From Planotetraspora phitsanulokensis (lineage in GTDB: Bacteria > Actinomycetota > Actinomycetes > Streptosporangiales > Streptosporangiaceae): a stretch of DNA of 64,000 bases. The notes beneath the pieces were generated by a model. That model searched no databases. It saw nothing but the letters and a program-made list of their open reading frames with translations, and was not told where the DNA came from. Shown one piece after another: positions 1 through 64,000 of this stretch. The stretch is from positions 62,001 to 126,000 of the forward strand of contig NZ_BOOP01000011.1 of the NCBI RefSeq assembly GCF_016863295.1, given 5' to 3'. Within the stretch, counting starts at the first letter, position 1. Every line of letters starts with the position of its first letter. Position numbers and translations under genes: made by a program.

Positions 1-303
1 GGCGCGGGCCACCACGACCGTTCCGCTCTCGCGCAGCCAGAAGCCCGCTTCCTTCGCCAGCCTGATCCAGGCCGAACGGGCGGCCATGGCGTACTCGAGC
101 GTCCGGCCTCCCTGCGCGGTGAAGCACCCGTGCCCGAAGTTGCGCACCGACGCTCCGACGGCCCGATCGTCGCGCTCGACCACCACCACGGAGCAACCTC
201 TGCGGACGGCCTCGACGGCGTGTGCGAGACCGACGATCCCGGCTCCGACGATGACCACGTCGGCACGGTCGGTGGAGCCGGTGAGCATGGGAGCACTTGT
301 CAT
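1..303 (-). CDS. FAD-dependent oxidoreductase, N-terminal part (phosphonate-associated DAO family)
   Basis: Only the N-terminal 101 residues lie in the window; the gene runs off the left edge. A Rossmann dinucleotide-binding motif (VVIVGAGIVGLAHAVEA) sits at about residues 15-31, followed by VVVVERDD and the segment GASVRNFGHGCFTAQ. This is typical of the DAO-type flavoenzymes (TIGR03364) that are found next to phosphonatase-like hydrolases and are proposed to deaminate an aminophosphonate. The start is ATG at 303; a second ATG lies five codons later. The gene is divergent from the GntR regulator at 457, and a 16-bp palindrome covers its start codon. The substrate is inferred from context only. 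Confidence 0.85.
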   Translation of the reverse strand, partial: MTSAPMLTGSTDRADVVIVGAGIVGLAHAVEAVRRGCSVVVVERDDRAVGASVRNFGHGCFTAQGGRTLEYAMAARSAWIRLAKEAGFWLRESGTVVVARA

Positions 304-310
304 GACAAGT
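295..310. promoter_or_regulatory. 16-bp perfect palindrome, probable GntR/HutC-type operator
   Basis: ACTTGTCATGACAAGT is a perfect palindrome that overlaps the start codon of the FAD oxidoreductase. Its outer pattern resembles the ACTGGTCTAGACCAGT-like sites of HutC-subfamily GntR regulators, and such a regulator is encoded divergently at 457. Repression of the oxidoreductase is an inference. Confidence 0.6.
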
Positions 311-456
311 AGCCTCGCTCAGGATCGAACGTTCGTCAACAGGCCGCCCGCAATCGTCGAAGGATGTTCCCTCGGGATTCATTTCACCTGATCACAAAGG
401 ATGGGCTCCCTCTCCTGCCACTTGTGCCGACCTGGACCGTCTGTATAGTCAAGTCC

Positions 457-1239
457 GTGGACGAGCCTCTCTATCAGCGCATCGCCGACGATCTGCGCCG
501 CCGCATCGCCCGTGGCGACCTGCCCGTCGGAGCCGCGCTGCCGTCCGAGTCGCAGCTGTGCGAGCAGTGGGCGGCCTCGCGCGGGCCGGTGCGCCAGGCG
601 CTCAGCGCGCTGCGCGCCGAGGGGCTCATCGGCGGCGGCCGAGGCCGTCCGCCGGTCGTGCGGACGAGCCGGGTCCCGCAGCCGTTCGAGACCCTGCTGT
701 CCTTCTCCCGCTGGGCCCACAGCCTGGGCCGCACACCCGGCCAGCGCACTCTGGAGATCGCGCGCAGGCCCGCACGCCAGGAGGTGGCCGACGCGCTGGC
801 GATCGACGAGGGCGATCCCGTCGTCGACCTGGTACGGCTACGCCTGCTGGACGGGCGGCCCACCATGATCGAGCGGACGACCTTCGTGGAATCCGTGGGC
901 CGCCTGCTTTTCGACGTCGCCTTCGATCCGGACTCCAGCTCGATCTACGCGTACCTGGCGGAACGAGGGGTCGACCTCAGCGTCGCCCGGCACGTGTTCG
1001 ACGCGGTCGCCGCCGACCCGACGGACGCCTCCCTCCTGGAGGTCCCCGAGGGCGCGCCGCTCCTGCGGGAACGGCGGCGTGCCGGCAGCGCGTCCGGCGA
1101 GCCGTACGAGTACTCCGACGACCGCTACCGGCCGGACGTCGTCACCTTCACGATCGAGAACGCCGAACAGGCGCATCCCTCGGTCGCGCGCGCCTGGCGG
1201 CCGACCCCCGCCGACAACAACCAGACACACCCCAAGTGA
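457..1239 (+). CDS. GntR family (HutC/UTRA subfamily) transcriptional regulator
   Basis: The 260-residue protein has an N-terminal winged helix (EPLYQRIADDLRRRIARGDL, then the typical LPSESQLCEQW and GPVRQALSALRAEGLI) and a C-terminal UTRA effector domain ending in YEYSDDRYRPDVVTFTIEN. I chose GTG 457 over an upstream in-frame ATG at 364. GTG begins exactly where family homology begins, and a -10-like TATAGT at 444-449 places the transcript start at the GTG, so the mRNA is probably leaderless. The phosphonatase-like gene follows 7 nt downstream and the FAD oxidoreductase is divergent, so this is probably the local regulator of aminophosphonate use. Confidence 0.88.
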   Translation: MDEPLYQRIADDLRRRIARGDLPVGAALPSESQLCEQWAASRGPVRQALSALRAEGLIGGGRGRPPVVRTSRVPQPFETLLSFSRWAHSLGRTPGQRTLEIARRPARQEVADALAIDEGDPVVDLVRLRLLDGRPTMIERTTFVESVGRLLFDVAFDPDSSSIYAYLAERGVDLSVARHVFDAVAADPTDASLLEVPEGAPLLRERRRAGSASGEPYEYSDDRYRPDVVTFTIENAEQAHPSVARAWRPTPADNNQTHPK

Positions 1240-1246
1240 GGAACTC

Positions 1247-1921
1247 ATGCCCATCGAACTGATGGTCCTGGACATGGCCGGCACGACGATCGAGGAATAC
1301 GGCGCCGTCTACGAAGCGCTGGCCGAAGCCGTCATCGCGGCGGGAGGCGAGCCCTCCGAGGCGGACATCCAGCGCTGGATGGGCGCGGGCAAGCGCGAGG
1401 CGATCCAGCATCTGCTCGAGGAGCACTTCGGCCGCGAAGTCGAGCCGGAGACGGTCGACGCCGCGTTCGCCGACTTCCGTGCCCGGCTCGACAAGTCCTA
1501 CCGCGACCGGCCGCCGGTGCCGCTGCCCGGCGTCCCCGAGGCGCTCAGCCGCATCCGCGCGGCCGGGACCAAGGTGGCGCTGACGACCGGGTTCGACCGC
1601 GAGGTGACCGAGTCCCTGCTGCACACCCTCGGCTGGGAACACGACGTGGTCGACGCCGTGGTGTGCGTGGACGACGTCCCGGCCGGCCGTCCCGCCCCTT
1701 ACATGATCTTCCGTGCGATGGAGGCCACCGGCGTTCACGACGTCGCGCGGGTTCTCGTCGCGGGGGACACCATCCGCGACCTGCAGGCCGGGACCAACGC
1801 GGGCGCCGGCTACGTCGTCGGCGTGCTCACGGGGAAGCTGGACGCCACCGGCCTGGGCGCCGAGCGGCACACCCACCTGCTGCCCGGCGTGGCCGACCTG
1901 CCCGGCCTGCTGTCGTCCTGA
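1247..1921 (+). CDS. Phosphonatase-like HAD hydrolase
   Basis: This 224-residue protein is a HAD-superfamily hydrolase. Motif I is DMAGTT near residue 9, where the first Asp is the nucleophile, and motif IV is GDTIRDLQAGTNAG near residue 167. It matches the phosphonatase-like clade (TIGR03351) that is found with the FAD oxidoreductase family located divergently at 303. The proposed role is C-P bond cleavage of a phosphonoacetaldehyde-like aldehyde. ATG 1247 has the Shine-Dalgarno GTGAGGA, which overlaps the stop of the GntR gene, so the two are likely co-transcribed. The exact substrate cannot be read from the sequence. Confidence 0.85.
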   Translation: MPIELMVLDMAGTTIEEYGAVYEALAEAVIAAGGEPSEADIQRWMGAGKREAIQHLLEEHFGREVEPETVDAAFADFRARLDKSYRDRPPVPLPGVPEALSRIRAAGTKVALTTGFDREVTESLLHTLGWEHDVVDAVVCVDDVPAGRPAPYMIFRAMEATGVHDVARVLVAGDTIRDLQAGTNAGAGYVVGVLTGKLDATGLGAERHTHLLPGVADLPGLLSS

Positions 1922-1938
1922 AACGAATGGCCGGCCCG

Positions 1939-2388
1939 TCATCCGTAGGGGTCGGTGACCTCACGGAGGCGGGTGAGCGCGCGGCGTAGGTGGTCGGCGT
2001 CCCGTTTGCCGAGGTGCCGTGTCCACTCGGCTTCGACTTCGGACTCGACCACCCGCGCGATGGCGACGCACGCCTCGCCGCGCGCGGCGATCCGCACCAG
2101 GCGGGCCCGGGCGTCGACGGGGTCGGGCACCCGTTCCACGTATCCGGCCCGTTCGAGCTGGTCCACCAGGAAGGTGGCCGTCTGCTTGCTGATCCTGGCC
2201 TGCTCGGCCAGGTCGGTCACCCGCGTGCCGTTCGGGCCGACCCGCTGGAACACCCGGCTCTGCGCCAGGGTGATGTCGTCGTACCCGGCCTCGGCCAGGG
2301 CGTCCATGACCCTGGCCTCCATGGCGCGGTAGGGGAAGAAGCAGAGCAGGCCGAGGTTGGGCCCGCGTACAGGCGAGTCCTCGCTCAC
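1939..2388 (-). CDS. MarR family transcriptional regulator
   Basis: The 149-residue protein is a MarR-type winged helix. The recognition region is RVTDLAEQARISKQTATFLVDQLERAGYVER (about residues 55-85), followed by the wing VPDPVDARARLVRIAARG. It is divergent from the mycothiol-dependent-type gene at 2465. The 15-bp inverted repeat at 2418-2432 between them is the likely operator. The effector is unknown. Confidence 0.88.
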   Translation of the reverse strand: MSEDSPVRGPNLGLLCFFPYRAMEARVMDALAEAGYDDITLAQSRVFQRVGPNGTRVTDLAEQARISKQTATFLVDQLERAGYVERVPDPVDARARLVRIAARGEACVAIARVVESEVEAEWTRHLGKRDADHLRRALTRLREVTDPYG

Positions 2389-2417
2389 CCGGCCTCCTTG
2401 ACAATAGACAGATTATC

Positions 2418-2432
2418 GAACCAATATGGTTC
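2418..2432. promoter_or_regulatory. Inverted repeat, likely MarR operator
   Basis: GAACCA-ATA-TGGTTC is a perfect inverted repeat in the divergent gap between the MarR gene and the gene at 2465. A TTGACA hexamer lies just upstream at 2399-2404. Its position fits autoregulation plus control of the divergent gene. Confidence 0.55.
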
Positions 2433-2464
2433 CATCATCGTACCAGTTTGAACTGGGAGCCGGG

Positions 2465-3097
2465 ATGAACCGCGACGAGGTGTGGCAGACGATCGACCAC
2501 GAGCGGGCAAGCCTCGCGGACCTCCTCGACGACCTGTCCGAGCAGGAATGGGCGACCACGTCCCTGTGCGCCGGCTGGCGGGTGCGCGACGTCGCGGCCC
2601 ACCTGGCACTCGCCCAGACGGGTGCGCTCGAGGCGGCATATTGGCTGCTGCTTGCTCGCGGGAACTTCAACCGCATGATCCACGACAGTGCCGTACGGCA
2701 GGCGGGAACACCTGTCGGACACCATGCCGACCGGCTGCGCGGCATGGTCGGCTCGCGCAAGAAGGCCCCCGGCATCACCCACCTCGAACCGCTCATCGAC
2801 GTCCTCGTCCACGGACAGGACATCGCGGTCCCGCTCGGACGGGATCGGCCCATGCCGGTGCGGGCCGGGGCGGCGGCCGCAACCCGCGTCTGGACGATGG
2901 GACGCCCCTTCCAGGCCCGGCGGAAGCTGGCCGGGTTCGAGTTCGCGGCGACCGACTGCTCCTGGTCCGCAGGACAGGGCCATCGCGTCGAAGGTCCCAT
3001 GTCCGCGATCCTGCTGTCGTTGACCGGCCGCAAGGCCGCCCTGCCGCAACTGTCCGGCCCAGGAATCGCCGAACTGCGGGATCGCTGGTCCTCCTGA
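2465..3097 (+). CDS. Maleylpyruvate isomerase-family, mycothiol-dependent-type protein (DinB-like fold)
   Basis: This 210-residue protein resembles the actinobacterial TIGR03083/MDMPI family of DinB-like four-helix proteins. The metal-site-type motif WRVRDVAAHLA lies around residue 40, and a second conserved His is in HGQDIAVPLGR around residue 117. Many members use mycothiol as thiol cofactor. ATG 2465 is preferred because GGGAG lies just upstream; an in-frame ATG at 2426 would place the start inside the operator. The divergent MarR gene is its probable regulator. The actual reaction is unknown. Confidence 0.75.
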   Translation: MNRDEVWQTIDHERASLADLLDDLSEQEWATTSLCAGWRVRDVAAHLALAQTGALEAAYWLLLARGNFNRMIHDSAVRQAGTPVGHHADRLRGMVGSRKKAPGITHLEPLIDVLVHGQDIAVPLGRDRPMPVRAGAAAATRVWTMGRPFQARRKLAGFEFAATDCSWSAGQGHRVEGPMSAILLSLTGRKAALPQLSGPGIAELRDRWSS

Positions 3098-3098
3098 G

Positions 3099-3114
3099 CC
3101 CTCCGGCCGGAGGG
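3099..3114. terminator. Palindrome between convergent genes
   Basis: CCCTCCGGCCGGAGGG is a perfect palindrome that can fold as a 6-bp stem with a GGCC loop. It lies exactly between two convergent stop codons. There is no U-run, so termination is inferred. Confidence 0.4.
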
Positions 3115-3705
3115 TCAGCGCGTCTGGTCTGGTGGGACCAGGGCGTCGATCAGCGAGGCGGCCGTGGCCCTGAGGCGCTGAGCGTCCTGGTAGACGCGCT
3201 CCATGACGACGATCCCCCGGGTCATGGTGATCAGGACCCGGGCCGCCTCCGCCGGGGGGATGGCGAGGCGGGGGCGGGCCTCGTCAGTGGACAGCCGCTG
3301 CTCCAGCAACCGCTCCATGTCGTCGAGCAGACCACGAATCGCGGCACGGATGCGTTCACCGTCGGCCTTCGTGTCGATCGCCGTCTTCGTGGTCAGACAT
3401 CCGCGGGTGGGTACCCCCGTCGTCATGGACGTGATCGTGAAGTCGAAGAAGTCGCGGAGGGCCTGGTCGACCCTCGGATGGGCGAGCGCCTCGGCGGTCT
3501 CGGCCAGGAACACGTCGGCGTAGTCCGCGTAGACACGCAGGAACAACGCCTCCTTGTCGCCGTAGGCGTTGTAGAGCGACCCGCGCAGAACGCCTGAGGC
3601 GGTCGCGAGGTCCTGCATCGAGGTAGCGCCGTAACCCTTGTTCCAGAAGACGTCGCGGGCGCTCTCCAGAGCCCGCCTCTCATCGAACTGACGTTGCCCG
3701 ACCAT
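3115..3705 (-). CDS. TetR/AcrR family transcriptional regulator
   Basis: The 196-residue protein has an N-terminal TetR helix-turn-helix (ALESARDVFWNKGYGATSMQDLATASGVLRGSLYNAYGDKEALF, about residues 12-55) and an all-helical ligand domain. It is divergent from an SDR oxidoreductase. The gap holds a dense set of TGTCA/TGACA inverted repeats, the likely operators. The sequence pattern is that of the subgroup that senses electrophiles or quinones, but the ligand is unknown. Confidence 0.88.
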   Translation of the reverse strand: MVGQRQFDERRALESARDVFWNKGYGATSMQDLATASGVLRGSLYNAYGDKEALFLRVYADYADVFLAETAEALAHPRVDQALRDFFDFTITSMTTGVPTRGCLTTKTAIDTKADGERIRAAIRGLLDDMERLLEQRLSTDEARPRLAIPPAEAARVLITMTRGIVVMERVYQDAQRLRATAASLIDALVPPDQTR

Positions 3706-3718
3706 GCGGCGACCCTAA

Positions 3719-3782
3719 TCATCTTTGACATGACTGTCAAACTATGCAAGCCTGTCAAACATGACAAGGGTGTCAAAGATGA
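3719..3782. promoter_or_regulatory. Nested inverted-repeat operator cluster (TetR)
   Basis: Three nested elements are visible. TTTGACA-TGAC-TGTCAAA lies at 3724-3741, TGTCA-AACA-TGACA at 3753-3766, and the outer arms TCATCTTTGACA (3719-3730) and TGTCAAAGATGA (3771-3782) are perfectly complementary. The cluster lies between the divergent TetR and SDR genes and is probably bound by the TetR protein. Confidence 0.65.
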
Positions 3783-3865
3783 CGACACCCCCGGCGGCCA
3801 CGTCCAGCGATCCCGCGCCAACCAGCGGTCTTCGCGCTCTGTCTCGATCTCGAAAGGTCCCTTCG

Positions 3866-4699
3866 ATGAGCGACTCTCACCTCGATCTGCAAGCTCGCCG
3901 CACCCTCATCACAGGTGCGGGCAGCGGAATCGGCCGCGCCCTGGCCCTGGAACTGGCCTCCCGCCAGGGTGTGCTCGCCTTGGCGGGCAGGCGGCCCGGA
4001 CCCCTGGCCGAGACCGCGGCGCTGGTCGCCCAGCGTGGCGGCACCGCGCACACGATCACCGCCGACCTCGCCGCCGACGGGGAGCCCGAACGCCTGATCG
4101 CGGAGACCGTCGCCGTGCTCGGCGGACTCGACATCCTTGTCAACAACGCGGGAAACGTGCGGGCGGGGGCGCTCGAGGACATCGACGCGGCCGACATCCA
4201 CGCCATGATCAAGCTCAACCTCGTCGCGCCCATACTCGCGGCCAAGGCGGCGCTGCCGCACCTGCGCGCAGCAGGAGCCCGGCACGGAAACGCCGCCCTG
4301 GTCGGCATCGCCTCGGCCTCCGCTCTGGTCGGCCTCCCCTACTACGCCCCCTACGCGGCGACCAAGGCCGGGCTCACCCGATTCGACGAAGCCCTGCGCC
4401 GCGAACTGATCGGAGAGGGCGTCCACGTGGCCACGGTCTACCCCGGCCCGGTGGACACACCGATGATGGCCTCGTCCCAGGCCGGCCCGGACCTGGGGTA
4501 CGGACTCCGTCCCGCCGGCGAGGTGGCCGCCGAGATCATGGCCGGCCTGGAGGCCCGCCACGTCGACATCGACACCCAGCTGCCTGACCGCCGCGCGTTG
4601 CGGGAACTCAACACACGGGACCCGCTCGCTGTCGACGCCGCCCTCGCACCGACGCTCGCCCAACGCCGGGCCGCCGTCAGCACCCATCGCAGCATCTGA
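3866..4699 (+). CDS. SDR family NAD(P)-dependent oxidoreductase
   Basis: This 277-residue classical SDR has the cofactor motif TGAGSGIGRA near residue 16, the NNAGN motif near residue 93, and the catalytic Tyr-Lys in YYAPYAATKAGLTRF near residue 155. ATG 3866 follows an AAAGG Shine-Dalgarno and begins at the family's usual N-terminus. It is divergently transcribed from the TetR gene and followed at 17 nt by a SnoaL-like gene, so the two probably form an operon under TetR control. The substrate is unknown. Confidence 0.88.
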   Translation: MSDSHLDLQARRTLITGAGSGIGRALALELASRQGVLALAGRRPGPLAETAALVAQRGGTAHTITADLAADGEPERLIAETVAVLGGLDILVNNAGNVRAGALEDIDAADIHAMIKLNLVAPILAAKAALPHLRAAGARHGNAALVGIASASALVGLPYYAPYAATKAGLTRFDEALRRELIGEGVHVATVYPGPVDTPMMASSQAGPDLGYGLRPAGEVAAEIMAGLEARHVDIDTQLPDRRALRELNTRDPLAVDAALAPTLAQRRAAVSTHRSI

Positions 4700-4716
4700 C
4701 TTCGGGGAGTCGGGAG

Positions 4717-5136
4717 ATGACGAGACGCTCGAGCGTCGACCTGGTCCACGCGTTCTGGGCGCAGGTCTGGCAGCCTCCGCAGAACTACGACGCCATCGAC
4801 GATCTCGTCGTCGAGGACTTCGTTCTCATCACCGGCGGCACGCGGATCGAGTCCCGCGAGGCCTTCAAGCAATGGGCGCGGGAGTTCGGCTCCAAGATCG
4901 ACGACATGGACTTCGAAATCGTCGAATCCTTCGAGAACCACGACGGCTCGCGCGTGGCCTCGATGTGGCGGATCACCGGCAGGAACAACGGCGTCTTCGG
5001 TACGGAACCCGCCGGCGAACCCATCGAGATGACCGGCACGGCTGTCTGGGCCGTCCGCGAGGACGGAAAGCTCCTGTCCAACCGGGTCGAGCGCAACGCG
5101 TACGAGGTCTTCAGGAGACTCACCGAAGGCAGGTGA
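4717..5136 (+). CDS. SnoaL-like/NTF2-fold nuclear-transport-factor-family protein
   Basis: The 139-residue protein has the length and pattern of SnoaL/ketosteroid-isomerase-like domains: an N-terminal helix with FWAQVW, the strand EDFVLITGGTRIESREAF, and an end in RNAYEVF. It follows the SDR gene by 17 nt behind a GGGGAG-type ribosome site, so co-transcription is likely. Members act as small-molecule isomerases, cyclases or binding proteins; no catalytic role can be assigned. Confidence 0.75.
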   Translation: MTRRSSVDLVHAFWAQVWQPPQNYDAIDDLVVEDFVLITGGTRIESREAFKQWAREFGSKIDDMDFEIVESFENHDGSRVASMWRITGRNNGVFGTEPAGEPIEMTGTAVWAVREDGKLLSNRVERNAYEVFRRLTEGR

Positions 5137-5193
5137 ACGCACCTCGGGACGGTCACACTCCTCGCGGGGTGAGCGCGCACGGCTCGCGCGCGG

Positions 5194-5784
5194 TCAGCCC
5201 TCCGCCGCAGGGACGATGCGTTCGACCGCGCCGTCCACCAGCTGACGCATCCGATCCTCGGTGAACACGCCAGGCAGCGTGAGCCGCTCAACGATCAGCC
5301 AGTTGATGGCCAGATAGAGCAGTTCGACTGTCTTGGCGTCCCCGGGCAGCCCCGTCCCCACGTGGTACTCGACGTTGGCGCCGATGATCGCCTTGACCTG
5401 TTCCGTGAGGACGGCCCGAAGACCGGGGCGGCGCGTCGCCTCCAGACGCAACTCCAGCAGGGCGAGATAGCCGACGCTGTAGGCGCCGATCCGGTCGACC
5501 AGATCGTGCATGAGCCCGGCCACCCGTTCGCGGTCGCGCGGGCCCTCCAGGCTCTTGGCCATGGTCGCGACGTCCGGCTGCATGTGCTCGTAGATGCGCG
5601 AGCCCGCCTGGGTGAGCAGATCGTCCCTGCTGGCGAAGTAATTGGACGTGGTGCCGCCGGGCACCTCCGCCTGGGCGTCCACGGCGCGGAAGGTCAGGCC
5701 GCGCGCCCCTTCACGCGCCAGCACGTCGATGGCCGCGTCGAGCAACGCCATCCGCCTCGCCTGGTTCTGCCGCATTGACACCAC
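5194..5784 (-). CDS. TetR family transcriptional regulator
   Basis: The 196-residue TetR protein has its helix-turn-helix at about residues 8-52 (MALLDAAIDVLAREG, then GTTSNYFASRDDLL) and a helical ligand domain. It is divergent from the dihydrofolate-reductase-like gene at 5846. The gap holds GTAGTACTAC and related half sites. Confidence 0.88.
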   Translation of the reverse strand: MVSMRQNQARRMALLDAAIDVLAREGARGLTFRAVDAQAEVPGGTTSNYFASRDDLLTQAGSRIYEHMQPDVATMAKSLEGPRDRERVAGLMHDLVDRIGAYSVGYLALLELRLEATRRPGLRAVLTEQVKAIIGANVEYHVGTGLPGDAKTVELLYLAINWLIVERLTLPGVFTEDRMRQLVDGAVERIVPAAEG

Positions 5785-5791
5785 TCCACTT

Positions 5792-5830
5792 GTAGTACTA
5801 CGTTCAGACCACTACAGCCAGAGTACTACG
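5792..5830. promoter_or_regulatory. GTAGTAC repeats, probable TetR operator
   Basis: GTAGTACTAC at 5792-5801 is a perfect 10-bp palindrome. It is followed by CTACAG and AGTACTACG, half sites of the same sequence, up to about 5830. A TTGACA hexamer lies upstream at 5775-5780. The arrangement suits control of the divergent TetR/reductase pair. Confidence 0.5.
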
Positions 5831-5845
5831 AATGGAATTCATCAA

Positions 5846-6415
5846 ATGCGAAAGCTTGTCTACTACATCGGCGTGAGCATCGACGGCTACATCGCCGGAC
5901 CCGGCGGGGAGTTCGACTTCTATCCGCTGCCGGACGACATGACCGCGTGGATCACCGCCGAGTATCCGGAGACCGTTTTCGGCCCCGTCCGATCCCAGAT
6001 CGGCCTCGATGCGCCCAACGGTCATTTCGACACCGTGGTGATGGGAAGGGGCACGTACCAGCCCGGGCTCGACGTCGGCGTCACCAGCCCCTACGGGCAC
6101 CTGAGGCAGTACGTCGTCTCCACCTCGACACCGGAGATCGCGGATCCGGACGTCGAACTGGTCGGCGGCGACCCCGTCGCGCTCGTCCAGCGGCTGAAGA
6201 AGGAGGACGGCTTGGACATCTGGCTGTGCGGGGGCGGGAAGCTGGCCGGCTCGGTGCTCCCGGAGATCGACGAGCTGATCGTCAAGAGCTACCCCGTCGT
6301 CGCGGGCGGCGGAATCTCCGCCTTCTCCGGAGCCTTCCGGCCTACGCACTTCACCCCGTCACGCACGCGGTCCTTCTCCAACGGCGCCACCGTGACCTGG
6401 TACGGCAGAGCCTGA
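5846..6415 (+). CDS. Dihydrofolate reductase family protein (RibD C-terminal-like)
   Basis: The 189-residue protein begins KLVYYIGVSIDGYIAGPGGEFDF, typical of the RibD-C/DHFR-like reductases. Later come VVMGRGTYQPGL and WLCGGGKLAGSVLPEIDELIV, the NADPH-binding region. ATG 5846 marks the family N-terminus. The TetR gene is divergent. These stand-alone proteins are usually uncharacterised NADPH reductases, so the substrate is unknown. Confidence 0.83.
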   Translation: MRKLVYYIGVSIDGYIAGPGGEFDFYPLPDDMTAWITAEYPETVFGPVRSQIGLDAPNGHFDTVVMGRGTYQPGLDVGVTSPYGHLRQYVVSTSTPEIADPDVELVGGDPVALVQRLKKEDGLDIWLCGGGKLAGSVLPEIDELIVKSYPVVAGGGISAFSGAFRPTHFTPSRTRSFSNGATVTWYGRA

Positions 6416-6433
6416 CCGGCCCGCTCTCCGGGA

Positions 6434-7750
6434 TCACGACGTCGTGCGGGTGAGCGCCTCCCGCTCGCCGGCGACCGGGTCCGCCGTGGCCTCGGCGAGC
6501 ACCTCCAGCGGGTTGGCGAGCACCTTGGAGAAGGCGAGTTCGGCCCCGCCGACCAGGGTGGCGTCGTCGCCGAGAGCCGCGGTGCGCAGTCGCACCCTCT
6601 CCCGGGAGATCACCAACACGTTGGCCGCCACCCGGTCGTGGATCTGGGCCGCCGAGCCTCGGTAGATCTCCCGCAACATCCCCCCGAAGATCACCAGGCC
6701 GGGATTAAAGAGGTTGATCAGGTTCGCCACCCCGATGCCCAGCCAGTCTCCGATACGGTGCAGCGCCTCACGCGCCACGACGTCTCCGCCCTCCGCGGCG
6801 TCCACCACGGCCCGGACCCCTTCCCGGCCCATCAGTCCGGACCGGCCGGCGGCGTCGAACAGGGCCTGCTCCCCTACCTCCGCCTCAAGGCAGCCTCGCG
6901 ACCCGCACCCGCACGGCCGACCGTCATACGGGTTCACGATCATGTGCCCGAGTTCGCAGCCGTAACCGCCGTCGCCGTCCAGCAGTTTGCCGCCGACGAT
7001 GATCCCGCCGCCGACGCCGACGTCTCCGTGCAGGTAGACCAGGTTCCGATGGCCGATGCCCACCCCGCGTTCGTGCTCGGCCAGCGCGCCCAGGTGGGCC
7101 TCGTTGCCCACCGACACCGGCAGCCCGAGCCCCAGCCTGACCCCGAGCTCGGCGCCGAAGGCCTGGTCCACCCAGCCCATGTTCGGCCCGAACCGCACCG
7201 TCCCGTCACCAGGCCGGATCATGCCGCAGTAGGCCGCGCCCACCCCGACGCACACCGAGCCGGGACTGGCGCCGCCGTCCATCTGACGGCCGAACTCGGC
7301 GAGCACCCCGACCACGTCGTCGAGGTCGGCCCCCGCGCGGGCCCGGACGGCCTCTCTGCGGTCGAGGATCGTGCCGCCCAGCCCGACCCTGGCGGCGACC
7401 AGCCGGTCCACCCTGACATCGAAGGCCAGGACGTACACCCGCTCAGATTCCGGCCGGACCACCAGCGACGGGCGGCCCGCCTTGCCGTTCTCCTTGGGAA
7501 GCTCTTCTCGCACCAGACCCGCCGAGGTGAGCTCGGCCGTCAACGCCATGATGGTGCTGCGGTTCAGACCCATCCGCTCGGCCAGCTCCGCACGGGAGAT
7601 CGGGCCGCCCAGATGCACCTGCCGGAGCAGGGCGCCGAGGTTGTGCCGGCGCATCTCCTCCTGTGGCCGACCGGCTTTCAGCATCGCGGGCATCCTGACG
7701 ACTCGGGGCTCGTCATTGTCGTGCACGCGGCGGGAGAACAGGGTGTCCAC
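6434..7750 (-). CDS. ROK family transcriptional regulator
   Basis: The protein is up to 438 residues and has an N-terminal winged helix (PISRAELAERMGLNRSTIMALTAELTSAGLV, about residues 50-80) and a sugar-kinase-like ROK domain. The ROK part contains the glycine-rich VGVGGGIIVGGKLLDGDGGYGCELGHM and the zinc/ROK signature CGCGSRGCLEAEVG. In-frame ATGs 20 and 23 codons later are also possible starts. Regulators of this kind control sugar catabolism, but no sugar genes are adjacent, so the target cannot be named. The gene is divergent from the Y-RNA array. Confidence 0.87.
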   Translation of the reverse strand: MDTLFSRRVHDNDEPRVVRMPAMLKAGRPQEEMRRHNLGALLRQVHLGGPISRAELAERMGLNRSTIMALTAELTSAGLVREELPKENGKAGRPSLVVRPESERVYVLAFDVRVDRLVAARVGLGGTILDRREAVRARAGADLDDVVGVLAEFGRQMDGGASPGSVCVGVGAAYCGMIRPGDGTVRFGPNMGWVDQAFGAELGVRLGLGLPVSVGNEAHLGALAEHERGVGIGHRNLVYLHGDVGVGGGIIVGGKLLDGDGGYGCELGHMIVNPYDGRPCGCGSRGCLEAEVGEQALFDAAGRSGLMGREGVRAVVDAAEGGDVVAREALHRIGDWLGIGVANLINLFNPGLVIFGGMLREIYRGSAAQIHDRVAANVLVISRERVRLRTAALGDDATLVGGAELAFSKVLANPLEVLAEATADPVAGEREALTRTTS

Positions 7751-7972
7751 GCCGACCGCGAGCGAACGGAACAGGTCCTGTCAGCACGTGACACTACCAA
7801 CCGGTGACCTCGGGAGCATCACCCCGGAAACGACGGAAACATGAATCGCCGGATTCTCCGTACCCCCGTCTGAGCCGTGACACGCCCGGTCCGGCTGCCG
7901 CCTGTAATGCGCCGGTCGCAGAAAAAACAGAATGCGCACCGAATATCACACCGGATACCGTCTGATCTTGTA

Positions 7973-8106
7973 CCTCCCGGTGCGCAGGCAACGGTTACTT
8001 CGCTCTGCAAAAGCGGCAACGCGGGTTCGAATCCCGCCGCCGGCCCAGGCCGGTGTCGTCCAGTGGCCTAGGACGCTACGACCGTCGCCGCCTTGACCTC
8101 GGGGGG
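7973..8106 (+). ncRNA. yrlA-like: Y-RNA-like unit 1 with a permuted tRNA-Glu-like module
   Basis: The outer stem is CCTCCCG 7973-7979 with CGGGGGG 8100-8106. The internal loop has GTGCGCA on the 5' side and TTGACCT on the 3' side. The inner stem is GGCAACGG 7987-7994 with CCGTCGCC 8082-8089, with one A-C mismatch. It is followed by TTACTTC. A T-arm comes next (GCGGG, loop TTCGAAT, CCCGC; 8021-8037), then an acceptor-like 7-bp hairpin (8038-8044 with 8049-8055, loop CCAG), then a D-arm (GTCC, loop AGTGGCCTA, GGAC; 8058-8074). The tRNA halves are in swapped order, the acceptor end is closed with no CCA, and the inner stem sits where the anticodon arm would be. This is the layout known for bacterial YrlA. 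The D-arm matches actinobacterial tRNA-Glu. Transcript ends are not determined. Confidence 0.82.
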
Positions 8107-8124
8107 AACACAACGTGACATGCA

Positions 8125-8199
8125 CCTCCCCGGTGCGAAGGTCCCGGATACTTCTCTCCAAAAGAAACCGGTCCGGTACCACCTCTGATCTCGGGGAGG
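8125..8199 (+). ncRNA. Y-RNA-like unit 2, minimal, without a tRNA-like module
   Basis: The outer stem CCTCCCCG 8125-8132 pairs perfectly with CGGGGAGG 8192-8199. The internal loop has GTGCGAA on the 5' side and CTGATCT on the 3' side. The inner stem GGTCCCGG 8140-8147 pairs with CCGGTACC 8173-8180, with one mismatch. The invariant ATACTTC follows, and the loop closes through a short TTCT/AGAA hairpin (8152-8155 with 8163-8166). No T-arm, acceptor or D-arm is present. The 5' strand GGTGCGAAGGT closely resembles the Ro60-binding strand of vertebrate Y RNAs. Upstream, TTGACC 8093-8098 and TGACAT 8116-8121 are 17 nt apart, a possible promoter of its own. Confidence 0.72.
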
Positions 8200-8216
8200 C
8201 ACAACTTCATATGCGT

Positions 8217-8311
8217 CTCCCGGTGCGATGGCGGCGGTTACTTCATTGGCTGAACACCTTCGGGTGGCGGTTTCGATATCCGCACACCGCCGCCGGCTTT
8301 TATCTCGGGAG
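8217..8311 (+). ncRNA. Y-RNA-like unit 3 with a reduced tRNA-like part
   Basis: The outer stem is CTCCCG 8217-8222 with CGGGAG 8306-8311. The internal loop has GTGCGAT on the 5' side and TTATCT on the 3' side. The inner stem GGCGGCGG 8230-8237 pairs perfectly with CCGCCGCC 8287-8294. TTACTTC follows the 5' strand. The distal part has a CACC-TTCG-GGTG hairpin (8255-8266) and a T-arm-like hairpin, GCGG and CCGC around TTCGATA (8267-8283). No D-arm is recognisable. A CTTTT run directly after the inner stem (about 8297-8301) could act as a terminator. Confidence 0.72.
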
Positions 8312-8328
8312 GAAAACGACTTCAGAAT

Positions 8329-8463
8329 GTGCCCGGTGCGCAGGCGACGGATACTTCGATTCGGGATCGAGTGGTCGCAGGTTCGAGTCCTGCCGGGGTT
8401 TCGGCCCTGTAGCTCAGGCGGCCAGAGCACTTCGGTTCCGTCGCCGACCTCGATCTCGGGCAC
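8329..8463 (+). ncRNA. yrlA-like: Y-RNA-like unit 4 with a full permuted tRNA-like module
   Basis: The outer stem GTGCCCG 8329-8335 pairs perfectly with CGGGCAC 8457-8463. The internal loop has GTGCGCA on the 5' side and CGATCT on the 3' side. The inner stem GGCGACGG 8343-8350 pairs perfectly with CCGTCGCC 8438-8445. After ATACTTC come a TCGAT/ATCGA hairpin (8356-8370), a T-arm (GCAGG, loop TTCGAGT, CCTGC; 8377-8393), an acceptor-like hairpin capped by a TTCG tetraloop (8394-8399 with 8404-8409), and a D-arm (GCTC, loop AGGCGGCCA, GAGC; 8412-8428). The 5' half reads like an ordinary tRNA start, TGTAGCTCAG. The Ro60 gene begins 50 nt after the unit. Confidence 0.82.
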
Positions 8464-8477
8464 GATCATTCTGAACG

Positions 8478-8508
8478 CGGGCTCCTCCCACACGTAGGAA
8501 GGGGCCCG
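8478..8508 (+). promoter_or_regulatory. Hairpin that pairs with the ribosome binding site of the Ro60 gene
   Basis: CGGGCTCCTCC (8478-8488) can pair with GGAAGGGGCCCG (8497-8508): nine consecutive pairs including one G-U, across an 8-nt loop. The 3' arm is the Shine-Dalgarno region (AGGAAGGGG, 8496-8504) of the gene starting at 8514. Folding would hide the ribosome site, so translation may be conditional. Regulation is inferred. Confidence 0.55.
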
Positions 8509-8513
8509 TCTCC

Positions 8514-10097
8514 ATGTCGAAGTTCAACACGACCGCCGCCCGCCCGGCCGTCTCCAGCCCGGTCACGACCGAGGCCACCCCCAGCGTCCGCACTCACGAG
8601 GGCGCGCCCGGGTACATCCGTGACGCGAAGGGTGAGCTCTTCCTCCTCGCCGTCTCCAACATGGTCGGTGAGAGCACTTTCTACGAGAAGGCCGGCGACC
8701 GCGACGAGCGGTTCCGCGCGCTCGTCCACCAGGTCGCCGTCGAGGACCTCGACTGGATGAGCCGCTTCCTGCCGTGGCTGCGCGGCGAGGCCAACATGCG
8801 GTCCGCGCCCGTCGTCGCCGCACTCGAGGCGGTGAGGGCCCGGCTCACCGCCGGCCTTCAGGGCGGTAACCGCGAGCTGGTCGGGTCCGTGCTCCAGCGC
8901 GCCGACGAGCCGGGCGAGGCCGTCGCCTACTGGATGTCCCGGTACGGCCGGGCGATACCGAAGCCGGTCAAGCGCGGCGTCGCCGACGCCGTGCGACGCC
9001 TGTACACCGAGCGGTCGCTGGCGAAATACGACAGCGCGACCCACGGCTTCCGCTTCGGCGACATGATCGACCTCGTCCACCCCGCCCCTGCCGAGGACAA
9101 ATACAGGCAGGGCGACCTGTTCGCGCACGCGCTCGATCGCCGTCACGGCCGTGACAAGCCGATCCCGGAGTCTCTGGGGATGGTGCGCCTGCGTGCCGAA
9201 CTGCTGGCTCTGCCGGTGGACGAGCGGCGCACGGTCATGGCCGCCGACCCCGGGCGGCTTCGCGCCGCGGGCATGACGTGGGAGGCGCTCGCCGGGTGGC
9301 TGCAGGGCCCGATGGACGCGCAGGCCTGGTCGACGGTGATCCCGTCGATGGGGTACATGAGCCTCATTCGCAACCTCAGGAACTTCGACGAGGCCGGCGT
9401 CAGCGACGAGCTCGCCGGGCAGATCGCGGCCAAGCTGTCCGACCCGGACGAGGTCTCCAGGTCGCGGCAGCTGCCGTTCCGGTTCTACTCGGCGTACCTC
9501 AACGCGCCGTCGCTGCGGTGGGGCCATGCGCTGGACAAGGCGCTGACGCTCGCCACCGGGAACGTTCCGTCCTTCACGGGCCGGACCCTGGTGCTGGTGG
9601 ACACCTCGGCGTCCATGACGTCCGGGACGATCTCGGCACGGTCGACGGTCACGCCGGCCCAGGCCGCCGCACTGTTAGGCGTGACGCTCGCCGCACGCGG
9701 CGACCAGGTCGACCTCGTCGGGTTCGCCGACGGGACGTTCCGCCACGAGATCCGGCGTGGTGCCTCGGTGCTGCGCGAGATCGACCGGTTCTGCGGGCGG
9801 ATCGGCGAGGTCGGCCACGGCACGCAGATCGCCGACGCGCTGCGGCGCTCGTGGAAGGGCCACGACCGGGCGGTGATCCTGTCGGACATGCAGACCATGA
9901 GCGGCCACTATTCGGGCGGCGTCACCGACGCGGTTCCGGCGCACGTGCCTCTGTACGGCTTCAACCTGCAGGGGTACCGCGCGGCGGCGATGCCGACCGG
10001 CCGGGGGAACCGGCACGAGTTCGGCGGGTTCTCCGACGCGTCGTTCCGGCTGATCCCGCTGCTCGAGGCGGGCAGGTCGGCCGGCTGGCCGTTCTGA
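8514..10097 (+). CDS. rsr: TROVE domain protein, bacterial Ro60 orthologue (Rsr)
   Basis: The 527-residue protein has an N-terminal TROVE domain (about residues 30-340), the HEAT-like ring that binds Y RNA and misfolded RNA. A C-terminal von Willebrand A domain follows. The MIDAS motif DTSASMTS is at about residue 363, and VILSDMQTMSG supplies a further metal-site Asp. The length matches known bacterial Ro60 proteins. ATG 8514 follows AGGAAGGGG at 9 nt. Four Y-RNA-like units lie directly upstream on the same strand, which strongly supports function as an RNA chaperone or RNA decay and processing scaffold. No rtcB/rtcA or PNPase gene is adjacent. A strong hairpin terminator follows. Confidence 0.93.
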   Translation: MSKFNTTAARPAVSSPVTTEATPSVRTHEGAPGYIRDAKGELFLLAVSNMVGESTFYEKAGDRDERFRALVHQVAVEDLDWMSRFLPWLRGEANMRSAPVVAALEAVRARLTAGLQGGNRELVGSVLQRADEPGEAVAYWMSRYGRAIPKPVKRGVADAVRRLYTERSLAKYDSATHGFRFGDMIDLVHPAPAEDKYRQGDLFAHALDRRHGRDKPIPESLGMVRLRAELLALPVDERRTVMAADPGRLRAAGMTWEALAGWLQGPMDAQAWSTVIPSMGYMSLIRNLRNFDEAGVSDELAGQIAAKLSDPDEVSRSRQLPFRFYSAYLNAPSLRWGHALDKALTLATGNVPSFTGRTLVLVDTSASMTSGTISARSTVTPAQAAALLGVTLAARGDQVDLVGFADGTFRHEIRRGASVLREIDRFCGRIGEVGHGTQIADALRRSWKGHDRAVILSDMQTMSGHYSGGVTDAVPAHVPLYGFNLQGYRAAAMPTGRGNRHEFGGFSDASFRLIPLLEAGRSAGWPF

Positions 10098-10112
10098 CCG
10101 TCCCGACGAGAG

Positions 10113-10155
10113 AACGTCTCGCGCCACCCCCTCGGGGGCGGTGGCGCGAGGCGTT
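10113..10155 (+). terminator. Long stem-loop after the Ro60 gene
   Basis: AACGTCTCGCGCCACC (10113-10128) and GGTGGCGCGAGGCGTT (10140-10155) form a 16-bp stem with one G-U pair. It lies between the Ro60 stop and the convergent MBL gene. It has no U-tract, as is common in actinomycetes, and probably serves both directions. Confidence 0.7.
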
Positions 10156-10169
10156 CGCGCGTGAAGACG

Positions 10170-10886
10170 TCAGGCCTCGAACGACCGCGCCTGCTCCAGA
10201 GTCCAGGGCTCGCTGTGGCTGTCGACGTACCAGCTGTACTCGTCACGGACGAGACCCGCCACCATCGTCAGGTCGGGTGCGTCATCGGGGGCACGCAGAT
10301 GCGCCGGCGGCGGGTAGTAGCAGTCGCCAAGCAGCGCGACGGACGAGTCGGGGACGAGCACGACCGTCGAGTCGGGCGCGTGCGCGCCGCCGACATGGCG
10401 CAGCCGTACACCGGTGGGAAGGGTCAGCTCGTCGGTGAAGACGCGATGCGGCGGCAGGACGGTGAAACCGTCCCAGGTGTCCATCGCCAGGGCTCGGGCG
10501 CGGAAGCTCGGCCCCAGGCGCGGGTTCGCACGGACCTCGTCGCGCAGGTAGCGGTGGCTCCACGGCCGGGCCGCCTCACGCTGAAGGACGTCCTGGCCGG
10601 CGACGTGGCCGATGATCTCCACATCGGGCCAGGCGCACGCGCCCCAGACGTGATCCCAATGGTGATGCGTGTAGACCAGCCATCTGGCCGGGGGCAACCC
10701 CGCCGCGTCCATGGCGTACTGGATCTCACGGGCGTGCGCGGGACTCTGCCCGGCGTCGACGACCACGCTCCCCGCGTCGTCGGCGACGACGGCGACGCTG
10801 CCTCGAACGTTCTCTGGATCCGGGTCGCCGGGAACGAGCCAGACCCGTCCCGCGAGCGGCCGTATGTCAATGATGTCGATGCCCAT
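10170..10886 (-). CDS. MBL-fold metallohydrolase
   Basis: The 238-residue protein is a metallo-beta-lactamase-fold hydrolase. The metal motif THHHWDH is at about residue 66, a later His lies in VGGAHAPDSTVVLVPD, and an Asp lies in ALLGDCYY. ATG 10886 follows GAGAGGG. Upstream in-frame sequence is not conserved-looking and crosses the ArsR operator, so the longer start is rejected. It is divergent from an ArsR/SRPBCC pair. The substrate is unknown. Confidence 0.85.
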   Translation of the reverse strand: MGIDIIDIRPLAGRVWLVPGDPDPENVRGSVAVVADDAGSVVVDAGQSPAHAREIQYAMDAAGLPPARWLVYTHHHWDHVWGACAWPDVEIIGHVAGQDVLQREAARPWSHRYLRDEVRANPRLGPSFRARALAMDTWDGFTVLPPHRVFTDELTLPTGVRLRHVGGAHAPDSTVVLVPDSSVALLGDCYYPPPAHLRAPDDAPDLTMVAGLVRDEYSWYVDSHSEPWTLEQARSFEA

Positions 10887-10986
10887 CAAACCCTCTCGAA
10901 CAGCGCAGATCGAGCGATCTCTTACTGTGCCAGCACTTCTCGGCTCCACGCAGCCGCTCCAGCTCGCGACGGCACGGGCCTCGCAA

Positions 10987-11010
10987 AAGCGTAACTGGTA
11001 AGTTACGCTT
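10987..11010. promoter_or_regulatory. ArsR-family operator
   Basis: AAGCGTAACT-GGTA-AGTTACGCTT is a perfect 10-bp inverted repeat with a 4-nt spacer, 6 nt before the ArsR start codon. It is the expected kind of site for autoregulation and may also reach the divergent MBL gene. Confidence 0.7.
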
Positions 11011-11015
11011 TCTCC

Positions 11016-11381
11016 ATGGACGAGGTGGCGGCGGCGATCGCGGATCCCGTACGGCGCGAGATCCTGCTGATGCTCCGGAACGGGCGGCTGCCGGCAGGGC
11101 GGATCGCCGGGCGCTTCGCCGTCAGCAGACCCGCCGTGAGCCGGCACCTTCGCGTGCTCAGGGAGAGCGGACTGGTCCACGACGAACTCGTCGGCAGGCA
11201 GCGGTTCTACGTGCTCGACGCCGAACGGCTCACCGAACTCGCCGAGTGGATCGCCCAGTTCACGCGGCCCTCCGGGTGGGAGCACCGCCTCGACGCGCTC
11301 GAGACAGAGGTCTACCGAACCCGCCGCGAACGCGGGACGGCGGCCCTGAAAAAGGACCTTGGAAGGAAGGACACCGCATGA
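11016..11381 (+). CDS. ArsR family helix-turn-helix regulator
   Basis: This 121-residue winged-helix protein has the ArsR pattern AIADPVRREILLMLRNGRLP, then RFAVSRPAVSRHLRVLRESGLV as recognition helix (about residues 30-55), and RQRFYVLDAERL as wing. It has no metal-binding Cys cluster. It belongs to the subgroup always coupled to an SRPBCC gene, which follows with an ATGA stop/start overlap. A strong palindrome precedes it. Confidence 0.88.
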   Translation: MDEVAAAIADPVRREILLMLRNGRLPAGRIAGRFAVSRPAVSRHLRVLRESGLVHDELVGRQRFYVLDAERLTELAEWIAQFTRPSGWEHRLDALETEVYRTRRERGTAALKKDLGRKDTA

Positions 11382-11875
11382 GTCTCACGCCCACCGGCCG
11401 GTTGCTTCGGACCGACACCGGCAGCGATCTCCTCCTCAGCCGTACGTTCCGCGCATCCGCCGAGGACGTGTGGGCCAGTGTCACCGAATCCGACCGGACC
11501 GCCCGCTGGTTCGGGCCGTGGGAGGGCGAGGCCGCTCCAGGCCGGACCATCAAGGTGCAGATGGCGTACGAGGAGCAGGCGCCGTGGTGTGAGATGCGGA
11601 TCGACGCCTGCGAGCCCCCACGGCGGCTGGCTCTGTCGATGACCGACGAGTCGGGGAACTGGCGGTTGGAGCTGACGCTGTCCGAGGCGGACGGCTCGAC
11701 GGAGCTGCGGCTCGTGCACCACCTGGCCGGCGAGGACGGCATCGGCGAAATCGGCCCGGGCTGGGAGTACTACCTCGACATGCTGATGGCCGCCCGCGAA
11801 GGCTCCCCCCAGCCCGACTTCGCCGACTACTACCCCTCGATGAAGGACTACTTCGAGGCGTTGCCCACGGGCTGA
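11378..11875 (+). CDS. SRPBCC/AHSA1-type protein
   Basis: The 165-residue protein has the START-like AHSA1 fold. The signature LLLSRTFRASAEDVWASVTESDRTARWFGPW lies at about residues 15-45, and the C-terminal helix begins at GWEYYLDMLMAA. Its ATG overlaps the ArsR stop (ATGA), so the two are translationally coupled. Such proteins bind hydrophobic small ligands, and the pairing is widespread in actinomycetes. The ligand is unknown. Confidence 0.85.
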   Translation: MSLTPTGRLLRTDTGSDLLLSRTFRASAEDVWASVTESDRTARWFGPWEGEAAPGRTIKVQMAYEEQAPWCEMRIDACEPPRRLALSMTDESGNWRLELTLSEADGSTELRLVHHLAGEDGIGEIGPGWEYYLDMLMAAREGSPQPDFADYYPSMKDYFEALPTG

Positions 11876-11918
11876 AAGCCTCGTCCGGCTGCGGAGACGA
11901 GAGCCCTGTGTGAGAGGG

Positions 11919-12563
11919 CTACAGCGCGGAGATCGAGGCGGGCGCGCGCTCGGCGCGGCTGAGAGCGCGCAGCACGTTGGTCGCGCCGTGGCGGCGCAGC
12001 GCGATGCGGGTCAGGATGTCGACGACGGTCTCGACGACCTCGGCGGGCAGTTCGGGCGTCGGCATCCCCACGCTGTGGGCCAGGTCGTCGCTGTGGACGA
12101 CCACCTCGAGCATCCGGCTCGCCACGAAGTCGTCCAGGCTGATCGACCAGTCCCCCCACCTGGGCCGCCGTACCGGCCGCGACGGCGCGGACGGCAGCAC
12201 GGTGCGCAACTCCTGGACGGTGGCCGCCACCTGAGCCGCCAGCGCGGCGGGACCGTCCTTCGCGTCCTGTTCGCCGCTGGTGCGGATGAGCACGTTGAAC
12301 GGGTCGTCGACATCGGATCCGATCCAGCTCACCCGCGCGTAGTACTCGTGGATCGGGATGACCTCCTCGGTGGGCACCGGCTCGGCGAGCACCTTGGGGA
12401 TGAAGAAGATCTGCCCGGCCAGATGGCCGGCGAGGCCCTGGACGCTGAGCTTGGCCAAGGCGCTCGGATCGTGCCACGAACTCGCCACCTGGGGAGAGGC
12501 GAGCAGTTCGGCCGCCGACGCGGCCGCCGTGAGGTAGAGGTCTCTGATCTGGGCCATCTCCAC
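11919..12563 (-). CDS. Maleylpyruvate isomerase N-terminal-type protein (mycothiol-dependent family)
   Basis: The 214-residue DinB-like protein has a conserved SVQGLAGHLAGQIF segment (about residue 42) with one putative metal His and VVHSDDLAHSVGM (about residue 152) with another. It is in the same broad family as the protein at 2465 but only distantly similar. The end PASISAL is normal for the family. No operon partner is evident; the SigJ-like gene upstream is 171 nt away. Confidence 0.72.
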   Translation of the reverse strand: MEMAQIRDLYLTAAASAAELLASPQVASSWHDPSALAKLSVQGLAGHLAGQIFFIPKVLAEPVPTEEVIPIHEYYARVSWIGSDVDDPFNVLIRTSGEQDAKDGPAALAAQVAATVQELRTVLPSAPSRPVRRPRWGDWSISLDDFVASRMLEVVVHSDDLAHSVGMPTPELPAEVVETVVDILTRIALRRHGATNVLRALSRAERAPASISAL

Positions 12564-12734
12564 GCCTCCAAGGGGAATGCGATCTCCGCCGCCGGGCGAA
12601 ACCCTATGCCCCCGGCGAGCAGGATGTGAGCCCTCGATCAGGCGAACGGGCGGACGTGCGCCGCCTCCTCGACTCGTCCACGCCCCGATGGCGCGGCCGG
12701 GGGCGGTCCGGTCCCCGATCCGGCCGCCCGCCGA

Positions 12735-13619
12735 TCAGCTCGCGAGCCAGGACAGGTCGAGCCGTCCCAGCCGGTCGACGTCGGCCAGCACGTCGATCGC
12801 GACGATCACGCCGCCCGTGACGGTGAATCCCATGACCGAGACGGGGCGGCCGTCCACGGTGACGACCGCGCCCGCGGCGCCGTTGACCAGGACCGGGTGG
12901 ACCGTCGCGTCCGGATTGGCGAACATCAGCGCCCGGCCCGCTATCGCCGCCGCTCCCCGGGTCACCCCGGTGATCTTGGGGTGCGCGGCGCCGCCGTCCG
13001 AGTGCATCGCGGCCTGCGGGTCCAGCAGCGCGACGAGCGCGTCGAAGTCCCCGTGGCGTGCGGCGTCGTAGAACGCCTGGACCGCTTCCTGCTGTCGCGC
13101 CAGATCGGCGTCAGGCGACGGCCCGCCCGCCCGGATCCGGGCACGGGCACGGCTCGCCAGCTGCTTGGTGGCGTCCGGCGACCGGCCGAGCATCGCCGCG
13201 ATGTCGTTGAACGGCACGGCGAACATGTCGTGCAGCACGAAGGCCAGTCGCTCGGCGGGAGTGAGGGTCTCCAGGACCACGTACAGCGCGAGCCCCACCG
13301 ACTCGGCGAGCAACGCCTCCTGCTCGGGGTCGACGCCGTCCGCCGGGCTCACGATCGGATCCGGGACGTGGACATCCAGCGGTCGCTCGCGCCGCGAGCC
13401 GCGCGCCCGCAGCATGTCCAGGCAGATCCGGCCGGTCACCGTGGTCAGCCAGCCGCCCAGGTTCGCCACGTCGCCGGTGTCGGAGCGGCTGAGCCGAAGC
13501 CAGGACTCCTGCACCGCGTCCTCCGCCTCGTGCAGCGAGCCGAGCATCCGATACGCGACCGAGCGCAGATGCGCCCGGTGCTCGTCGAACCGCTCGGCCA
13601 GCCAGTCCTGCTCCGCCAT
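12735..13619 (-). CDS. ECF sigma factor, SigJ-like with SnoaL-type C-terminal domain
   Basis: This 294-residue sigma-70 family factor has region 2 at HRAHLRSVAYRMLGSLHEAEDAVQESWLR (about residues 13-42) and region 4 at LTPAERLAFVLHDMFAVPFNDIAAMLGRSPDATKQLASRARAR (about residues 115-157). The C-terminal SnoaL-like domain (about 175-290) is typical of the SigJ/ECF41 group. The domain usually modulates the sigma factor in place of an anti-sigma protein, and none is adjacent. ATG 13619 is the likely start; the longer frame has no homology. The usual ECF41 partner would be an oxidoreductase or carboxymuconolactone decarboxylase; here the upstream neighbour is an alpha/beta hydrolase. Confidence 0.85.
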   Translation of the reverse strand: MAEQDWLAERFDEHRAHLRSVAYRMLGSLHEAEDAVQESWLRLSRSDTGDVANLGGWLTTVTGRICLDMLRARGSRRERPLDVHVPDPIVSPADGVDPEQEALLAESVGLALYVVLETLTPAERLAFVLHDMFAVPFNDIAAMLGRSPDATKQLASRARARIRAGGPSPDADLARQQEAVQAFYDAARHGDFDALVALLDPQAAMHSDGGAAHPKITGVTRGAAAIAGRALMFANPDATVHPVLVNGAAGAVVTVDGRPVSVMGFTVTGGVIVAIDVLADVDRLGRLDLSWLAS

Positions 13620-13726
13620 GATCACCCTCGCCCGTCGCGTGCCGTCATGACTATGACGTAGCAGATCGAACCGAGGTGACACGAGGCCGCCGAAGTTCCC
13701 GGCGGTCTCGGCGGCAGGGACCGGGG

Positions 13727-14497
13727 TCACCCGGTGAGGATCCTGGTGAATTCGGCCGGATGGGCGAGGTGCGGGAAGTGACCACTGCCCGGGAGAACGG
13801 TGACGGCGACGTCGGGCAGGGCCGACTCCAGCCAATGACGGTACGCCGGGTCCGGTTCGCCGCCCGTCACGTAGTCGTACGCGATGCCGCGCGAGTGGAT
13901 GACCTCCAGGTCGCGCGCCCGGCGTTCACCGAGGTCGGCGGCGGACTCGGTCATGACCTCGTGCCAGTACCCGAGGAGGAGGTCCTGCCGCGGGGTCGTG
14001 GCCGTACGGACGAGTTCCCGCGCCTCCGGCGGCAGCAGGTCGATGTGCATCCTGGCGAGCATGGAGTTCCAGACCTCCCCGTACGCCGGGCTCCGCAACA
14101 CCGGCTCTGCCCTGCGCAGCACCTCTCCGAAGCCGCCCACGAGCAGGGGTTGGTCCACGTTGACGACGCCCCGGGCCGGATACGTCGCGGCGTAGATCGT
14201 CGCCAGCACGCCGCCGAGCGAGTGCCCGACGACGATCGGCGCGTCGAGCCCGGCCTCGGTCACCGCCTGGTGCAGGACCCCCACGACCTCGTCGAGCCGG
14301 TAGGAGTCACGCCGCGGCGAACCTCCGTGCCCGGGCAGGTCGAGGGCCAGCGCCCGCCGGTCCCCCTCGACGGTCGCCAGCTCGTTCAGGACCGGTCCCC
14401 ACTGGCGCCGGTCGTACGAGAGACCGTGCAGGAAGACCAGCGGTGGCCGGTCATCGGCCGTGCCGCGGCTGTCCGCGGAAAGACCACCGAAACGCAT
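13727..14497 (-). CDS. Alpha/beta hydrolase
   Basis: The 256-residue protein has the nucleophile elbow GHSLGG at about residue 92. The oxyanion region is FLHGLSYDRRQWGPV near residue 23, and the final catalytic His is in GSGHFPHLAHP near residue 240. It lies upstream of the SigJ-like gene on the same strand with a 107-nt gap. Substrate unknown. Confidence 0.87.
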   Translation of the reverse strand: MRFGGLSADSRGTADDRPPLVFLHGLSYDRRQWGPVLNELATVEGDRRALALDLPGHGGSPRRDSYRLDEVVGVLHQAVTEAGLDAPIVVGHSLGGVLATIYAATYPARGVVNVDQPLLVGGFGEVLRRAEPVLRSPAYGEVWNSMLARMHIDLLPPEARELVRTATTPRQDLLLGYWHEVMTESAADLGERRARDLEVIHSRGIAYDYVTGGEPDPAYRHWLESALPDVAVTVLPGSGHFPHLAHPAEFTRILTG

Positions 14498-14569
14498 GTT
14501 CTACTCCCATCCCCGAGATTGCATCGGGGAGGCGTAACTCCGGTGTGCACAACCTGTACGTGGCGGGGG

Positions 14570-16882
14570 TCACACGTTCCAGCGGGCCGGGCCGCCCGGC
14601 GCGGACTGATACCGGAAGAACCGGCCGGTGTGCAGCGAGGCGCGCAGGTGGGCCCCGGCCAGTGGTGCGGCCGACTCCACTCGTTTGACGGTCGCCCACA
14701 ACGCACGGGTCGCGTTGACGCGGGCGCGTTCGGCTTCGGGGGCCTGTGCCCGCGGCCGGCCACCGAGACCGGTGGCCCGCCGCAACTCGGCCAGCAGGGC
14801 GGTCCGTTCCGCTTGGACGGCCGAGGCCCGCTCGACGTCACCGGCCCGGTCGGCCGTGTCGAACTGCTCGTCGAGCACCCTCAATCGGCTCCGATAGGCC
14901 GTACGGGCGGCCTCGTCGAGAACCGGACCGCCATCGGGCACCCGCAGTCCCGCGCCTCCCGCCACGAGATCCAGCGCCGCGATCTCCTGGCCGGGAGCGG
15001 CCAGCAACGACCGGAGGTACCGCATCCCACGGCTGTCCCGCAGGCGCACCCGCTCGGCCCCGGCGTCGAGACGCCAGTCGTCGCCCTCGCGGACCAGACG
15101 CCACTCGTCGGGCGAGGGGGCGAGCCTCGCGACGAGCCCCGCCATGCCGAGACGCTTCGCCGTCGAACGGGCGCGGTCGAGATCCTCACCGGACCGTGTC
15201 CTGTCGCCCTCACCGTCGCGTGTGGACAGTGCCCGCGCCCGGGCCACCAGGGTCCACGCGAGCCAGGGCAGCGCTCCGATCCGTTGTTCCAGCGCCGCCG
15301 CGTCGTCCAGATGGGAGACGGCCTGGTCCGGCCGGCCCAGCCGCAGGGCCAGCCGTCCCAGGTAGTCGTCCACCGGCCCGGTGATCGTGTTGGCACCGCC
15401 CCAGACGACCAGACGTCCCTGGTAGGGAAGCAGTGCGTCGTACAGGGCCTGCGCGGCCGTCGCGTCCCCGATCCGCGACGCCACGATCGCCAGGTCGGCC
15501 ACGACCCCCAGCCAGCGCGGCCCGGACCCGGCGAGCACGGACGGCAGCAGCCGCTCCAGCTCGAGACCCGCCTCGACGTCGCGCCCGGACTCGGCCAGTG
15601 ACCTGGCCGCGGTCGCCTCGAAGAAATGGCCGGGCAGCCGCCGGGCGATGTTCTGCCAGGGATCGACGAGCGACTCGAACTCGCCCCGCATCGCGGCGAG
15701 GGCGGCGCGCAGCGACCCGACGAGGCGGTCGGTGTCGCTCAGCCCCGCCCGCCGTCCACGCACGGCGACCTCGGCCGCGAGTTCCCCGGCCATGTCGAAC
15801 CGGCCGCGAACCGTCGCCAGCATCGCCTGGCGCGCAAGCACCACCACCGCGGCCTCGGCGTCTCCGGCCAGTTCGGCGGCCCGGGCGTACGTGGTGAGCG
15901 CCGCCTCAGCGGGTCCCAGCTCACCCAGTTCGGCCAGAGCGACGAAGCGCCAGAACAGGCCCCGCCGTTCGGCCAGAGCGTCGGAGGCCCGCCGCGCCTG
16001 CTCGACGATCTCCGACGCGGTGGTCAGGCGTTCATGGGCGGCCGCCGGATCCCACAACGCGTGCAGCCGGGAGTCGAGGACCTCGGCGATCGTGCCGGGA
16101 TCACCGGCCGTCCGGGCCAGGGCGACCGCTTCGTCGACCAGCTCGCGTCTGCGCGCGCCGCCCGACGGGTCGCCCAGTGATTCACGGGCGAGCCGGGCCA
16201 GCACCCGGGCCCGGACGGCGGGCGGCGACGGGCGTTCCGCCGCCGCCTCCAACAGGCGGATCAGGCCGGCGTCAAGGTCGAGGAACTGGGTCCGCGACGG
16301 CGCAGCCAGTGCCAGGTGGATCACCGCGTCGGCCGCAGGGTCGAGATCGGCCAGCTCACCTGCGAGTCCGATGGCGGCTCCGGGCAGCCCGCCCGATGCC
16401 AGCCACACCGCATGGACGGCATCGGGGGCCAGGTCCGGTGTAAGCGTTGCCAGCTCCGGCTCCGTCAGGCCGCGCAGCCGGATCTCCGGCGTCAATCCGA
16501 GGGGATCCTCAGCCGTCGCGAGCAGCACGGTCGCGCCCGAGGCGAGGCGCGAGGCGAGCAGGGAGAGGAACTCGACGGCCGCAGTGCCTGCCCGGTCGAC
16601 GTCGTCGATCAGGAGCAGCCGCGGCTCTTCATGCGGAGGCCGACCTTCGATTTCGCCCAGCAACTGCGCCGAGATCGGCGGACCGGAGCCGAGACCCGTG
16701 CCAGCCACGCGGACCACCGCGATCCCTCTCGCCTCGGCCAGCTCCGCGGCGGCGCCGACCAGCGCCGTCTTGCCGGCTCCCGGCGGTCCCGTGACGATGA
16801 GATGTCCGCCGAGCCCGGCCGCGGCCCGGTCGAGCAGCTGTTCCACCGCGGCGAGGACGCCGCGACGGCCGATCAGGGTCAC
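14570..16882 (-). CDS. Large AAA/STAND-type ATP-binding regulatory protein
   Basis: The 770-residue protein begins with IGRRGVLAAVEQLLD and a Walker A motif GPPGAGKTAL near residue 37. A Walker B-like LLLIDDVDRAGT lies near residue 90. The long helical, TPR-like middle is followed by a conserved actinobacterial segment, RLRDSRGMRYLRSLLAAPG, near residue 625. It lacks the LuxR helix-turn-helix expected at the C-terminus of LAL regulators, so it may act through protein contacts. GTG 16882 starts at the family N-terminus; the upstream in-frame 71 codons look non-coding. It is divergent from the membrane-anchored protein at 17008. Confidence 0.75.
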   Translation of the reverse strand: MTLIGRRGVLAAVEQLLDRAAAGLGGHLIVTGPPGAGKTALVGAAAELAEARGIAVVRVAGTGLGSGPPISAQLLGEIEGRPPHEEPRLLLIDDVDRAGTAAVEFLSLLASRLASGATVLLATAEDPLGLTPEIRLRGLTEPELATLTPDLAPDAVHAVWLASGGLPGAAIGLAGELADLDPAADAVIHLALAAPSRTQFLDLDAGLIRLLEAAAERPSPPAVRARVLARLARESLGDPSGGARRRELVDEAVALARTAGDPGTIAEVLDSRLHALWDPAAAHERLTTASEIVEQARRASDALAERRGLFWRFVALAELGELGPAEAALTTYARAAELAGDAEAAVVVLARQAMLATVRGRFDMAGELAAEVAVRGRRAGLSDTDRLVGSLRAALAAMRGEFESLVDPWQNIARRLPGHFFEATAARSLAESGRDVEAGLELERLLPSVLAGSGPRWLGVVADLAIVASRIGDATAAQALYDALLPYQGRLVVWGGANTITGPVDDYLGRLALRLGRPDQAVSHLDDAAALEQRIGALPWLAWTLVARARALSTRDGEGDRTRSGEDLDRARSTAKRLGMAGLVARLAPSPDEWRLVREGDDWRLDAGAERVRLRDSRGMRYLRSLLAAPGQEIAALDLVAGGAGLRVPDGGPVLDEAARTAYRSRLRVLDEQFDTADRAGDVERASAVQAERTALLAELRRATGLGGRPRAQAPEAERARVNATRALWATVKRVESAAPLAGAHLRASLHTGRFFRYQSAPGGPARWNV

Positions 16883-17007
16883 GTCCGCAGCGTATCGATG
16901 GCCGTTCGCTCCGGTACGAGGCGGTTCGCAAAGGACCACGCGGGCTTGCGCGGGCGGCGGACGTTGGTCTGAACTTGGTGCGACAGCCGTACGACAAAGG
17001 AAGGCCA

Positions 17008-17892
17008 ATGGCCACCGGCCGTGTGGACATCGTCGAGCAGAACCCCCGCGGGCCCCGCTGGGTCGGAACGCTGGTGCTGGTCGCCCTCCTGGCATTGCCG
17101 CTCATCGGGATCCTCGCCGACCGGGACACGAGCCGTCCCGTCCCGATCGTCACCCCCGTACCCCTGCGCAACGCGATCAGCGTGACGCCCAACGCCGTCT
17201 ATCCGGCGGCGACCGGTCAGGGGGACACGAGGACGATGCGGGTCGCCTTCCCCGACGGGTCTCGCGCGGCGATCACCTACCCCACCGATCTGAACCTGTC
17301 CTCGCTGGGGGTGCGGCCGCACGTGAGCGGCACTCTCGGTGGAGACGGGAAGGAGGGCGAGTTCCGCTCCCTCACCGCCCCGCTGTACGGCGAGGCCGAG
17401 ACCGCCTCCGGGCGCCCGATGATCCGCCGTCTCACCGGAAACGTCACGGTGTGGCCCGGGCCGTTGGGGGTGGACACCGCCGGTTCGGTCCTGCTCTTCG
17501 CCTTCGGCGACTGGCGGATCGCCCTGCAGGACACGTCCGCCGGGATGACCTTCGAACAACGGGTGGCCTGGGCGGAGAACCTGCACGGCAGGCTCACCCC
17601 GGACGGTTTCCTCACCCTCTCGGCCGACGGCCCGGTACGGCTCTCGCGACCGGGTCAGACCCGTGAGGGCGTGCTCGTCGGGCCACAGCTGTGGCTCGGG
17701 GGGCTGAGCCGCCGGATGCTGGTGCTGGCCCCGATCCCCGGCTGCGAACGGGCGAGCAAGACGCGCGTCGTCCTCGACTCACGCCATCCCGTCGCGGGGA
17801 GCGTCTGCCGCGGCGGCTTCTACCTGGCCGCCTCAGGCGACGAGGACTTCGTGCGGAGCGCGCTCAAGGATGTGCGTGTCCGTCCCCAATAG
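17008..17892 (+). CDS. Membrane-anchored protein of unknown function
   Basis: I do not recognise this 294-residue protein. A single hydrophobic segment at about residues 17-34 (WVGTLVLVALLALPLIGILA) follows a short cytoplasmic N-terminus, so most of the protein is probably outside the membrane. Two Cys residues near the C-terminus (GCERAS and SVCRGGF) could form a disulfide. AAAGGAAGG precedes ATG 17008. It is divergent from the large ATPase gene. Confidence 0.7.
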   Translation: MATGRVDIVEQNPRGPRWVGTLVLVALLALPLIGILADRDTSRPVPIVTPVPLRNAISVTPNAVYPAATGQGDTRTMRVAFPDGSRAAITYPTDLNLSSLGVRPHVSGTLGGDGKEGEFRSLTAPLYGEAETASGRPMIRRLTGNVTVWPGPLGVDTAGSVLLFAFGDWRIALQDTSAGMTFEQRVAWAENLHGRLTPDGFLTLSADGPVRLSRPGQTREGVLVGPQLWLGGLSRRMLVLAPIPGCERASKTRVVLDSRHPVAGSVCRGGFYLAASGDEDFVRSALKDVRVRPQ

Positions 17893-17918
17893 CAGGGGTC
17901 CTGTGTGGTGATGAAGGC

Positions 17919-17955
17919 GCGGGGCGCGCACACCATGCAGGTGAACACACCCCGC
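17919..17955. terminator. Stem-loop between convergent genes
   Basis: GCGGGG (17919-17924) and CCCCGC (17950-17955) can pair in the short gap between two convergent genes. The stem is only 6 bp with a long loop, so this is a weak call. Confidence 0.35.
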
Positions 17956-17968
17956 CCCTCAAGCCGAG

Positions 17969-19186
17969 TCAGCGATTGCCGGCCGCAAGCCGCCCGCTCG
18001 ACGCGTGTACGGCGCCGTCGCCGGCGAACGACACCGACGAGCCGCGCCAGTTCACGCCGGGCACTGTGGCACAGCCGTCATAACCAGTGGTCAGGTCGAT
18101 CGACTTCTTGCCCTTGCCCTTGGCCAGGTGCACCGTCTTGCCGGGGAACCCGAGGCCGTTCTCGGCGTTGACCAGGCACACCTCGTCGCCATGGGCCTTC
18201 TCATGACGGTGCACGACAAGCTTGGAGTCGACCGCCTCTCCGGCCGCCGCCACGATGAGGTCGGGCTGGTTGGTCTGGACTCCGTCGGCGCCCATCGAAC
18301 GGGCGAGCTGGAACTGGGCCACTTCCTGGTCGGGGCCGGCGTCGTACGCGTGCGGCATGACGACCGCGCACGAGTCATGGGCCGCGGCGATGGACTCGGG
18401 CGAGTACTCGGCCAGCGTGGAACCGAAGACCTTGGCGACCTGCCCGATCTCGTAGATCAAGAAGCCGGGCTCCCACGAGTCGCGGTTGTAGATGATCCGG
18501 GCGCCGGGCTCGGCGACCAGGATCCGCGGGTCGCCCGAGTTCCAGATCGACTCCTCGATCAGGCCGTACTTGCCCACCAGTTCGGCGAGCTTGCCTTCCT
18601 CGGTCACCGATCCCTTGACGTCGAGTTCGACGCCGCGACCGACCCGCTGAGCGAGGGCGAGGATCTCATCCAGCGAGGCGATCTGCGCCGGGTCGTATTC
18701 GCCGCCCTTCCAGGGCTCGTAGTCGGCGGCGTTGAGGGCGCGCACCTCGTCGTAGGTCAGGTCCGCGATGTTGCCGGTGCCGTTGGTCGTACGGTCGACC
18801 GTGGAGTCGTGCAGCGCGACGAAACGCCCGTCCTTGGTCTGCTGGACGTCGACCTCGACCATGTCGACCCCGTACGCGAAGGCGTACTCGTACGACTTGA
18901 GGGTGTTCTCAGGGGCGAGGCTGTTGGCTCCCCGGTGCGCGGAGATCAACACGTTGTCGGAACCCTTGTCCGGAGTTCCGGCGTCGACCCAACGACCGGG
19001 TTCCGGTACCTGGTCACACACCGGCTGCTTCACCAACGGCTTCAGCGCGGCGATCGCTTGCCGGACCTGCTCGACCCGGGGGTCGTCCTCGGCATGGGCG
19101 CTGGCGTTGCCCGCGACCAGGCCCGCCGTTATCACAGCGACGGCGGCCAGCGACCGCACGGCCCGGCGCGCACTGGGGAACGTCAT
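17969..19186 (-). CDS. Secreted glycerophosphodiester phosphodiesterase
   Basis: The protein is 405 residues. A Sec signal peptide (MTFPSARRAVRSLAAVAVIT, then cleavage near SAHA) is followed by a GDPD TIM barrel: the catalytic ISAHRGANSLAPENT with His-Arg and Glu, then GVDMVEVDVQQTKDGRFVALHD with metal-binding Glu/Asp and His. A C-terminal region of about 100 residues with paired Cys residues may be a small extracellular add-on domain. ATG 19186 has GAGAGGA upstream and begins the signal peptide. It probably releases glycerol-3-phosphate from wall teichoic-type polymers or phospholipid head groups. Confidence 0.88.
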   Translation of the reverse strand: MTFPSARRAVRSLAAVAVITAGLVAGNASAHAEDDPRVEQVRQAIAALKPLVKQPVCDQVPEPGRWVDAGTPDKGSDNVLISAHRGANSLAPENTLKSYEYAFAYGVDMVEVDVQQTKDGRFVALHDSTVDRTTNGTGNIADLTYDEVRALNAADYEPWKGGEYDPAQIASLDEILALAQRVGRGVELDVKGSVTEEGKLAELVGKYGLIEESIWNSGDPRILVAEPGARIIYNRDSWEPGFLIYEIGQVAKVFGSTLAEYSPESIAAAHDSCAVVMPHAYDAGPDQEVAQFQLARSMGADGVQTNQPDLIVAAAGEAVDSKLVVHRHEKAHGDEVCLVNAENGLGFPGKTVHLAKGKGKKSIDLTTGYDGCATVPGVNWRGSSVSFAGDGAVHASSGRLAAGNR

Positions 19187-19381
19187 GTCCGATCCTCTCG
19201 ACGATCTCATTGACTCCGTCGAGCATTCCGATGTTGCTGAACCCATCGGTGAATCGACCCTGACGACCAAAAGGCATATTTCAGACTTCTGAGGTGATCG
19301 ACTACATGACCGCCGAAGACGAACTCCAGCCGATCGAGGAACGCTTCGATCTTCGCGAGGGCGGGGAGGCAGTCGTCGCGC

Positions 19382-19510
19382 CTGGCCCGCGATCAGGAAC
19401 CCGGCAAGCCGGGCGATCGAGGACTGGCGAGACCCGGAGAGCTCACGCCTCGCCGGCGGTCAGACCGACCGGGCAAATCACGCCAGTCCCCGCGGCGGCG
19501 CAGTGCCCAG
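19382..19510 (-). repeat. Displaced msrA 3'-end copy C (diverged)
   Basis: The minus strand of this segment encodes GTGVICPVGLTAGEA followed by a stop, almost the last residues of MsrA ([15 protein letters not shown]). It is preceded in plus-strand order by a decayed version of the GATCGAGG-containing stem found in copies A and B. It lies in the 358-nt gene-free stretch 19187-19544. The rest of that stretch shows only the upstream region of the phosphodiesterase gene. Confidence 0.75.
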
Positions 19511-19544
19511 TCAGAAATTTCCCACCGAGTGGCACTCGTCTATG

Positions 19545-20009
19545 TCAGAAGGGCTGCATCTGGTCGAGAACCTTCGCTGCGATCTCCACGATCGTTTCGA
19601 CCTTCACCATGTCTGCCCGGACATCATCGGCGCTGAAACGTGGAGATCCCAGACGCGGATATTCCGCTTCGTTCCGTCGTCGCCGCATCCGATCGAAGGG
19701 ACGCAAGTTCTGGCCAAGCGGTGGATCAAGCTGTGCGATGACCGCCTCGTATACCGCAATGTGCCCGCCGCGACTACCGGCCCGTAGACCTTGGTTCTCC
19801 AGAACTGCGCAAAGCGCCTTACGCGATGCGTCATAGAGCAACTGGTAAGCACCAATCGGATCCGACTCCATTGCAAGTCGAGCCGTCGCCATATGCTTCC
19901 GAGCCTGGTCGAGCAGCTCATCAGCCTGGGCACGGCTCGCCGCAACCCTTTCGACCTCCCCACGGGAGAGCATGCCCTCAACGAGGGCGCGCCCCTGTTC
20001 CCACGTCAC
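19545..20009 (-). CDS. HEPN-domain protein (partner of an MNT nucleotidyltransferase)
   Basis: The 154-residue all-helical protein has a central HEPN region: DELLDQARKHMATARLAMESDP, YQLLYDASRKALCAVLENQG, and the end motif RRRRNEAEYP. The catalytic-type Arg-x4-His-x-Tyr of HepT toxins is not intact, since the His position appears to be Ala. It may therefore be inactive as RNase or belong to the related RN...EY subgroup. Its start overlaps the end of the nucleotidyltransferase gene (ATGA), giving the order MNT-HEPN, a type VII-like toxin-antitoxin module. Confidence 0.78.
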   Translation of the reverse strand: MTWEQGRALVEGMLSRGEVERVAASRAQADELLDQARKHMATARLAMESDPIGAYQLLYDASRKALCAVLENQGLRAGSRGGHIAVYEAVIAQLDPPLGQNLRPFDRMRRRRNEAEYPRLGSPRFSADDVRADMVKVETIVEIAAKVLDQMQPF

Positions 20010-20614
20010 CGACCACGCCCCCTATCGATCTTGAGCTGCACCAATGGCCGGGACCTGACCGTGTCCAGGAAGGGATCGCCGGCTGAAGCCTCCCAGGCGG
20101 CACGGCTCACCCGGCGCATGTTGACCTCCCTGCCAAGCCGGCGCTCCGCGGCTCTGGCCGCGTCATAGAGATCATCTTCATCAACGTCCCCGATGATGAG
20201 GACGTCTACGTCCCTCGGTACTCTGCCCGGCTCGCCCGAGTAACGCGCCGCCCAGGAGCCGTAGATGTAGGCCTCTTCGACACCGGCCACATCGGCCAGC
20301 CACTCGCCGAGAACGGCCGACGGCCCATACGTCAGAGCGAGCAACTCAGTGAGTGGCCGAGCCACGACCACATCGGTGTCAGCGCGGACCATCCGCAAGT
20401 TGCCCACTCTTCGTTCGATGATCAGGCCCGCCCCGGAGAGACGATCGACCTCGCGGGTGACGGTCGAAGCCGAAACACCGAACCTCTTCGCCAGCTCAAT
20501 CTGTGCGTACTCTTCGTCGGGATGCAAAAAGAGCCATGCCAGGAGCTCTCCCTGGAAGGGAGAACGCAGGAGGGGCAGCAAGACAGAAGGCGGCTGTTTC
20601 ATAAACTGAAACAT
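20006..20614 (-). CDS. MNT-type nucleotidyltransferase with N-terminal helix-turn-helix
   Basis: The 202-residue protein starts with a winged helix (EEYAQIELAKRFGVSASTVTREVDRLSGAGLI, about residues 33-64). An MNT catalytic core follows, in which GSW and a later DVDVLIIGD provide the Gly-Ser and Asp-x-Asp metal site. In type VII systems the MNT protein AMPylates the HEPN toxin; here it also carries a DNA-binding domain, suggesting autoregulation. I chose ATG 20614; the track-like longer start at 20686 adds unrelated residues. ATG 20602 is an alternative. Confidence 0.8.
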   Translation of the reverse strand: MFQFMKQPPSVLLPLLRSPFQGELLAWLFLHPDEEYAQIELAKRFGVSASTVTREVDRLSGAGLIIERRVGNLRMVRADTDVVVARPLTELLALTYGPSAVLGEWLADVAGVEEAYIYGSWAARYSGEPGRVPRDVDVLIIGDVDEDDLYDAARAAERRLGREVNMRRVSRAAWEASAGDPFLDTVRSRPLVQLKIDRGRGR

Positions 20615-20761
20615 AGCTTGCAGCTTACGCAAGTTGCACGTTCTACGTGCAGGAACTCGCGTTCTTAAGTCGAGCCGCTCGTACACGCCCCCCTCTCGTC
20701 TTGACGCCTCACCCGCCGGCTACTCCCCCAGACGAGCCCGTCACTCCCGCCGGACCCTACG

Positions 20762-20815
20762 CCGAAGGGTCACTTAGCTTGACGCTGGTGCCAACGATGC
20801 CGCAGTGGCCCGGCG
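20762..20815 (-). repeat. MsrA-tail-like repeat 1 (short type)
   Basis: The minus strand encodes GHCGIVGTSVKLSDPS, which resembles the MsrA C-terminal [10 protein letters not shown] segment with an alternative ending. The plus-strand core GGGTCACTTAGCTTGACGCT recurs at 21743, 36148, 38417 and 39219. It sits between the HEPN/MNT module and the RelE/Phd module. Confidence 0.75.
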
Positions 20816-20853
20816 TCGAACAGCACGCGTTTCAGCGTGAACGCCGGCGAGGG

Positions 20854-21372
20854 CTAGCGGGACTTGGAGCGGAACTCCGCCCAAAGATCGACGGCTTCTT
20901 CCAGGTCGAGTGCTGCCACAGCTTCCCGAGCCATGCCGGCCGTGTAGATCAATCGATTGGCAAGCCAGTCGGGTACCGGCTCGCGCACCGGCATCTCATC
21001 GATGCGGATGTGATCGGTGAAAGCACCCAGACGATCGATGACTTCGCCGAGGCGGACAACGTCGGGCCGTGAACCTCCGGCCGCGCGGACTTGTGCCTGG
21101 GCTTCGGCGTAGACCTCGGCGTCAGCCCTCTCTCCGACCGCCCAAATCTCACAGATCTCAACCATCTTGTCGTCAGTGATCCGGTAGACGACCCTCCACA
21201 TGTTCCGCCCCACGACAAGCTTCCGGAACCCGGTCAGCTCACCGCCCAGCGGGTAGCCCGCTTCCGAGTTCTCCAAAAGGAGGAGGATCTTCTTGAGGAC
21301 CTTGGGTACGGCATCCGGGCCGATCCTTCGGAGATCATCAATGGCCGGGTCGGTGAATACGACGTCGGACAC
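20854..21372 (-). CDS. RelE/ParE-type toxin with C-terminal extension
   Basis: The 172-residue protein has an N-terminal RelE/ParE fold: VVFTDPAIDDLRRIGPDAVPKVLKKILLLLEN, then the core YPLGGELTGFRKLVVGRNMWRVVYRI with the usual basic residues, then EICEIWAVGERADAEVYAEA. This covers about 95 residues. The remaining 75 or so residues are an extra helical region unusual for the family. It follows the Phd-type antitoxin gene by 2 nt on the same strand. Confidence 0.85.
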   Translation of the reverse strand: MSDVVFTDPAIDDLRRIGPDAVPKVLKKILLLLENSEAGYPLGGELTGFRKLVVGRNMWRVVYRITDDKMVEICEIWAVGERADAEVYAEAQAQVRAAGGSRPDVVRLGEVIDRLGAFTDHIRIDEMPVREPVPDWLANRLIYTAGMAREAVAALDLEEAVDLWAEFRSKSR

Positions 21373-21374
21373 TG

Positions 21375-21686
21375 CTACTCGTCGTCATCCGGAAGCGCAG
21401 CCAGCGACTCACGGGTATGCCCGAAGGCGGATAGGACCTCGTCCATCGACGTCCGCCGCCCCGTGTCCGTGGCGGCTCTGACGAGAACCAAGGCCAGATC
21501 CCGCAGGTCTGCTGCGGCTTCTTCCAACTCGTTGAGACGTCGCATACTCACGACTGCCGCGATCGGCTGGTGCCGGCGGGTTACCACCAGATCCGCACCC
21601 TGCTCCGCATCAGCCACCAGGCGTGCCACCCCACGCTGCGCGGCCTCGGTGACCGTGAGCTCGGTCGCGTCATGGAGAACAGTCAT
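21375..21686 (-). CDS. Phd/YefM-type antitoxin
   Basis: The 103-residue protein begins with TELTVTEAAQRGVARLVADAEQGADLVVTRRHQPIAAVVSM, the typical Phd/YefM DNA-binding N-terminus. A toxin-binding C-terminal tail ends in DDDE. ATG 21686 is favoured: TACAGT lies 7 nt upstream, so the mRNA is probably leaderless, and a palindrome covers this -10 element. The toxin gene follows. Confidence 0.88.
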   Translation of the reverse strand: MTVLHDATELTVTEAAQRGVARLVADAEQGADLVVTRRHQPIAAVVSMRRLNELEEAAADLRDLALVLVRAATDTGRRTSMDEVLSAFGHTRESLAALPDDDE

Positions 21687-21693
21687 ACAAGAA

Positions 21694-21713
21694 CTGTATA
21701 GATAGATATACAG
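21694..21713. promoter_or_regulatory. Phd/YefM operator overlapping the promoter
   Basis: CTGTATA-GATAGA-TATACAG is a perfect 7-bp inverted repeat that includes the -10 element (TACAGT on the minus strand) of the antitoxin gene. Autorepression by the antitoxin or TA complex is the family rule. Confidence 0.7.
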
Positions 21714-21742
21714 AAGAACAAGTGACTGCTCGCACGCAGCGA

Positions 21743-21793
21743 CCTGAAGGGTCACTTAGCTTGACGCTGGTGCCAACGAGGCTGCTGTAGCCG
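21743..21793 (-). repeat. MsrA-tail-like repeat 2 (short type)
   Basis: The minus strand encodes GYSSLVGTSVKLSDPS. The plus-strand core GGGTCACTTAGCTTGACGCT is identical to repeat 1 through CTGGTGCCAACGA. It separates the RelE/Phd module from a decayed TA pair. Confidence 0.75.
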
Positions 21794-22023
21794 GACGTCT
21801 CGTCCACCCGCCGATCTGCAGGCTCGTCTGGATACACGCGGTAGACGATTCGATTTACGCGAAGATGTATGCGGAATATGCGAAGCGTCGAGGCTCGGGG
21901 GGCGCCCATCTTCCGCACGGAGACTCCTCCCACCCCCTTGACCGCGTCACTGGTGCCGAACCTGATATCCCATTCACCGTCAGGAGGTGGGACCGTAACC
22001 CGATCTCCACGCTTCAGACTCAC
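21790..22023 (-). pseudogene. Remnant of a RelE-like toxin gene
   Basis: The minus strand starts with KRGDRVTVPPPDGEWDIRFG and then SDAVKG. This is the N-terminus of a common actinobacterial RelE-like toxin family. After about 35 residues the similarity stops, and the frame continues into the MsrA-tail repeat. The body of the toxin is deleted. It follows an antitoxin remnant on the same strand. Confidence 0.6.
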
Positions 22024-22033
22024 GCTGAAACCT

Positions 22034-22279
22034 CTACCGGCCCAAAGTCGCCGCTCGTAGCCTTGCGCGCCTGGGCATGGTTCCAGGGTCAGCCTTGATC
22101 CGAGCGGTCGCCCGCCAGCCTGCGATCACTTCCTGCGCGGTGAGATCAACATCCAGTTCCGCGGCGCGCATCGCGGTGAGTGACACATACTCGGCCGAGA
22201 CGCGCAGCGCGTTCGGCGACGCCCTGGGGTTTCTCGACAGGTCCGAGAAGGTGACCGCGTCGGCATTGCTACTGCTCAC
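22034..22279 (-). pseudogene. Decayed antitoxin gene
   Basis: From GTG 22279 the frame reads SSSNADAVTFSDLSRNP, a start typical of prevent-host-death-like antitoxins in actinomycetes. The following DNA-binding segment is missing and the C-terminus is unrelated. It lies directly upstream of the toxin remnant, so both are the wreck of one TA module. The 233 nt upstream to the MarR gene show nothing recognisable. Confidence 0.45.
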
Positions 22280-22512
22280 GGCACCATCATGAGTCAGTAC
22301 ACCTTCTGATAGCCGGACAATGACGAAGGGGGCGTCGACTCGCGGCACGCCGCCGCGGCAGGGCAGCCACGGAGTGCTCCAGGGGCGGATCTCAAGCAGG
22401 TCGACAAGAGCTGCGAACGAAAGCACCCCCCTTGGGGAGCACGGGCTCAAGCTCACCCCGCCGCGGAGCGGCACAGTGATCCCGGGGACGCGCTCGAGCC
22501 GTACAGCCGTGG

Positions 22513-22938
22513 TCACAGCAGGTCGCTGCCCGACTTGTAGACCTTGGTCAGCGCGATCATCAACTGGCGGCGCTCGTCCTCGGTCAGGTCGGCGGTGACC
22601 TTCTCTTCCAGACTGCGGCGCTCGGCCTCGACCGGCCCCTGAAGCGCCCGGCCCGCGTCGGTCAACCAGAGCCTCACCAGCCTGCTGTCATGTTCGTCGC
22701 GGCGACGGGTCAGCAGGCCGACGGCGCTCATCCGGGTGGCCATTTTGACGACGGTAGGCGTGGTGACATGCAGCGCGGCGGCGATCTCGCCGGGCGTGCT
22801 GCCATCGCGTTCCCACAACGCCGCCAGCAGGTGATCCTGCCCCTGGTGCAGGCCGTGGCGGCGCATGGCGGTCTCGGCCAGCCCACGCAGCACCTTCGTC
22901 GTTCGGCTGTGCAAGTCAAGGAACTCGGGCAACGCCAC
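22513..22938 (-). CDS. MarR family transcriptional regulator
   Basis: The 141-residue MarR protein has the winged helix STPGEIAAALHVTTPTVVKMATRMSAVGLLTRRRDEHDSRLVRLWLTDAGR (about residues 47-97). It is divergent from the NmrA-like gene at 23029. TAATCATTA and GGCTAAT repeats in the gap overlap a good promoter. Confidence 0.88.
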   Translation of the reverse strand: MALPEFLDLHSRTTKVLRGLAETAMRRHGLHQGQDHLLAALWERDGSTPGEIAAALHVTTPTVVKMATRMSAVGLLTRRRDEHDSRLVRLWLTDAGRALQGPVEAERRSLEEKVTADLTEDERRQLMIALTKVYKSGSDLL

Positions 22939-22955
22939 CTCCGGAAACAGGTCGA

Positions 22956-22984
22956 TTGACGGCTAATCATTAACCGGCTAATCT
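22956..22984 (+). promoter_or_regulatory. Promoter with overlapping MarR-type repeats
   Basis: TTGACG (22956-22961) and TAATCT (22979-22984) are separated by 17 nt and point to the NmrA-like gene. GGCTAATCATTAACC (22961-22975), an imperfect palindrome, lies between the hexamers and is a likely MarR site. Confidence 0.65.
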
Positions 22985-23028
22985 TCCCGAACGCCACATC
23001 GTTAGACGGCAAATGACTAGGAGTGTCG

Positions 23029-23892
23029 ATGATACTTGCGACCGGAGCCACCGGCAGAATCGGCCGCGAGCTGGTCAGAGAGCTCGACGAAAGGAATGCG
23101 GAGTTCCGCATCCTCGTCCGCGACCCGAGCCGCGCGGCCGATCTTCCCGCAAGCGCCGAGCGCGTGGTCGGCGACCTGGACGAACCCGCGACGCTCACCC
23201 CCGCCTTCGACGGCATCGACCGGCTGTTCCTGCTCACCCCGGGCATCGGCGTCGCCCAGGCCGCCAACGCCGTCACCGCCGCCCGCACCGCAGGAGTGCG
23301 CCACATCGTGCTGCTGTCGTCCATCTGGGTCTTCGGCGATCCGGTGCCCGCCATGGGCCGCTGGCACCACGAACGCGAGCAACTCCTGCGCATGTCCGGC
23401 ATACCGTCCACGGTCCTGCGTCCCGGCGGCTTCACGACCAACGCCCTGGAATGGGTGCCGTCCATCCACAAGGAGGGGTTCGTCCTCGACGCGATCGGGC
23501 CCGGCCGGTCCGCTCCGATCGATCCGGCCGACATCGCCGCCGTCGCCGCCCTCGTACTGACCGAGGACGGCCACGCCGGCCAGACCTACGTCCTCACCGG
23601 CAACGAGACACTCACCATCGCCGAGCAGGTCGAGATCATCGCCGACACGATCGGCCGCGACATCGAGGTCCGCGCGGCGGCCTCCCCAGAGGAGATCGTC
23701 CGGTCCCGTTACCCTGCCGGTGCACCGAAGCCCCTTGCCGACGCCATTCTCGAAGCCGCCGCGATCATGCGCGCGGACACGACCGGAGTCCGCACCGACA
23801 CCGTGCGACGCCTGCTCGGCCGCCGCCCCCGCACCTTCACCGAGTGGTGCGCCCGGAACGCCGACGCCCTGCGACCCCTAACCGCGGGGTGA
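23029..23892 (+). CDS. NmrA-like/NAD(P)-binding atypical SDR
   Basis: The 287-residue protein has the N-terminal cofactor motif LATGATGRIGRELVREL, then RHIVLLSSIWVFGD and LRPGGFTTNALEWVPSI. These are typical of NmrA-like or NAD(P)H-quinone-oxidoreductase-type proteins. ATG 23029 has AGGAG at 5 nt; the GTG at 23023 overlaps that site. Control by the divergent MarR is likely. It may sense or reduce quinones, but the function is not established. Confidence 0.83.
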   Translation: MILATGATGRIGRELVRELDERNAEFRILVRDPSRAADLPASAERVVGDLDEPATLTPAFDGIDRLFLLTPGIGVAQAANAVTAARTAGVRHIVLLSSIWVFGDPVPAMGRWHHEREQLLRMSGIPSTVLRPGGFTTNALEWVPSIHKEGFVLDAIGPGRSAPIDPADIAAVAALVLTEDGHAGQTYVLTGNETLTIAEQVEIIADTIGRDIEVRAAASPEEIVRSRYPAGAPKPLADAILEAAAIMRADTTGVRTDTVRRLLGRRPRTFTEWCARNADALRPLTAG

Positions 23893-23961
23893 TCCGGCAT
23901 CTCGACCGGTCGGCGATCGCGGCAGGCCGATCAGGTCGACGGAAAGGACCCGTCCCGGGTG

Positions 23962-24351
23962 TCACTGCCTGGTGAAGCGAGTGGGCCGCACGACGAGGAC
24001 AACCCTGCGCTCGGCGTCGCCGACCGGCGCTTCGTACTCCAGCCCGTAGCGCTTGGCCAGCACGTCGAAGAAGACGCCCTCGGGGTCGGGGTCGATTCGC
24101 TCGACAATGCCGCGGACCTCCAGGTAGCGGTACGGCTGGTCCGGATCGTTGATCGAGACGGACACGTGAGGCCGAGCGCTCGCGTTGCGCCCCTTCTGCC
24201 GGTCGGCCGTGGTGGTGAAGCGCAGGAACTCGCCGTCCCAGATGGTCCACACGGGCGTCACCTGCGGAGTGCCGTCAGGCATCAGCGTCGCCAGGTGCGC
24301 GTACAAGGGGCGAGTCAGGAGGTCGAGATGGCTTTCCGGAATCACAGACAT
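23962..24351 (-). CDS. PPOX-class F420-dependent oxidoreductase
   Basis: This 129-residue split beta-barrel protein has the family pattern YAHLATLMPDGTPQVTPVWTIWDGEFLRFTT, then GRNASARPHVSVSINDP and RYLEVRGIVERIDPD. Its length and sequence fit F420-binding PPOX-class enzymes of actinomycetes. It is divergent from a MarR gene. Substrate unknown. Confidence 0.85.
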   Translation of the reverse strand: MSVIPESHLDLLTRPLYAHLATLMPDGTPQVTPVWTIWDGEFLRFTTTADRQKGRNASARPHVSVSINDPDQPYRYLEVRGIVERIDPDPEGVFFDVLAKRYGLEYEAPVGDAERRVVLVVRPTRFTRQ

Positions 24352-24371
24352 GTGATCACGCTATCAAAGCT

Positions 24372-24385
24372 TTTATATCTATAAA
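24372..24385. promoter_or_regulatory. AT-rich inverted repeat, likely operator
   Basis: TTTATA-TC-TATAAA is a perfect inverted repeat in the divergent gap between the F420 oxidoreductase and the MarR gene. It stands out from GC-rich surroundings and overlaps possible -10 elements in both directions. Confidence 0.5.
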
Positions 24386-24421
24386 TACTCGCATACCCGT
24401 GCTGACTTGTAGGCTCCGCAC

Positions 24422-24844
24422 ATGGACATGCCCGTGGAGGAGCGGCTCGGCCTCGCGGTGAAACGCGCCGAGCAGCGACTCATGGCGGCCAAGCATGCGG
24501 CGGTGAAGACAGCGGGCCTGACTGTGCCGCAGTACGCCGCCCTGCTCGCGCTGGCCGCCAACCCGGGCATCTCCGCAGCTGCCCTGGCCAGGGAATGCCT
24601 TGTCACCCCGCAGGCGATGACCGTCGTGCTGAAGAACCTGCTGGAGCACGGTCTGATCGAGCGCGCCCCGCATCAGTGGCATCGCACGATGCTGGAGACG
24701 CACCTCACCGACGCGGGACGCGAGGCGCTGCACACCGCGGACGCGGCGGCGGTGGTCATCGAGCGCAGGATCGCCGACGCCTTCAGCCCGGACGAACGCG
24801 ACTCCCTCCGCGACCTGCTCGACCGTTTCACCCAGGCGATCTAA
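24422..24844 (+). CDS. MarR family transcriptional regulator
   Basis: The 140-residue protein has the winged helix PGISAAALARECLVTPQAMTVVLKNLLEHGLIERAP (about residues 46-80) and the MarR dimer helices (MPVEERLGLAVKRAEQRLMA at the N-terminus). It is divergent from the F420-dependent oxidoreductase, its probable target. Its stop overlaps the end of a truncated convergent gene. Confidence 0.87.
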   Translation: MDMPVEERLGLAVKRAEQRLMAAKHAAVKTAGLTVPQYAALLALAANPGISAAALARECLVTPQAMTVVLKNLLEHGLIERAPHQWHRTMLETHLTDAGREALHTADAAAVVIERRIADAFSPDERDSLRDLLDRFTQAI

Positions 24845-25017
24845 GCCACGTCGTCAGGCAGTGCGAGGTCGTTCTGACTCCAGCCTCGCCCCTCACGCAT
24901 CGCACGGACCGTCTCACCAAGTTCGTAGGCGAGACGCGTGGCCTCATAGGCTTCTGCCGCACCCGACTCGGCCATCCGGCGATCTCTGAGCTCTCGCCAG
25001 CTCTCCTGCTCGCTCAT
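24841..25017 (-). pseudogene. Truncated XRE-type antitoxin gene
   Basis: From ATG 25017 the minus strand encodes 58 residues, including EAYEATRLAYELGETVRAMR and EGRGWSQNDLA. This is the start of a HigA-like XRE antitoxin. Translation ends right after the first helix of the helix-turn-helix, so the DNA-binding domain is missing. Directly upstream, the same strand holds a short frame ending CIELAHTADGEEAI that may be the end of a toxin gene. Confidence 0.55.
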
Positions 25018-25114
25018 ATCGCTTCTTCCCCATCTGCGGTATGCGCCAGTTCGATACAGCGACGCATCGGCCGGCTGCCCTCAACCCCATGCCTGTAAGC
25101 ACTGATCAGTCGTA

Positions 25115-25714
25115 TCAGTCTTCGCGGGCTGCGGCGGCGACGCCCGAGAAGAGCGCGTCCACGACCCCGTCGACCGTGCCGAGGGGGATGGCGATGTGGG
25201 CCAGGGCCCGATGGAGGACGGCTCCGATCAGGATGTCGGCGACCGCGGGCACGGGGGCGTCGTCGCGGACCTGACCGGCGCGGATGCCCGCACGCAGGCA
25301 CTCGACCAGGGCGGTGTGCAACGGGCCGGAGAACCGTTCGTACAAGCGGTCGGAGACTTCCCGATTCTCGGACGCGGCCGCGGCGAGTGCGCGAAACAGA
25401 GCGGCGTTCTTCGGGTCGTCGAGGAAGTCCACGAGCGCCCGCAACCAGTTCCCCACGTCGGAACGGGCGTCGCCGGTCTTGGCCGGCACGATGAGATCTG
25501 ACAGGACATATCCGTCGAGCAGGCACTCCGCGATGACGGCGCTCTTGGAGGACCACCACCGATACACGGTCTGCTTGCCCACTCCGGCGGTGGTCGCGAT
25601 GCGGTCGACCGACAGCTGCTCGTAGCCGGAGGCGGCCAGCAGCGTGGCGGTCGCCTCGAGTATCGCGCGCCGCGCCTCCTCACTGCGGACACGACCACGC
25701 CTCCCCGTCGTCAT
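25115..25714 (-). CDS. TetR family transcriptional regulator
   Basis: The 199-residue TetR protein has its helix-turn-helix at about residues 12-56 (AILEATATLLAASGYEQLSVDRI, then GVGKQTVYRWWSSKSAVI) and a TetR_C-type ligand domain. It is divergent from an SDR gene; a perfect palindrome between them is the likely operator. Confidence 0.9.
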   Translation of the reverse strand: MTTGRRGRVRSEEARRAILEATATLLAASGYEQLSVDRIATTAGVGKQTVYRWWSSKSAVIAECLLDGYVLSDLIVPAKTGDARSDVGNWLRALVDFLDDPKNAALFRALAAAASENREVSDRLYERFSGPLHTALVECLRAGIRAGQVRDDAPVPAVADILIGAVLHRALAHIAIPLGTVDGVVDALFSGVAAAARED

Positions 25715-25741
25715 GGGCCCAAGCTACAGTGGGGGCAAATG

Positions 25742-25758
25742 CGAGACTATTAGTCTCG
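25742..25758. promoter_or_regulatory. TetR operator
   Basis: CGAGACT-ATT-AGTCTCG is a perfect 7-bp inverted repeat between the divergent TetR and SDR genes, 28 nt from the TetR start and 33 nt from the SDR start. Confidence 0.7.
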
Positions 25759-25790
25759 TAAATACGCGGCTGAGAGCTGGGAGACAACTC

Positions 25791-26630
25791 ATGCACAAGC
25801 GCGTCGTCGTCGTCATCGGCGTGGGCGGGATGGGCGAGGTCATCGCTCGCAGGCAGGGGACCGGACACTTGGTCCTGCTCGCGGACTTCAACGAGGCCAC
25901 CTTGGACAAGGTGGGCGAATCCATGAGGAGCGACGGCTACGACGTCATCTCGCAGCAGGTCGACGTGACCTCCCGCGAGTCGATGCGGGCGCTCGCCCAG
26001 GCCGCGGGTGCGGCCGGTCAGGTCGTGCAGGTCATCCACACGGCCGGCCTCCACGCGACTCAGGCGGCGGCTGGTCCCATCCTGGAGGTCGACCTGTTCG
26101 GTGTCGTGATCATGCTTGAGGAGATGGCCCAGGTCATCGCCGATGGCGGTGCCGGCGTGGTCATCGCGAGCATGGCGGCCAACGTGGCGGTCTCACTCAC
26201 GCCCGAGCAGGAAGCGGCTCTGCGGACCGCGCCGATCGAGGAACTGCGCGGCCTTCCGTTCATCCAGCCGGACGCGATCCCGGACTCGGTCACCGGGTAC
26301 GGCATCGCCAAACGCGCCAACCAGCTCCGCGTGCAGGCGGCGAGTTCGGCCTGGGGAGAGCGCGGCGCCCGGATCAACAGCGTCAGCCCCGGGATCATCT
26401 CCACCGCACAGGGCCGACGCGAACTGACAGGCGAGCTCGGGCAGGGCATCCAAGCGCTGGTCGACGCGTCCGCGACCGGCCGCGTCGGCACACCCGAAGA
26501 CGTCGCGAACGCGGTGGCGTTCCTCCTCAGCCCGCAGTCGTCGTTCATCACCGGCACCGACCTGCTCGTCGACGGCGGCGTCGTCGCCGCGCTGCGATCC
26601 GGCCGCCTGGCGCTGCCGGTCCAGCCCTGA
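25791..26630 (+). CDS. SDR family oxidoreductase
   Basis: The 279-residue SDR has the cofactor motif IGVGGMGEVIA, slightly degenerate against TGxxxGxG. The catalytic segment is GYGIAKRANQLRVQ, and the typical C-terminal VAFLLSPQSSFITGTDLLVDGG is present. The first Gly of the motif region reads GVGG, so cofactor binding may be unusual. ATG 25791 follows a GGGAG site. The TetR palindrome upstream suggests inducible expression. Confidence 0.83.
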   Translation: MHKRVVVVIGVGGMGEVIARRQGTGHLVLLADFNEATLDKVGESMRSDGYDVISQQVDVTSRESMRALAQAAGAAGQVVQVIHTAGLHATQAAAGPILEVDLFGVVIMLEEMAQVIADGGAGVVIASMAANVAVSLTPEQEAALRTAPIEELRGLPFIQPDAIPDSVTGYGIAKRANQLRVQAASSAWGERGARINSVSPGIISTAQGRRELTGELGQGIQALVDASATGRVGTPEDVANAVAFLLSPQSSFITGTDLLVDGGVVAALRSGRLALPVQP

Positions 26631-26685
26631 GATCCACCCGGAGCACCGCCCTTCGTACCAGCCCTTTCAGAGCCGGGCCCGATTT

Positions 26686-26750
26686 GAGTGCCTTTGATCC
26701 GAAATGAGCGAACACCCTTGGGCCCCGCCCGCTCCGGATCAAAGGCACTC
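26686..26750. terminator. Perfect 16-bp inverted repeat between convergent genes
   Basis: GAGTGCCTTTGATCCG (26686-26701) and CGGATCAAAGGCACTC (26735-26750) are perfectly complementary, separated by 33 nt. They lie between the SDR gene and the convergent XRE gene. This may be a bidirectional terminator or the ends of a lost small element. Confidence 0.5.
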
Positions 26751-26790
26751 TTCGTTCAGCCGCAGTTCGACGAAAACGCGACCAGGTGCG

Positions 26791-27627
26791 TTACGAGATC
26801 GCGCGGAGCCGGCCCGAGGGGCGACGGCGGAGCTGATCGATGCTCTGGGCCGTCGCCTCGTCAGCGGGGAGGAGAACCACGAGTTGTTGTGCATCCGAGG
26901 AGAGGTCGAGCGTCTCGCGGAGCAGCCGGAGTTCGTGCCCGGATGGGTGGTTGAGCCGGAGCACTCCACGTCGCGGAACCACGTGACGGTTCAGGCGCCG
27001 CGTGAAGTCGGGCCCGGCGACGGGCGCGAGCTCCGCGGTGAACCATTCGGAGTTCTCCACGGATGGTGCGAGCCACAGGTCGAAGACCTGCTCGTCCGCG
27101 ACGTCGTCCCAGTCGGCGAAGAACGTCCGGGCACCGGGGTCGGTGAAGACGTAGCGGGTGAGATTCGGCGTGCCGGTGTCGAGCAACCCGATTTCACCCA
27201 TCACCGACTCGTAGCCACTGGTGTAGGCGAGGACGTCGCCCAGCCGGTTCGTCACCACCGCGATCCCCGGTTCGAGGAGGCGGAGTGTCTCCAGAACAGA
27301 CGGCCGGACGTCGCGGCGCGGCGGTACGGGCCGGGTGTGTGCGGAACATTCACCACCAGTGATCTTGGCCAGGTAGCGCAGGTGGTTGCGCTCCGAGGGG
27401 TCGAGGCTGAGCGCATCGGCGAGCGCGTTCACCACCGCCACTGAGGGGTTGCGGTCGCGGCCCTGCTCGATACGGGTCAGGTATTCCACGCTGACGCCGG
27501 CCCGGGTGGCCAGATCCGAGCGGCGCAGACCAGGTGAGCGGCGGCGGCCACGCTCCGGCAGCCCGAACGTCTCCGGCTGGATGCTGTCGCGCTTGGCCCG
27601 GACGAAATCCCCCAACGGCGTACCCAT
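26791..27627 (-). CDS. XRE family regulator with MmyB-like ligand domain
   Basis: The 278-residue protein has an N-terminal helix-turn-helix (LRRSDLATRAGVSVEYLTRIEQGRDRNPS, about residues 33-62). A C-terminal MmyB-like PAS-type domain includes VVTNRLGDVLAYTSGYESVMG and FTRRLNRHVVPRRGVLRLNHP. Proteins of this large actinobacterial family often control a divergent oxidoreductase gene. Here the divergent neighbour is the FMN reductase at 27741, a likely target. Confidence 0.87.
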   Translation of the reverse strand: MGTPLGDFVRAKRDSIQPETFGLPERGRRRSPGLRRSDLATRAGVSVEYLTRIEQGRDRNPSVAVVNALADALSLDPSERNHLRYLAKITGGECSAHTRPVPPRRDVRPSVLETLRLLEPGIAVVTNRLGDVLAYTSGYESVMGEIGLLDTGTPNLTRYVFTDPGARTFFADWDDVADEQVFDLWLAPSVENSEWFTAELAPVAGPDFTRRLNRHVVPRRGVLRLNHPSGHELRLLRETLDLSSDAQQLVVLLPADEATAQSIDQLRRRPSGRLRAIS

Positions 27628-27740
27628 GCCGGAAGCATATGGCGGCGCACTTCGACCGCGGCGTGCTCAGCGTGACCCTCCGGGGGCCAGCCTGAGCGCG
27701 GTCTGGTTGTCACCGTCACGACCGCCTGATCGTGGTGGGC

Positions 27741-28334
27741 ATGGATGACAAGCACAATTTGGCAATCATCGTCGGGAGCGTCCGAGAGGGACGGTTCGGT
27801 CCAGTCGTGTCCTCGTGGGTCGCCGATCAGGCCCGCGCTCATGGTGGGTTCGATGTGAACGTCGTCGATCTGGCCCAGGTCGAGATCCCGCTGGCCCTGC
27901 CCGCGGCACCGCCGAAATTCGCCGGCGACGGCTACCTTCGCCCGGACGGAATGGCGGCACTGACCTCGGCACTGGAGGCCGCCGACGCGTTCATCGTGGT
28001 CACGCCGGAGTACAACCACAGTTATCCCGCGTCGCTGAAGGCGGCCATCGACTGGCACTTCACCCAGTGGACGGCCAAGCCCGTCGCCTTCGTCAGCTAC
28101 GGCGGCGCAGCAGGTGGCAGGCATGCCGTACTGCACCTGGAGAACGTGCTGACCGAGTTGCACGCGGTGACGATTCGCGACGGCCTGGCCTTCCCGAACT
28201 ACTTCACGGCGTGGCAGGACGGACGTCCTCTCGACGCCGAGGCATCCGGGTACGCCAAGACGTTGCTCGACCAGCTGGCCTGGTGGGCAGGCGTGCTTCG
28301 GTCGGCACGCGAGACCGCTCCGTACCCGGCATGA
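27741..28334 (+). CDS. NADPH-dependent FMN reductase family protein
   Basis: This 197-residue flavodoxin-fold protein has the phosphate-binding loop IIVGSVREGRFGPVV near residue 8, the motif VVTPEYNHSYPASLKAAIDW near residue 82, and SYGGAAGGRHAV near residue 114. All are standard for the family. ATG 27741 is preferred over GTG 27732 or 27735. It is divergent from the MmyB-type regulator. Confidence 0.88.
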   Translation: MDDKHNLAIIVGSVREGRFGPVVSSWVADQARAHGGFDVNVVDLAQVEIPLALPAAPPKFAGDGYLRPDGMAALTSALEAADAFIVVTPEYNHSYPASLKAAIDWHFTQWTAKPVAFVSYGGAAGGRHAVLHLENVLTELHAVTIRDGLAFPNYFTAWQDGRPLDAEASGYAKTLLDQLAWWAGVLRSARETAPYPA

Positions 28335-28397
28335 ACGTTTGAGTACGTACCGCCCCCGGCCGACCGGGACCCACCGATCAGGAGCCCAGACGCATGA

Positions 28398-28413
28398 CCT
28401 GACGAAAGTCAGG
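28398..28413. promoter_or_regulatory. CCTGAC-GAAA-GTCAGG inverted repeat, probable response-regulator site
   Basis: A perfect 6-bp inverted repeat with a 4-nt spacer lies about 85 nt upstream of the serine hydrolase. Similar CTGAC/GTCAG sites are used by NarL/DesR-type response regulators, and such a regulator is the last gene of the following operon. Autoregulation is inferred. Confidence 0.5.
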
Positions 28414-28496
28414 GGTGGACCGTGTCCTTCGGGTCCTGTACCGAGAACGCGCGATACCTAGCGTGACCGTCGTCAACGAGACGACGGGAGCGCGTT

Positions 28497-30011
28497 GTGC
28501 GGAAGAGCAGGAGATGGTGGCCCGGTGTGGTCGCGGCGGTGGCCGCCGGGCTGGTGGTGTCGTCCGCCGCGGACACGGGGTTCGCGACGACGGCGCCGGA
28601 CAAGGCGGCTGTGGAACACGTTGTGTCCGACTTCGCGGACAGGGCGGGCTATCCGGGCATCGCAGTCGCCATCACCAAGGGCGACCAGGTGCTGTACACG
28701 GGCGGGTACGGCCATGACTCCGCGGGCGCCGCGGTGACCGCGACGACGCCGATGCCGGTGGCGTCGGTCAGCAAGTCGTTCACGGCGCTCGCCGTCATGC
28801 AACTGGCCGAGGCGGGGAAGGTGACGCTGGACGCACCGGTACGCGACTATCTGCCGCATTTCCGGATCGCCGACCCTCGCGGGACGCGAATCACGGTACG
28901 CGAGCTGCTGAACCAGACCTCCGGGATCACCGACGGCACCTTCCCGGAGAAGAGCCTGCCGCAGCCGGCCACGCCGGCGGAGGCGGTGACGCGTGCGCGC
29001 GACGCGACGCTGGCCGCCGAGCCCGGCACGAAGCATTACTACACGAACACGAACTACCACCTCGCCGCCCGGCTGGTGGAAGTCGTGAGCGGCGAGCCGT
29101 TCGCGGACTACATGCGGCGTCACGTGTTCGAGCCGATCGGCATGCGGGCGACCATCACGATCAACCAGACTCCGCGAGATCTCCCCGATACCGTTCGCAA
29201 GGGATATGTCTACGCATACGGCATGTCGATTCCCGCCGCCGAGCCGACCCGGTTCGTCAACGGCTCCGACGGCGTGATCACCACCGCCGAGGACATGGCG
29301 AAATGGCTGATCACGCAGAACAACGAGGGCCTGGCCGCGAACGGGACCCGGCTGGTCTCGGCCGCGGACGTCACGGCCATGCACACCTCATCCGACCGGC
29401 GGTGGACGTACGGCATGGGCTGGGACACCGACCAGAGGGGACGGGTCCACCACAACGGCATCTGGTTCACCTACACCTCCGACCAGCTCCTGCTCCCCGG
29501 CGGCTACGGCATCGCGGTCATCGGCAACAGCGGCATCGGCCTCGGCAACGAGGGCGTCGACGCGCTGACGGACGAACTGGCCACTCTCGTGACCGGCGGC
29601 GAGCCACAAGCGGGCGCCCCGATGCGACTCATCGTCGACCTGATACTGGCGTGCCTCACCCTGCTGAGCGTTTTGCTGGGCGTCCGCAACCTGCGGCGCA
29701 CGCGGAACTGGGCAACCCGGCTCGCCACCCGGCCGTCGTGGCGGCTCGCCCTGCGTCTGGCGCCCAGGCTCGTCCCTCTCGCCCTGCTGATCAGCCTTCC
29801 CGACCTGCTCGGTCGACTCGTCGGAGGCGGACGGGACATCAGCTTCGTCCAGCTGTGCTACTACTCTGCGCCGCTGGTCGCCTGGTCCGCCGTCGCAACC
29901 GTGATGAACATCGGCGTGATGACCATCCGCGTCGTGGCGCTGGTCCGTGGCCGCCGCTCAGCCGAAGCTCCTCCCGTACCGGACGGATCCACTCAACTTG
30001 CCACGAGATAG
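28497..30011 (+). CDS. Serine hydrolase, beta-lactamase/penicillin-binding-protein class C type
   Basis: The 504-residue protein has an N-terminal signal peptide (SRRWWPGVVAAVAAGLVV) and a class C beta-lactamase-like domain. The catalytic Ser-x-x-Lys is in ASVSKSFTALAVMQL near residue 100, the Tyr-x-Asn in YYTNTNYHLAARLVEVV near residue 182, and the last motif in HHNGIWFTYTS. About 150 C-terminal residues contain three hydrophobic segments, so it is probably anchored with the catalytic domain outside. GTG 28497 is the start. The gene leads an operon with a histidine kinase and a response regulator, suggesting a cell-wall or antibiotic-sensing role. Confidence 0.87.
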   Translation: MRKSRRWWPGVVAAVAAGLVVSSAADTGFATTAPDKAAVEHVVSDFADRAGYPGIAVAITKGDQVLYTGGYGHDSAGAAVTATTPMPVASVSKSFTALAVMQLAEAGKVTLDAPVRDYLPHFRIADPRGTRITVRELLNQTSGITDGTFPEKSLPQPATPAEAVTRARDATLAAEPGTKHYYTNTNYHLAARLVEVVSGEPFADYMRRHVFEPIGMRATITINQTPRDLPDTVRKGYVYAYGMSIPAAEPTRFVNGSDGVITTAEDMAKWLITQNNEGLAANGTRLVSAADVTAMHTSSDRRWTYGMGWDTDQRGRVHHNGIWFTYTSDQLLLPGGYGIAVIGNSGIGLGNEGVDALTDELATLVTGGEPQAGAPMRLIVDLILACLTLLSVLLGVRNLRRTRNWATRLATRPSWRLALRLAPRLVPLALLISLPDLLGRLVGGGRDISFVQLCYYSAPLVAWSAVATVMNIGVMTIRVVALVRGRRSAEAPPVPDGSTQLATR

Positions 30012-30024
30012 CGTCGGCGGCGTG

Positions 30025-31122
30025 ATGAACGACGGCCGCATGTGGCTGACCAGGTGGCCCGTACCACCGTGGGCGCAGGGCGTGCTCGCGGCGCTGCTGC
30101 TCGTCATCGTCCTGTCCTCCGCCGAGCTGCCCGTGTGGGCATGGGCGGGCGCCCTGCCGGCTCTCATCGTGGCCACCGCACTCGTCACCTCCTACCCGGT
30201 CATCTCGCTGGGGGTGTGCGCCGTGACGAGCGTCGCGACGGCGCGGGGCATGGCCGACGCCGTCCCGGTGTGGAGTAGCGCCTTCGCAGGGGCGATCTTC
30301 GTGCTCAGCCTGCTCGCCGGTCGGCGGACGCCCCGGCCGGCCCGCGCTCTGGGTGTGTTCGCGGCGGGGGCCGCGCTGAACCTCCTGCTCCCCCTGACCG
30401 TGGGTGACACGTGGGGCACCGGCCTGCTGCTGCTGGGCCTGACGGTGATACTGCCGTGGACACTGGGCCGTTCCCTCCATCAGCAGGCCGAGCTGGTCGC
30501 CGTCACCGCCGAGCGGGTCCGGATGCAGGAGCGCCAGCGCATCGCCCGCGACATGCACGACACGCTCGGACACGAGCTGACTCTGCTGGCGCTGCGCGCC
30601 GGAGCACTCGAGATGGCGCCCGAGCTCGACGAGCGGCACCGGACGACGGTGGCGGAGCTGCGGGCCGGAGCCGGGCAGGCGACCGAGCGTCTGGCCGAGA
30701 TCCTCACCGTGTTGCGGGACGACGAGCCCGCACCCCTGCTGCCGGTCACGGACCGCGTCGAGGACATCGTCGAACGCTCTGTCCAGGCCGGTCTGCCCGT
30801 GACGCTGGAGTGGCAGGGCGAACGGCGCCTGCCGCCGACAGTGGACGTCGCCGTACGCCGCGTCGTCCAGGAGGCGCTGACCAATGCCGCGAAGCACGCG
30901 GCCGGAGCGGCCGTACGGGTGCGGCTGGCGACCTCGGACGGCACCACAGCGGTCACCGTCACCAATGCCCTGCCGCCGGACGCGCGGCGAGGCCGCGGCA
31001 CGCGGACCGGCCTGTTAGGACTGCGGGAACATGTGCGGCTCGTCGGCGGAACCTTCCGCGCCGGACCAAGTGATCGCGAGTTCGAGATCGCGGCCACGCT
31101 GCCCCACCGGGAAGAATCATGA
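30025..31122 (+). CDS. Two-component sensor histidine kinase (NarL-partner type)
   Basis: The 365-residue kinase has about five membrane segments in residues 15-150. The H-box follows, QRIARDMHDTLGHELTLLALRAGALEM, with the phosphorylated His near residue 178. A HATPase domain ends the protein (VQEALTNAAKHA and GTRTGLLGLREHVRLVGG). ATG 30025 is given; GTG 30022 is equally possible. Its stop overlaps the response regulator start (ATGA). Confidence 0.9.
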   Translation: MNDGRMWLTRWPVPPWAQGVLAALLLVIVLSSAELPVWAWAGALPALIVATALVTSYPVISLGVCAVTSVATARGMADAVPVWSSAFAGAIFVLSLLAGRRTPRPARALGVFAAGAALNLLLPLTVGDTWGTGLLLLGLTVILPWTLGRSLHQQAELVAVTAERVRMQERQRIARDMHDTLGHELTLLALRAGALEMAPELDERHRTTVAELRAGAGQATERLAEILTVLRDDEPAPLLPVTDRVEDIVERSVQAGLPVTLEWQGERRLPPTVDVAVRRVVQEALTNAAKHAAGAAVRVRLATSDGTTAVTVTNALPPDARRGRGTRTGLLGLREHVRLVGGTFRAGPSDREFEIAATLPHREES

Positions 31123-31772
31123 TCAGGATCCTGCTGGCCGACGACGACGAGCTGGTCCGGGCCGGTTTGCGTGCCATCCTCGCCACCGACCCCGACATCG
31201 ACGTGATCGCAGAAGCCGGCGACGGGCGGGAGGCGATCGAGCTCACCCTCGCGCATCGCCCGGACGTCGCCCTGCTCGACATCCGCATGCCCCGGTTGGA
31301 CGGTCTGGCCGCCGGCGCCGAGATCTCCCGCGCGGCCCCGTCGGTCGCCGTCGCCATCCTCACCACCTTCGGCGACGACGCCTACGTGGCCCGGGCGCTC
31401 GACGAAGGCGCCCGCGGTTTCCTGCTCAAGTCGGGCAACCCCCGGGAGTTGATCGCCGGCGTCCACGCGGTCGCCGGGGGCGGCGCGTACCTGTCACCCA
31501 GGGTGGCTGCGCGGGTCATCGGCGAACTGCGCTCCTCGGGACTGAGCCGCGCGACGACCGCGCGCACCAGGACGGCAGCGCTCACCGAACGGGAACGCGA
31601 CGTGCTGGCCCTGCTGGGCGCCGGGTTGTCCAACGCCCAGATCGCCCGTCGGCTCGGCCTCGTCGAGGGAACCGTCAAGGGTCACGTCAGCGCCATCTTC
31701 ACCCGGCTCGACCTGCGAAACCGGGTCCAAGCGGCAGTCCTCGCCCACGAAGCGGGCCTCATCCCGGGGTGA
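31119..31772 (+). CDS. NarL/LuxR-type response regulator
   Basis: The 217-residue protein has a receiver domain with DDDE acidic residues near 8-11, the phosphorylated Asp in VALLDIRMPRLDGL (about residue 54), Thr in ILTTFGDD and Lys in FLLKSGNPRELI. A LuxR helix-turn-helix is at about 150-205 (LTERERDVLALLGAGLSNAQIARRL). It is coupled to the kinase. A palindrome upstream of the operon is a candidate site. Confidence 0.92.
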   Translation: MIRILLADDDELVRAGLRAILATDPDIDVIAEAGDGREAIELTLAHRPDVALLDIRMPRLDGLAAGAEISRAAPSVAVAILTTFGDDAYVARALDEGARGFLLKSGNPRELIAGVHAVAGGGAYLSPRVAARVIGELRSSGLSRATTARTRTAALTERERDVLALLGAGLSNAQIARRLGLVEGTVKGHVSAIFTRLDLRNRVQAAVLAHEAGLIPG

Positions 31773-31808
31773 CGCGCACATGCCCGACCCGGCTCGTGCC
31801 CGCCTCGG

Positions 31809-32415
31809 TCAGGAACGGCGGCCCCGGGCCGACAACCACTGAGTGAACTGCTCCGGTGTGTGGACGCCGTCGTCCAGCACCGATCGGTAGACGTCGACAC
31901 TGTGTACGGTCGTTCCGTACTCGGGCCGATCCGCCCAGGCGTCCTTGATCCGCAATATCGCGACGCGGGCTTCGCCGGTGAGGCGCGGCGGCATCGTCCG
32001 CAGGTCGGCGAGGTCGGGCTGGCGCTCGGGTTCGTCCACGAACCACAGGTCCAGCGTCCAGTCGTGCCCCTGGAGGGAGCCGATACCGCACACCGAGGTA
32101 GAGACCGTCCGGATAGGCCGGATCGGTGTTCCAATGCCCGGTGTCGTCGCGGAACTGCACCTGCCGTACGCGGGGATGCACGGCCAGACGGGCGCCGAGC
32201 AGCGCGACGGCCTCGGTGACCACGATGCCGAGAGCGGGACACGCGGTCGTCATGTCGAGGTCGCGGCGGACCATCAGGCCGAGCGCGGCGCTGCCCACCC
32301 GTACCGGATCTCCCAGAGCGGAAAGACGCTCCTCCAGTTCCAGATCGAGGCTCACAGCCGCCGCCTCAAGCTGAATGGCATCCTGGCGTCGAACCAGGTC
32401 ATCCGCCGCTATCAC
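31809..32415 (-). pseudogene. Nucleotidyltransferase-family gene with a frameshift
   Basis: Two minus-strand frames join near 32090. The first encodes QLEAAAVSLDLELEERLSALGDPVRVGSAALGLMVRRDLDMTTACP, with the nucleotidyltransferase-like GSAALGL...RDLD. The second begins MCGIGSLQGHDWTLDLWFVD and runs to the stop at 31809. Together they make one plausible 200-residue protein like the actinobacterial nucleotidyltransferase family, so a single-base indel has split it. It is either a young pseudogene or a sequence error. Confidence 0.65.
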
Positions 32416-32537
32416 CGGCCCAGTATCGCGGGGGCGAACGTACCGCTCGTGCTGTCCCAGATCACCGGCACGCGATGATCATCTCAGCTTCAGGCGATCA
32501 TGCCGAGTTCCTGCCCACACCAGGATGCCGTGGAGAT

Positions 32538-34007
32538 CTATCTTCCAGAGAGCAGCCGGCCGCGGAACTCGGCGCTCGCGCTCTGGACCAAATGGTTCAT
32601 GTGCTCCAGCTCGGCCTCAGTCGGCTCTCGGCTGAGCTCGACGCTGATCGCGAAGTCGTTGTTCTCGATGGTCACGTTGAGTTCGGCCAGGAGGTCACGC
32701 GGCAGCCTGCCGATGACGAACTCGCGGAACGCCTCAGTGAGCGCGCCTTGGACGTCTCCGCACCCGCAGGAATGGCCGGCCATGATGGCGGAGAGGTGAC
32801 CTCGCCCGGTGATCGCGTCGGGGTGCGCGACATCCAGCGTCGACAACCCCGCCTCCACGATCTGTCGTGCCTCTGGCAGCCGCTCCATGTGCTGCAGGAA
32901 GAGCCCGAGTGCGATCCGCGCGCGGCCGAGTATCTCGGGATCCGTCCCGCGATTGGCCTCGCCCACGGCCTCGCGCAGGCGTTCTTCCGCCTCGGCCGGG
33001 CGACTTGCGGTCGACAGGGCAAGCCCCCAGTTCCTCAGCACCTGGGCGCGGAGCTCGGGTCGGCCGATGCCGTCCGCCCGGGTCCGGGCCTGCGCATACG
33101 TGCGCAGCGCCGCGGCCGCGTCGCCGGCCTCCTCCTGTGCCATGGCCAGGCCGAGCGTCGCCATGAGCGCGTCCTCAGCCCTGCCCTGCCGGTCGTAGGA
33201 GGCGAGCACTTTCTGGATCGCCTCCACCCGCCCCGCCTCATCTCCGATGTCGCGACCGGAGTTCGCCAGATGGGAGAGCGCGTTGAGCGTCGTCTGGTGA
33301 TCGGGGCCGAACCGCGTCTCCAAGGCCGCGACCAGGCTGACGAGAACCGCCTTCCTGATCACCGGATCGTGGCCGGGCCGGCTGATCACGGTGAACGCGA
33401 TCTGCTCGACGACCTCGTCCGGCAGTTGCTCAAGTCCTGGGAAGGAGGGTTCACCGCCGCCACCGGCCACGGCGATCTCCTCCCGCAGTGCCAGCGCGGT
33501 CGCGACCCGCTCATGGCCGCTGCGCCAGAAATTGCCGATCGCCTCTTCGATGACCTGCCGAGCCTGGGCGATGTCGCCGCGCCGGACGAGAACGTCGGCC
33601 AGCGGTTCCAGGCCGAAGGCGTAGCCGGGATGCTCACGGCCGTAGAAGTCCTGCCGCTCCTGGAGATTGCGGCGCAGCTCGATCTCGGCCTCGTCGAGCC
33701 GACCGGCCAGGGTCAGCACGGTGCCGAGATTGAGCCGGTAAGTCAGATGATCCTTGTACGCCTCCCGGTCACCGTCCGGCGCACTCGAGCATGCGCTGCG
33801 GTAACACTCCGCCGCTCGATCGAACTGCTCGGAACTGAACAGGAGATTGCCGATGTCGCACTGGACGGAGGCCCACTCCCGGCTCCCGCGACCATGCCTG
33901 CGCTCGATGGTCTGCAGTTCCCGCAACATGACCTGTTCAGCATCGACCAGCCGACCCTCATTCAGAAGGCCGTAAGCGATGTCGAGTGACGTAGCCGATC
34001 TTGACAT
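32538..34007 (-). CDS. Tetratricopeptide-repeat protein
   Basis: The 489-residue protein is almost all helical TPR-like repeats: LNEGRLVDAEQVMLRELQTIERR, then DIGNLLFSSEQFDRAAECYRSA, and LTLAGRLDEAEIELRRNLQER. A central linker holds GGGGEP and is followed by more repeats. No ATPase or DNA-binding domain is present. I chose ATG 34007 over ATG 34037: TATACT lies 7 nt upstream on the minus strand, suggesting a leaderless mRNA. Role unknown; probably a scaffold. Confidence 0.75.
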   Translation of the reverse strand: MSRSATSLDIAYGLLNEGRLVDAEQVMLRELQTIERRHGRGSREWASVQCDIGNLLFSSEQFDRAAECYRSACSSAPDGDREAYKDHLTYRLNLGTVLTLAGRLDEAEIELRRNLQERQDFYGREHPGYAFGLEPLADVLVRRGDIAQARQVIEEAIGNFWRSGHERVATALALREEIAVAGGGGEPSFPGLEQLPDEVVEQIAFTVISRPGHDPVIRKAVLVSLVAALETRFGPDHQTTLNALSHLANSGRDIGDEAGRVEAIQKVLASYDRQGRAEDALMATLGLAMAQEEAGDAAAALRTYAQARTRADGIGRPELRAQVLRNWGLALSTASRPAEAEERLREAVGEANRGTDPEILGRARIALGLFLQHMERLPEARQIVEAGLSTLDVAHPDAITGRGHLSAIMAGHSCGCGDVQGALTEAFREFVIGRLPRDLLAELNVTIENNDFAISVELSREPTEAELEHMNHLVQSASAEFRGRLLSGR

Positions 34008-34266
34008 GGGCGGGAGTATAGGGATCAGACCCGACATCTCAGTGAGCGATCACCCTCCCACTGACCGCCTCGACCTTGCAGCCTCGGGCGAGGCCGGGTT
34101 CATGGAACCCCTCAGCCGATCGGCCCGCCGTACTACACCCACACGTCCGGGTCCTCCGGCTCATAGACCGCCCGCGAGGATGAGGAGCCCCGAGGCGTGT
34201 CACGGATTCGAAGTGATCCCGCACGGAGCCAGGCACCCGCCGGGCGCGCGGCCCGTCACCGACACT

Positions 34267-34884
34267 TCACCAGATCGGGACCGTCTTACGGGAGTCGACC
34301 ATCGCGTCGACGATGCCGTAGGCGACGGCCTCGTTCGCGTTAAGGATCTTGTCCCGCTCGATGTCACGCCGGACACACTCCTCGCTCTGCCCCGTGTGCT
34401 TGGCGAGCAGTGTTTCCGTGAGCGCCCGCGCTCGCAAGAGCTCCCGAGCGTGGATCTCCAGGTCGCTGAACTGTCCCTGCCCCTCGCTGGAGGGCTGGTG
34501 GACGAGGACGCGCGAGCGCGGCAGGGCCAGCCGCTTGCCGGGGGTTCCGGCCGCCAGCAGGACGGCCGCGGCAGAGGCGGCCTGACCCATACAGACGGTC
34601 TCCACGTCCGCGGCGACGTATTGCATGGTGTCGTAGATCGACATCATCGCGGTGAACGAGCCGCCAGGGGAGTTGATGTAAAGCGAAATGTCCCGCTCGG
34701 GGTTGTCGTAGTCGAGATAGAGCATCTGCGCCATCACGTCGTTGGCGCTGGCGTCGTCGATCGGGGTGCCGAGAAAGATGATCCTTCCTGCCAGGAGTTT
34801 GGAGTAGGGATCCATCACGATCGTGCCGTGGCTGGTCCTTTCAACGACCTCCGGCAGGACATGGCGACTGGCAGGGCGGATCAT
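34267..34884 (-). CDS. clpP: ATP-dependent Clp protease proteolytic subunit, stand-alone paralogue
   Basis: The 205-residue ClpP has the catalytic Ser in [13 protein letters not shown] near residue 96 and His in [12 protein letters not shown] near residue 121. The Asp is in [12 protein letters not shown] near residue 172. [12 protein letters not shown] and INSPGG mark the head domain. ATG 34884 is chosen; an in-frame ATG 13 codons upstream lies in the palindromic promoter region. No clpX and no second clpP are adjacent, so this is an extra copy rather than the housekeeping pair. A palindrome lies just upstream. Confidence 0.88.
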
Positions 34885-34895
34885 GAGCGGCTCCG

Positions 34896-34907
34896 TTCTG
34901 TACAGAA
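34896..34907. promoter_or_regulatory. Palindrome upstream of clpP
   Basis: TTCTGTACAGAA is a perfect 12-bp palindrome 11 nt before the clpP start. The AT-rich TATATA block beside it looks like a -10 region. It resembles regulatory palindromes of stress-inducible genes, but the regulator is unknown. Confidence 0.45.
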
Positions 34908-34949
34908 TATATAGAACGTACATTACATACGGACTGCTATGTTGGAGCC

Positions 34950-35255
34950 ATGGCGGAAGAGATCCCTGTCACGCAAGCCCGCGCCGTCTTCGCCGAGCTG
35001 GTGAACCGTGTCGCGTATGGCGGGGAGCGCATCGTTATGACCCGGCACGGAAAGCCCATCGTGGCCCTGGTCCCGGCTGCCGACCTCGAACGGCCGCAGG
35101 CCCAGGAGGACACGGAACAGCAGCCCCCAGAGACAGTCATCCGTCTGGGGACTGCGACCTACCACGGCGTGGAGTCTCGCCCGGCCGAGCCCCGCCACAT
35201 CGGCATCGCTGCGGAGCACCGGCCGCCGGGTAAGCCCGACAAGCCAGCGCCTTAG
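34950..35255 (+). CDS. Phd/YefM-type antitoxin without an adjacent toxin
   Basis: The 101-residue protein starts [45 protein letters not shown], the canonical Phd/YefM DNA-binding region. A Pro-rich tail follows. The expected RelE/Fic toxin gene downstream is absent; the next DNA is a transposase fragment, so the toxin may have been removed by insertion. It is divergent from clpP. Confidence 0.85.
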
Positions 35256-35329
35256 GACGTGGCGCCTCCCGGGTTTTCCGGCATTTCGGCACGCCCGCAA
35301 GCAGGGCCGACCCACCGAAGTTTCGGCAG

Positions 35330-35506
35330 TTGCCCGACGCGACCTCTACAAGGAACGGAACACCGTTCAAGCGCCTGATCAACAAGCTCAAGGCCTGGCG
35401 AGGCATCGCCACTCAGTACGACAAGGCCCCCGCGAGCTACCTCGCCGGCCTCCGCCTTCGCGCCGCGATGATCTGGTTCAACGACCTCACCCGGACCACC
35501 CCTTGA
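35330..35506 (+). pseudogene. IS5-family transposase C-terminal fragment
   Basis: From about 35375 one frame encodes NKLKAWRGIATQYDKAPASY, then LAGLRLRAAMIW and a stop at 35506. This is the typical C-terminus of IS5-like actinobacterial transposases. The preceding RDLYKERNTVQ is in another frame, so the remnant is also frameshifted. No terminal repeats are visible. It marks past transposition next to the orphan antitoxin. Confidence 0.75.
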
Positions 35507-35539
35507 TCACAACCCGATACGCGCCCTGGCTCTGACTGA

Positions 35540-35660
35540 GGTCTCCTGGGGTCATCGCCTAAGCGGGAAGGGCCGACCGAGCAGGCAACACCCGTTCCAT
35601 AGGTACGCAACGCCCCCATCGGACGACTCGATCTTTCAAAGCTGCCCGGGAAGCAGAAGG
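35540..35660 (-). repeat. Displaced msrA 3'-end copy 6 fused to vapC remnants
   Basis: The minus strand encodes GTGVACSVGPS, like the MsrA tail [10 protein letters not shown]. Next to it the plus strand GGTCATCGCCTAAGCGGG matches the 3' flank of the vapC gene at 43518 (GGTCATCGCTTAAGCGGG). The segment CATCGGACGACTCGATCTTT, and on to GGGAAGCAG, recurs almost exactly at 39271-39307. Confidence 0.7.
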
Positions 35661-35833
35661 CGGCTTCCGCCTTGCTTCCTTGTCGCTTCTCGACCAGTTG
35701 GCAGACTTCGGTGACGACCGTCGCGGGAACCAACAGCGGGCCAGGATGGGAGCGAAGCAGGTGAGCGCAGGAGGCGTGGTGGTCATCCTGGACGTTGATC
35801 GCTGCTACCAATGGACGAGTCAACGACGATCAC
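35640..35833 (-). pseudogene. Truncated, frameshifted vapC (PIN toxin)
   Basis: From GTG 35833, overlapping the antitoxin stop, the minus strand reads VIVVDS. After a frameshift it continues PLVAAINVQDDHHASCAHLL and VPATVVTEVCQLVEKRQGSKAEAAF, the first half of a PIN domain. It then runs into an MsrA-tail-like repeat. The later acidic catalytic residues are lost, so the toxin is dead. Confidence 0.75.
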
Positions 35834-36036
35834 GAAGAGTGATTGCCCTCCGAGCGGAGCATCTCCTCTGACCGTTCCGCGAAATCTGGTTCTGCTTCCA
35901 GCATGCCGATGAAGGGCAGATCACGAATCGCCGGCTCCTCGTTGAGCTGATCACGAACGAGGCGCAGGAGAGGGGCGACCTTCTCCTCGGGCAACCGATC
36001 CACCAGATGGTGGAGTTCCTCGCGCATCACGCTCAT
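35830..36036 (-). CDS. VapB-like antitoxin paired with a dead toxin
   Basis: The 68-residue protein reads MREELHHLVDRLPEEKVAPL and ends FAERSEEMLRSEGNHSS. It belongs to a small helical antitoxin family that precedes PIN toxins in actinomycetes. Its stop overlaps the GTG of the broken vapC. The antitoxin itself looks intact. Similar antitoxins occur at 38547 and 43937. Confidence 0.72.
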   Translation of the reverse strand: MSVMREELHHLVDRLPEEKVAPLLRLVRDQLNEEPAIRDLPFIGMLEAEPDFAERSEEMLRSEGNHSS

Positions 36037-36147
36037 GCATCGAGCCTAGCCAGAAGGCCGCTACCAGCAGGAGGGCCCACGACCCGGGACTTCCAGCCCA
36101 GTGAGCCACTCGGCTCCTCCGAAAAGATCACTACCTTCCGGGCGTCA

Positions 36148-36250
36148 TGCCGAAGGGTCACATAGCTTGACGCTGGTGCCGCCGATCCCGCAGTAGCCGT
36201 TTGGGGACCTTGTACAGGTACTGCTGGTGGTAGCGGTTTGCCGATGGCAA
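36148..36250 (-). repeat. Displaced msrA 3'-end copy D (hybrid type)
   Basis: The minus strand encodes [10 protein letters not shown], then with one extra base [17 protein letters not shown]. It therefore joins the long msrA tail ([20 protein letters not shown]) to the SVKL ending of the short repeats, and shows the two repeat types are one family. It lies between the vapBC remnant and the nitroreductase-like gene. Confidence 0.8.
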
Positions 36251-36272
36251 CAGATCTGGCCGGTACGAAGCA

Positions 36273-36731
36273 TCAAAGAGTCTGGGGTTCAATCCCTGGC
36301 TCCACAGATACGTTTTCGACCGGATAAAGGCGGAAGGCCGGATGGTCGGTCGGATCAGGCATTTTGTCAAAGAAGCGTTGTACCTGCCATCGATCCCTGT
36401 AGGCGGCGATGATGTGTGACAGTTGCTCTCCGGACAGCTCCGCCGCCAGGTACGCGCGCCGCCGACCACCCCTTTGCAGGTGGCAGCGGCCAGTGGCACG
36501 GAGGTTGCGCACCCAATGTGTCTGACCTCGCATGGAGACCAGGTAACGGTCGCCGCCGAGTTCGAGGACGTTCACCGGCACGAGCTGAGGGGTGCCGGTC
36601 TGGCGTCGCACGACCTCAAGCGTGGTGACTGTTCCCAGCCGCCGAATCACCGGGTTGACCACCCGTACGGTGAGCCAGCCGGGACGCCAGTACCTCTCCA
36701 TCATTTCCCTCACCTCCGCTGTGGGGCGCAT
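36273..36731 (-). CDS. Nitroreductase family, deazaflavin (F420)-dependent (Ddn-like)
   Basis: The 152-residue protein has the Ddn-like split barrel: RVVNPVIRRLGTVTTLEVVRRQTGTPQLVPVNVLELGGDRYLVS, then GQTHWVRNLRATGRCHL. The last 15 or so residues (ENVSVEPGIEPQTL) extend past the usual family end and run toward repeat D, so the 3' end may have been altered by the insertion. The reductase uses F420 in family members; substrate unknown. Confidence 0.8.
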   Translation of the reverse strand: MRPTAEVREMMERYWRPGWLTVRVVNPVIRRLGTVTTLEVVRRQTGTPQLVPVNVLELGGDRYLVSMRGQTHWVRNLRATGRCHLQRGGRRRAYLAAELSGEQLSHIIAAYRDRWQVQRFFDKMPDPTDHPAFRLYPVENVSVEPGIEPQTL

Positions 36732-36743
36732 CGCTACAGCGAC

Positions 36744-37482
36744 TCACCACGCCATCCGGCCGTCGTCGTTGAAGAAACCGCCTGTAGGACCATCGGGCCC
36801 GAGGGTCGCCAGCCGTACGGCTATCGCCGCGCCCTGGACGGGAGCGCGGTGGACGGGTAATCCCGTCGGCCTCGTGAGGTCGGTGTCGCAACCGCCCGGA
36901 TCGGCGGCATTGACCAGGACTCCGGCCTCGCGAAGGTCCTTGGCGTACTGCACGGTCAGTGCGTTGAGCGCGGTCTTGGAGGGGGCGTACGCGACTGATC
37001 CTGGAAGCCAGGCCAAGGGCGGTCAGCGATCCGACGGTGCTGGAGACGTTGACGATCCGCGGTGCGGGGGAGCGCGCCAGGAGAGGCAGCATGGCGTCGG
37101 TCACCGTGATCACACCGAAAACGTTGGTATCGAACACCGCTCGTACCGTGTCGAGGCCGGCCGTACCAGGTGACTGATGGAAAACGCTCCCCGAGATCCC
37201 GGCATTATTGATCAATACATCGAGGTGGCCGAATCGCTGCTCGATCTGTGCGGCGGCGGCCACGGCCGAGGCCGGGAGGGTGACGTCGAGCGTGATCGGG
37301 TAGGCGTCGCCGCCGGTGGATCGCAACGCATCGGCCGCTTTGTGGCCCCGGTTCGAGCCCCTGGCCGCGAGCAGCACCGTCATGCCCAGATCAGCGAGCT
37401 GAGCGGCGATCTCGTATCCGATCCCCTTGTTCGCCCCGGTCACCAGGGCGACGTTGGGGGTGGACACCGTGTCGTGTGTCAT
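36744..37482 (-). pseudogene. SDR oxidoreductase gene with one frameshift
   Basis: Frame 1 from ATG 37482 gives TGANKGIGYEIAAQLADLG, then NNAGISG and VNVSSTVGSLTALG. Near 37017 the frame shifts; the other frame continues SVAYAPSKTALNALTVQYAK with the catalytic Tyr-Lys and ends GGFFNDDGRMAW. Joined, it is a normal-length SDR of about 245 residues. It is divergent from the LysR gene, a common pairing. Single-base indel: young pseudogene or sequence error. Confidence 0.75.
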
Positions 37483-37552
37483 GATCAGACTGCATCACGT
37501 GTGGGTGGCCAAACACCATGACCAGCTCGATCACGAGCCATACCCTAGAGGT

Positions 37553-38440
37553 ATGGATGGGCTGGAAGCTCGCGAGCTTGCCTATTTCGTGGCGGTCGCC
37601 GAGGAGCTGAACTTCAGCCGGGCAGCACAACGCCTCGGCATCGCGCAGCCGCCCTTGTCCAGAACCATCAAGCAACTCGAACGTCGCCTGGGTGTTTTGT
37701 TACTGGAGCGAACCAGCAGAAAGGTCACTCTCACAGCGGCGGGTCAGGTGCTGCTCCACGAAGGCAGGAGAGCCCTGGAAGGCCTGGCAGCGGCTGCTCG
37801 TCGTACCCAGCGAGCGGGCCAAGAGGATCACAGGCTGGTCCTAGTGACGAAGGCCGTCGGTGACGGCGGCATGTTGCCGGAAATCCTGGCCGCCTATGAG
37901 AGGGAACCAGAGGCGATCGCAGTGGACGTGCTGTTTTGCGGCTTCGGCGAGCAGACGGCCCTGCTGCGTGGCGGCTTCGCCGACATCGGGCTGCTGCATG
38001 GACGGCCTGACCTGACCGGGCTCGACTCTGAGGACTTGCTGGTCGAGGGACAGGTTGTGGTATTGCCGGCGCGGCACCGGTTGGCCGGAAGAACAGCGGT
38101 GACCTTGGCGGACCTGGACGGCGAGGTCATGCCGCGCTGGGCGGGCCTGCTTCAGGACGATGCCAAAGGCCCCGAAGTGCGTGACGCCGGACAACTGATG
38201 CAACTCATCGCCATGGGGCGGACCATCGCCATCCTGCCGGAGTCCGCTCGTGGCTACGTGGGCGGCGACGTCGTGTGTGTGCCTGTTCTCGATGCGCCAC
38301 CGACCACGATGATGATCGCCTGGCCGGAGCAGAGCCAATCGCTGGCTCTCGCTGCCTTCGTCCGGGCGGCGACCAGTGTCTCCGTGCACTCCCAGATACC
38401 CAGGGATCCAGACTCTGCCCAGACGGGTCATCTAGCTTGA
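37553..38440 (+). CDS. LysR family transcriptional regulator
   Basis: The 295-residue protein has the LysR helix-turn-helix (LEARELAYFVAVAEELNFSRAAQRLGIAQPPLSRTIKQLERRLG, about residues 3-47) and a periplasmic-binding-like effector domain. ATG 37553 is the family start. The final residues and the stop codon (GGT CAT CTA GCT TGA) lie inside MsrA-tail repeat 4, so the insertion supplied a new C-terminus. It is divergent from the broken SDR. Confidence 0.88.
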   Translation: MDGLEARELAYFVAVAEELNFSRAAQRLGIAQPPLSRTIKQLERRLGVLLLERTSRKVTLTAAGQVLLHEGRRALEGLAAAARRTQRAGQEDHRLVLVTKAVGDGGMLPEILAAYEREPEAIAVDVLFCGFGEQTALLRGGFADIGLLHGRPDLTGLDSEDLLVEGQVVVLPARHRLAGRTAVTLADLDGEVMPRWAGLLQDDAKGPEVRDAGQLMQLIAMGRTIAILPESARGYVGGDVVCVPVLDAPPTTMMIAWPEQSQSLALAAFVRAATSVSVHSQIPRDPDSAQTGHLA

Positions 38441-38468
38441 CGCTGGTGCCAACGGGGCCGCAACGGCC
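38417..38468 (-). repeat. MsrA-tail-like repeat 4 (short type)
   Basis: The minus strand encodes GRCGPVGTSVKLDDPS. The plus-strand core GGGTCATCTAGCTTGACGCT differs by few bases from repeats 1 and 2. It overlaps the 3' end of the LysR gene and precedes a vapBC module by about 70 nt. Confidence 0.75.
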
Positions 38469-38546
38469 AATCAAGACAGCGGGCGATCATGCTACGAGGA
38501 GACAAGATCTCCTGGTTCGGAAACCACGGCGACGTACACTGTGAGC

Positions 38547-38792
38547 ATGACCGCGGCGCATGATTACGAGGATCTACACGCCTTGGTGGACAGGCTGAGC
38601 CCTGACCAGGCGCGCGATCTACGTGCCGTCGCTCTCCGGCTGGTGGAGGCCAATGAGAGCCTGGATCAGCCAGACACCGACCGAAGCGGTCGGCGGCGGT
38701 TGTCATTCATCGGCACCATGAACTCCGGAGTCGGCGATCTGGCCGAACACCATGAAGAGATCCTCCGCGAGGGGTTGAATCGTCCGGTGTGA
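38547..38792 (+). CDS. VapB-like antitoxin
   Basis: The 81-residue protein begins TAAHDYEDLHALVDRLSPDQARDLRAVALRLVEANE, similar to the antitoxins at 35830 and 43937, and ends EEILREGLNRPV. TACACT at 38534-38539 lies 7 nt before ATG 38547, suggesting a leaderless mRNA; GTG 38541 is an alternative. Its stop overlaps the vapC GTG (GTGA). Confidence 0.8.
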   Translation: MTAAHDYEDLHALVDRLSPDQARDLRAVALRLVEANESLDQPDTDRSGRRRLSFIGTMNSGVGDLAEHHEEILREGLNRPV

Positions 38793-39202
38793 CGATCCTT
38801 CTCGATACGGGCCCGCTGGTCGCGGCTCTGGACGCCGACGACAAGGACCATGTGCGTTGTTCTGAGCTCCTGCAAACCGCTTCAGGACCGCTGCTGGTTC
38901 CCGTGACCGTGATGGTGGAAGTGTGCTGGCTCGTCGAGAAGTACCGAGGCGCTCTCGCGGAGGCCGCATTCCTCGGCTCCATTGACAGCGGCGAACTGGA
39001 GTTGATCGCCGTGGAGCCGAAGGACATCACGCGCATCGCGGAACTCGTGCGACTGTATAAGGACCTCCCCTTGGGGGCAGTCGACGCATCTGTGATCGCG
39101 ATCGCTGAGCGGCTCGGGCTCCCCGCGGTTGCGACTCTGGATCACCGCCACTTCAGTGTCGTGCGCCCCCTCCACGTCGCCGCTCTTCAACTGCTTCCAT
39201 AG
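38789..39202 (+). CDS. vapC: VapC-like PIN-domain toxin
   Basis: This 137-residue PIN domain has the first acidic residue in ILLDTGPLVAALDADDKDH (Asp near 6), Glu in VMVEVCWLVEKY (near 42), Asp in LPLGAVDASVIAIAERLG (near 97) and Asp in ATLDHRHFSVV (near 117). All four catalytic acidic positions are present, so it is probably an active RNase. GTG 38789 overlaps the antitoxin stop. Confidence 0.9.
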   Translation: MTILLDTGPLVAALDADDKDHVRCSELLQTASGPLLVPVTVMVEVCWLVEKYRGALAEAAFLGSIDSGELELIAVEPKDITRIAELVRLYKDLPLGAVDASVIAIAERLGLPAVATLDHRHFSVVRPLHVAALQLLP

Positions 39203-39218
39203 CAGCGTTCGCCGCCCT

Positions 39219-39310
39219 CTGACGGGTCACATAGCTTGACGCTGGTACCCATCGGTACGCAATACCCCTATCGGACGACTCGATCTTTCAGAGCTGCCCG
39301 GGAAGCAGGG
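39219..39310 (-). repeat. MsrA-tail-like repeat 5 (short type, with vapC remnant)
   Basis: The minus strand encodes GYCVPMGTSVKLCDPS. The adjacent plus-strand segment TCGGACGACTCGATCTTTCA, through GGGAAGCAG, duplicates the junction at 35618-35655, where it is the broken end of a vapC gene. It directly follows the intact vapC at 38789. Confidence 0.75.
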
Positions 39311-39364
39311 TGAGCGCGTCTAGGTGACGGCATCAACTCTTCGATCACCCAGCGAACATAGCGG

Positions 39365-39395
39365 GCGAAACTGTCGTTGATTCGGGCAGTTTCGC
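39365..39395. terminator. Stem-loop in the gap after vapC
   Basis: GCGAAACTG (39365-39373) and CAGTTTCGC (39387-39395) are perfectly complementary with a 13-nt loop. They lie in the 333-nt gene-free stretch 39203-39535. The rest of that stretch holds repeat 5 and, on the minus strand, a short frame reading RINDSFARYVRWVIEELMPS that may be a gene fragment. Confidence 0.4.
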
Positions 39396-39535
39396 TGCGG
39401 GGTTCGGTCAGCATCCCTCGTCATGAATGCTTTGGCACCAGTGGTCGGCACGCGGATGCGCGAACCCCTGACTGATCACCCCGGAGCCGGAGCGCCCCTG
39501 CTGGTCCGCTTTCGTGTTGGCGGTACTTTTTGCTC

Positions 39536-40003
39536 GTGCAGACGACGTATCGCCCCCGTTGGTCTCTGGTCCTCCTATCGAGCCTGGTCTTTCCCGCGCT
39601 TTTCGGACTCGTCTTCGCGGCCTTGTCGCGTTCGGTCTTCGGCGCGGTGGTCGGTGCGCTCCTCACCTTCGGGTTGGTGGCCTCTCGGATGAGGCGTCGA
39701 TCTCTGACGGTTCACGAGGATGGGATGACTGCGCAACGGGACGCTTACAAGATCTCCGTCAAGTGGTCCGATCTGGTCGAGGTGCGGAGGGACAAGCTCG
39801 GGGGTCTGGTTCCGCTCGATGTGATGGTCTTCAGCCGCAGCGAGCTCGAACCTGTCGATGCGCGCGGCAAGGTACGACGTTCGGTCCCGCCGAAGGTCAC
39901 AGAAGTCGGCGCTGATCGGCGAATCCAGGTCGGGGTCTACGTGCGCGACTGGCGTGAAAGCCCGATTGGACGGGCGGTTGCGGCTACGGGCTTCCAAGCT
40001 TGA
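39536..40003 (+). CDS. Small membrane protein with PH-like domain
   Basis: The 155-residue protein has two hydrophobic segments at about residues 10-48 ([20 protein letters not shown], then [16 protein letters not shown]). A soluble beta-rich part follows ([28 protein letters not shown]), resembling bacterial PH/YcxB-like domains. GTG 39536 is 6 nt after a TACTTT element; TTG 39530 is an alternative. I cannot assign a function. Confidence 0.6.
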
Positions 40004-40133
40004 GTGACGTTCGTTCGCGCGGCCCGAGCTGCCGGCGGCCGGGACCGGCCGAAGAGCCGCACGCCCGGACGGCGGGCGGGCGCTGGGCCACTGCGGCGAC
40101 GCGGAGCGCCGTCGCCTTGACCCTGTACAGAGA

Positions 40134-40330
40134 GTCGTCGCCGAAACGGCTCTGGCCCTCGATCGGGGACCGGCGAGCCGGGTGATCGAGGGCCAGAGAT
40201 GCTCGGAGAGGTTACGCCTCGACGGTGGTCGCCGACCGGGCAGGCGACACCCGTTCCGCCGATTCCGCAGTATCCGTTGGGGACCTTGTACAGGTACTGC
40301 TGGTGGTAGCGGTTCGCCTCAGGCAATAGA
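40134..40330 (-). repeat. Displaced msrA 3'-end copy B with its terminator stem
   Basis: The minus strand encodes [20 protein letters not shown], then GTGVACPVG, nearly identical to MsrA, followed by a frame change. Beyond it lies a perfect 15-bp inverted repeat, CTCTGGCCCTCGATC (40150-40164) and GATCGAGGGCCAGAG (40184-40198), which looks like an old msrA terminator. Copy A at 43306 has the same arrangement. Confidence 0.88.
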
Positions 40331-40356
40331 TCCCGCCTCCGAGCCCCGGCGACCGC

Positions 40357-40911
40357 CTAACCAGCCCGAAGCGCAGCGACCGACTCGACGAGGCCGACTT
40401 TCTCCAAAGCGTCGAGCACATCGTCCACGATCTCCGGCGGGCTGATACGTGAGTCCGCGATCTGCTGCACACAAGCCCAGACGACTCGTCCGTCAAGGTC
40501 GATCTGGTCCAGCACGAAGTCATCAGGAGACCTTGCCTCAATGTCCCAGGACGCCAGATGTTCTGGAGGAAAGTCCCTGAGGTTAGAAGTGACGATGATC
40601 TGTGCCCTCGCTTTGATCGCCGCAGCAAGAACGTGCCGGTCGTCTGCGTCTGGAAGTTTCAGTCCCTCAACAAGCGGCTCGTATCCCTCTACCAGGCAAT
40701 CCCGGACAGCGGAGTTCATAAGGATGCGGAGCTTGCCCAGCTTCTCTTCCGGGATGTCAGGACGATTGGCCGCAAGGTTACGCTGCATTTCGTCGAGGAT
40801 CCTGTTGGTCCACTTGGCCTGGAGTCGTCCCGTCATAGCCATGCGAATGAGCAGGTCGCGGAGTGTGTTGCCATAGAGCACATTCGCGTCGTAGACCACC
40901 ACGAAGCCCAT
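40357..40911 (-). CDS. PIN-domain protein (PIN_3/VapC-like)
   Basis: The 184-residue PIN protein has Asp in VVYDANVLYGNTLRDLL (near 8), Glu in LDEMQRNL (near 41), and Asp in LPDADDRHVLAAAIKARAQIIVTSNLRDF (near 90 and 112). It is longer than classical VapC. It is paired with an excisionase-like DNA-binding protein whose stop lies 2 nt upstream, a recurrent actinobacterial TA-like pair. Confidence 0.85.
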   Translation of the reverse strand: MGFVVVYDANVLYGNTLRDLLIRMAMTGRLQAKWTNRILDEMQRNLAANRPDIPEEKLGKLRILMNSAVRDCLVEGYEPLVEGLKLPDADDRHVLAAAIKARAQIIVTSNLRDFPPEHLASWDIEARSPDDFVLDQIDLDGRVVWACVQQIADSRISPPEIVDDVLDALEKVGLVESVAALRAG

Positions 40912-40913
40912 GC

Positions 40914-41369
40914 TCAGATGCCCAGCTCTTCGCCTAGCACGGCAAGTTGGTCGGCAGCTGTACGCCGCTTGGCGTCATCGCGGCGCCTGTACTCCTGAAG
41001 ATCCTCGTACGTGATGCGCCGATGCTTGCCGATCAAGCGGAAGGGGATTTCCCCAGCCTCCAGAAGCTTGATCAGATAGGGGCGCGAGACGTTCAGCATG
41101 TCCGCTGCCTGCTGTGTCGTGAGCTCAGCATGAGAGGGGATGACCGTTACGCCTCGCCCTTCGGCCGCCTGGGCAAGAATGAAGGCGAGGAGACTCACGG
41201 CTTCGCGGGGCAAGACCAACGGGTCCTCGCCCCCATGCTCGCCGGCGACTTGAATGGTCGACCGCTCGGGATACCGCATGAGGTAGTCCTTGATCCGGCG
41301 CACGGCGCGACCAGCTATCTCGGCATCGATGCTCCCGGGCTGAACCCGCTTGGCCTGGACGTCAGTCAC
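40914..41369 (-). CDS. Excisionase-type helix-turn-helix protein, antitoxin partner of the PIN protein
   Basis: The 151-residue protein has a MerR/excisionase-like helix-turn-helix (ELTTQQAADMLNVSRPYLIKLLEAGEIPFRLIGKHRRITYEDLQEY, about residues 83-128) after a helical N-terminus. GTG 41369 follows AGGAGGT. Such proteins precede PIN toxins and are taken as antitoxin and autorepressor. The resemblance to excisionases does not imply a phage origin here, since no integrase is nearby. Confidence 0.83.
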   Translation of the reverse strand: MTDVQAKRVQPGSIDAEIAGRAVRRIKDYLMRYPERSTIQVAGEHGGEDPLVLPREAVSLLAFILAQAAEGRGVTVIPSHAELTTQQAADMLNVSRPYLIKLLEAGEIPFRLIGKHRRITYEDLQEYRRRDDAKRRTAADQLAVLGEELGI

Positions 41370-41796
41370 CGCTAATACCTCCTATTTGCAGTATCCGCAA
41401 CAAACGAAATAAACGCAAGCGCCGATGGGACACCTTCGCCGCGACAGACGGTTGGTAGCAACGAGCTGTCGCCGCCCCGGCAGCTCGCCATGCCGGTCGG
41501 CACACCGCACCTGTGCGTATAGAACTCCACTCGTGGCGAGGAAGAGGCTCTCCGAGTGCATGTGACGAGCATCACATTCGCAGCCAAGAGGTGCCCTGAC
41601 CTGCAATTTTGCACCGCCTGATCCTTTTTGGGCGATCTTTACCGTTTCACACCCTTTGCGGCGATATGCGTAAATTTGGTACTTTCCTTGCCCCGCAGCG
41701 GCGTCCCCGTGGCGCCGCTATCGCGGAACCCGGCCAGCCGGCCGTGCTTGAAATGAACACCACTGTCACCGTCGCCACGTCCTCTCCGCCCCCCTA
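41370..41796 (+). other. Gene-free region before the riboswitch
   Basis: About 430 nt contain the promoter regions of the divergent PIN/HTH pair and the NlpC/P60 gene. A 43-codon frame from ATG 41666 to TAG 41797 (starting MRKFGTFLAPQRR) ends just before the riboswitch. It has no clear ribosome site, so I do not call it a gene. TTGAAA at about 41749 could be a -35 element. I see no repeat or RNA gene here. Confidence 0.4.
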
Positions 41797-41946
41797 GGCG
41801 CCGGTGATCTGCCGAATCCGTGCAGCAAGGACGCACGGAGCCGGGGAACCAGTCGACCTTCGATGAAGGTCTGGGGTGAATCGGCGCGCCAAGCGCCGTA
41901 GGGCAACTTCCCTGCCCGAATCCGTCAGCTAACCCGGTAGGCGCAA
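41797..41946 (+). promoter_or_regulatory. c-di-AMP riboswitch (ydaO/yuaA type)
   Basis: The segment carries the conserved blocks of the ydaO/yuaA aptamer in order: GCCGAATCCG, GGAGCCGGGGAACCAG, GGGGTGAATCGGC, AGGGCAACTTCCCTGCCCGA, and TCCGTCAGCTAACCCGGTAGGCG at the 3' end (listed in pieces of the 150-nt element). It lies 25 nt before a secreted NlpC/P60 hydrolase, the classic actinobacterial target. Binding of c-di-AMP normally turns the downstream gene off. Confidence 0.93.
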
Positions 41947-41970
41947 GCGGAAGACCCCAAGGAGACCCCC

Positions 41971-42600
41971 CTGTCTACCAACCCCACCACCCTGTTCCGC
42001 ATTGCCTGCGTCGCGCTCAGCAGCGCCGCGCTCACTGCCTCTATAGGGGCATCCAGCGCACTGCCTGCGGCCGCCGATTCGGGGACAGCGACAGTCACAC
42101 CCCCGGCATCGACGGTCATCCCACCTGAGCCCGCCGCACCACCCGTTGCGGAGGCCACCCCGAACACCTACAAGGCTCTCGTGGCGCTTATGGCGGAAGC
42201 CTCCGCGACCATGAAGCCCACCAAGTCCGCTCTCCAGCAGGCGAAGGCCAAGCGCGCCATCGAGGTGGCGAGAAATCAACTCGGCGATCCCTACGTGTGG
42301 GGCGCCACGGGCCCAGGGGCGTTCGACTGCTCGGGGCTGGTCCAGTTCGCCTGGCGCAAGGCCGGCGTCGCACTCCCCCGCACGACGTGGTCGATGCTCA
42401 GCGCCGTCAAGAAGAAGGTCTCCCTATCGCATCTCGAGCCTGGCGACCTCATCTTCACCGACAGCGGCGGCCATGTGGGCATGTACTTAGGCCACGACAA
42501 GGTGATCGCCGCCCCCCATACCGGTGCGGTGGTCAGGATCGACAGCCTCAGCGGTTACTGGAGCAGCAGCTTCGTCGCCGCCGTGCGCCCCGGCGTCTGA
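41971..42600 (+). CDS. Secreted NlpC/P60 cell-wall endopeptidase, probable CTG start
   Basis: The 209-residue protein begins with a signal peptide (FRIACVALSSAALTASIGAS, cleavage near ALPAAAD), then a Pro/Ala-rich linker. An NlpC/P60 domain follows from about residue 90: Cys in GAFDCSGLVQFAW, His in SGGHVGMYLG, and His in APHTGAVV as the catalytic triad. No ATG, GTG or TTG lies in frame between the upstream stop (41938) and the signal peptide. CTG 41971 is preceded by AAGGAG at 6 nt and is the only fitting start; ATG 42190 would delete the signal peptide. It probably cuts peptidoglycan stem peptides. The riboswitch upstream links it to c-di-AMP. Confidence 0.87.
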   Translation: MSTNPTTLFRIACVALSSAALTASIGASSALPAAADSGTATVTPPASTVIPPEPAAPPVAEATPNTYKALVALMAEASATMKPTKSALQQAKAKRAIEVARNQLGDPYVWGATGPGAFDCSGLVQFAWRKAGVALPRTTWSMLSAVKKKVSLSHLEPGDLIFTDSGGHVGMYLGHDKVIAAPHTGAVVRIDSLSGYWSSSFVAAVRPGV

Positions 42601-42686
42601 CTCTGGGACGCCATGAAGACATCCTCTCGGCGGAGATGTCCTGGCGTGTGCCGCCGCCGGGGCGTCTCTGCCGAGGGATGACCAGA

Positions 42687-42720
42687 TGGCCCTCAATCGG
42701 GGGCCGGCGGGCCGGGTGAG
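42687..42720. repeat. Isolated fragment of the msrA-tail terminator stem
   Basis: TGGCCCTCAATCGGGGGCCG and the following GCGGGCCGGGTGA resemble the stem region of copies A and B (TGGCCCTCGATCGCGGGCCA, then GCAAGCCGGGTGA). No MsrA-coding part is attached. It looks like a partial remnant between the NlpC/P60 gene and a decayed vapBC. Confidence 0.5.
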
Positions 42721-42807
42721 TAGCGGTTCACTCCTGGCCATAATTCCTGCACACCCGAGCCGTTGAAGAGCCGGGCCTCCTGACTGACCGCCCCTTACAT
42801 TTGAAGC

Positions 42808-42984
42808 ATGGCGTTCGACGACGAGACCCCGCGTGATTCAGAGGCACTCGACGAGGTGCAGCTTCCGCGGCACCTCGTCGCACTGGTCGGCGCGCTCCAA
42901 GGGCCGTCGGACCTCGGCGCCCGCCACAACCACTACCTCACTTATCCTCACCACGAGGAACCAGGCGGAGCGGCCACAGCGTGA
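42808..42984 (+). CDS. Small antitoxin-like protein paired with a broken vapC
   Basis: From ATG 42808 the frame encodes 58 residues (AFDDETPRDSEALDEVQLPR, then HLVALVGALQGPSDLGARH) and stops at 42984, overlapping the GTG of the vapC remnant. The size, acidity and GTGA overlap fit an antitoxin. I do not recognise the family with certainty. Confidence 0.5.
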   Translation: MAFDDETPRDSEALDEVQLPRHLVALVGALQGPSDLGARHNHYLTYPHHEEPGGAATA

Positions 42985-43290
42985 TCCTCTGCGACACGGG
43001 ACCCCTTGTCACCTGCTCTCGTATGCAGTTCGGCGTGGCAGTTCCGCCCTTTCTACCGAGTTCTGCGCGGCAATCGCCGATGACGAACTCCGGGTGATCG
43101 AGGTAACACCACACGACTATCGTCGAATGTCCGAATTGCTCTCGGCTTAGGCGTCACTGCGGCTCCAAGCGGTCGACGCCTGCGTGATCGCCTTGGCCGA
43201 GCGCTTCGACCTTCGCGAAGTCGCGACACTTGATCAGCGGGACTATTTAGTCGTTGCCCCTCGTCACCTACCCAAGGGACAACGATCTTG
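42981..43290 (+). pseudogene. vapC pseudogene with internal deletion and frameshift
   Basis: From GTG 42981 the frame reads VILCDTGPLVTC, a PIN start. Another frame carries CAAIADDELRVIEVTPHDYR and a stop. A third gives LQAVDACVIALAERFDLREV, then ATLDQRDYLVVAPRH. The parts line up with an intact VapC such as the one at 38789, but about 40 residues are missing and the frame breaks twice. Confidence 0.75.
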
Positions 43291-43305
43291 CCCGGCGACT
43301 GATCA

Positions 43306-43480
43306 GTCGCCGAAACGGCTCTGGCCCTCGATCGCGGGCCAGCAAGCCGGGTGATCGAGGGCCAGAGATGCTCGGAGAGGTTACGCCTCGCCGGTGGTCA
43401 GGCCGACCGGGCAGGCGACGCCCGTTCCGCCGATTCCGCAGTATCCGTTGGGACCTTGTACAGGTACTGCTGGTGATAGG
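43306..43480 (-). repeat. Displaced msrA 3'-end copy A with its terminator stem
   Basis: Positions 43384-43478 are nearly identical to the true msrA 3' end at 44290-44385, with one base missing in GTTGGGA. The reading frame PVGLTTGEA and its end are preserved. Beyond it lies the perfect inverted repeat CTCTGGCCCTCGATC (43319-43333) and GATCGAGGGCCAGAG (43353-43367). The match stops at the codon for the Tyr of YHQQ, the same point as in copies B and D. Confidence 0.9.
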
Positions 43481-43517
43481 CCTTCCCCCGGCGCAATAAA
43501 TCTCCTGAGGTCATCGC

Positions 43518-43940
43518 TTAAGCGGGCAAGAGAACGAATGCGGGCACATGGGCCGGCCGCACCACCGAGAAGTCCCTCGCATCAAGGGTGAGCACCTCAG
43601 GGATCCGGAGGCGCTCCGCGATAGCGACCACCGACGCGTCAGCGGATCCGAGCGGAAGATCGGAATAGCGCTCAACCAAACTGGCAATACGCAATAGGTC
43701 CGTCTCGGTCAACTCGATCAGCGTGAAGATCCCGGCCTCCAGCGAACGCAGGAAGCCGGCCTCCACCTTGGGACTGCCGAGCTTCCCGAGCATGTAACAC
43801 GCTTCCGCCGCTACAAAGCTTGGAACGAGAAGCTCGCGCCGGTCCTGATGGAGCCGCTGGAAGACCGTCGTGCAGGCTCGATGCTTACGATCGTTGGCGA
43901 TTGCGGCAGCAACGATCGGACCGGTGTCGACGACGATCAC
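43518..43940 (-). CDS. vapC: VapC-like PIN-domain toxin
   Basis: The 140-residue PIN domain has Asp in [19 protein letters not shown] (near 5), Glu in [15 protein letters not shown] (near 46), Asp in [18 protein letters not shown] (near 99) and Asp in [17 protein letters not shown] (near 117). The catalytic set is complete. Its GTG/ATG region overlaps the antitoxin stop. It sits between copy A and the true msrA end. Confidence 0.9.
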
Positions 43941-44167
43941 GCTTCACGACCGTACCCCTCGCGCAAGATCTCCTCAGTGCGTTCGGCGATATCGTCGTGC
44001 TCCGTGGTGATCGACCCGAACCAGGCGGGTGGCCAACTCTCACCCTGTGCGCCGTCCGAAGAATGGACCAGACGAAGCGTGTGGGCGCGCACCTCTCGCA
44101 GCTGGTCAGGCGTCAACTGGTCGACCAGCCTGTGCATGTCCTCGTACTCTTCGGGAGCGGCGGTCAT
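43937..44167 (-). CDS. VapB-like antitoxin
   Basis: The 76-residue protein [34 protein letters not shown] and its end [12 protein letters not shown] are clearly related to the antitoxin at 38547. It precedes vapC with a 4-nt overlap. It is read in the same direction as msrA. Confidence 0.82.
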
Positions 44168-44235
44168 GGCACGAGTGTACGCCGAGGACCCCAGAGGTCA
44201 CTGGCCCGCGCCCACCCTGAACAGCCATGAGTGCG

Positions 44236-44269
44236 AGGAACCGGCGTCATTCCTCGAACGCCGGTTCCT
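44236..44269. terminator. Stem-loop after msrA
   Basis: AGGAACCGGCGT (44236-44247) and ACGCCGGTTCCT (44258-44269) form a perfect 12-bp stem with a 10-nt loop just beyond the msrA stop. It differs from the stem attached to copies A and B. Confidence 0.7.
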
Positions 44270-44287
44270 TCCTAAGTGCAACAGACC

Positions 44288-44950
44288 TCACGCCTCGCCG
44301 GTGGTCAGGCCGACCGGGCAGGCGACGCCCGTTCCGCCGATTCCGCAGTATCCGTTGGGGACCTTGTACAGGTACTGCTGGTGGTAGTCCTCGGCGAAGT
44401 AGAACTCGCCGGCAGGGGCGATCTCGGTGGTGATCTGGCCGTACCCGGCCTTGGTCAGCACGTCCTGGTACGCGTCCTTGGACGCCTGAGCCGCCTTCGC
44501 CTGCTCAGGACCGTGGGTGTAGATGACCGACCGGTACTGCGTGCCGACGTCGTTCCCCTGGCGCATCCCCTGGGTCGGGTCGTGCTCCTCCCAGAAGACC
44601 TTGAGGAGCTCCTCGTAGGAGACCTTGGACGGGTCGAACACCACCCTGACGACCTCGGCGTGCCCGGTCATCCCGGTACATACCTCCTCGTAGGAGGGAT
44701 TCGTGGTGTATCCACCCTCGTATCCGACCGACGTGGACACGACCCCCGGCGTCTGCCAGAACTTGCGCTCCGCTCCCCAGAAGCAGCCCAGTCCGAACTC
44801 CACGATCTCCGTGCCGTCCGGGTACGGCGCCGCCAGCGGCGCGTCCAGCACCACGTGGCGTCCGGCCACCGGCATCGCCGCAGAACGGCCTGGCAGCGCC
44901 TCCGAGGGGTCCACCATCGATGTCTTGTTCCGGCCGAAGAGCCAGCCCAT
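44288..44950 (-). CDS. msrA: Peptide-methionine (S)-S-oxide reductase
   Basis: The 220-residue MsrA has the catalytic [11 protein letters not shown] near residue 58 and the Tyr/Glu residues of the active site in [26 protein letters not shown] and the C-terminal resolving Cys residues are in [19 protein letters not shown]. It repairs Met-S-sulfoxide in proteins with thioredoxin. ATG 44950 is the family start. Its 3' end is the parent of the displaced copies listed in this window, and a foreign-looking vapBC lies immediately downstream. Confidence 0.95.
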
Positions 44951-45082
44951 GTCGAACCTCCATCCGCTCTGACTGTCCCAACCAGACAGGGGGTCGCGTT
45001 GTTCCTGCCGTAAGCAGCCCTTAAGAACCGGACATAGAAATACTTATTTGTATTAAATCCTAGTGTCAGCAAAAATTGGGAC

Positions 45083-45994
45083 ATGCATGAAGAGCGCCGG
45101 GGGATCCTGTACGGCATCGCCGCTTATGTCATGTGGGGCCTCTTTCCGCTCTACTGGCCGCTGCTGAAGCCGTCCGGCGCCGTCGAGATTCTGGCCCACC
45201 GGATGGTCTGGTCCCTTGTCGCAGTGGTCGCGGTGCTGGCCGTCAGGCGCCACTGGACGTGGTTGCGCACGCTGACCCGCCGCCAGTTCGTCCTGCTCAC
45301 CGTCGCCGCCATCACGATCTCCATCAACTGGGGCACCTACATCTACGCCGTCAACAGCGGGCACGTGGTGGAAGGCGCTCTCGGCTACTTCATCAACCCC
45401 CTCGTCAGCGTGCTCTTCGGCGTCCTCATCTTCCGCGAACGCCTGCGCCCGTGGCAGTGGGCCGCCGTGGGGCTCGGCGGGGCGTCCGTAATCATCCTCG
45501 CCATCGACTACGGCCGTCTCCCCTGGATCGCCATCGTCCTCGCGATGAGCTTCGGCACATACGGCCTGGTCAAGAAGTCGGCGCAGGTCGGCAGCGCCGA
45601 AAGCCTGACCGTCGAGACGCTCGTGCTCCTCGTCCCCGCACTCGTCTACCTGACCGTCCTCGAGGTGAACGGCACCGCCACGTTCGGCCATCACGGTCTC
45701 GGGCACGCGGCGCTCCTCGTGGGCGCGGGCGTCGTCACCGCCGTCCCGCTGCTGGCCTTCACCGCCTCGGCGATCCGGGTCCCGCTCACCGTCATCGGGG
45801 TGCTCCAGTACATCGCGCCGGTCCTGCAGTTCCTCTGCGGCGTGCTGATCGCCCACGAGACCATGCCCGCGAGCCGGTGGGTCGGATTCACCGTCGTGTG
45901 GCTCGCGCTCGCCGTCTTCACCTGGGACGGCTTCCGCGCCGCCCGGGCCACCCGCCGCCAGGCCCGTACGGCTCCCGCCCTCGAGACCGTCTGA
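45083..45994 (+). CDS. rarD: EamA family transporter RarD
   Basis: The 303-residue protein has ten predicted membrane segments and the RarD signature at the N-terminus (GILYGIAAYVMWGLFPLYWPLL), then INWGTYIYAVNSGHVVEGALGYFINPL. RarD-type EamA proteins are putative drug/metabolite exporters. It is divergent from msrA. Confidence 0.9.
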   Translation: MHEERRGILYGIAAYVMWGLFPLYWPLLKPSGAVEILAHRMVWSLVAVVAVLAVRRHWTWLRTLTRRQFVLLTVAAITISINWGTYIYAVNSGHVVEGALGYFINPLVSVLFGVLIFRERLRPWQWAAVGLGGASVIILAIDYGRLPWIAIVLAMSFGTYGLVKKSAQVGSAESLTVETLVLLVPALVYLTVLEVNGTATFGHHGLGHAALLVGAGVVTAVPLLAFTASAIRVPLTVIGVLQYIAPVLQFLCGVLIAHETMPASRWVGFTVVWLALAVFTWDGFRAARATRRQARTAPALETV

Positions 45995-46074
45995 CGCCGT
46001 ACGCCCTGGGGAGTAGGAATTTCGTCTCCCCCGAACCGACGACGCAACGGCCGCATCCGGCGAGGATCGGCCTC

Positions 46075-46911
46075 ATGACCAAGCATTTCCGTTTCGGCGT
46101 CGTGGCGGGCTTCGCGCCGGACGCCCAGAGCTGGACGGGCCTCGCACGTCAGGCCGAGGATCTCGGCTATTCGACCCTCCTCGTGCCCGACACGCTCGGC
46201 ACCCTGCCCCCGCTCCTCGCCCTCGCCGCGGCTGCCGGCGCGACCACCACGCTGCGCCTGAGCACGTTCGTGCTGAGCGTGCCCTACCGCCGCCCCCGGC
46301 AGCTCGCGTGGGAGTTGGCCGGGCTCGACTTCCTCTCAGGAGGCAGGCTCGATCTCGGGATCGGAACCGGACGCGCCGACGCTCGTGCCGACACCGAGTT
46401 CCTCGGCATGCCGTACGGCTCAGCCGGGGAACGCCTCTCCCAGGTGGAGGAGCTGATCACCGAGGTCCGCACGGCGTTCGGCGGATCCGCGCGGTTCACC
46501 GGGGCGGTGCAGAAGGAGGGGCCTCCCGTCCTGCTGGCCGCGGCCGGGGAACGCATGCTCACCCTCGCCGCCAGAGAGGCCGACATCGTCACGTTCGCCC
46601 TCCATCCGGCGACCGCTCCGCACGCCCTCCACCGGCCACTCGCCGTCCTCGAGGAGAAGGCGGGTGACCGGTTCGGCGAGATCGAGCTGAGCAGCAACGT
46701 CCACCTGGTCGGCTCGGATCCGCCGCCGTGGCTGCGGCCGTTGCTCCACGGGGCGGGGCCCGGCTCGCTGGCCGTGCTGGACGGCTCGCCCCGCGAGATG
46801 GCCGACACGCTGCTGCGCCGCCGCGACGAGTTCGGGATCTCCTACGTCACCGTCAACGGCGTCTTCGCCCAGGCGTTCGCCCCGGTCGTCGAGCTCCTCG
46901 CCGGCCGCTGA
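46075..46911 (+). CDS. LLM-class F420-dependent oxidoreductase
   Basis: This 278-residue luciferase-like TIM-barrel protein has FRFGVVAGFAPDAQSWTGLARQAEDLGYSTLLVPDTLG at the N-terminus. LDFLSGGRLDLGIGTGRADARADTEFLGMPY follows near residue 83, and a C-terminal VTVNGVFAQAFAPVVELLAGR. The GxGTG segment and family length fit F420-binding members. ATG 46075 starts the conserved region. Substrate unknown. Confidence 0.88.
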   Translation: MTKHFRFGVVAGFAPDAQSWTGLARQAEDLGYSTLLVPDTLGTLPPLLALAAAAGATTTLRLSTFVLSVPYRRPRQLAWELAGLDFLSGGRLDLGIGTGRADARADTEFLGMPYGSAGERLSQVEELITEVRTAFGGSARFTGAVQKEGPPVLLAAAGERMLTLAAREADIVTFALHPATAPHALHRPLAVLEEKAGDRFGEIELSSNVHLVGSDPPPWLRPLLHGAGPGSLAVLDGSPREMADTLLRRRDEFGISYVTVNGVFAQAFAPVVELLAGR

Positions 46912-46926
46912 CCGGTTCCAGGATGA

Positions 46927-47922
46927 TCAGCCGGACCGCTCGACCACGTAGTCGCACAGGGCCAGAAGAGCCGCCCGCGCCGGGATGTCAGGCAGCCCGG
47001 CCAGGGCGGCCTTGGCGCGGTCGGTCCACCTGATGAGCTCCTTGCGGGCCTGCTCCATGGCCGGGTTGCTCCGCAGGAGCGTCAGCGTCTCCTCGACGTC
47101 CTCCTCCCGCACGGCGCCGGACAGCAGCGTGCGCAGCCGGGCGTCCGCCGGGTCCTCGGAGGCCAGCGCGTAGAGGACGGGAAGAGTGCGGACGCCCTCG
47201 CGCAGGTCGGTTCCCGGGGTCTTCCCCGAGTCGGAGGTGGGCGCCGCCACGTCGATGAGGTCGTCTCCGAGCTGCCAGGCCACGCCGATGGCCTCACAGG
47301 CGTCGGTCAGCCGCTCGACCACCTCCGGCGGGGCGCCGGACAGCAGGGCCCCGAACTGGCCCGAGGTGGCGATCAGCGACCCGGTCTTGTCGGTCAGCAC
47401 CTGGATGTAGTGCGAGACGGGGTCGGTCCCTTCGGCCGGACCGAGGGTCTCCTGGATCTGGCCCCGCACCAGGCGGGAGAAGGTGCGCGCCTGGATCCGG
47501 ATGAGCTCGGTTCCCAGGTCGGCGAGGATCTCCGACGCCTGGGCGAAGAGATAGTCGCCGGTCAGAATCGCGATGGTGTTGTCCCACCGGGCGTTGGCCG
47601 AGGGGGTGCCCCGGCGTACGGGCGCCTCGTCCATGACGTCGTCGTGGTACAGGGTGGCCAGGTGAGTCAGTTCGATCACGACGGCCCCGGCCACCACGCC
47701 GGGGGCGTCGGGATTGCCGAACTGCGCGGCCAGGAGCATCAACGTGGCGCGGAAACGCTTGCCGCCCGCCTCGATGAGATGCTTGGACGCCTCCGTGACG
47801 AAGGCGTCCTCGCTCTCGACGGACGACCGGAGCATCTTCTCCACTGCCGCCAGCCCGTTAGCAAGGTCCACGGCCAGCTGCTCGTCGATCTGAGGGATGT
47901 CCACAACGGGCGGCGCGGCCAT
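46927..47922 (-). CDS. Polyprenyl diphosphate synthase (menaquinone side chain type)
   Basis: The 331-residue trans-isoprenyl synthase has both Asp-rich motifs, the first in LYHDDVMDEAPVRRGTPSAN (near residue 95) and the second in QLGDDLIDVAAPTSDSGKTPGTDLREG (near residue 218). It condenses isopentenyl diphosphate onto allylic primers. Its place 12 nt after nuoN, with a geranylgeranyl-reductase-type gene beyond nuoA, points to the menaquinone chain. The chain length cannot be read with certainty. Confidence 0.92.
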   Translation of the reverse strand: MAAPPVVDIPQIDEQLAVDLANGLAAVEKMLRSSVESEDAFVTEASKHLIEAGGKRFRATLMLLAAQFGNPDAPGVVAGAVVIELTHLATLYHDDVMDEAPVRRGTPSANARWDNTIAILTGDYLFAQASEILADLGTELIRIQARTFSRLVRGQIQETLGPAEGTDPVSHYIQVLTDKTGSLIATSGQFGALLSGAPPEVVERLTDACEAIGVAWQLGDDLIDVAAPTSDSGKTPGTDLREGVRTLPVLYALASEDPADARLRTLLSGAVREEDVEETLTLLRSNPAMEQARKELIRWTDRAKAALAGLPDIPARAALLALCDYVVERSG

Positions 47923-47934
47923 AGAACAGGGCTC

Positions 47935-49488
47935 CTAACGGATGAACAACGACTGAGCAGCGTTCTGCGCCAGGTGGAGCACAGGCTGCGGGTAGACCCC
48001 CAGGAATACGGTAGCCAATACGGCCACGCCGACCACAGCCGCGGTACCCCGCGACGGCAGTACGACCGACGGGCCGTCGGCGGAGGGGTCACTGAAGAAC
48101 ATGAGCACGATGACGCGGACGTAGAAGAACGCCGCCACCGCGGACGCCACCACGCCGACGATCACCAACGGCAGCGCTCCGCCTGACACGGCCGCCTGGA
48201 AGACGGCGTACTTCCCGAAGAAACCGCTGGTCAGCGGAATCCCGGCGAAGGCGAGCAGGAAGAAGGCGAAGATGCCGGCGAGCAGCGGCGACCGCTTGCC
48301 GAGCCCCGCCCATCGGGACAGGTGCCAGGCCTCGCCACCCGCGTCACGGACCATGGTGACCACCGCGAAGGCGCCCACCGTCGTGAATCCGTAGGCCACG
48401 AGGTAGAAGAGGATCGCCGACAGGGCCTTGGAGTTCTGCCCGGCCGCCGCACCGGTCGCGACCACGCCGACCAGCAGGAAGCCGCCGTGGGCGATCGACG
48501 AGTAGGCCAGCATCCGCTTGATGTCGGTCTGCGTGATCGCGAGGACGGCGCCCACGACCATTGTGAGAATCGCCACAGCCCACAGAATCGGGCTCCAGTC
48601 CCAGTCGAGACCGCCCAGAGCCACCCAGAACACCCGCAGCAGCGCGCCGAACGCGGCCACCAGGGTGCCCGAGGCCATCAGCGCGGTGATCGGAGTCGGG
48701 GCTCCCTGGTAGACGTCCGGCTTCCAGGCCTGGAACGGCGCGGCACCGATCTTGAACAGCAGGCCGACGCCGAGCATGGCGACACCGATGAAGAGCAGGG
48801 TCTCCTGGCCGCCGACGACGGCCAGAGCCGAGCTGATCTTCGCGAGGTCGATCGAACCGGCGTAGCCGTACAGCAGGGCCGTGCCGTACAGGAAGAAGGC
48901 CGACGAGAACGCGCCGAGCAGGAAGTACTTGACCGCGGCCTCCTGCGAGAGCAGCCGGCGGCGGCGCGCCAGGCCACAGAGCAGGTACAGCGGCAGGGAC
49001 ATGACCTCCAGGGCCACGAACATGACCAGCAGGTCGTTGGCTGCGGGGAAGAGCAGCATTCCGCCGACCGCGAAGAGCGCCAGCGGGTAGACCTCGGTGT
49101 GGCCGGCCCCCTCGTGCAGGGCCTGCTCCTCCTCAGCCGATCCCGGAACGGCCGCCGCCGCGGCGACGAAGTGGTCCTCGTCGTTGATCAGCAGGACGCT
49201 CACGAAGGCGAGCACCAAGATGGTGCCCCAGATGAACAACGACGGCCCGTCCACGGCGACCGCGCCCATGGCGGCGGGCTCGGTCGGGACGCCCTTGACC
49301 ACTTGCCAGATGGTCAGCGCGAACGCGCCGGCCAGCGACAGCAGGGTGATCGGCACGTGGATCGCCGAGCGCAGGTATCGCGGAGCGAACGCCTCCACGA
49401 GCACGCCCACGATCGCCGCGCCGAAGACGACCAGCATCGGTGCAAGCTGGGCGTACTCAATGGTCGGCGCTGGGATGGTGCCGTTCAC
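47935..49488 (-). CDS. nuoN: NADH-quinone oxidoreductase subunit N
   Basis: The 517-residue antiporter-like membrane subunit has about 14 helices. The conserved Lys-bearing segments are in LLFKIGAAPFQAWKPDVYQGAPTPITALMASGT and TDIKRMLAYSSIAHGGFLLVG. GTG 49488 overlaps the nuoM stop (GTGA) and follows AAGGAGG. It is the last gene of the nuo operon and part of the proton-pumping arm. Confidence 0.95.
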   Translation of the reverse strand: MNGTIPAPTIEYAQLAPMLVVFGAAIVGVLVEAFAPRYLRSAIHVPITLLSLAGAFALTIWQVVKGVPTEPAAMGAVAVDGPSLFIWGTILVLAFVSVLLINDEDHFVAAAAAVPGSAEEEQALHEGAGHTEVYPLALFAVGGMLLFPAANDLLVMFVALEVMSLPLYLLCGLARRRRLLSQEAAVKYFLLGAFSSAFFLYGTALLYGYAGSIDLAKISSALAVVGGQETLLFIGVAMLGVGLLFKIGAAPFQAWKPDVYQGAPTPITALMASGTLVAAFGALLRVFWVALGGLDWDWSPILWAVAILTMVVGAVLAITQTDIKRMLAYSSIAHGGFLLVGVVATGAAAGQNSKALSAILFYLVAYGFTTVGAFAVVTMVRDAGGEAWHLSRWAGLGKRSPLLAGIFAFFLLAFAGIPLTSGFFGKYAVFQAAVSGGALPLVIVGVVASAVAAFFYVRVIVLMFFSDPSADGPSVVLPSRGTAAVVGVAVLATVFLGVYPQPVLHLAQNAAQSLFIR

Positions 49489-50990
49489 TGGGCCTCCTTG
49501 GCAACTTGTACGGCAGGGGCCGGGTCGGTCGCCGGAACACTGGACAGCGTGTTCTTGACCGCGGGATGGATCACGTCGAGCAGGGGCTTGGGATAGAACC
49601 CGAACACCAGCAGCAACGCGACCAGAGGCGCGACGACCCACTTCTCGCGCGCGTTGAGGTCAGGCAGATGCTTGACGGACTCGGCCGTCGGCCCGTTCAT
49701 CGTCCGCTGGTACATCCACAGGATGTAGATCGCGGCCAGGATGACGCCGGTCGTCGCGATGACGGCGGGCACGAGGTACTTCTCGTACGTGCCGACCAGC
49801 ACCATGAACTCGCTGACGAAGGTGCTCAGACCGGGCAGCGACAGGCTGGACAGTCCGGCCACGAGGAACGTCCCCGCGAGCACCGGCGCGACCTTCTGCA
49901 CGCCTCCGTAGTCGGCGATGAACTGGGAACCCCGGCGCTGGATCAGGAAGCCGGCGATCAGGAAGAGCGCACCGGTCGAGAAGCCGTGGTTGACCATGTA
50001 GAGGGTCGCCCCGGCGCCGGCGTTCGTCGTCATGGCGAACACGCCGAGCGCGATGAAGCCGAAGTGCGAGACCGACGTATAGGCGATGAGCCGCTTCATG
50101 TCGGTCTGCCCGATCGCCACGATCGCGCCGTAGACGATTCCGATCACCGACAGCGTGATCACCAGCGGCGTGAAGTACTTCGACGCGTCGGGGAACAGCT
50201 CCAGGCAGAAGCGGAGCATGCCGTACGTGCCGACCTTGTCCAGGACGCCGACCAGCAGAACCGCGGCGCCGGCCGGGGCCTGGGCCGCCGCGTCGGGCAG
50301 CCAGGTGTGGAACGGCCAGAGCGGAGCCTTGATCGCGAAGGCGATGAAGAAGCCGAGGAACAGCCACTTCTGCGTGTTCACGTCCTGGATGGTCCCGACG
50401 AGGTCGGGGAACATGAAGGTGTTCTTCCCGGCGATCGAGTAGAGCGCGATCACCGCGACCAGCATCAGGAGCCCGCCGAACAGCGAGTACAGCAGGAACT
50501 TCACGGCCGCGTAGGACCGCTGGGCGCCGCCGTACGACCCGATCATGAAGTACATCGGGATCAGCATGGCTTCGAAGAAGACGTAGAAGAGGAAGACGTC
50601 GGTCGACGCGAAGACGCCGATCATCATCGCCTCGAGCACGAGCATCAACGAGAAGTACGTCCGGACCGACCGCTTGCCGGCCTCGGCGTCATGCCAGGAG
50701 GCGAGCACCACGATCGGCACCAGCACGACCGAGAGCAGGATCAGCACCAGGGCGATGCCGTCGACGCCCACCGCGTAGTGGACCCCGAAGTCGGGGATCC
50801 AGTCGTACTTCTCGACGAACTGGAACTTGTCGCCGTTGGGGCTGAACTGGACGGCCATCGCGACGGCCAGAGCCAGCACGATGAGCGACACCCCGAGCGT
50901 GAACTGCTTGGCGAGCTTGTCGTTGCGGACAAGAGTCACGCCCAGCGCGCCCAGCACGGACACGCCCATCAGGATTGAGAGCCAGGGCAT
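49485..50990 (-). CDS. nuoM: NADH-quinone oxidoreductase subunit M
   Basis: The 501-residue antiporter-like subunit has the conserved IKAPLWPFHTWLPDAAAQAPAGAAVLL and IGQTDMKRLIAYTSVSHFGFI. The catalytic Glu helix is near FVFFEAMLIPMYF (read as YVFFEAMLIPMYF). ATG 50990 overlaps the nuoL stop (ATGA). Confidence 0.96.
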   Translation of the reverse strand: MPWLSILMGVSVLGALGVTLVRNDKLAKQFTLGVSLIVLALAVAMAVQFSPNGDKFQFVEKYDWIPDFGVHYAVGVDGIALVLILLSVVLVPIVVLASWHDAEAGKRSVRTYFSLMLVLEAMMIGVFASTDVFLFYVFFEAMLIPMYFMIGSYGGAQRSYAAVKFLLYSLFGGLLMLVAVIALYSIAGKNTFMFPDLVGTIQDVNTQKWLFLGFFIAFAIKAPLWPFHTWLPDAAAQAPAGAAVLLVGVLDKVGTYGMLRFCLELFPDASKYFTPLVITLSVIGIVYGAIVAIGQTDMKRLIAYTSVSHFGFIALGVFAMTTNAGAGATLYMVNHGFSTGALFLIAGFLIQRRGSQFIADYGGVQKVAPVLAGTFLVAGLSSLSLPGLSTFVSEFMVLVGTYEKYLVPAVIATTGVILAAIYILWMYQRTMNGPTAESVKHLPDLNAREKWVVAPLVALLLVFGFYPKPLLDVIHPAVKNTLSSVPATDPAPAVQVAKEAQ

Positions 50991-52888
50991 CACAGGTTCC
51001 CTACGACGAACCAGGCGCCGACCAGGACGGCGGCACCGACGAATATCGACAACGCGTACGACCGGACGTAGCCGGTCTGGATCCTGCGCAACCGGCCGGA
51101 CGAGCCGCCGATGAGGGCGGCCAGGCTGTTGACCAGGCCGTCGACCCCACGGTTGTCGAAGAAGACCGCCAGGCGGGTGAGCCACTGGCCCGGCCGCATG
51201 AGCAGCGCCTCGTTCAGCGCGTCGCCGTACAGGTCACGACGGGCGAACGCGGTGAGGAACGAGCCGCGGGGAGCCACCACGGGCACCTCGGCGGAGCCGT
51301 ACCTCATCCAGGCGAACACCGCGCCGACGGCGACCAGGGCGAGCGTGGCGAGTCCGGTCGTGCTGAACGGGTGGAAGGAGGGCAGTTCCTCCGGCTGTCC
51401 GACAGCGGGCGACAGGAAGATCATGAACCGGTTGCCCAGGACCAGGAACGCACCCAGGACGACCGCGCCGATCGACAGGATGATCAGCGGCCAGGTCATG
51501 ACGGCCGGCGACTCGTGCGGGTGGGCGTCATCCTCCCAGCGCTTCTTGCCGAAGAAGGTCATGAAGACCAGGCGCGACATGTAGAAGCCGGTGATGCCCG
51601 CGCCCAGGACGGCGAGCCAGCCTAGGATCGCGTTGTGCTCCATCGCGGTCTCGATGATGCCGTCCTTGGTGAAGTAACCGGACAGCAGCGGGAACCCGAT
51701 GATCGCCAGGTATCCGATGAGGAAGGTCACGAAGGTGATCGGCATGACCTTTCGAAGGCCGCCGTACTTCCTCATGTTCACCTCGTCGTTCATGGCGTGC
51801 ATGACCGATCCGGCGCCGAGGAACATGTCGGCCTTGAAGAAGCCGTGCGTGATCAGGTGGGCGATCGCGAAGGCGTAACCCGCCGGGCCGATGCCCGCGG
51901 CGAGCATCATGTAGCCGATCTGCGACATGGTCGATCCGGCCAGGGCCTTCTTGATGTCGTCCTTCGCGGTACCGATGATCGCACCGGCGAGGAGCGTGGC
52001 CACGCCGACGATCGTGACGACGAGCTGCGCGGTGTCGGTGGCCTGGAAGATCGGGCCGGACCGCACCACCAGGTAGACGCCCGCGGTGACCATCGTGGCC
52101 GCGTGGATGAGGGCGGAGACCGGGGTCGGGCCCTCCATGGCGTCCAGGAGCCAGGACTGCAGCGGAAGCTGCGCCGACTTGCCGCAGGCACCGAGCAGGA
52201 GCAGCAGCCCGATGGCCGTGAACGGGATCGACCCGCCCTTCGCGATGCCTTCCGCCACGCCCTGGTACGACAGGGAGTGGAACGTCGCGAAGATCGTGAA
52301 GAGGCCGATCGCCAGGCCGAAGTCGCCGACCCGGTTGACGATGAAGGCCTTCTTGGCCGCCGTCGCCGCGGTGGGCTTGTGCTGCCAGAACCCGATGAGC
52401 AGGTACGACGCGAGGCCCACGCCCTCCCACCCGACGTACAGGCCGAGGTAGTTGTCGGCCAGCACGAGCACGAGCATCGCCGCGACGAACAGGTTCAGGT
52501 AGGCGAAGAACCTACGCCGGGCCGGGTCGTGCGCCATGTAGCCGATCGAGTAGATGTGGATCAGCGATCCGACGAAGGTGATCAGCAGGCAGAACGAGAT
52601 CGACAGAGGGTCGATCAGCAGTCCCACCTTGGCGATGCCGGGAATGAGGTCGTAGAGCTCGACTCCCCTGCGGCGCTCGCCGGGCGCGAAGCCCAGCAGC
52701 TGGATGAAGGCCAGTGCCGCCACGACGAACGACGCGACGGACATGGCGACGCCGAGCAGATGACCGAACTTGTCGGTCCTCCGCCCGCCCAGCAGGAGAA
52801 CGGCCGCTCCCAACAGGGGCAGAGCGATCATCAGCCAGGAGGCCCCGATCACTCCGCCGGAGTGCTGGATGATCTCAGCGGGTTCCAC
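50990..52888 (-). CDS. nuoL: NADH-quinone oxidoreductase subunit L
   Basis: The 632-residue subunit is the most distal pump, with [22 protein letters not shown]-like and [38 protein letters not shown] segments. The C-terminal amphipathic long helix follows. GTG 52888 is preferred because GAGG lies at 5 nt; GTG 52894, two codons upstream, is also possible. Confidence 0.95.
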
Positions 52889-52897
52889 GGCCACCTC

Positions 52898-53194
52898 TTA
52901 GTACTTCAGCAGGCTGGCGTCGTCGACGGACGCGGACCTGCGGGTTCGGAAGATCGTCACAATGATGGCCAGACCGATCACGACCTCCGCGGCGGCGACG
53001 ATCATCACGAAGAACGCGATGATCTGGCCGTCCAGGTTGCCGTTCTGCCGGGCGAAGGTGACGAACGCCAGGTTGCAGGCGTTGAGCATGAGCTCGACGC
53101 ACATGAACACGACGATGGCGTTGCGCCGTACGAGCACGCCGACGCCGCCGATCGCGAACAGCAGCGCGGAGAGCACCAGGTAATGCGTTGTCAC
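52898..53194 (-). CDS. nuoK: NADH-quinone oxidoreductase subunit K
   Basis: The 98-residue three-helix membrane protein has [29 protein letters not shown], with the conserved Glu, then a second Glu in [13 protein letters not shown]. It overlaps nuoJ by 4 nt (ATGA-type). Confidence 0.95.
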
Positions 53195-53997
53195 TTGCCG
53201 TCCTCCTCGTCGAGCGGCCGGGCTCCGTGCCCGTTGGCCCGCTCGCTCACGGCCTCCTCCTGGAGGATCCGCTCGACCTCCGGAGGCAGCGTGCCCTCCG
53301 CGGCCTCGTACCGGGCGACCACGCGGTTGACCGACAGCGGCGACACCGAGCCGTCAGGCAGCAGCGCCGGCATGTCGATGGCGTTGTGCCGGGCGTAGGT
53401 GCCGGGTCCGGGCAGCGGCCCGGGGTTCCTGCCCAGCTGACCGAACCGGACGAAACGGGCCCGCGACAGGTCCTTCTGCGTCGCCTTGGGCTCGCTGCGC
53501 TCCCGGTGCGCCAGCACCATCGCGCCGAGCGCGGCGGTGATCAGCAGGGCCGAGGTCACCTCGAACGCGAACACGTGCCGCGTGAAGATCAGCTCGGCCA
53601 GCGACGGCACGTTGCCCGCCTGGTTCGCGGCGGCCAGGCCCTTGGGAGCCGGCATCACCGCGTTCCCGATGCCGAGCCCCAGCAGGGCCGCGAAGGCGAG
53701 CCCGGCCAGGATGGCCCAGAACCGCTGGCCCTTGATCGTCTCGACCAGCGAGTCGGACGAGTCCACGCCCACGAGCATGAGCACGAACAGGAACAGCATC
53801 ATGACCGCGCCGGTGTAGACGATGATCTGCACCGCGGCCAGGAACGGCGCGTCCTGCACCGCGTACAGCACCGCGAGCGAGAACATGACGACGCCGAGCA
53901 TCAGGGCCGAATAGACGGCCCTGCGACTGAAGACGAGCCCGAGTGCGGCGGACACCGAGACGACCGCCAGCACCCAGAACGTGATGGATTCACCCAT
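53191..53997 (-). CDS. nuoJ: NADH-quinone oxidoreductase subunit J
   Basis: The 268-residue subunit has five N-terminal membrane helices, including [20 protein letters not shown], and a long cytoplasmic C-terminal tail ending in EEDGK, typical of actinomycetes. ATG 53997 overlaps the end of nuoI by 8 nt. The longer frame start at 54036 lies deep in nuoI and is rejected. Confidence 0.94.
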
Positions 53998-54505
53998 TGC
54001 TACGACCCAACCGGTAGTAGTCCTCCTCGGTCTCACCGAGGCGCATCGGGTGGGGCGGCTGCTCCATTCCCGGCCCCAGCGGAGCGAGGAGCATCTCCTT
54101 GGTGAAGATCAGCGATTCGCGGCTCGAGTCGGCCAGTTCGTACTCGTTGGTCATCGTGAGCGCCCGGGTGGGGCATGCCTCGATGCACAGGCCGCACAGG
54201 ATGCACCGCAGATAGTTGATCTGGTACGTGCGACCGTACCGCTCGCCGGGCGAGAACCGCTCCTCCTCGGTGTTGTCCGCGCCCTCGACGAAGATGGCGT
54301 CCGCGGGACAGGCCCACGCGCACAGCTCACAGCCGACGCACTTCTCCAGACCGTCCGGCCACCTGTTCAGCTGGTGCCGCCCGTGGAAACGCGGCGCGGT
54401 GGGCCGCTTCTCCTCCGGATAGTTGACGGTCACCGGCTTCTTGAACATGTGGTGGAAGGTGACGCCGAATCCCTTGATCGGGTTCAGCCAATCAGTTGCT
54501 CCCAC
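53990..54505 (-). CDS. nuoI: NADH-quinone oxidoreductase subunit I
   Basis: This 171-residue ferredoxin-like subunit has two 4Fe-4S motifs, [12 protein letters not shown] near residue 57 and [12 protein letters not shown] near residue 101. It carries clusters N6a and N6b toward quinone. GTG 54505 overlaps the nuoH end. Confidence 0.96.
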
Positions 54506-55850
54506 TGGTCACCTCCTTGGCCTCGGTGTGAAGGCGCGCCGCCGGCACGACTCCGTGGTAGTGCGGCAGGTCGAGCGGCGGAACGGGGAACCCTCCGGCC
54601 GTCGGCTCCTCGCGGAGTTGCTCGAACTCCTCTTCGACCTCGGCGGCCCGGCTCTCTCTGCGCCGCTGGTTCGCCGTGTCGAAGCGTAGCCATATGGCGA
54701 ACGCCCCGATGACGACCACAGCGCCGATCGTCAGGATGACTCCCCGGTCGACCTCGGGAAGGCGCAGCGCCCTGAACGTGGCGGCGAGCAGGATCCAGGC
54801 GAGGTTGAGCGGGATGAGGACCTTCCAGCCGAAGGCCATGAGCTGGTCGTACCGGACGCGGGGCAGTGACGCGCGCACCCAGACGAAGAAGCAGAAGGAC
54901 AGCACGAGCTTGCCGAAGAACCAGAGCATCGGCCACCAGCCGGTGTTGGCCCCGTCCCAGATCGAGATGGGCCACGGCGCGTGCCAGCCGCCGAGGAACA
55001 GCGTGATCGCCACCGCGGAGACCGTGAAGACGTTCACGTACTCGGCGAGCATGAACATGGCGAACTTCAGCGACGAGGAGTACTCGGTGTGGAAGCCGCC
55101 GACCAGTTCGCCCTCACCCTCGGGGAGGTCGAACGGCACGCGGTTGGTCTCGCCCAGCATCGTGATCGCGTAGATCAGGAACGACGGGAGCAGCGAGAAG
55201 ACGTACCAGGACGGCGTCGGGATGTGCAGCCCGAAGATGTCCCAGGTGCCGCCGCCCGCCTGCTTCGCGACGATCTCCGAGGTGGACAACGTGCCCGCCT
55301 GCAGGAAGACCGCCACGAACGACAGACCCATCGCGATCTCGTAGGAGACCACCTGGGCGCTGGAGCGCAGACCGCCCAGGATGGCGTACGGCGAGCGCGA
55401 TCCCCAGCCGGCGAGGACGATGCCGTAGACGCCGATCGAGGCCGTGGCCAGCACCAGCAGCACCGCGACCGGCAGGTCGGTGAGCTGCAGCGGGGTCCGC
55501 ACGCCGAAGATCGAGACCATCGGCCCGAACGGCACGACCGAGAAGGCCAGGAACGCCGGCACGGCGATGATGACCGGGGCCAGGAAGTAGATGACCTTGT
55601 CCACGGTGCGTGGCATGAGGTCTTCCTTCAGGCCCATCTTCAGGCCGTCGGCCACAGTCTGGAGCAGACCGAACTTGCCCGCCCTGTTGGGGCCGTAGCG
55701 GTGCTGCATGCGCGAGATGAGCTTGCGCTCGGTCCACACGCTCATCAGCACGCCCACCATCAGGAACACGAAGATGAAGAGGGCCTTGATGATCGACAGC
55801 CACAGTGGATCGTGGCCGAAGTCACTCAGATTGGGCGCGGGGTTGTTCAC
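54492..55850 (-). CDS. nuoH: NADH-quinone oxidoreductase subunit H
   Basis: The 452-residue membrane subunit forms the quinone chamber. Signatures are [26 protein letters not shown], the [25 protein letters not shown] loop, and a C-terminal charged extension of about 70 residues. GTG 55850 overlaps nuoG's stop (GTGA). Confidence 0.95.
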
Positions 55851-58267
55851 GAGACGCTCCCGATGGTTACGACGTCGCCCGCCACGGCACGCAGGTCGCG
55901 TGTCACGGACAGGCCGGCCGAGTTCGACGGCACCCACACGACGCGATCGGGCAGGTCCGCGATGCGCACCGGCAGGATCGCACCGTCACCGATGACGATC
56001 TTCCCGCCGTCGACCGCCCCGATCTCCGCGGCGGTGGTCTCGGAGATCAGCGCCTCCGAGCGGCGTGCGGTCCCGGCCAGGTACGGCTCGCCGTCCTGGA
56101 GCCGTCCCTCGTCGAGCAGCAGGTGCCAGGTGGCCAGCAGTGCCTGACCGACCTCGGGCTCCCCGGCCGTGCGGCCGACCGGGCCGCCGGTGACGCTCGG
56201 GGCGGCCGGGCGGGAGCCCCGCCAGGCGCCAAGCGCGGCGAGCTCGCGGCGGGCGGCCTCGGCGTCCGGCAGGCCCAGGTGGACGTCCATCTGGTCGGCG
56301 ATGGAGACGACGGCCCGCAGGTCGCTCATGACGCCGGTGACGGGCGTGGCCACACCGAACGAGCGGCCCCTGCCCTCCCAGTCGACGAACGTCCCGGCCT
56401 TCTCGGCCACGGCGGCGACCGGCAGGACCACGTCGGCCCTGTCGGTGACCGCGCTGGCCCGGATCTCCAGGCTGACGATGAACGGCGTGTTCTCCAGGGC
56501 GGCCAGCGCCTTGGCCGGGTCGGGCAGGTCGTACGGGTCGACACCCGCGACCACCAGCGCGTCGATCTCGTTGTTCAGCGCCGCCTCGACGATCCCGGCG
56601 GTGTCCCGGCCGGGGGTGCCCGGCAGGGCCGCGACGTCCCAGGCCCTGGCGACCTCGGTGCGGGCGGTCTCGTCGTCGACCGGGCGGCCGATCGGCAGCA
56701 GGCCCGGCAGGGCGCCCGCCTCGAGGGCGCCGCGCTCGCCCGCCCGCCTCGGCACCCACGCGATCCTCGCGCCGGCCGCCTGCGACAGCCGTACGAGGGC
56801 GGAGAAGGCGCCGCCGGAGGTGGCAAGCCGCTCGCCGGCGAGGACGATCGAACCCGCGGGCAGCAACTCACCGGCGGTGGCGACCAGGTCGCCGAGCACC
56901 TCGGCCTCGGCGCCGGGGGCCGTGCGGATGAGCGACCCCTTCATCTTGGCCAGCCCGGGCGACGCGAACGGCGCGAGCGCGTGGACCTTGAGGCCCTTGT
57001 TCCGCGCGGCCTTGCGCAGGCGCAGGAAGACGATGGGCGACTCCTCCTCGGGCTCGAACCCCACGAGGAGCACGGCCGGGGCCTTCTCCAGGTCGGCGTA
57101 GGAGACCTCGATGCCCTTGCCCGCGATGGCGTGGGCCAGGAAGCGCGCCTCCTCCTCGGAGTGCGGGCGGGCCCGGAAGTCGATGTCGTTGGTGCCGAGG
57201 GCGACCCTGGCGAACTTGCTGTAGGCATAAGCGTCCTCGACCGTCAGCCGTCCGCCGACCAGCACGCCCGCCTTGCCGCGTGCCCTGGCCAGCCCGTCGG
57301 CCGCGGCGCTCAGCGCCTCGGGCCAGGAGGCCGGGACCAGCTTGCCGGACTCGTCGCGGATCAGCGGCGTCCTCAGCCGGTCGGACTGGGTGGCGTACTG
57401 GAAGGCCCAGCGGCCCTTGTCGCAGTTCCACTCCTCGTTGACCTGCGGGTCGTCGCCGGCCAGGCGGCGGGTGACCTTGCCGCGCCGGTGGTCGGTGCGC
57501 TGGGCGCAGCCGGAGGCGCAGTGCTCGCAGGCGCTCGGCGTCGACACCAGGTCGAACGGCCGGGACTGGAACCGGTAGGCCGCGCCGGTCAGCGCGCCGA
57601 CCGGGCAGATCTGCACGGTGTTGCCGGAGAAGTAGGACTCGAACGGCTCGCCTTTGGCGACGCCCACCTGCTCCTTGGCCCCGCGGTCGAAGAAGTCGAT
57701 CAGCGGGTCGCCGGCGATCTGGTCGGAGAACCGGATGCACCGGGCGCACTGGATGCACCGCTCGCGGTCGAGCAGCACCTCGGACGACAGCGCGATCGGC
57801 TTCTCGAAGGTGCGCTTCTCCTCGACGAAGCGGCTCTCGCCCTGGCCGTTGGACATGGCCTGGTTCTGCAGGGGGCACTCGCCGCCCTTGTCGCAGACCG
57901 GGCAGTCGAGCGGGTGGTTGAGCAGCAGCATCTCCATCACGCCCCGCTGCGCCTTCTCCGCGACCGGAGAGGTGAGCTGGGTCTGGATGACCATGCCCTG
58001 GGCGACCTCGATGGCGCAGGACGGCTGAGGCTTGGGGAAGCCGCGGCCGTTGCCCGCGTCGGTGATGTCCACCAGGCACTGGCGGCAGTTCGCCGCCGGC
58101 TCGAGCAGCGGGTGGTCGCAGAACCGCGGGATCTGGATGCCCAGTAGTTCGGCCGCCCGGATGATCAGGGTCCCCTTCGGCACGCTGATCTGGAAACCGT
58201 CGATGGTGAGCGTCACCAGGTCGACCGGCTGCTCGACCGCCCCCGCCGAGGTTGTCTGTACTGTCAT
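55847..58267 (-). CDS. nuoG: NADH-quinone oxidoreductase subunit G
   Basis: The 806-residue iron-sulfur subunit has a 2Fe-2S domain ([17 protein letters not shown] near residue 36), a His/Cys-ligated cluster ([19 protein letters not shown] near 112) and a 4Fe-4S motif ([10 protein letters not shown] near 166). A further motif is [10 protein letters not shown] near 238. A molybdopterin-oxidoreductase-like C-terminal body follows. ATG 58267 overlaps the nuoF stop. Confidence 0.95.
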
Positions 58268-59550
58268 GCCTTACCCCACACAGTTGACGCGGCGGGATCG
58301 AACGGGCAACCGCCGATCTCGAAGTGCTTGAGGTACTCCTCGCGGAAGTACTTCACCGACGAGTGGATCGGGCTCGTCGCGCCGTCGCCCAGGGCGCAGA
58401 ACGAGCGGCCCAGGATGTTGTCGGCGATGTCGGTGATCGTGGTCAGGTCGTCCTCGGTGCCCTGACCCTTCTCCAGCCGCTTGAGCACCTGCTTGAGCCA
58501 GAAGGTGCCCTCGCGGCATGGAGTGCACTTGCCGCACGACTCGTGAGCGTAGAACTCCGTCCAGCGCAGGACGGCGCGGACCACGCACGTGGTGTCGTCG
58601 AAGATCTGCAAAGCCCGGGTGCCGAGCATCGAGCCCTTCGCCCCGACCGACTCGAAGTCGAGGGGCACGTCGAGGTGCTCCGCCGTGAAGATCGGCGTCG
58701 AGGACCCGCCCGGCGTCCAGAACTTCAGCTCGTGGCCCTCGCGGATGCCGCCCGCCATGTCGAGCAGCTCGCGCAGCGTGATGCCGAGCGGCGCCTCGTA
58801 CTGGCCGGGCCTGGTCACGTGGCCGGACAGTGAGAAGATGCCGAAGCCCTTGGACTTCTCGGTGCCCATCCCGGCGAACCAGTCGGCGCCGTTGGCCACG
58901 ATGCTCGGGACGCTGGCGATCGACTCGACGTTGTTGACGACCGTCGGGGAGGCGTACAGGCCGGCGACCGCGGGGAACGGCGGCTTGAGCCTCGGCTGGC
59001 CGCGGTATCCCTCGAGGGAGTCGAGCAGAGCCGTCTCCTCGCCGCAGATGTACGCTCCGGCGCCGCTGTGGACCACCACTTCGAGGTCGTATCCCGAGCC
59101 GAAGATGTCGCTGCCGAGATAGCCCTTCTCGTACGCCTCGCGGACCGCGGCCTGGACCCGGCGGATCACGTGGAGGACCTCGCCGCGCACGTAGATGAAC
59201 GCGTAGTTGGCCCTGATGGCGTAGGCGGTGATGATGACGCCCTCGACCAGCGAGTGCGGGTTGGCCATCATCAGCGGGATGTCCTTGCAGGTCCCGGGCT
59301 CCGACTCGTCCGCGTTCACCACGAGGTAGTGCGGCTTGCCGTCGTTCTGCGGGATGAATCCCCACTTCATGCCGGTCGGGAAGCCCGCTCCCCCTCGGCC
59401 GCGCAGGCCTGAGTCCTTGACCATCTGGATGATGGCGTCGGGGTCGGTGCTCAGCGCCTTCTTGGCGGCGGCGTACTCGCCGTAACCGTCAACGGTGAAG
59501 GCGTTCGGCAGGTCCCAGTTCCGCGTCAGAACCGGCGTCAGCTGTGTCAT
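58264..59550 (-). CDS. nuoF: NADH-quinone oxidoreductase subunit F
   Basis: The 428-residue subunit binds NADH and FMN. Motifs are [16 protein letters not shown] (near 49), [13 protein letters not shown] (near 76) and [19 protein letters not shown] (near 158). The N3 cluster Cys residues are in [12 protein letters not shown] (near 335). ATG 59550 overlaps nuoE's stop (ATGA); the upstream frame is a nuoE shadow. Confidence 0.96.
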
Positions 59551-60227
59551 CGGTCGTTCACCGATCCTTCGTCGGCGGCGGGCGCCTCCCAGCCGTTGGC
59601 CTTGGCGATCTTCAGACCCTCGAGCGAGGGGCCGGACGCCGCCGGACCGTCGCCGGCCAGGCCGTCGGGGAACCCTGCGAGGACCCGCGACGCCTCCTTG
59701 AACGTGCAGAGCCGTCCGGGCCCGCGGGTGGGGACGATCTCCTTGCCCACGCGCAGGTCGTCGACGAGCTGCTTGGCCGACTCGGGCGTCTGGTTGTCGA
59801 AGAACTCCCAGTTGACCATCATCACGGGCGCGAAGTCGCAGGCGGCGTTGCACTCCAGCCGCTCCAGCGTGATCTTGCCGTCCTCGGTCGTCTCGTCGTG
59901 GCCGACGCCCGCGTGCTCGCTGAGCTCGGACCAGATCTGGTCGCCGCCCATGACGGCGCACAGGGCGTTGATGCAGACGCCGACGTTGTACTCACCGGAC
60001 GGCTTGCGCTTGTACATCGTGTAGAAGGTCGCCACGCCGACGACCTCGGCCTTGGACAGGCCGAGCATCTCCGCGCAGAACTCCTGCCCGTCGTCGGAGA
60101 CGTAGCCGTCCTCGCTCTGCACCAGGTGCAGCAGCGGCAGGAGCGCCGACCGCGGCTTGGGGTAGCGGCCGATGATCTCCTTGGCGTCCGTCTCCAGACG
60201 CTCGCGGACCTCAGGTGAATAAGTCAC
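59547..60227 (-). CDS. nuoE: NADH-quinone oxidoreductase subunit E
   Basis: This 226-residue thioredoxin-fold 2Fe-2S subunit has its ligands in [12 protein letters not shown] (near 83) and [16 protein letters not shown] (near 124). The C-terminal tail is longer than in enterobacteria. GTG 60227 overlaps nuoD's stop (GTGA). Confidence 0.95.
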
Positions 60228-61543
60228 CGGTCCACACCTCCCATGACTGGGTCGATCGAGGCGACAGCCGAGATGACGTCGGCGATCATGCCGCCCTCGC
60301 AGGTCGCGGGCACCGCCTGCAGGTTCGTGAAGGACGGGTCGCGGAAGTGCACCCGGTAGGGGCGCGTCCCGCCGTCGCTCACCACGTGCGCGCCGAGTTC
60401 GCCGCGGGGCGACTCGACCGCCGCGTACACCTGGCCGGCCGGGACCCGGAACCCTTCGGTCACCAGCTTGAAGTGGTGGATCAGGGCCTCCATCGAGCTG
60501 CCCATGATGTGCGCGATGTGGTCGGGCGAGTTGCCGAAGCCGTCCGGGCCGAGCGCGAGCTGCGCGGGCCAGCCGATCTTCTTGTCCTCGATCATCACCG
60601 GGCCGTTCTTCAGCGGGCCCTGCAGCCGGTCGAGAGCCTGCTCGATGAGCTTGAGCGACTCCTCCATCTCGGCGACGCGGACGAGGTAGCGGCCGTAGAC
60701 GTCGCAGCTGTTCTCGGTCGGCACGTCGAACTCGTAGGTCTCGTAACCCGAGTACGGCTGGGACTTGCGCAGGTCCCAGGGCAGGCCCGCGGCCCGCAGC
60801 ATGGGGCCGGTGATCCCGAGCGCCATGCAGCCGGTCAAATCGAGGTAGGCCACGTCCTTGGTCCTGCGGGTGTAGACCGGGTTGGCGTCGAGGAGCTTGC
60901 GCATCTCCTTGATCCTCGAAGGCATCACCTTGAGGAACTCGCCGATCTTGTCCACCGCCCCCGCGGGGAGGTCGACGCTCACGCCGCCGGGCCGTACGTA
61001 GGCCATGTTCATCCGGAGGCCGGTGATGTACTCGAACAGGTCGAGCACCATCTCACGCTCGCGGAAGCCGAAGAGCATCGGCGTGGTCGCGCCCAGTTCC
61101 AGGCCGAACGTCGCGATGGCGACGAGGTGCGAGGAGATCCGGTTGAGCTCCATCATCATGACCCGGATGGCCTGCGCCCGCTCCGGGATCCTGTCGGTGA
61201 TCCCGAGGAGCTTCTCGACGCCCATGCAGTACGCCGTCTCGTTGAAGATCGGCGACAGGTAGTCCATGCGAGTGACGAACGTGACCCCCTGGGTCCACGT
61301 GCGGAACTCCATGTTCTTCTCGATGCCGGTGTGCAGGTAACCGATCACCGTGCGGGCCTCGGTCACCGACTCGCCGTCGAGCGTCAGCACGAGGCGGAGC
61401 ACGCCGTGGGTCGAGGGGTGCTGCGGCCCCATGTTGATGACCAGGCGCTCCTCGGACGATTCCGTGACGGTCTCGACCAGCTCGTCCCAGTCCTGACCGG
61501 CGACGTCGTAGATCCGGCCTTCGGTCTCAGTGGTGCTCGTCAC
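60224..61543 (-). CDS. nuoD: NADH-quinone oxidoreductase subunit D
   Basis: This 439-residue 49-kDa-type subunit has the quinone-site region [21 protein letters not shown] near residue 38, [13 protein letters not shown], and the C-terminal [19 protein letters not shown] 61543 starts the conserved N-terminus; a 55-nt gap separates it from nuoC. Confidence 0.96.
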
Positions 61544-61598
61544 GACGCTCTCCTCACTGCGCTCGCCGGCTCCTGACAGGCGGCACTGATGTGCTCCC

Positions 61599-62279
61599 TC
61601 ACGAGTACGACCTCCTCTGGTCCGGCGCGGGGATCTCTGCGCCGCGGTACTCGACCGGGATGCCGCCGAGCGGGTAGTCCTTGCGCTGGGGGTGGCCCTC
61701 CCAGTCGTCCGGCATCTCGATCCTGGTGAGCGCCGGGTGGCCGTCGAAGACGATTCCGAAGAAGTCGTAGGTCTCGCGCTCGTGCCAGTCGTGCGTCGGG
61801 TAGACCGGAACGGTGGAGGGAATGTGCCGGTCGTCGTCGGGGCAGGACGACTCGACCCTGACGCGCCGGTTGTGCGTGATGGAGCAGAGGTGGTAGACCG
61901 CGTGCAGCTCGCTGCCGGTCTCCTCCGGGTAGTGGACGCCGGAGACGCCGAGGGACAGCTCGAACCGCAGCGCCGGGTCGTCGCGCAGGTGTCGCAGCAC
62001 GTCCACCAGACGCTCGCGGGACACGTGGAAGGTGACCTCGTCACGATCCACGACCACGCGCTCGATCGCGTCGCCGAAGACGGGCTCCAGGACGTCGGCC
62101 ACCTCGTCGAAGTACGACCCGTACGGCCGCGGCGTGAAGGCCTTCGCGGGACGCCGGACGACCAGGCGGCCGTATCCGGAGGTGTCGCCGCTGCCCGCGG
62201 CGCCGAACATGCCCGTGCGGGCGACGGGCGCCTCTTCCGCAGTCGCCCCGGGAACCTCAGGGAGGTTGTCGGTGCTCAT
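61599..62279 (-). CDS. nuoC: NADH-quinone oxidoreductase subunit C
   Basis: The 226-residue 30-kDa-type subunit has the signature [47 protein letters not shown]. An N-terminal Ala/Gly-rich extension of about 45 residues is typical of actinomycetes. ATG 62279 overlaps the nuoB stop (ATGA). Confidence 0.95.
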
Positions 62280-62827
62280 CTGTCGGCTCCCTGGTCGATC
62301 AGCGGCAGCGTCCGCAGCGCCTGGAGCTCGAGCTCGTCGATCTGCTTGGCCCGGTGCGCGCCGAACTTCATGTTCTGGATCTTGTCGTGCAGCTTCACGA
62401 TGGCGTCGATCAGCATCTCCGGCCGAGGCGGGCAGCCGGGCAGGTAGATGTCGACGGGCACCACGTGGTCCACGCCCTGCACGATGGCGTAGTTGTTGAA
62501 CATGCCGCCACTGGACGCGCAGACGCCCATCGCGATGACCCACTTGGGCTCGGCCATCTGGTCGTAGATCTGGCGGAGCACTGGCGCCATCTTCTGCGAC
62601 AGGCGGCCGGCCACGATCATCAGGTCGGCCTGGCGGGGCGACGCCGAGGCGCGCTCCATGCCGAACCGCGCCAGGTCGTGCGTGGGTCCACCCGTCGCCA
62701 TCAGCTCGATCGCGCAGCACGCGAGGCCGAAGGTCGCCGGCCAGACGGAGTTCTTCCGGGCCCAGCCCGCCACCTGTTCGACGGTGGTCAGGACGAACCC
62801 GCTCGGAAGTTTCTCTTCAAGACCCAT
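62276..62827 (-). CDS. nuoB: NADH-quinone oxidoreductase subunit B
   Basis: The 183-residue subunit holds cluster N2: ACCAIELMA near residue 37, [19 protein letters not shown] near 101, and [14 protein letters not shown] near 131. ATG 62827 lies 2 nt after the nuoA stop codon. Confidence 0.96.
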
Positions 62828-62829
62828 GG

Positions 62830-63189
62830 CTAATCCCAATCGAGGCCGCGACGGCGCCACACGTAGGCGTACGCCACGAGGACGGTGACGATGAACAGCA
62901 CCATCTCGACCAGCCCGAACACGCCGAGCCTGTCGAAGGCCACCGCCCACGGATAGAGGAAGATGATCTCGATGTCGAACACGATGAACAGCATCGCCGT
63001 GATCATGTACTTCAGGGGGAAACGCCCACCGCCGACCGGCTGGGGAGTGGGCTCGATGCCGCACTCATAGGCGTCCAGCTTGGCGCGGTTCCAGCGTTTC
63101 GGCCCGGTGAAGGGCGCGATGCCCACGGAGAACACGGCGAATCCCGCCGCGAGGACCGCGAGCACCAGAATCGGCACATACAGCTCCAT
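62830..63189 (-). CDS. nuoA: NADH-quinone oxidoreductase subunit A
   Basis: The 119-residue membrane subunit with three helices has the loop [26 protein letters not shown] and [14 protein letters not shown]-like acidic residues ([15 protein letters not shown]). ATG 63189 starts the nuo operon. GCGAGGA lies upstream. The 148-nt gap to the next gene should hold the operon promoter, but no clear -10/-35 pair is visible. Confidence 0.95.
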
Positions 63190-63337
63190 GGCTACATGTC
63201 CTCGCTTGGTCGGTGGAATGGGACAGTCACGGCGAGCCCCGGCACAGGCGTCCCCCGGCCCGGCGTACGGACGCCGGACGTGGCAGCGGTCTCACGAGTC
63301 GGCACGAGATCGCCGGAGATTGCTGCTGTGACGGAGT

Positions 63338-64000
63338 TCATGCGGGCGGAGCCACCTTGGAAAGGGCGTTGATGATGCGGTCAGAGGCGTCGCCCCGACG
63401 GTCTGTGAGATTAGCGAGGAGTTTCAGAGCGAATCTCATCAGGGTCGGGTGTGGAAGCCCGTGCCGCGTGGCGAACTTCATCACCCCGGGCTTGCCGATC
63501 GCATCGACGAAGAGCCGCCCAAGAGTGAAGTATCCGCCATAGACGTCTTTGAGGATACGCGGGTACTCGCGCAGTACACGCTCACGCTGCGCCGGAGTCG
63601 TCCGAGACAGCGCCTGGACGATGACGTCGGCCGCTGTGCGGCCCGTCTCCATGGCGTACGCGATGCCCTCGCCGTTGAAGGGATTGATCGAACCGCCGGC
63701 GTCGCCGACGAGCACGAGGCCCCGGGTGTAGTGGGGCTGCCGGTTGAAGGCCATCGGCAGTGCCGCGCCCCTGATCGACCCCACCATGTTCTCTTCGGTG
63801 TAGCCCCACTCGGCGGGCATGCCCTTCACCCAGCGCTTGAGCAGGTCGCGGTAGTCGATGTTCTTGAAGGCCGCGCTGGTGTTCAGCAGGCCGAGCCCCA
63901 CGTTGGACGTGCCGTCCCCGACGGGGAAGATCCAGCCGTAGCCCGGCAGGAGGCGCTCGCCGTCCCACAGTTCCAGCCACGACTCGAGGTAGTCGTCGTC
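63338..64000 (-). CDS. Geranylgeranyl reductase family protein, C-terminal part (menaquinone reductase-like)
   Basis: The C-terminal 220 residues are inside the window; the start is beyond the right edge. The segment LVLVGDAGGSINPFNGEGIAYAMETGRTAADVI is the second FAD motif of geranylgeranyl-reductase-type flavoproteins. LLPGYGWIFPVGDGTSNVGLGLLNTS is also typical. In actinomycetes a member next to nuo (MenJ type) saturates one isoprene unit of menaquinone, which fits the polyprenyl synthase at the other end of the operon. Confidence 0.88.
   Translation of the reverse strand, partial: DDDYLESWLELWDGERLLPGYGWIFPVGDGTSNVGLGLLNTSAAFKNIDYRDLLKRWVKGMPAEWGYTEENMVGSIRGAALPMAFNRQPHYTRGLVLVGDAGGSINPFNGEGIAYAMETGRTAADVIVQALSRTTPAQRERVLREYPRILKDVYGGYFTLGRLFVDAIGKPGVMKFATRHGLPHPTLMRFALKLLANLTDRRGDASDRIINALSKVAPPA

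Follow-up and report, generated by a model that had tools for sequence, protein, structure and literature searches.

Four tandem bacterial Y RNA genes upstream of Ro60 in Planotetraspora phitsanulokensis, two with a predicted circularly permuted tRNA-like module and a probable anticodon arm

YrlA, a known bacterial Y RNA (RF02553; PDB 6CU1), is composed of a basal stem that holds Ro60 and a tRNA-like domain, resembling the D, T, and acceptor arms, that binds PNPase (PMC8394870). In the crystal structure, it can be superposed on tRNA in circularly permuted form (PMC11472068), and a role as decoy has already been proposed for it (PMC7790460). In the Deinococcus Rsr-Y RNA-PNPase complex (RYPER), the Y RNA serves as a tether on the Ro60 ring, which is the working mode that would be expected, by analogy, for related RNAs. 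A permuted order of tRNA arms is also found in the circularly permuted tRNA genes of archaea and algae, and viral tRNA-like structures and tmRNA are further examples of tRNA mimicry by a non-tRNA. Vertebrate Y RNAs have an outer stem with a conserved internal loop and a CUUGAC-like strand on the 3' side.

Here, a 64-kb window (the whole stretch of Planotetraspora phitsanulokensis DNA that was analysed) was studied, in which four tandem units precede a Ro60 gene. The features of the locus are as follows, with bit scores referring to the covariance model CM R1 described below.

6434-7750, minus strand: ROK-family regulator gene; the array is placed between this gene and rsr
7973-8106, plus strand: unit 1, a Y RNA with a complete permuted tRNA-like module as predicted (112.3 bits, 7972-8107)
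8000-8016, plus strand: anticodon arm of unit 1, TCGCT-CTGCAAA-AGCGG, triplet GCA (read against the genome's own tRNA list)
8125-8199, plus strand: unit 2, a short Y RNA without T, acceptor, and D arms (47.8 bits)
8216-8312, plus strand: unit 3, a Y RNA with a hairpin and a T-arm-like hairpin, without anticodon arm (45.0 bits, 8215-8313)
8321-8328, plus strand: 5' strand (TTCAGAAT) of an extra helix by which the outer stem of unit 4 is extended; pairs with 8468-8475
8328-8464, plus strand: unit 4, a Y RNA with a complete permuted tRNA-like module as predicted (135.5 bits)
8355-8371, plus strand: anticodon arm of unit 4, TTCGA-TTCGGGA-TCGAG, triplet CGG (own tRNA list; ARAGORN tRNA-Pro call)
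8468-8475, plus strand: 3' strand (ATTCTGAA) of the extra helix of unit 4; pairs with 8321-8328
8514-10097, plus strand: rsr, a TROVE/Ro60 ortholog with a vWA domain, 527 aa (Pfam TROVE 4.3e-13, VWA_2 4.3e-6)

From 5' to 3', each unit runs through an outer stem, GGUGCG, an inner stem, an invariant UACUUC, a head, the second strand of the inner stem, a strand resembling UGAUCU, and the second strand of the outer stem, with a conserved internal loop formed by GGUGCGNAG facing UGAUCU. The gaps between successive units measure 15-18 nt. A sequence-only reading of this DNA had placed four tandem units here, and the outer stems it described are present; its account of the inner stems also holds, as those of units 1 and 2 contain one mismatch each (A-C and C-U) and those of units 3 and 4 are perfect. 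The tRNA-like modules within the units had escaped it; these were half-seen by ARAGORN (a tRNA-Pro call at 8330-8402, inside unit 4) and by Rfam (YrlA below threshold).

The YrlA model RF02553 matches unit 4 with 45.4 bits (E 7.5e-9) and unit 1 with 27.5 bits (E 1e-3), neither reaching the gathering score of 69; at gathering score, Rfam recovers none of the four units, and the best unit in 20 related loci scored 56.3 bits. Given the YrlA matches of units 4 and 1 and the plan that YrlA shares with the units, these are bacterial Y RNAs, a known kind found beside Ro60. They adjoin a Ro60/TROVE gene, they have a long covarying end stem with an internal loop, and units 1 and 4 carry a tRNA-like domain in which T, acceptor, and D arms follow in permuted order, an arrangement that unit 2 does not have. 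In YrlA, the Y stem continues into the anticodon stem and replaces it, leaving no anticodon hairpin and only the D, T, and acceptor arms, whereas units 1 and 4 bear a complete anticodon hairpin (closed, with a 5-bp stem and a 7-nt loop) and open at tRNA position 26/27 instead. The window family further differs from YrlA in its hypervariable triplet and in the several unlike heads of one array. The array itself is of a known kind; for the complete anticodon arm and the hypervariability, no description was found in Rfam or in the literature covered, and a prior description, e.g., in the primary Y RNA paper of 2014, is possible. As for the earlier suggestion that the units resemble the Ro60-binding site of vertebrate Y RNAs, the likeness stands at the level of sequence (CUUGAC/UGAUCU and GGUGCGNAGG) and goes no further, as no vertebrate Y RNA family in Rfam gave a match at E≤10 within 7800-8520 and vertebrate Y RNAs have no tRNA-like head.

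The comparative evidence was obtained with CM R1, whose training set comprised 21 units, two of them from the window. Over the 64-kb window and two control loci, the model finds exactly these four units and no other at E≤1, it reaches up to 107 bits at loci outside its training set (L017, L018, L020, and L024), and in 100 related loci a total of 222 units reached E≤1e-5. Across related genomes, 146 distinct units have standard pairs in 94.1% of the pair cells (vs 74.5% in shuffled and 42-51% in slid controls), and both sides have changed in 30 of 37 pairs (0 of 500 shuffles), in an alignment that was fitted to the covariance model and therefore favours it. Covariation was seen in the outer, inner, T, acceptor, and D helices, with helix 1 paired in 96% and helix 2 in 92%; the outer-stem pairing, whose absence from relatives would have spoken against the sequence-only reading, is thus conserved. 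Single-sequence folding of the units gave z-scores from −1.1 to −3.0, the latter for unit 2 (0 of 200 shuffles as good), but is a weak test because the best-energy structure of unit 4 misses the cloverleaf, and the comparative evidence was used instead. With the Rfam YrlA matches, the Pfam TROVE domain, and the units detected by the model upstream of Ro60 in 21 of 21 named related loci, the covariation bears out the earlier view that Y-RNA-like genes lie beside a bacterial Ro60. The named relatives are Planotetraspora, Microbispora, Planomonospora, Acrocarpospora, Planobispora, Thermocatellispora, Actinomadura, Lentzea, Nocardia, Antrihabitans, Streptomyces, Streptacidiphilus, and a Streptosporangiaceae MAG.

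In units 1 and 4, the head consists of an anticodon arm, a variable region of 4-5 nt, a T arm, a loop-closed acceptor stem, UA/UC (positions 8-9), and a D arm (GTAGCTCAG..AGAGC in unit 4). By comparison with related loci, both heads appear to be complete circularly permuted tRNA mimics with all four arms, opened between positions 26 and 27, i.e., at the junction of D arm and anticodon arm, so that the anticodon arm forms a closed hairpin. Unit 1 combines a Glu-like D arm with the Cys-like anticodon loop CTGCAAA. In a register test on units with room for the hairpin, for which the stem start directly after UAC was fixed beforehand and no selection on pairing was made, a 5-bp stem with a 7-nt loop was paired to 80% and 89% in two spacing classes; other starts and loop lengths gave lower pairing, the next best being 68% and 79%. 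At least four of the five anticodon-stem pairs are formed in 92 of 101 full-length units with room, and pairs 30:40 and 31:39 are standard in 99% (vs 48% when shuffled, 0/10000), with G-C, C-G, A-U, and U-A all in use. The acceptor is paired in 7 of 7 positions in 71 of 88 hairpin-type units; in window unit 4, its pairing is poorer and includes several G-U pairs. GG is present in the D loop of 78 of 80, which fits a tRNA elbow.

Four tRNA arms in permuted order, together with the identity of half of the loops to those of real tRNAs, might suggest permuted tRNA genes that yield functional tRNAs. However, the acceptor is closed by loops of mostly 3-8 nt, almost none of which contain CCA, and it thus lacks separable ends with room for CCA; the junction is fused to the conserved Y stem, and the genome already holds a full tRNA set. 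The tRNA model RF00005 gave 25.9 bits for unit 1 and 20.4 bits, so that no linear cloverleaf exceeds its gathering score of 29. Functional permuted tRNAs are therefore barely conceivable. The permuted tRNA genes of archaea and algae differ in the same respects from the units, which are bacterial, fused to a Y stem, and closed by a short acceptor loop, and viral tRNA-like structures and tmRNA differ in that the window units have neither an aminoacylation end nor a reading frame.

The two remaining heads are of other kinds. That of unit 2 is a single stem-loop (UUCU-CUCCAAA-AGAA), the loop of which is identical to the anticodon loop of the genome's own tRNA-Trp, and that of unit 3 is a hairpin plus a T-arm-like hairpin. 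About half of the short units that were parsed (by a rule, hence approximately) show a stem of 4-5 bp with a 7-nt loop, several of these being exact tRNA loops.

The loops of the hairpin follow a tRNA-like grammar. Among 64 distinct arms carrying 27 triplets, U33 is kept in 62 and A38 in 61, G36 occurs with G37 in 18 of 20 cases, and other bases at position 36 go mostly with A37 (Fisher 5e-9); no stop anticodon is present (P about 0.02) and A34 is rare (five arms). A single stem, UUCGA/UCGAG, bears 20 different loops. When compared with the tRNAs of one genome, a reference applied to all species, 34 of the 64 loops are identical to the anticodon loop of an own-genome tRNA vs 21-24 expected from shuffles (matched or exceeded by 0, 0, and 1 of 10000 in three shuffles). 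The loops of units 1 and 4 equal those of the genome's own tRNA-Cys and tRNA-Pro(CGG), respectively.

These observations bear on whether the units are ordinary YrlA-type Y RNAs in which tRNA capture has left the anticodon-like hairpin behind as a passive remnant without its own function and the head acts only through a D/T/acceptor elbow that tethers PNPase. Conservation does centre on the D/T/acceptor core, which matches RF02553, the triplet changes at about the rate of free DNA, and about a quarter of the classifiable full-length units (31 of 119, the other 88 being hairpin-type) show the classic YrlA topology by a rough automatic rule, which selects on pairing and leaves some units ambiguous, so that the unselected register test is the trustworthy one. 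Both topologies sometimes occur within one array (e.g., L125, L126, and L128). On the other hand, loss of the stem, of U33 and A38, and of the rule linking positions 36 and 37 would be expected of a passive remnant, whereas all of these are kept while the triplet turns over, and anticodon-like 7-nt loops are also seen in short units without a tRNA core. We thus regard a passive remnant as rather doubtful, and it is quite probable, judging from the sequences compared, that the anticodon arm of these Y RNAs is real and kept tRNA-like; the two judgements overlap in part.

Within the arm, the triplet behaves differently from its surroundings. Among five Planotetraspora species, 35 of 60 base comparisons differ in the triplets of units 1 and 4 (58%), compared with 6 of 340 in the T arm (~2%) and 16 of 200 in the anticodon stem, while fourfold sites of rsr differ by 8-34% and upstream intergenic DNA by 28-54%. 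The triplet is thus hypervariable, being either unconstrained or diversifying; as it changes no faster than free upstream DNA can, its constraint may simply be relaxed. A hypervariable triplet within a fixed frame would also suit a decoy or sensor role toward anticodon nucleases and tRNA damage, the triplets diversifying because the nuclease targets do, in line with the decoy role already put forward for YrlA. Phages carry the same RNAs by Ro60, often amid tRNA arrays, and in Streptomyces phage Kela, the Y RNA match and Ro60 are separated by an RNA ligase gene (L230:1489-2481), a link to RNA repair. Yet the triplet rate is not clearly above that of free DNA, and no RNA-repair gene is found among the nearest neighbours examined at the window locus, which leaves the nuclease explanation unlikely.

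Ro60 genes were found in 66 phage records, and Streptomyces and Gordonia phages have Y RNA units upstream of Ro60, some phages carrying 2-4. In the phages BRock and GiJojo, four units each were read, with GAUGCG replacing GGUGCG. Gordonia phage VanLee contains a clear hairpin-type unit (103.2 bits). In GenBank, phage units are labelled as tRNAs (records L222-L231), namely tRNA-Arg(cct) in GiJojo, tRNA-Ser(gct) in Alone3, and tRNA-Arg(tct) in VanLee, and ARAGORN calls tRNAs inside units in about half of 50 loci.

Among bacteria, matches to a simple pattern, some of them due to chance, are present in 171 of 347 genomes from the order, and a phylum-wide scan with the covariance model under strict filters retrieved 9 of 396 genomes outside the order (a count that includes the genome studied here), mostly from one Streptomyces-like genus, whose full units, where read, have the classic topology. 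The earlier impression that a four-member family is unusual is not borne out, since 26 of 106 scanned loci have four units and 20 have three, four units are also found in Streptomyces phages, and four tandem units are common to all five Planotetraspora species. In one congener, a second Y RNA array is carried by a different contig (L116, G204:C53). The genome itself encodes two more Ro60 homologues with 43% and 41% identity (G000:C3:264173-265444 and G000:C39:65603-66865), in whose searched flanks of 1.5-2.3 kb no Y RNA was found (best 12.8 bits); Ro60 therefore does not always need such RNAs.

In related loci, the spacers are mostly 12-18 nt. As these are too short for separate promoters, and scans recognised neither a promoter nor a terminator, the four units would be expressed as one precursor that is cut between the units and probably also runs into rsr. 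The flanks of last full-length units pair over a mean of 6.05 bp, vs 4.53 bp with shuffled partners. That the array precedes rsr with no terminator seen, and with a hairpin over the rsr ribosome site, could also be taken to mean that it is a cis-acting leader of rsr rather than a set of separate small RNAs. This is very improbable, as folding and covariation mark each unit as a closed RNA that has a Ro60-type stem of its own and as phage Atuin (L224) also has Y RNA matches downstream of Ro60.

The hairpin in question (GGGCTCCTCCC...GGAAGGGGCCC, 8476-8507) covers the rsr ribosome-binding site, and similar leader hairpins with clearly negative z-scores are present in about 13 of 21 related loci, which suggests translational control of Ro60. 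Just upstream of unit 1, positions 7930-7972 are strongly conserved across Planotetraspora (GAATGCGC..AATATC..CCGGATA.CGTCTGATCTTG) and are possibly a promoter. Elsewhere in the window, a c-di-AMP riboswitch (ydaO/yuaA leader) is found at 41800-41958 (85 bits).

As to how Y RNAs with a real anticodon arm might work, the precursor would be processed into four Y RNAs, each with a different effector head, and Ro60 (Rsr) would most likely bind the outer stem, internal loop, and inner stem of each unit. Units 1 and 4 would present complete tRNA mimics, unit 3 a T-arm-like element, and unit 2 just a stem-loop resembling that of an anticodon arm. By analogy with known YrlA RNPs (PNPase in Deinococcus), the head may tether a tRNA-binding or RNA-degrading partner to the Ro60 ring, and the anticodon arm could allow the RNA to engage readers of the anticodon loop (e.g., modification enzymes, synthetases, and anticodon nucleases), toward which it might act as recruiter, sensor, or decoy. 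A bolder proposal, in which whole-tRNA mimics bound by Ro60 form a class widespread among actinobacteria and phages, their anticodons diversifying as decoys or sensors against anticodon-cleaving nucleases and the Ro60 ring handling captured or damaged RNA, is speculative and in our estimate distinctly unlikely.

Y RNA units explain phantom tRNA calls by ARAGORN and at least three tRNA-Arg/tRNA-Ser labels of phage genomes in GenBank. For roles of bacterial Y RNAs beyond PNPase tethering, a tRNA-like arm with free-running anticodon letters would offer a directly testable handle.
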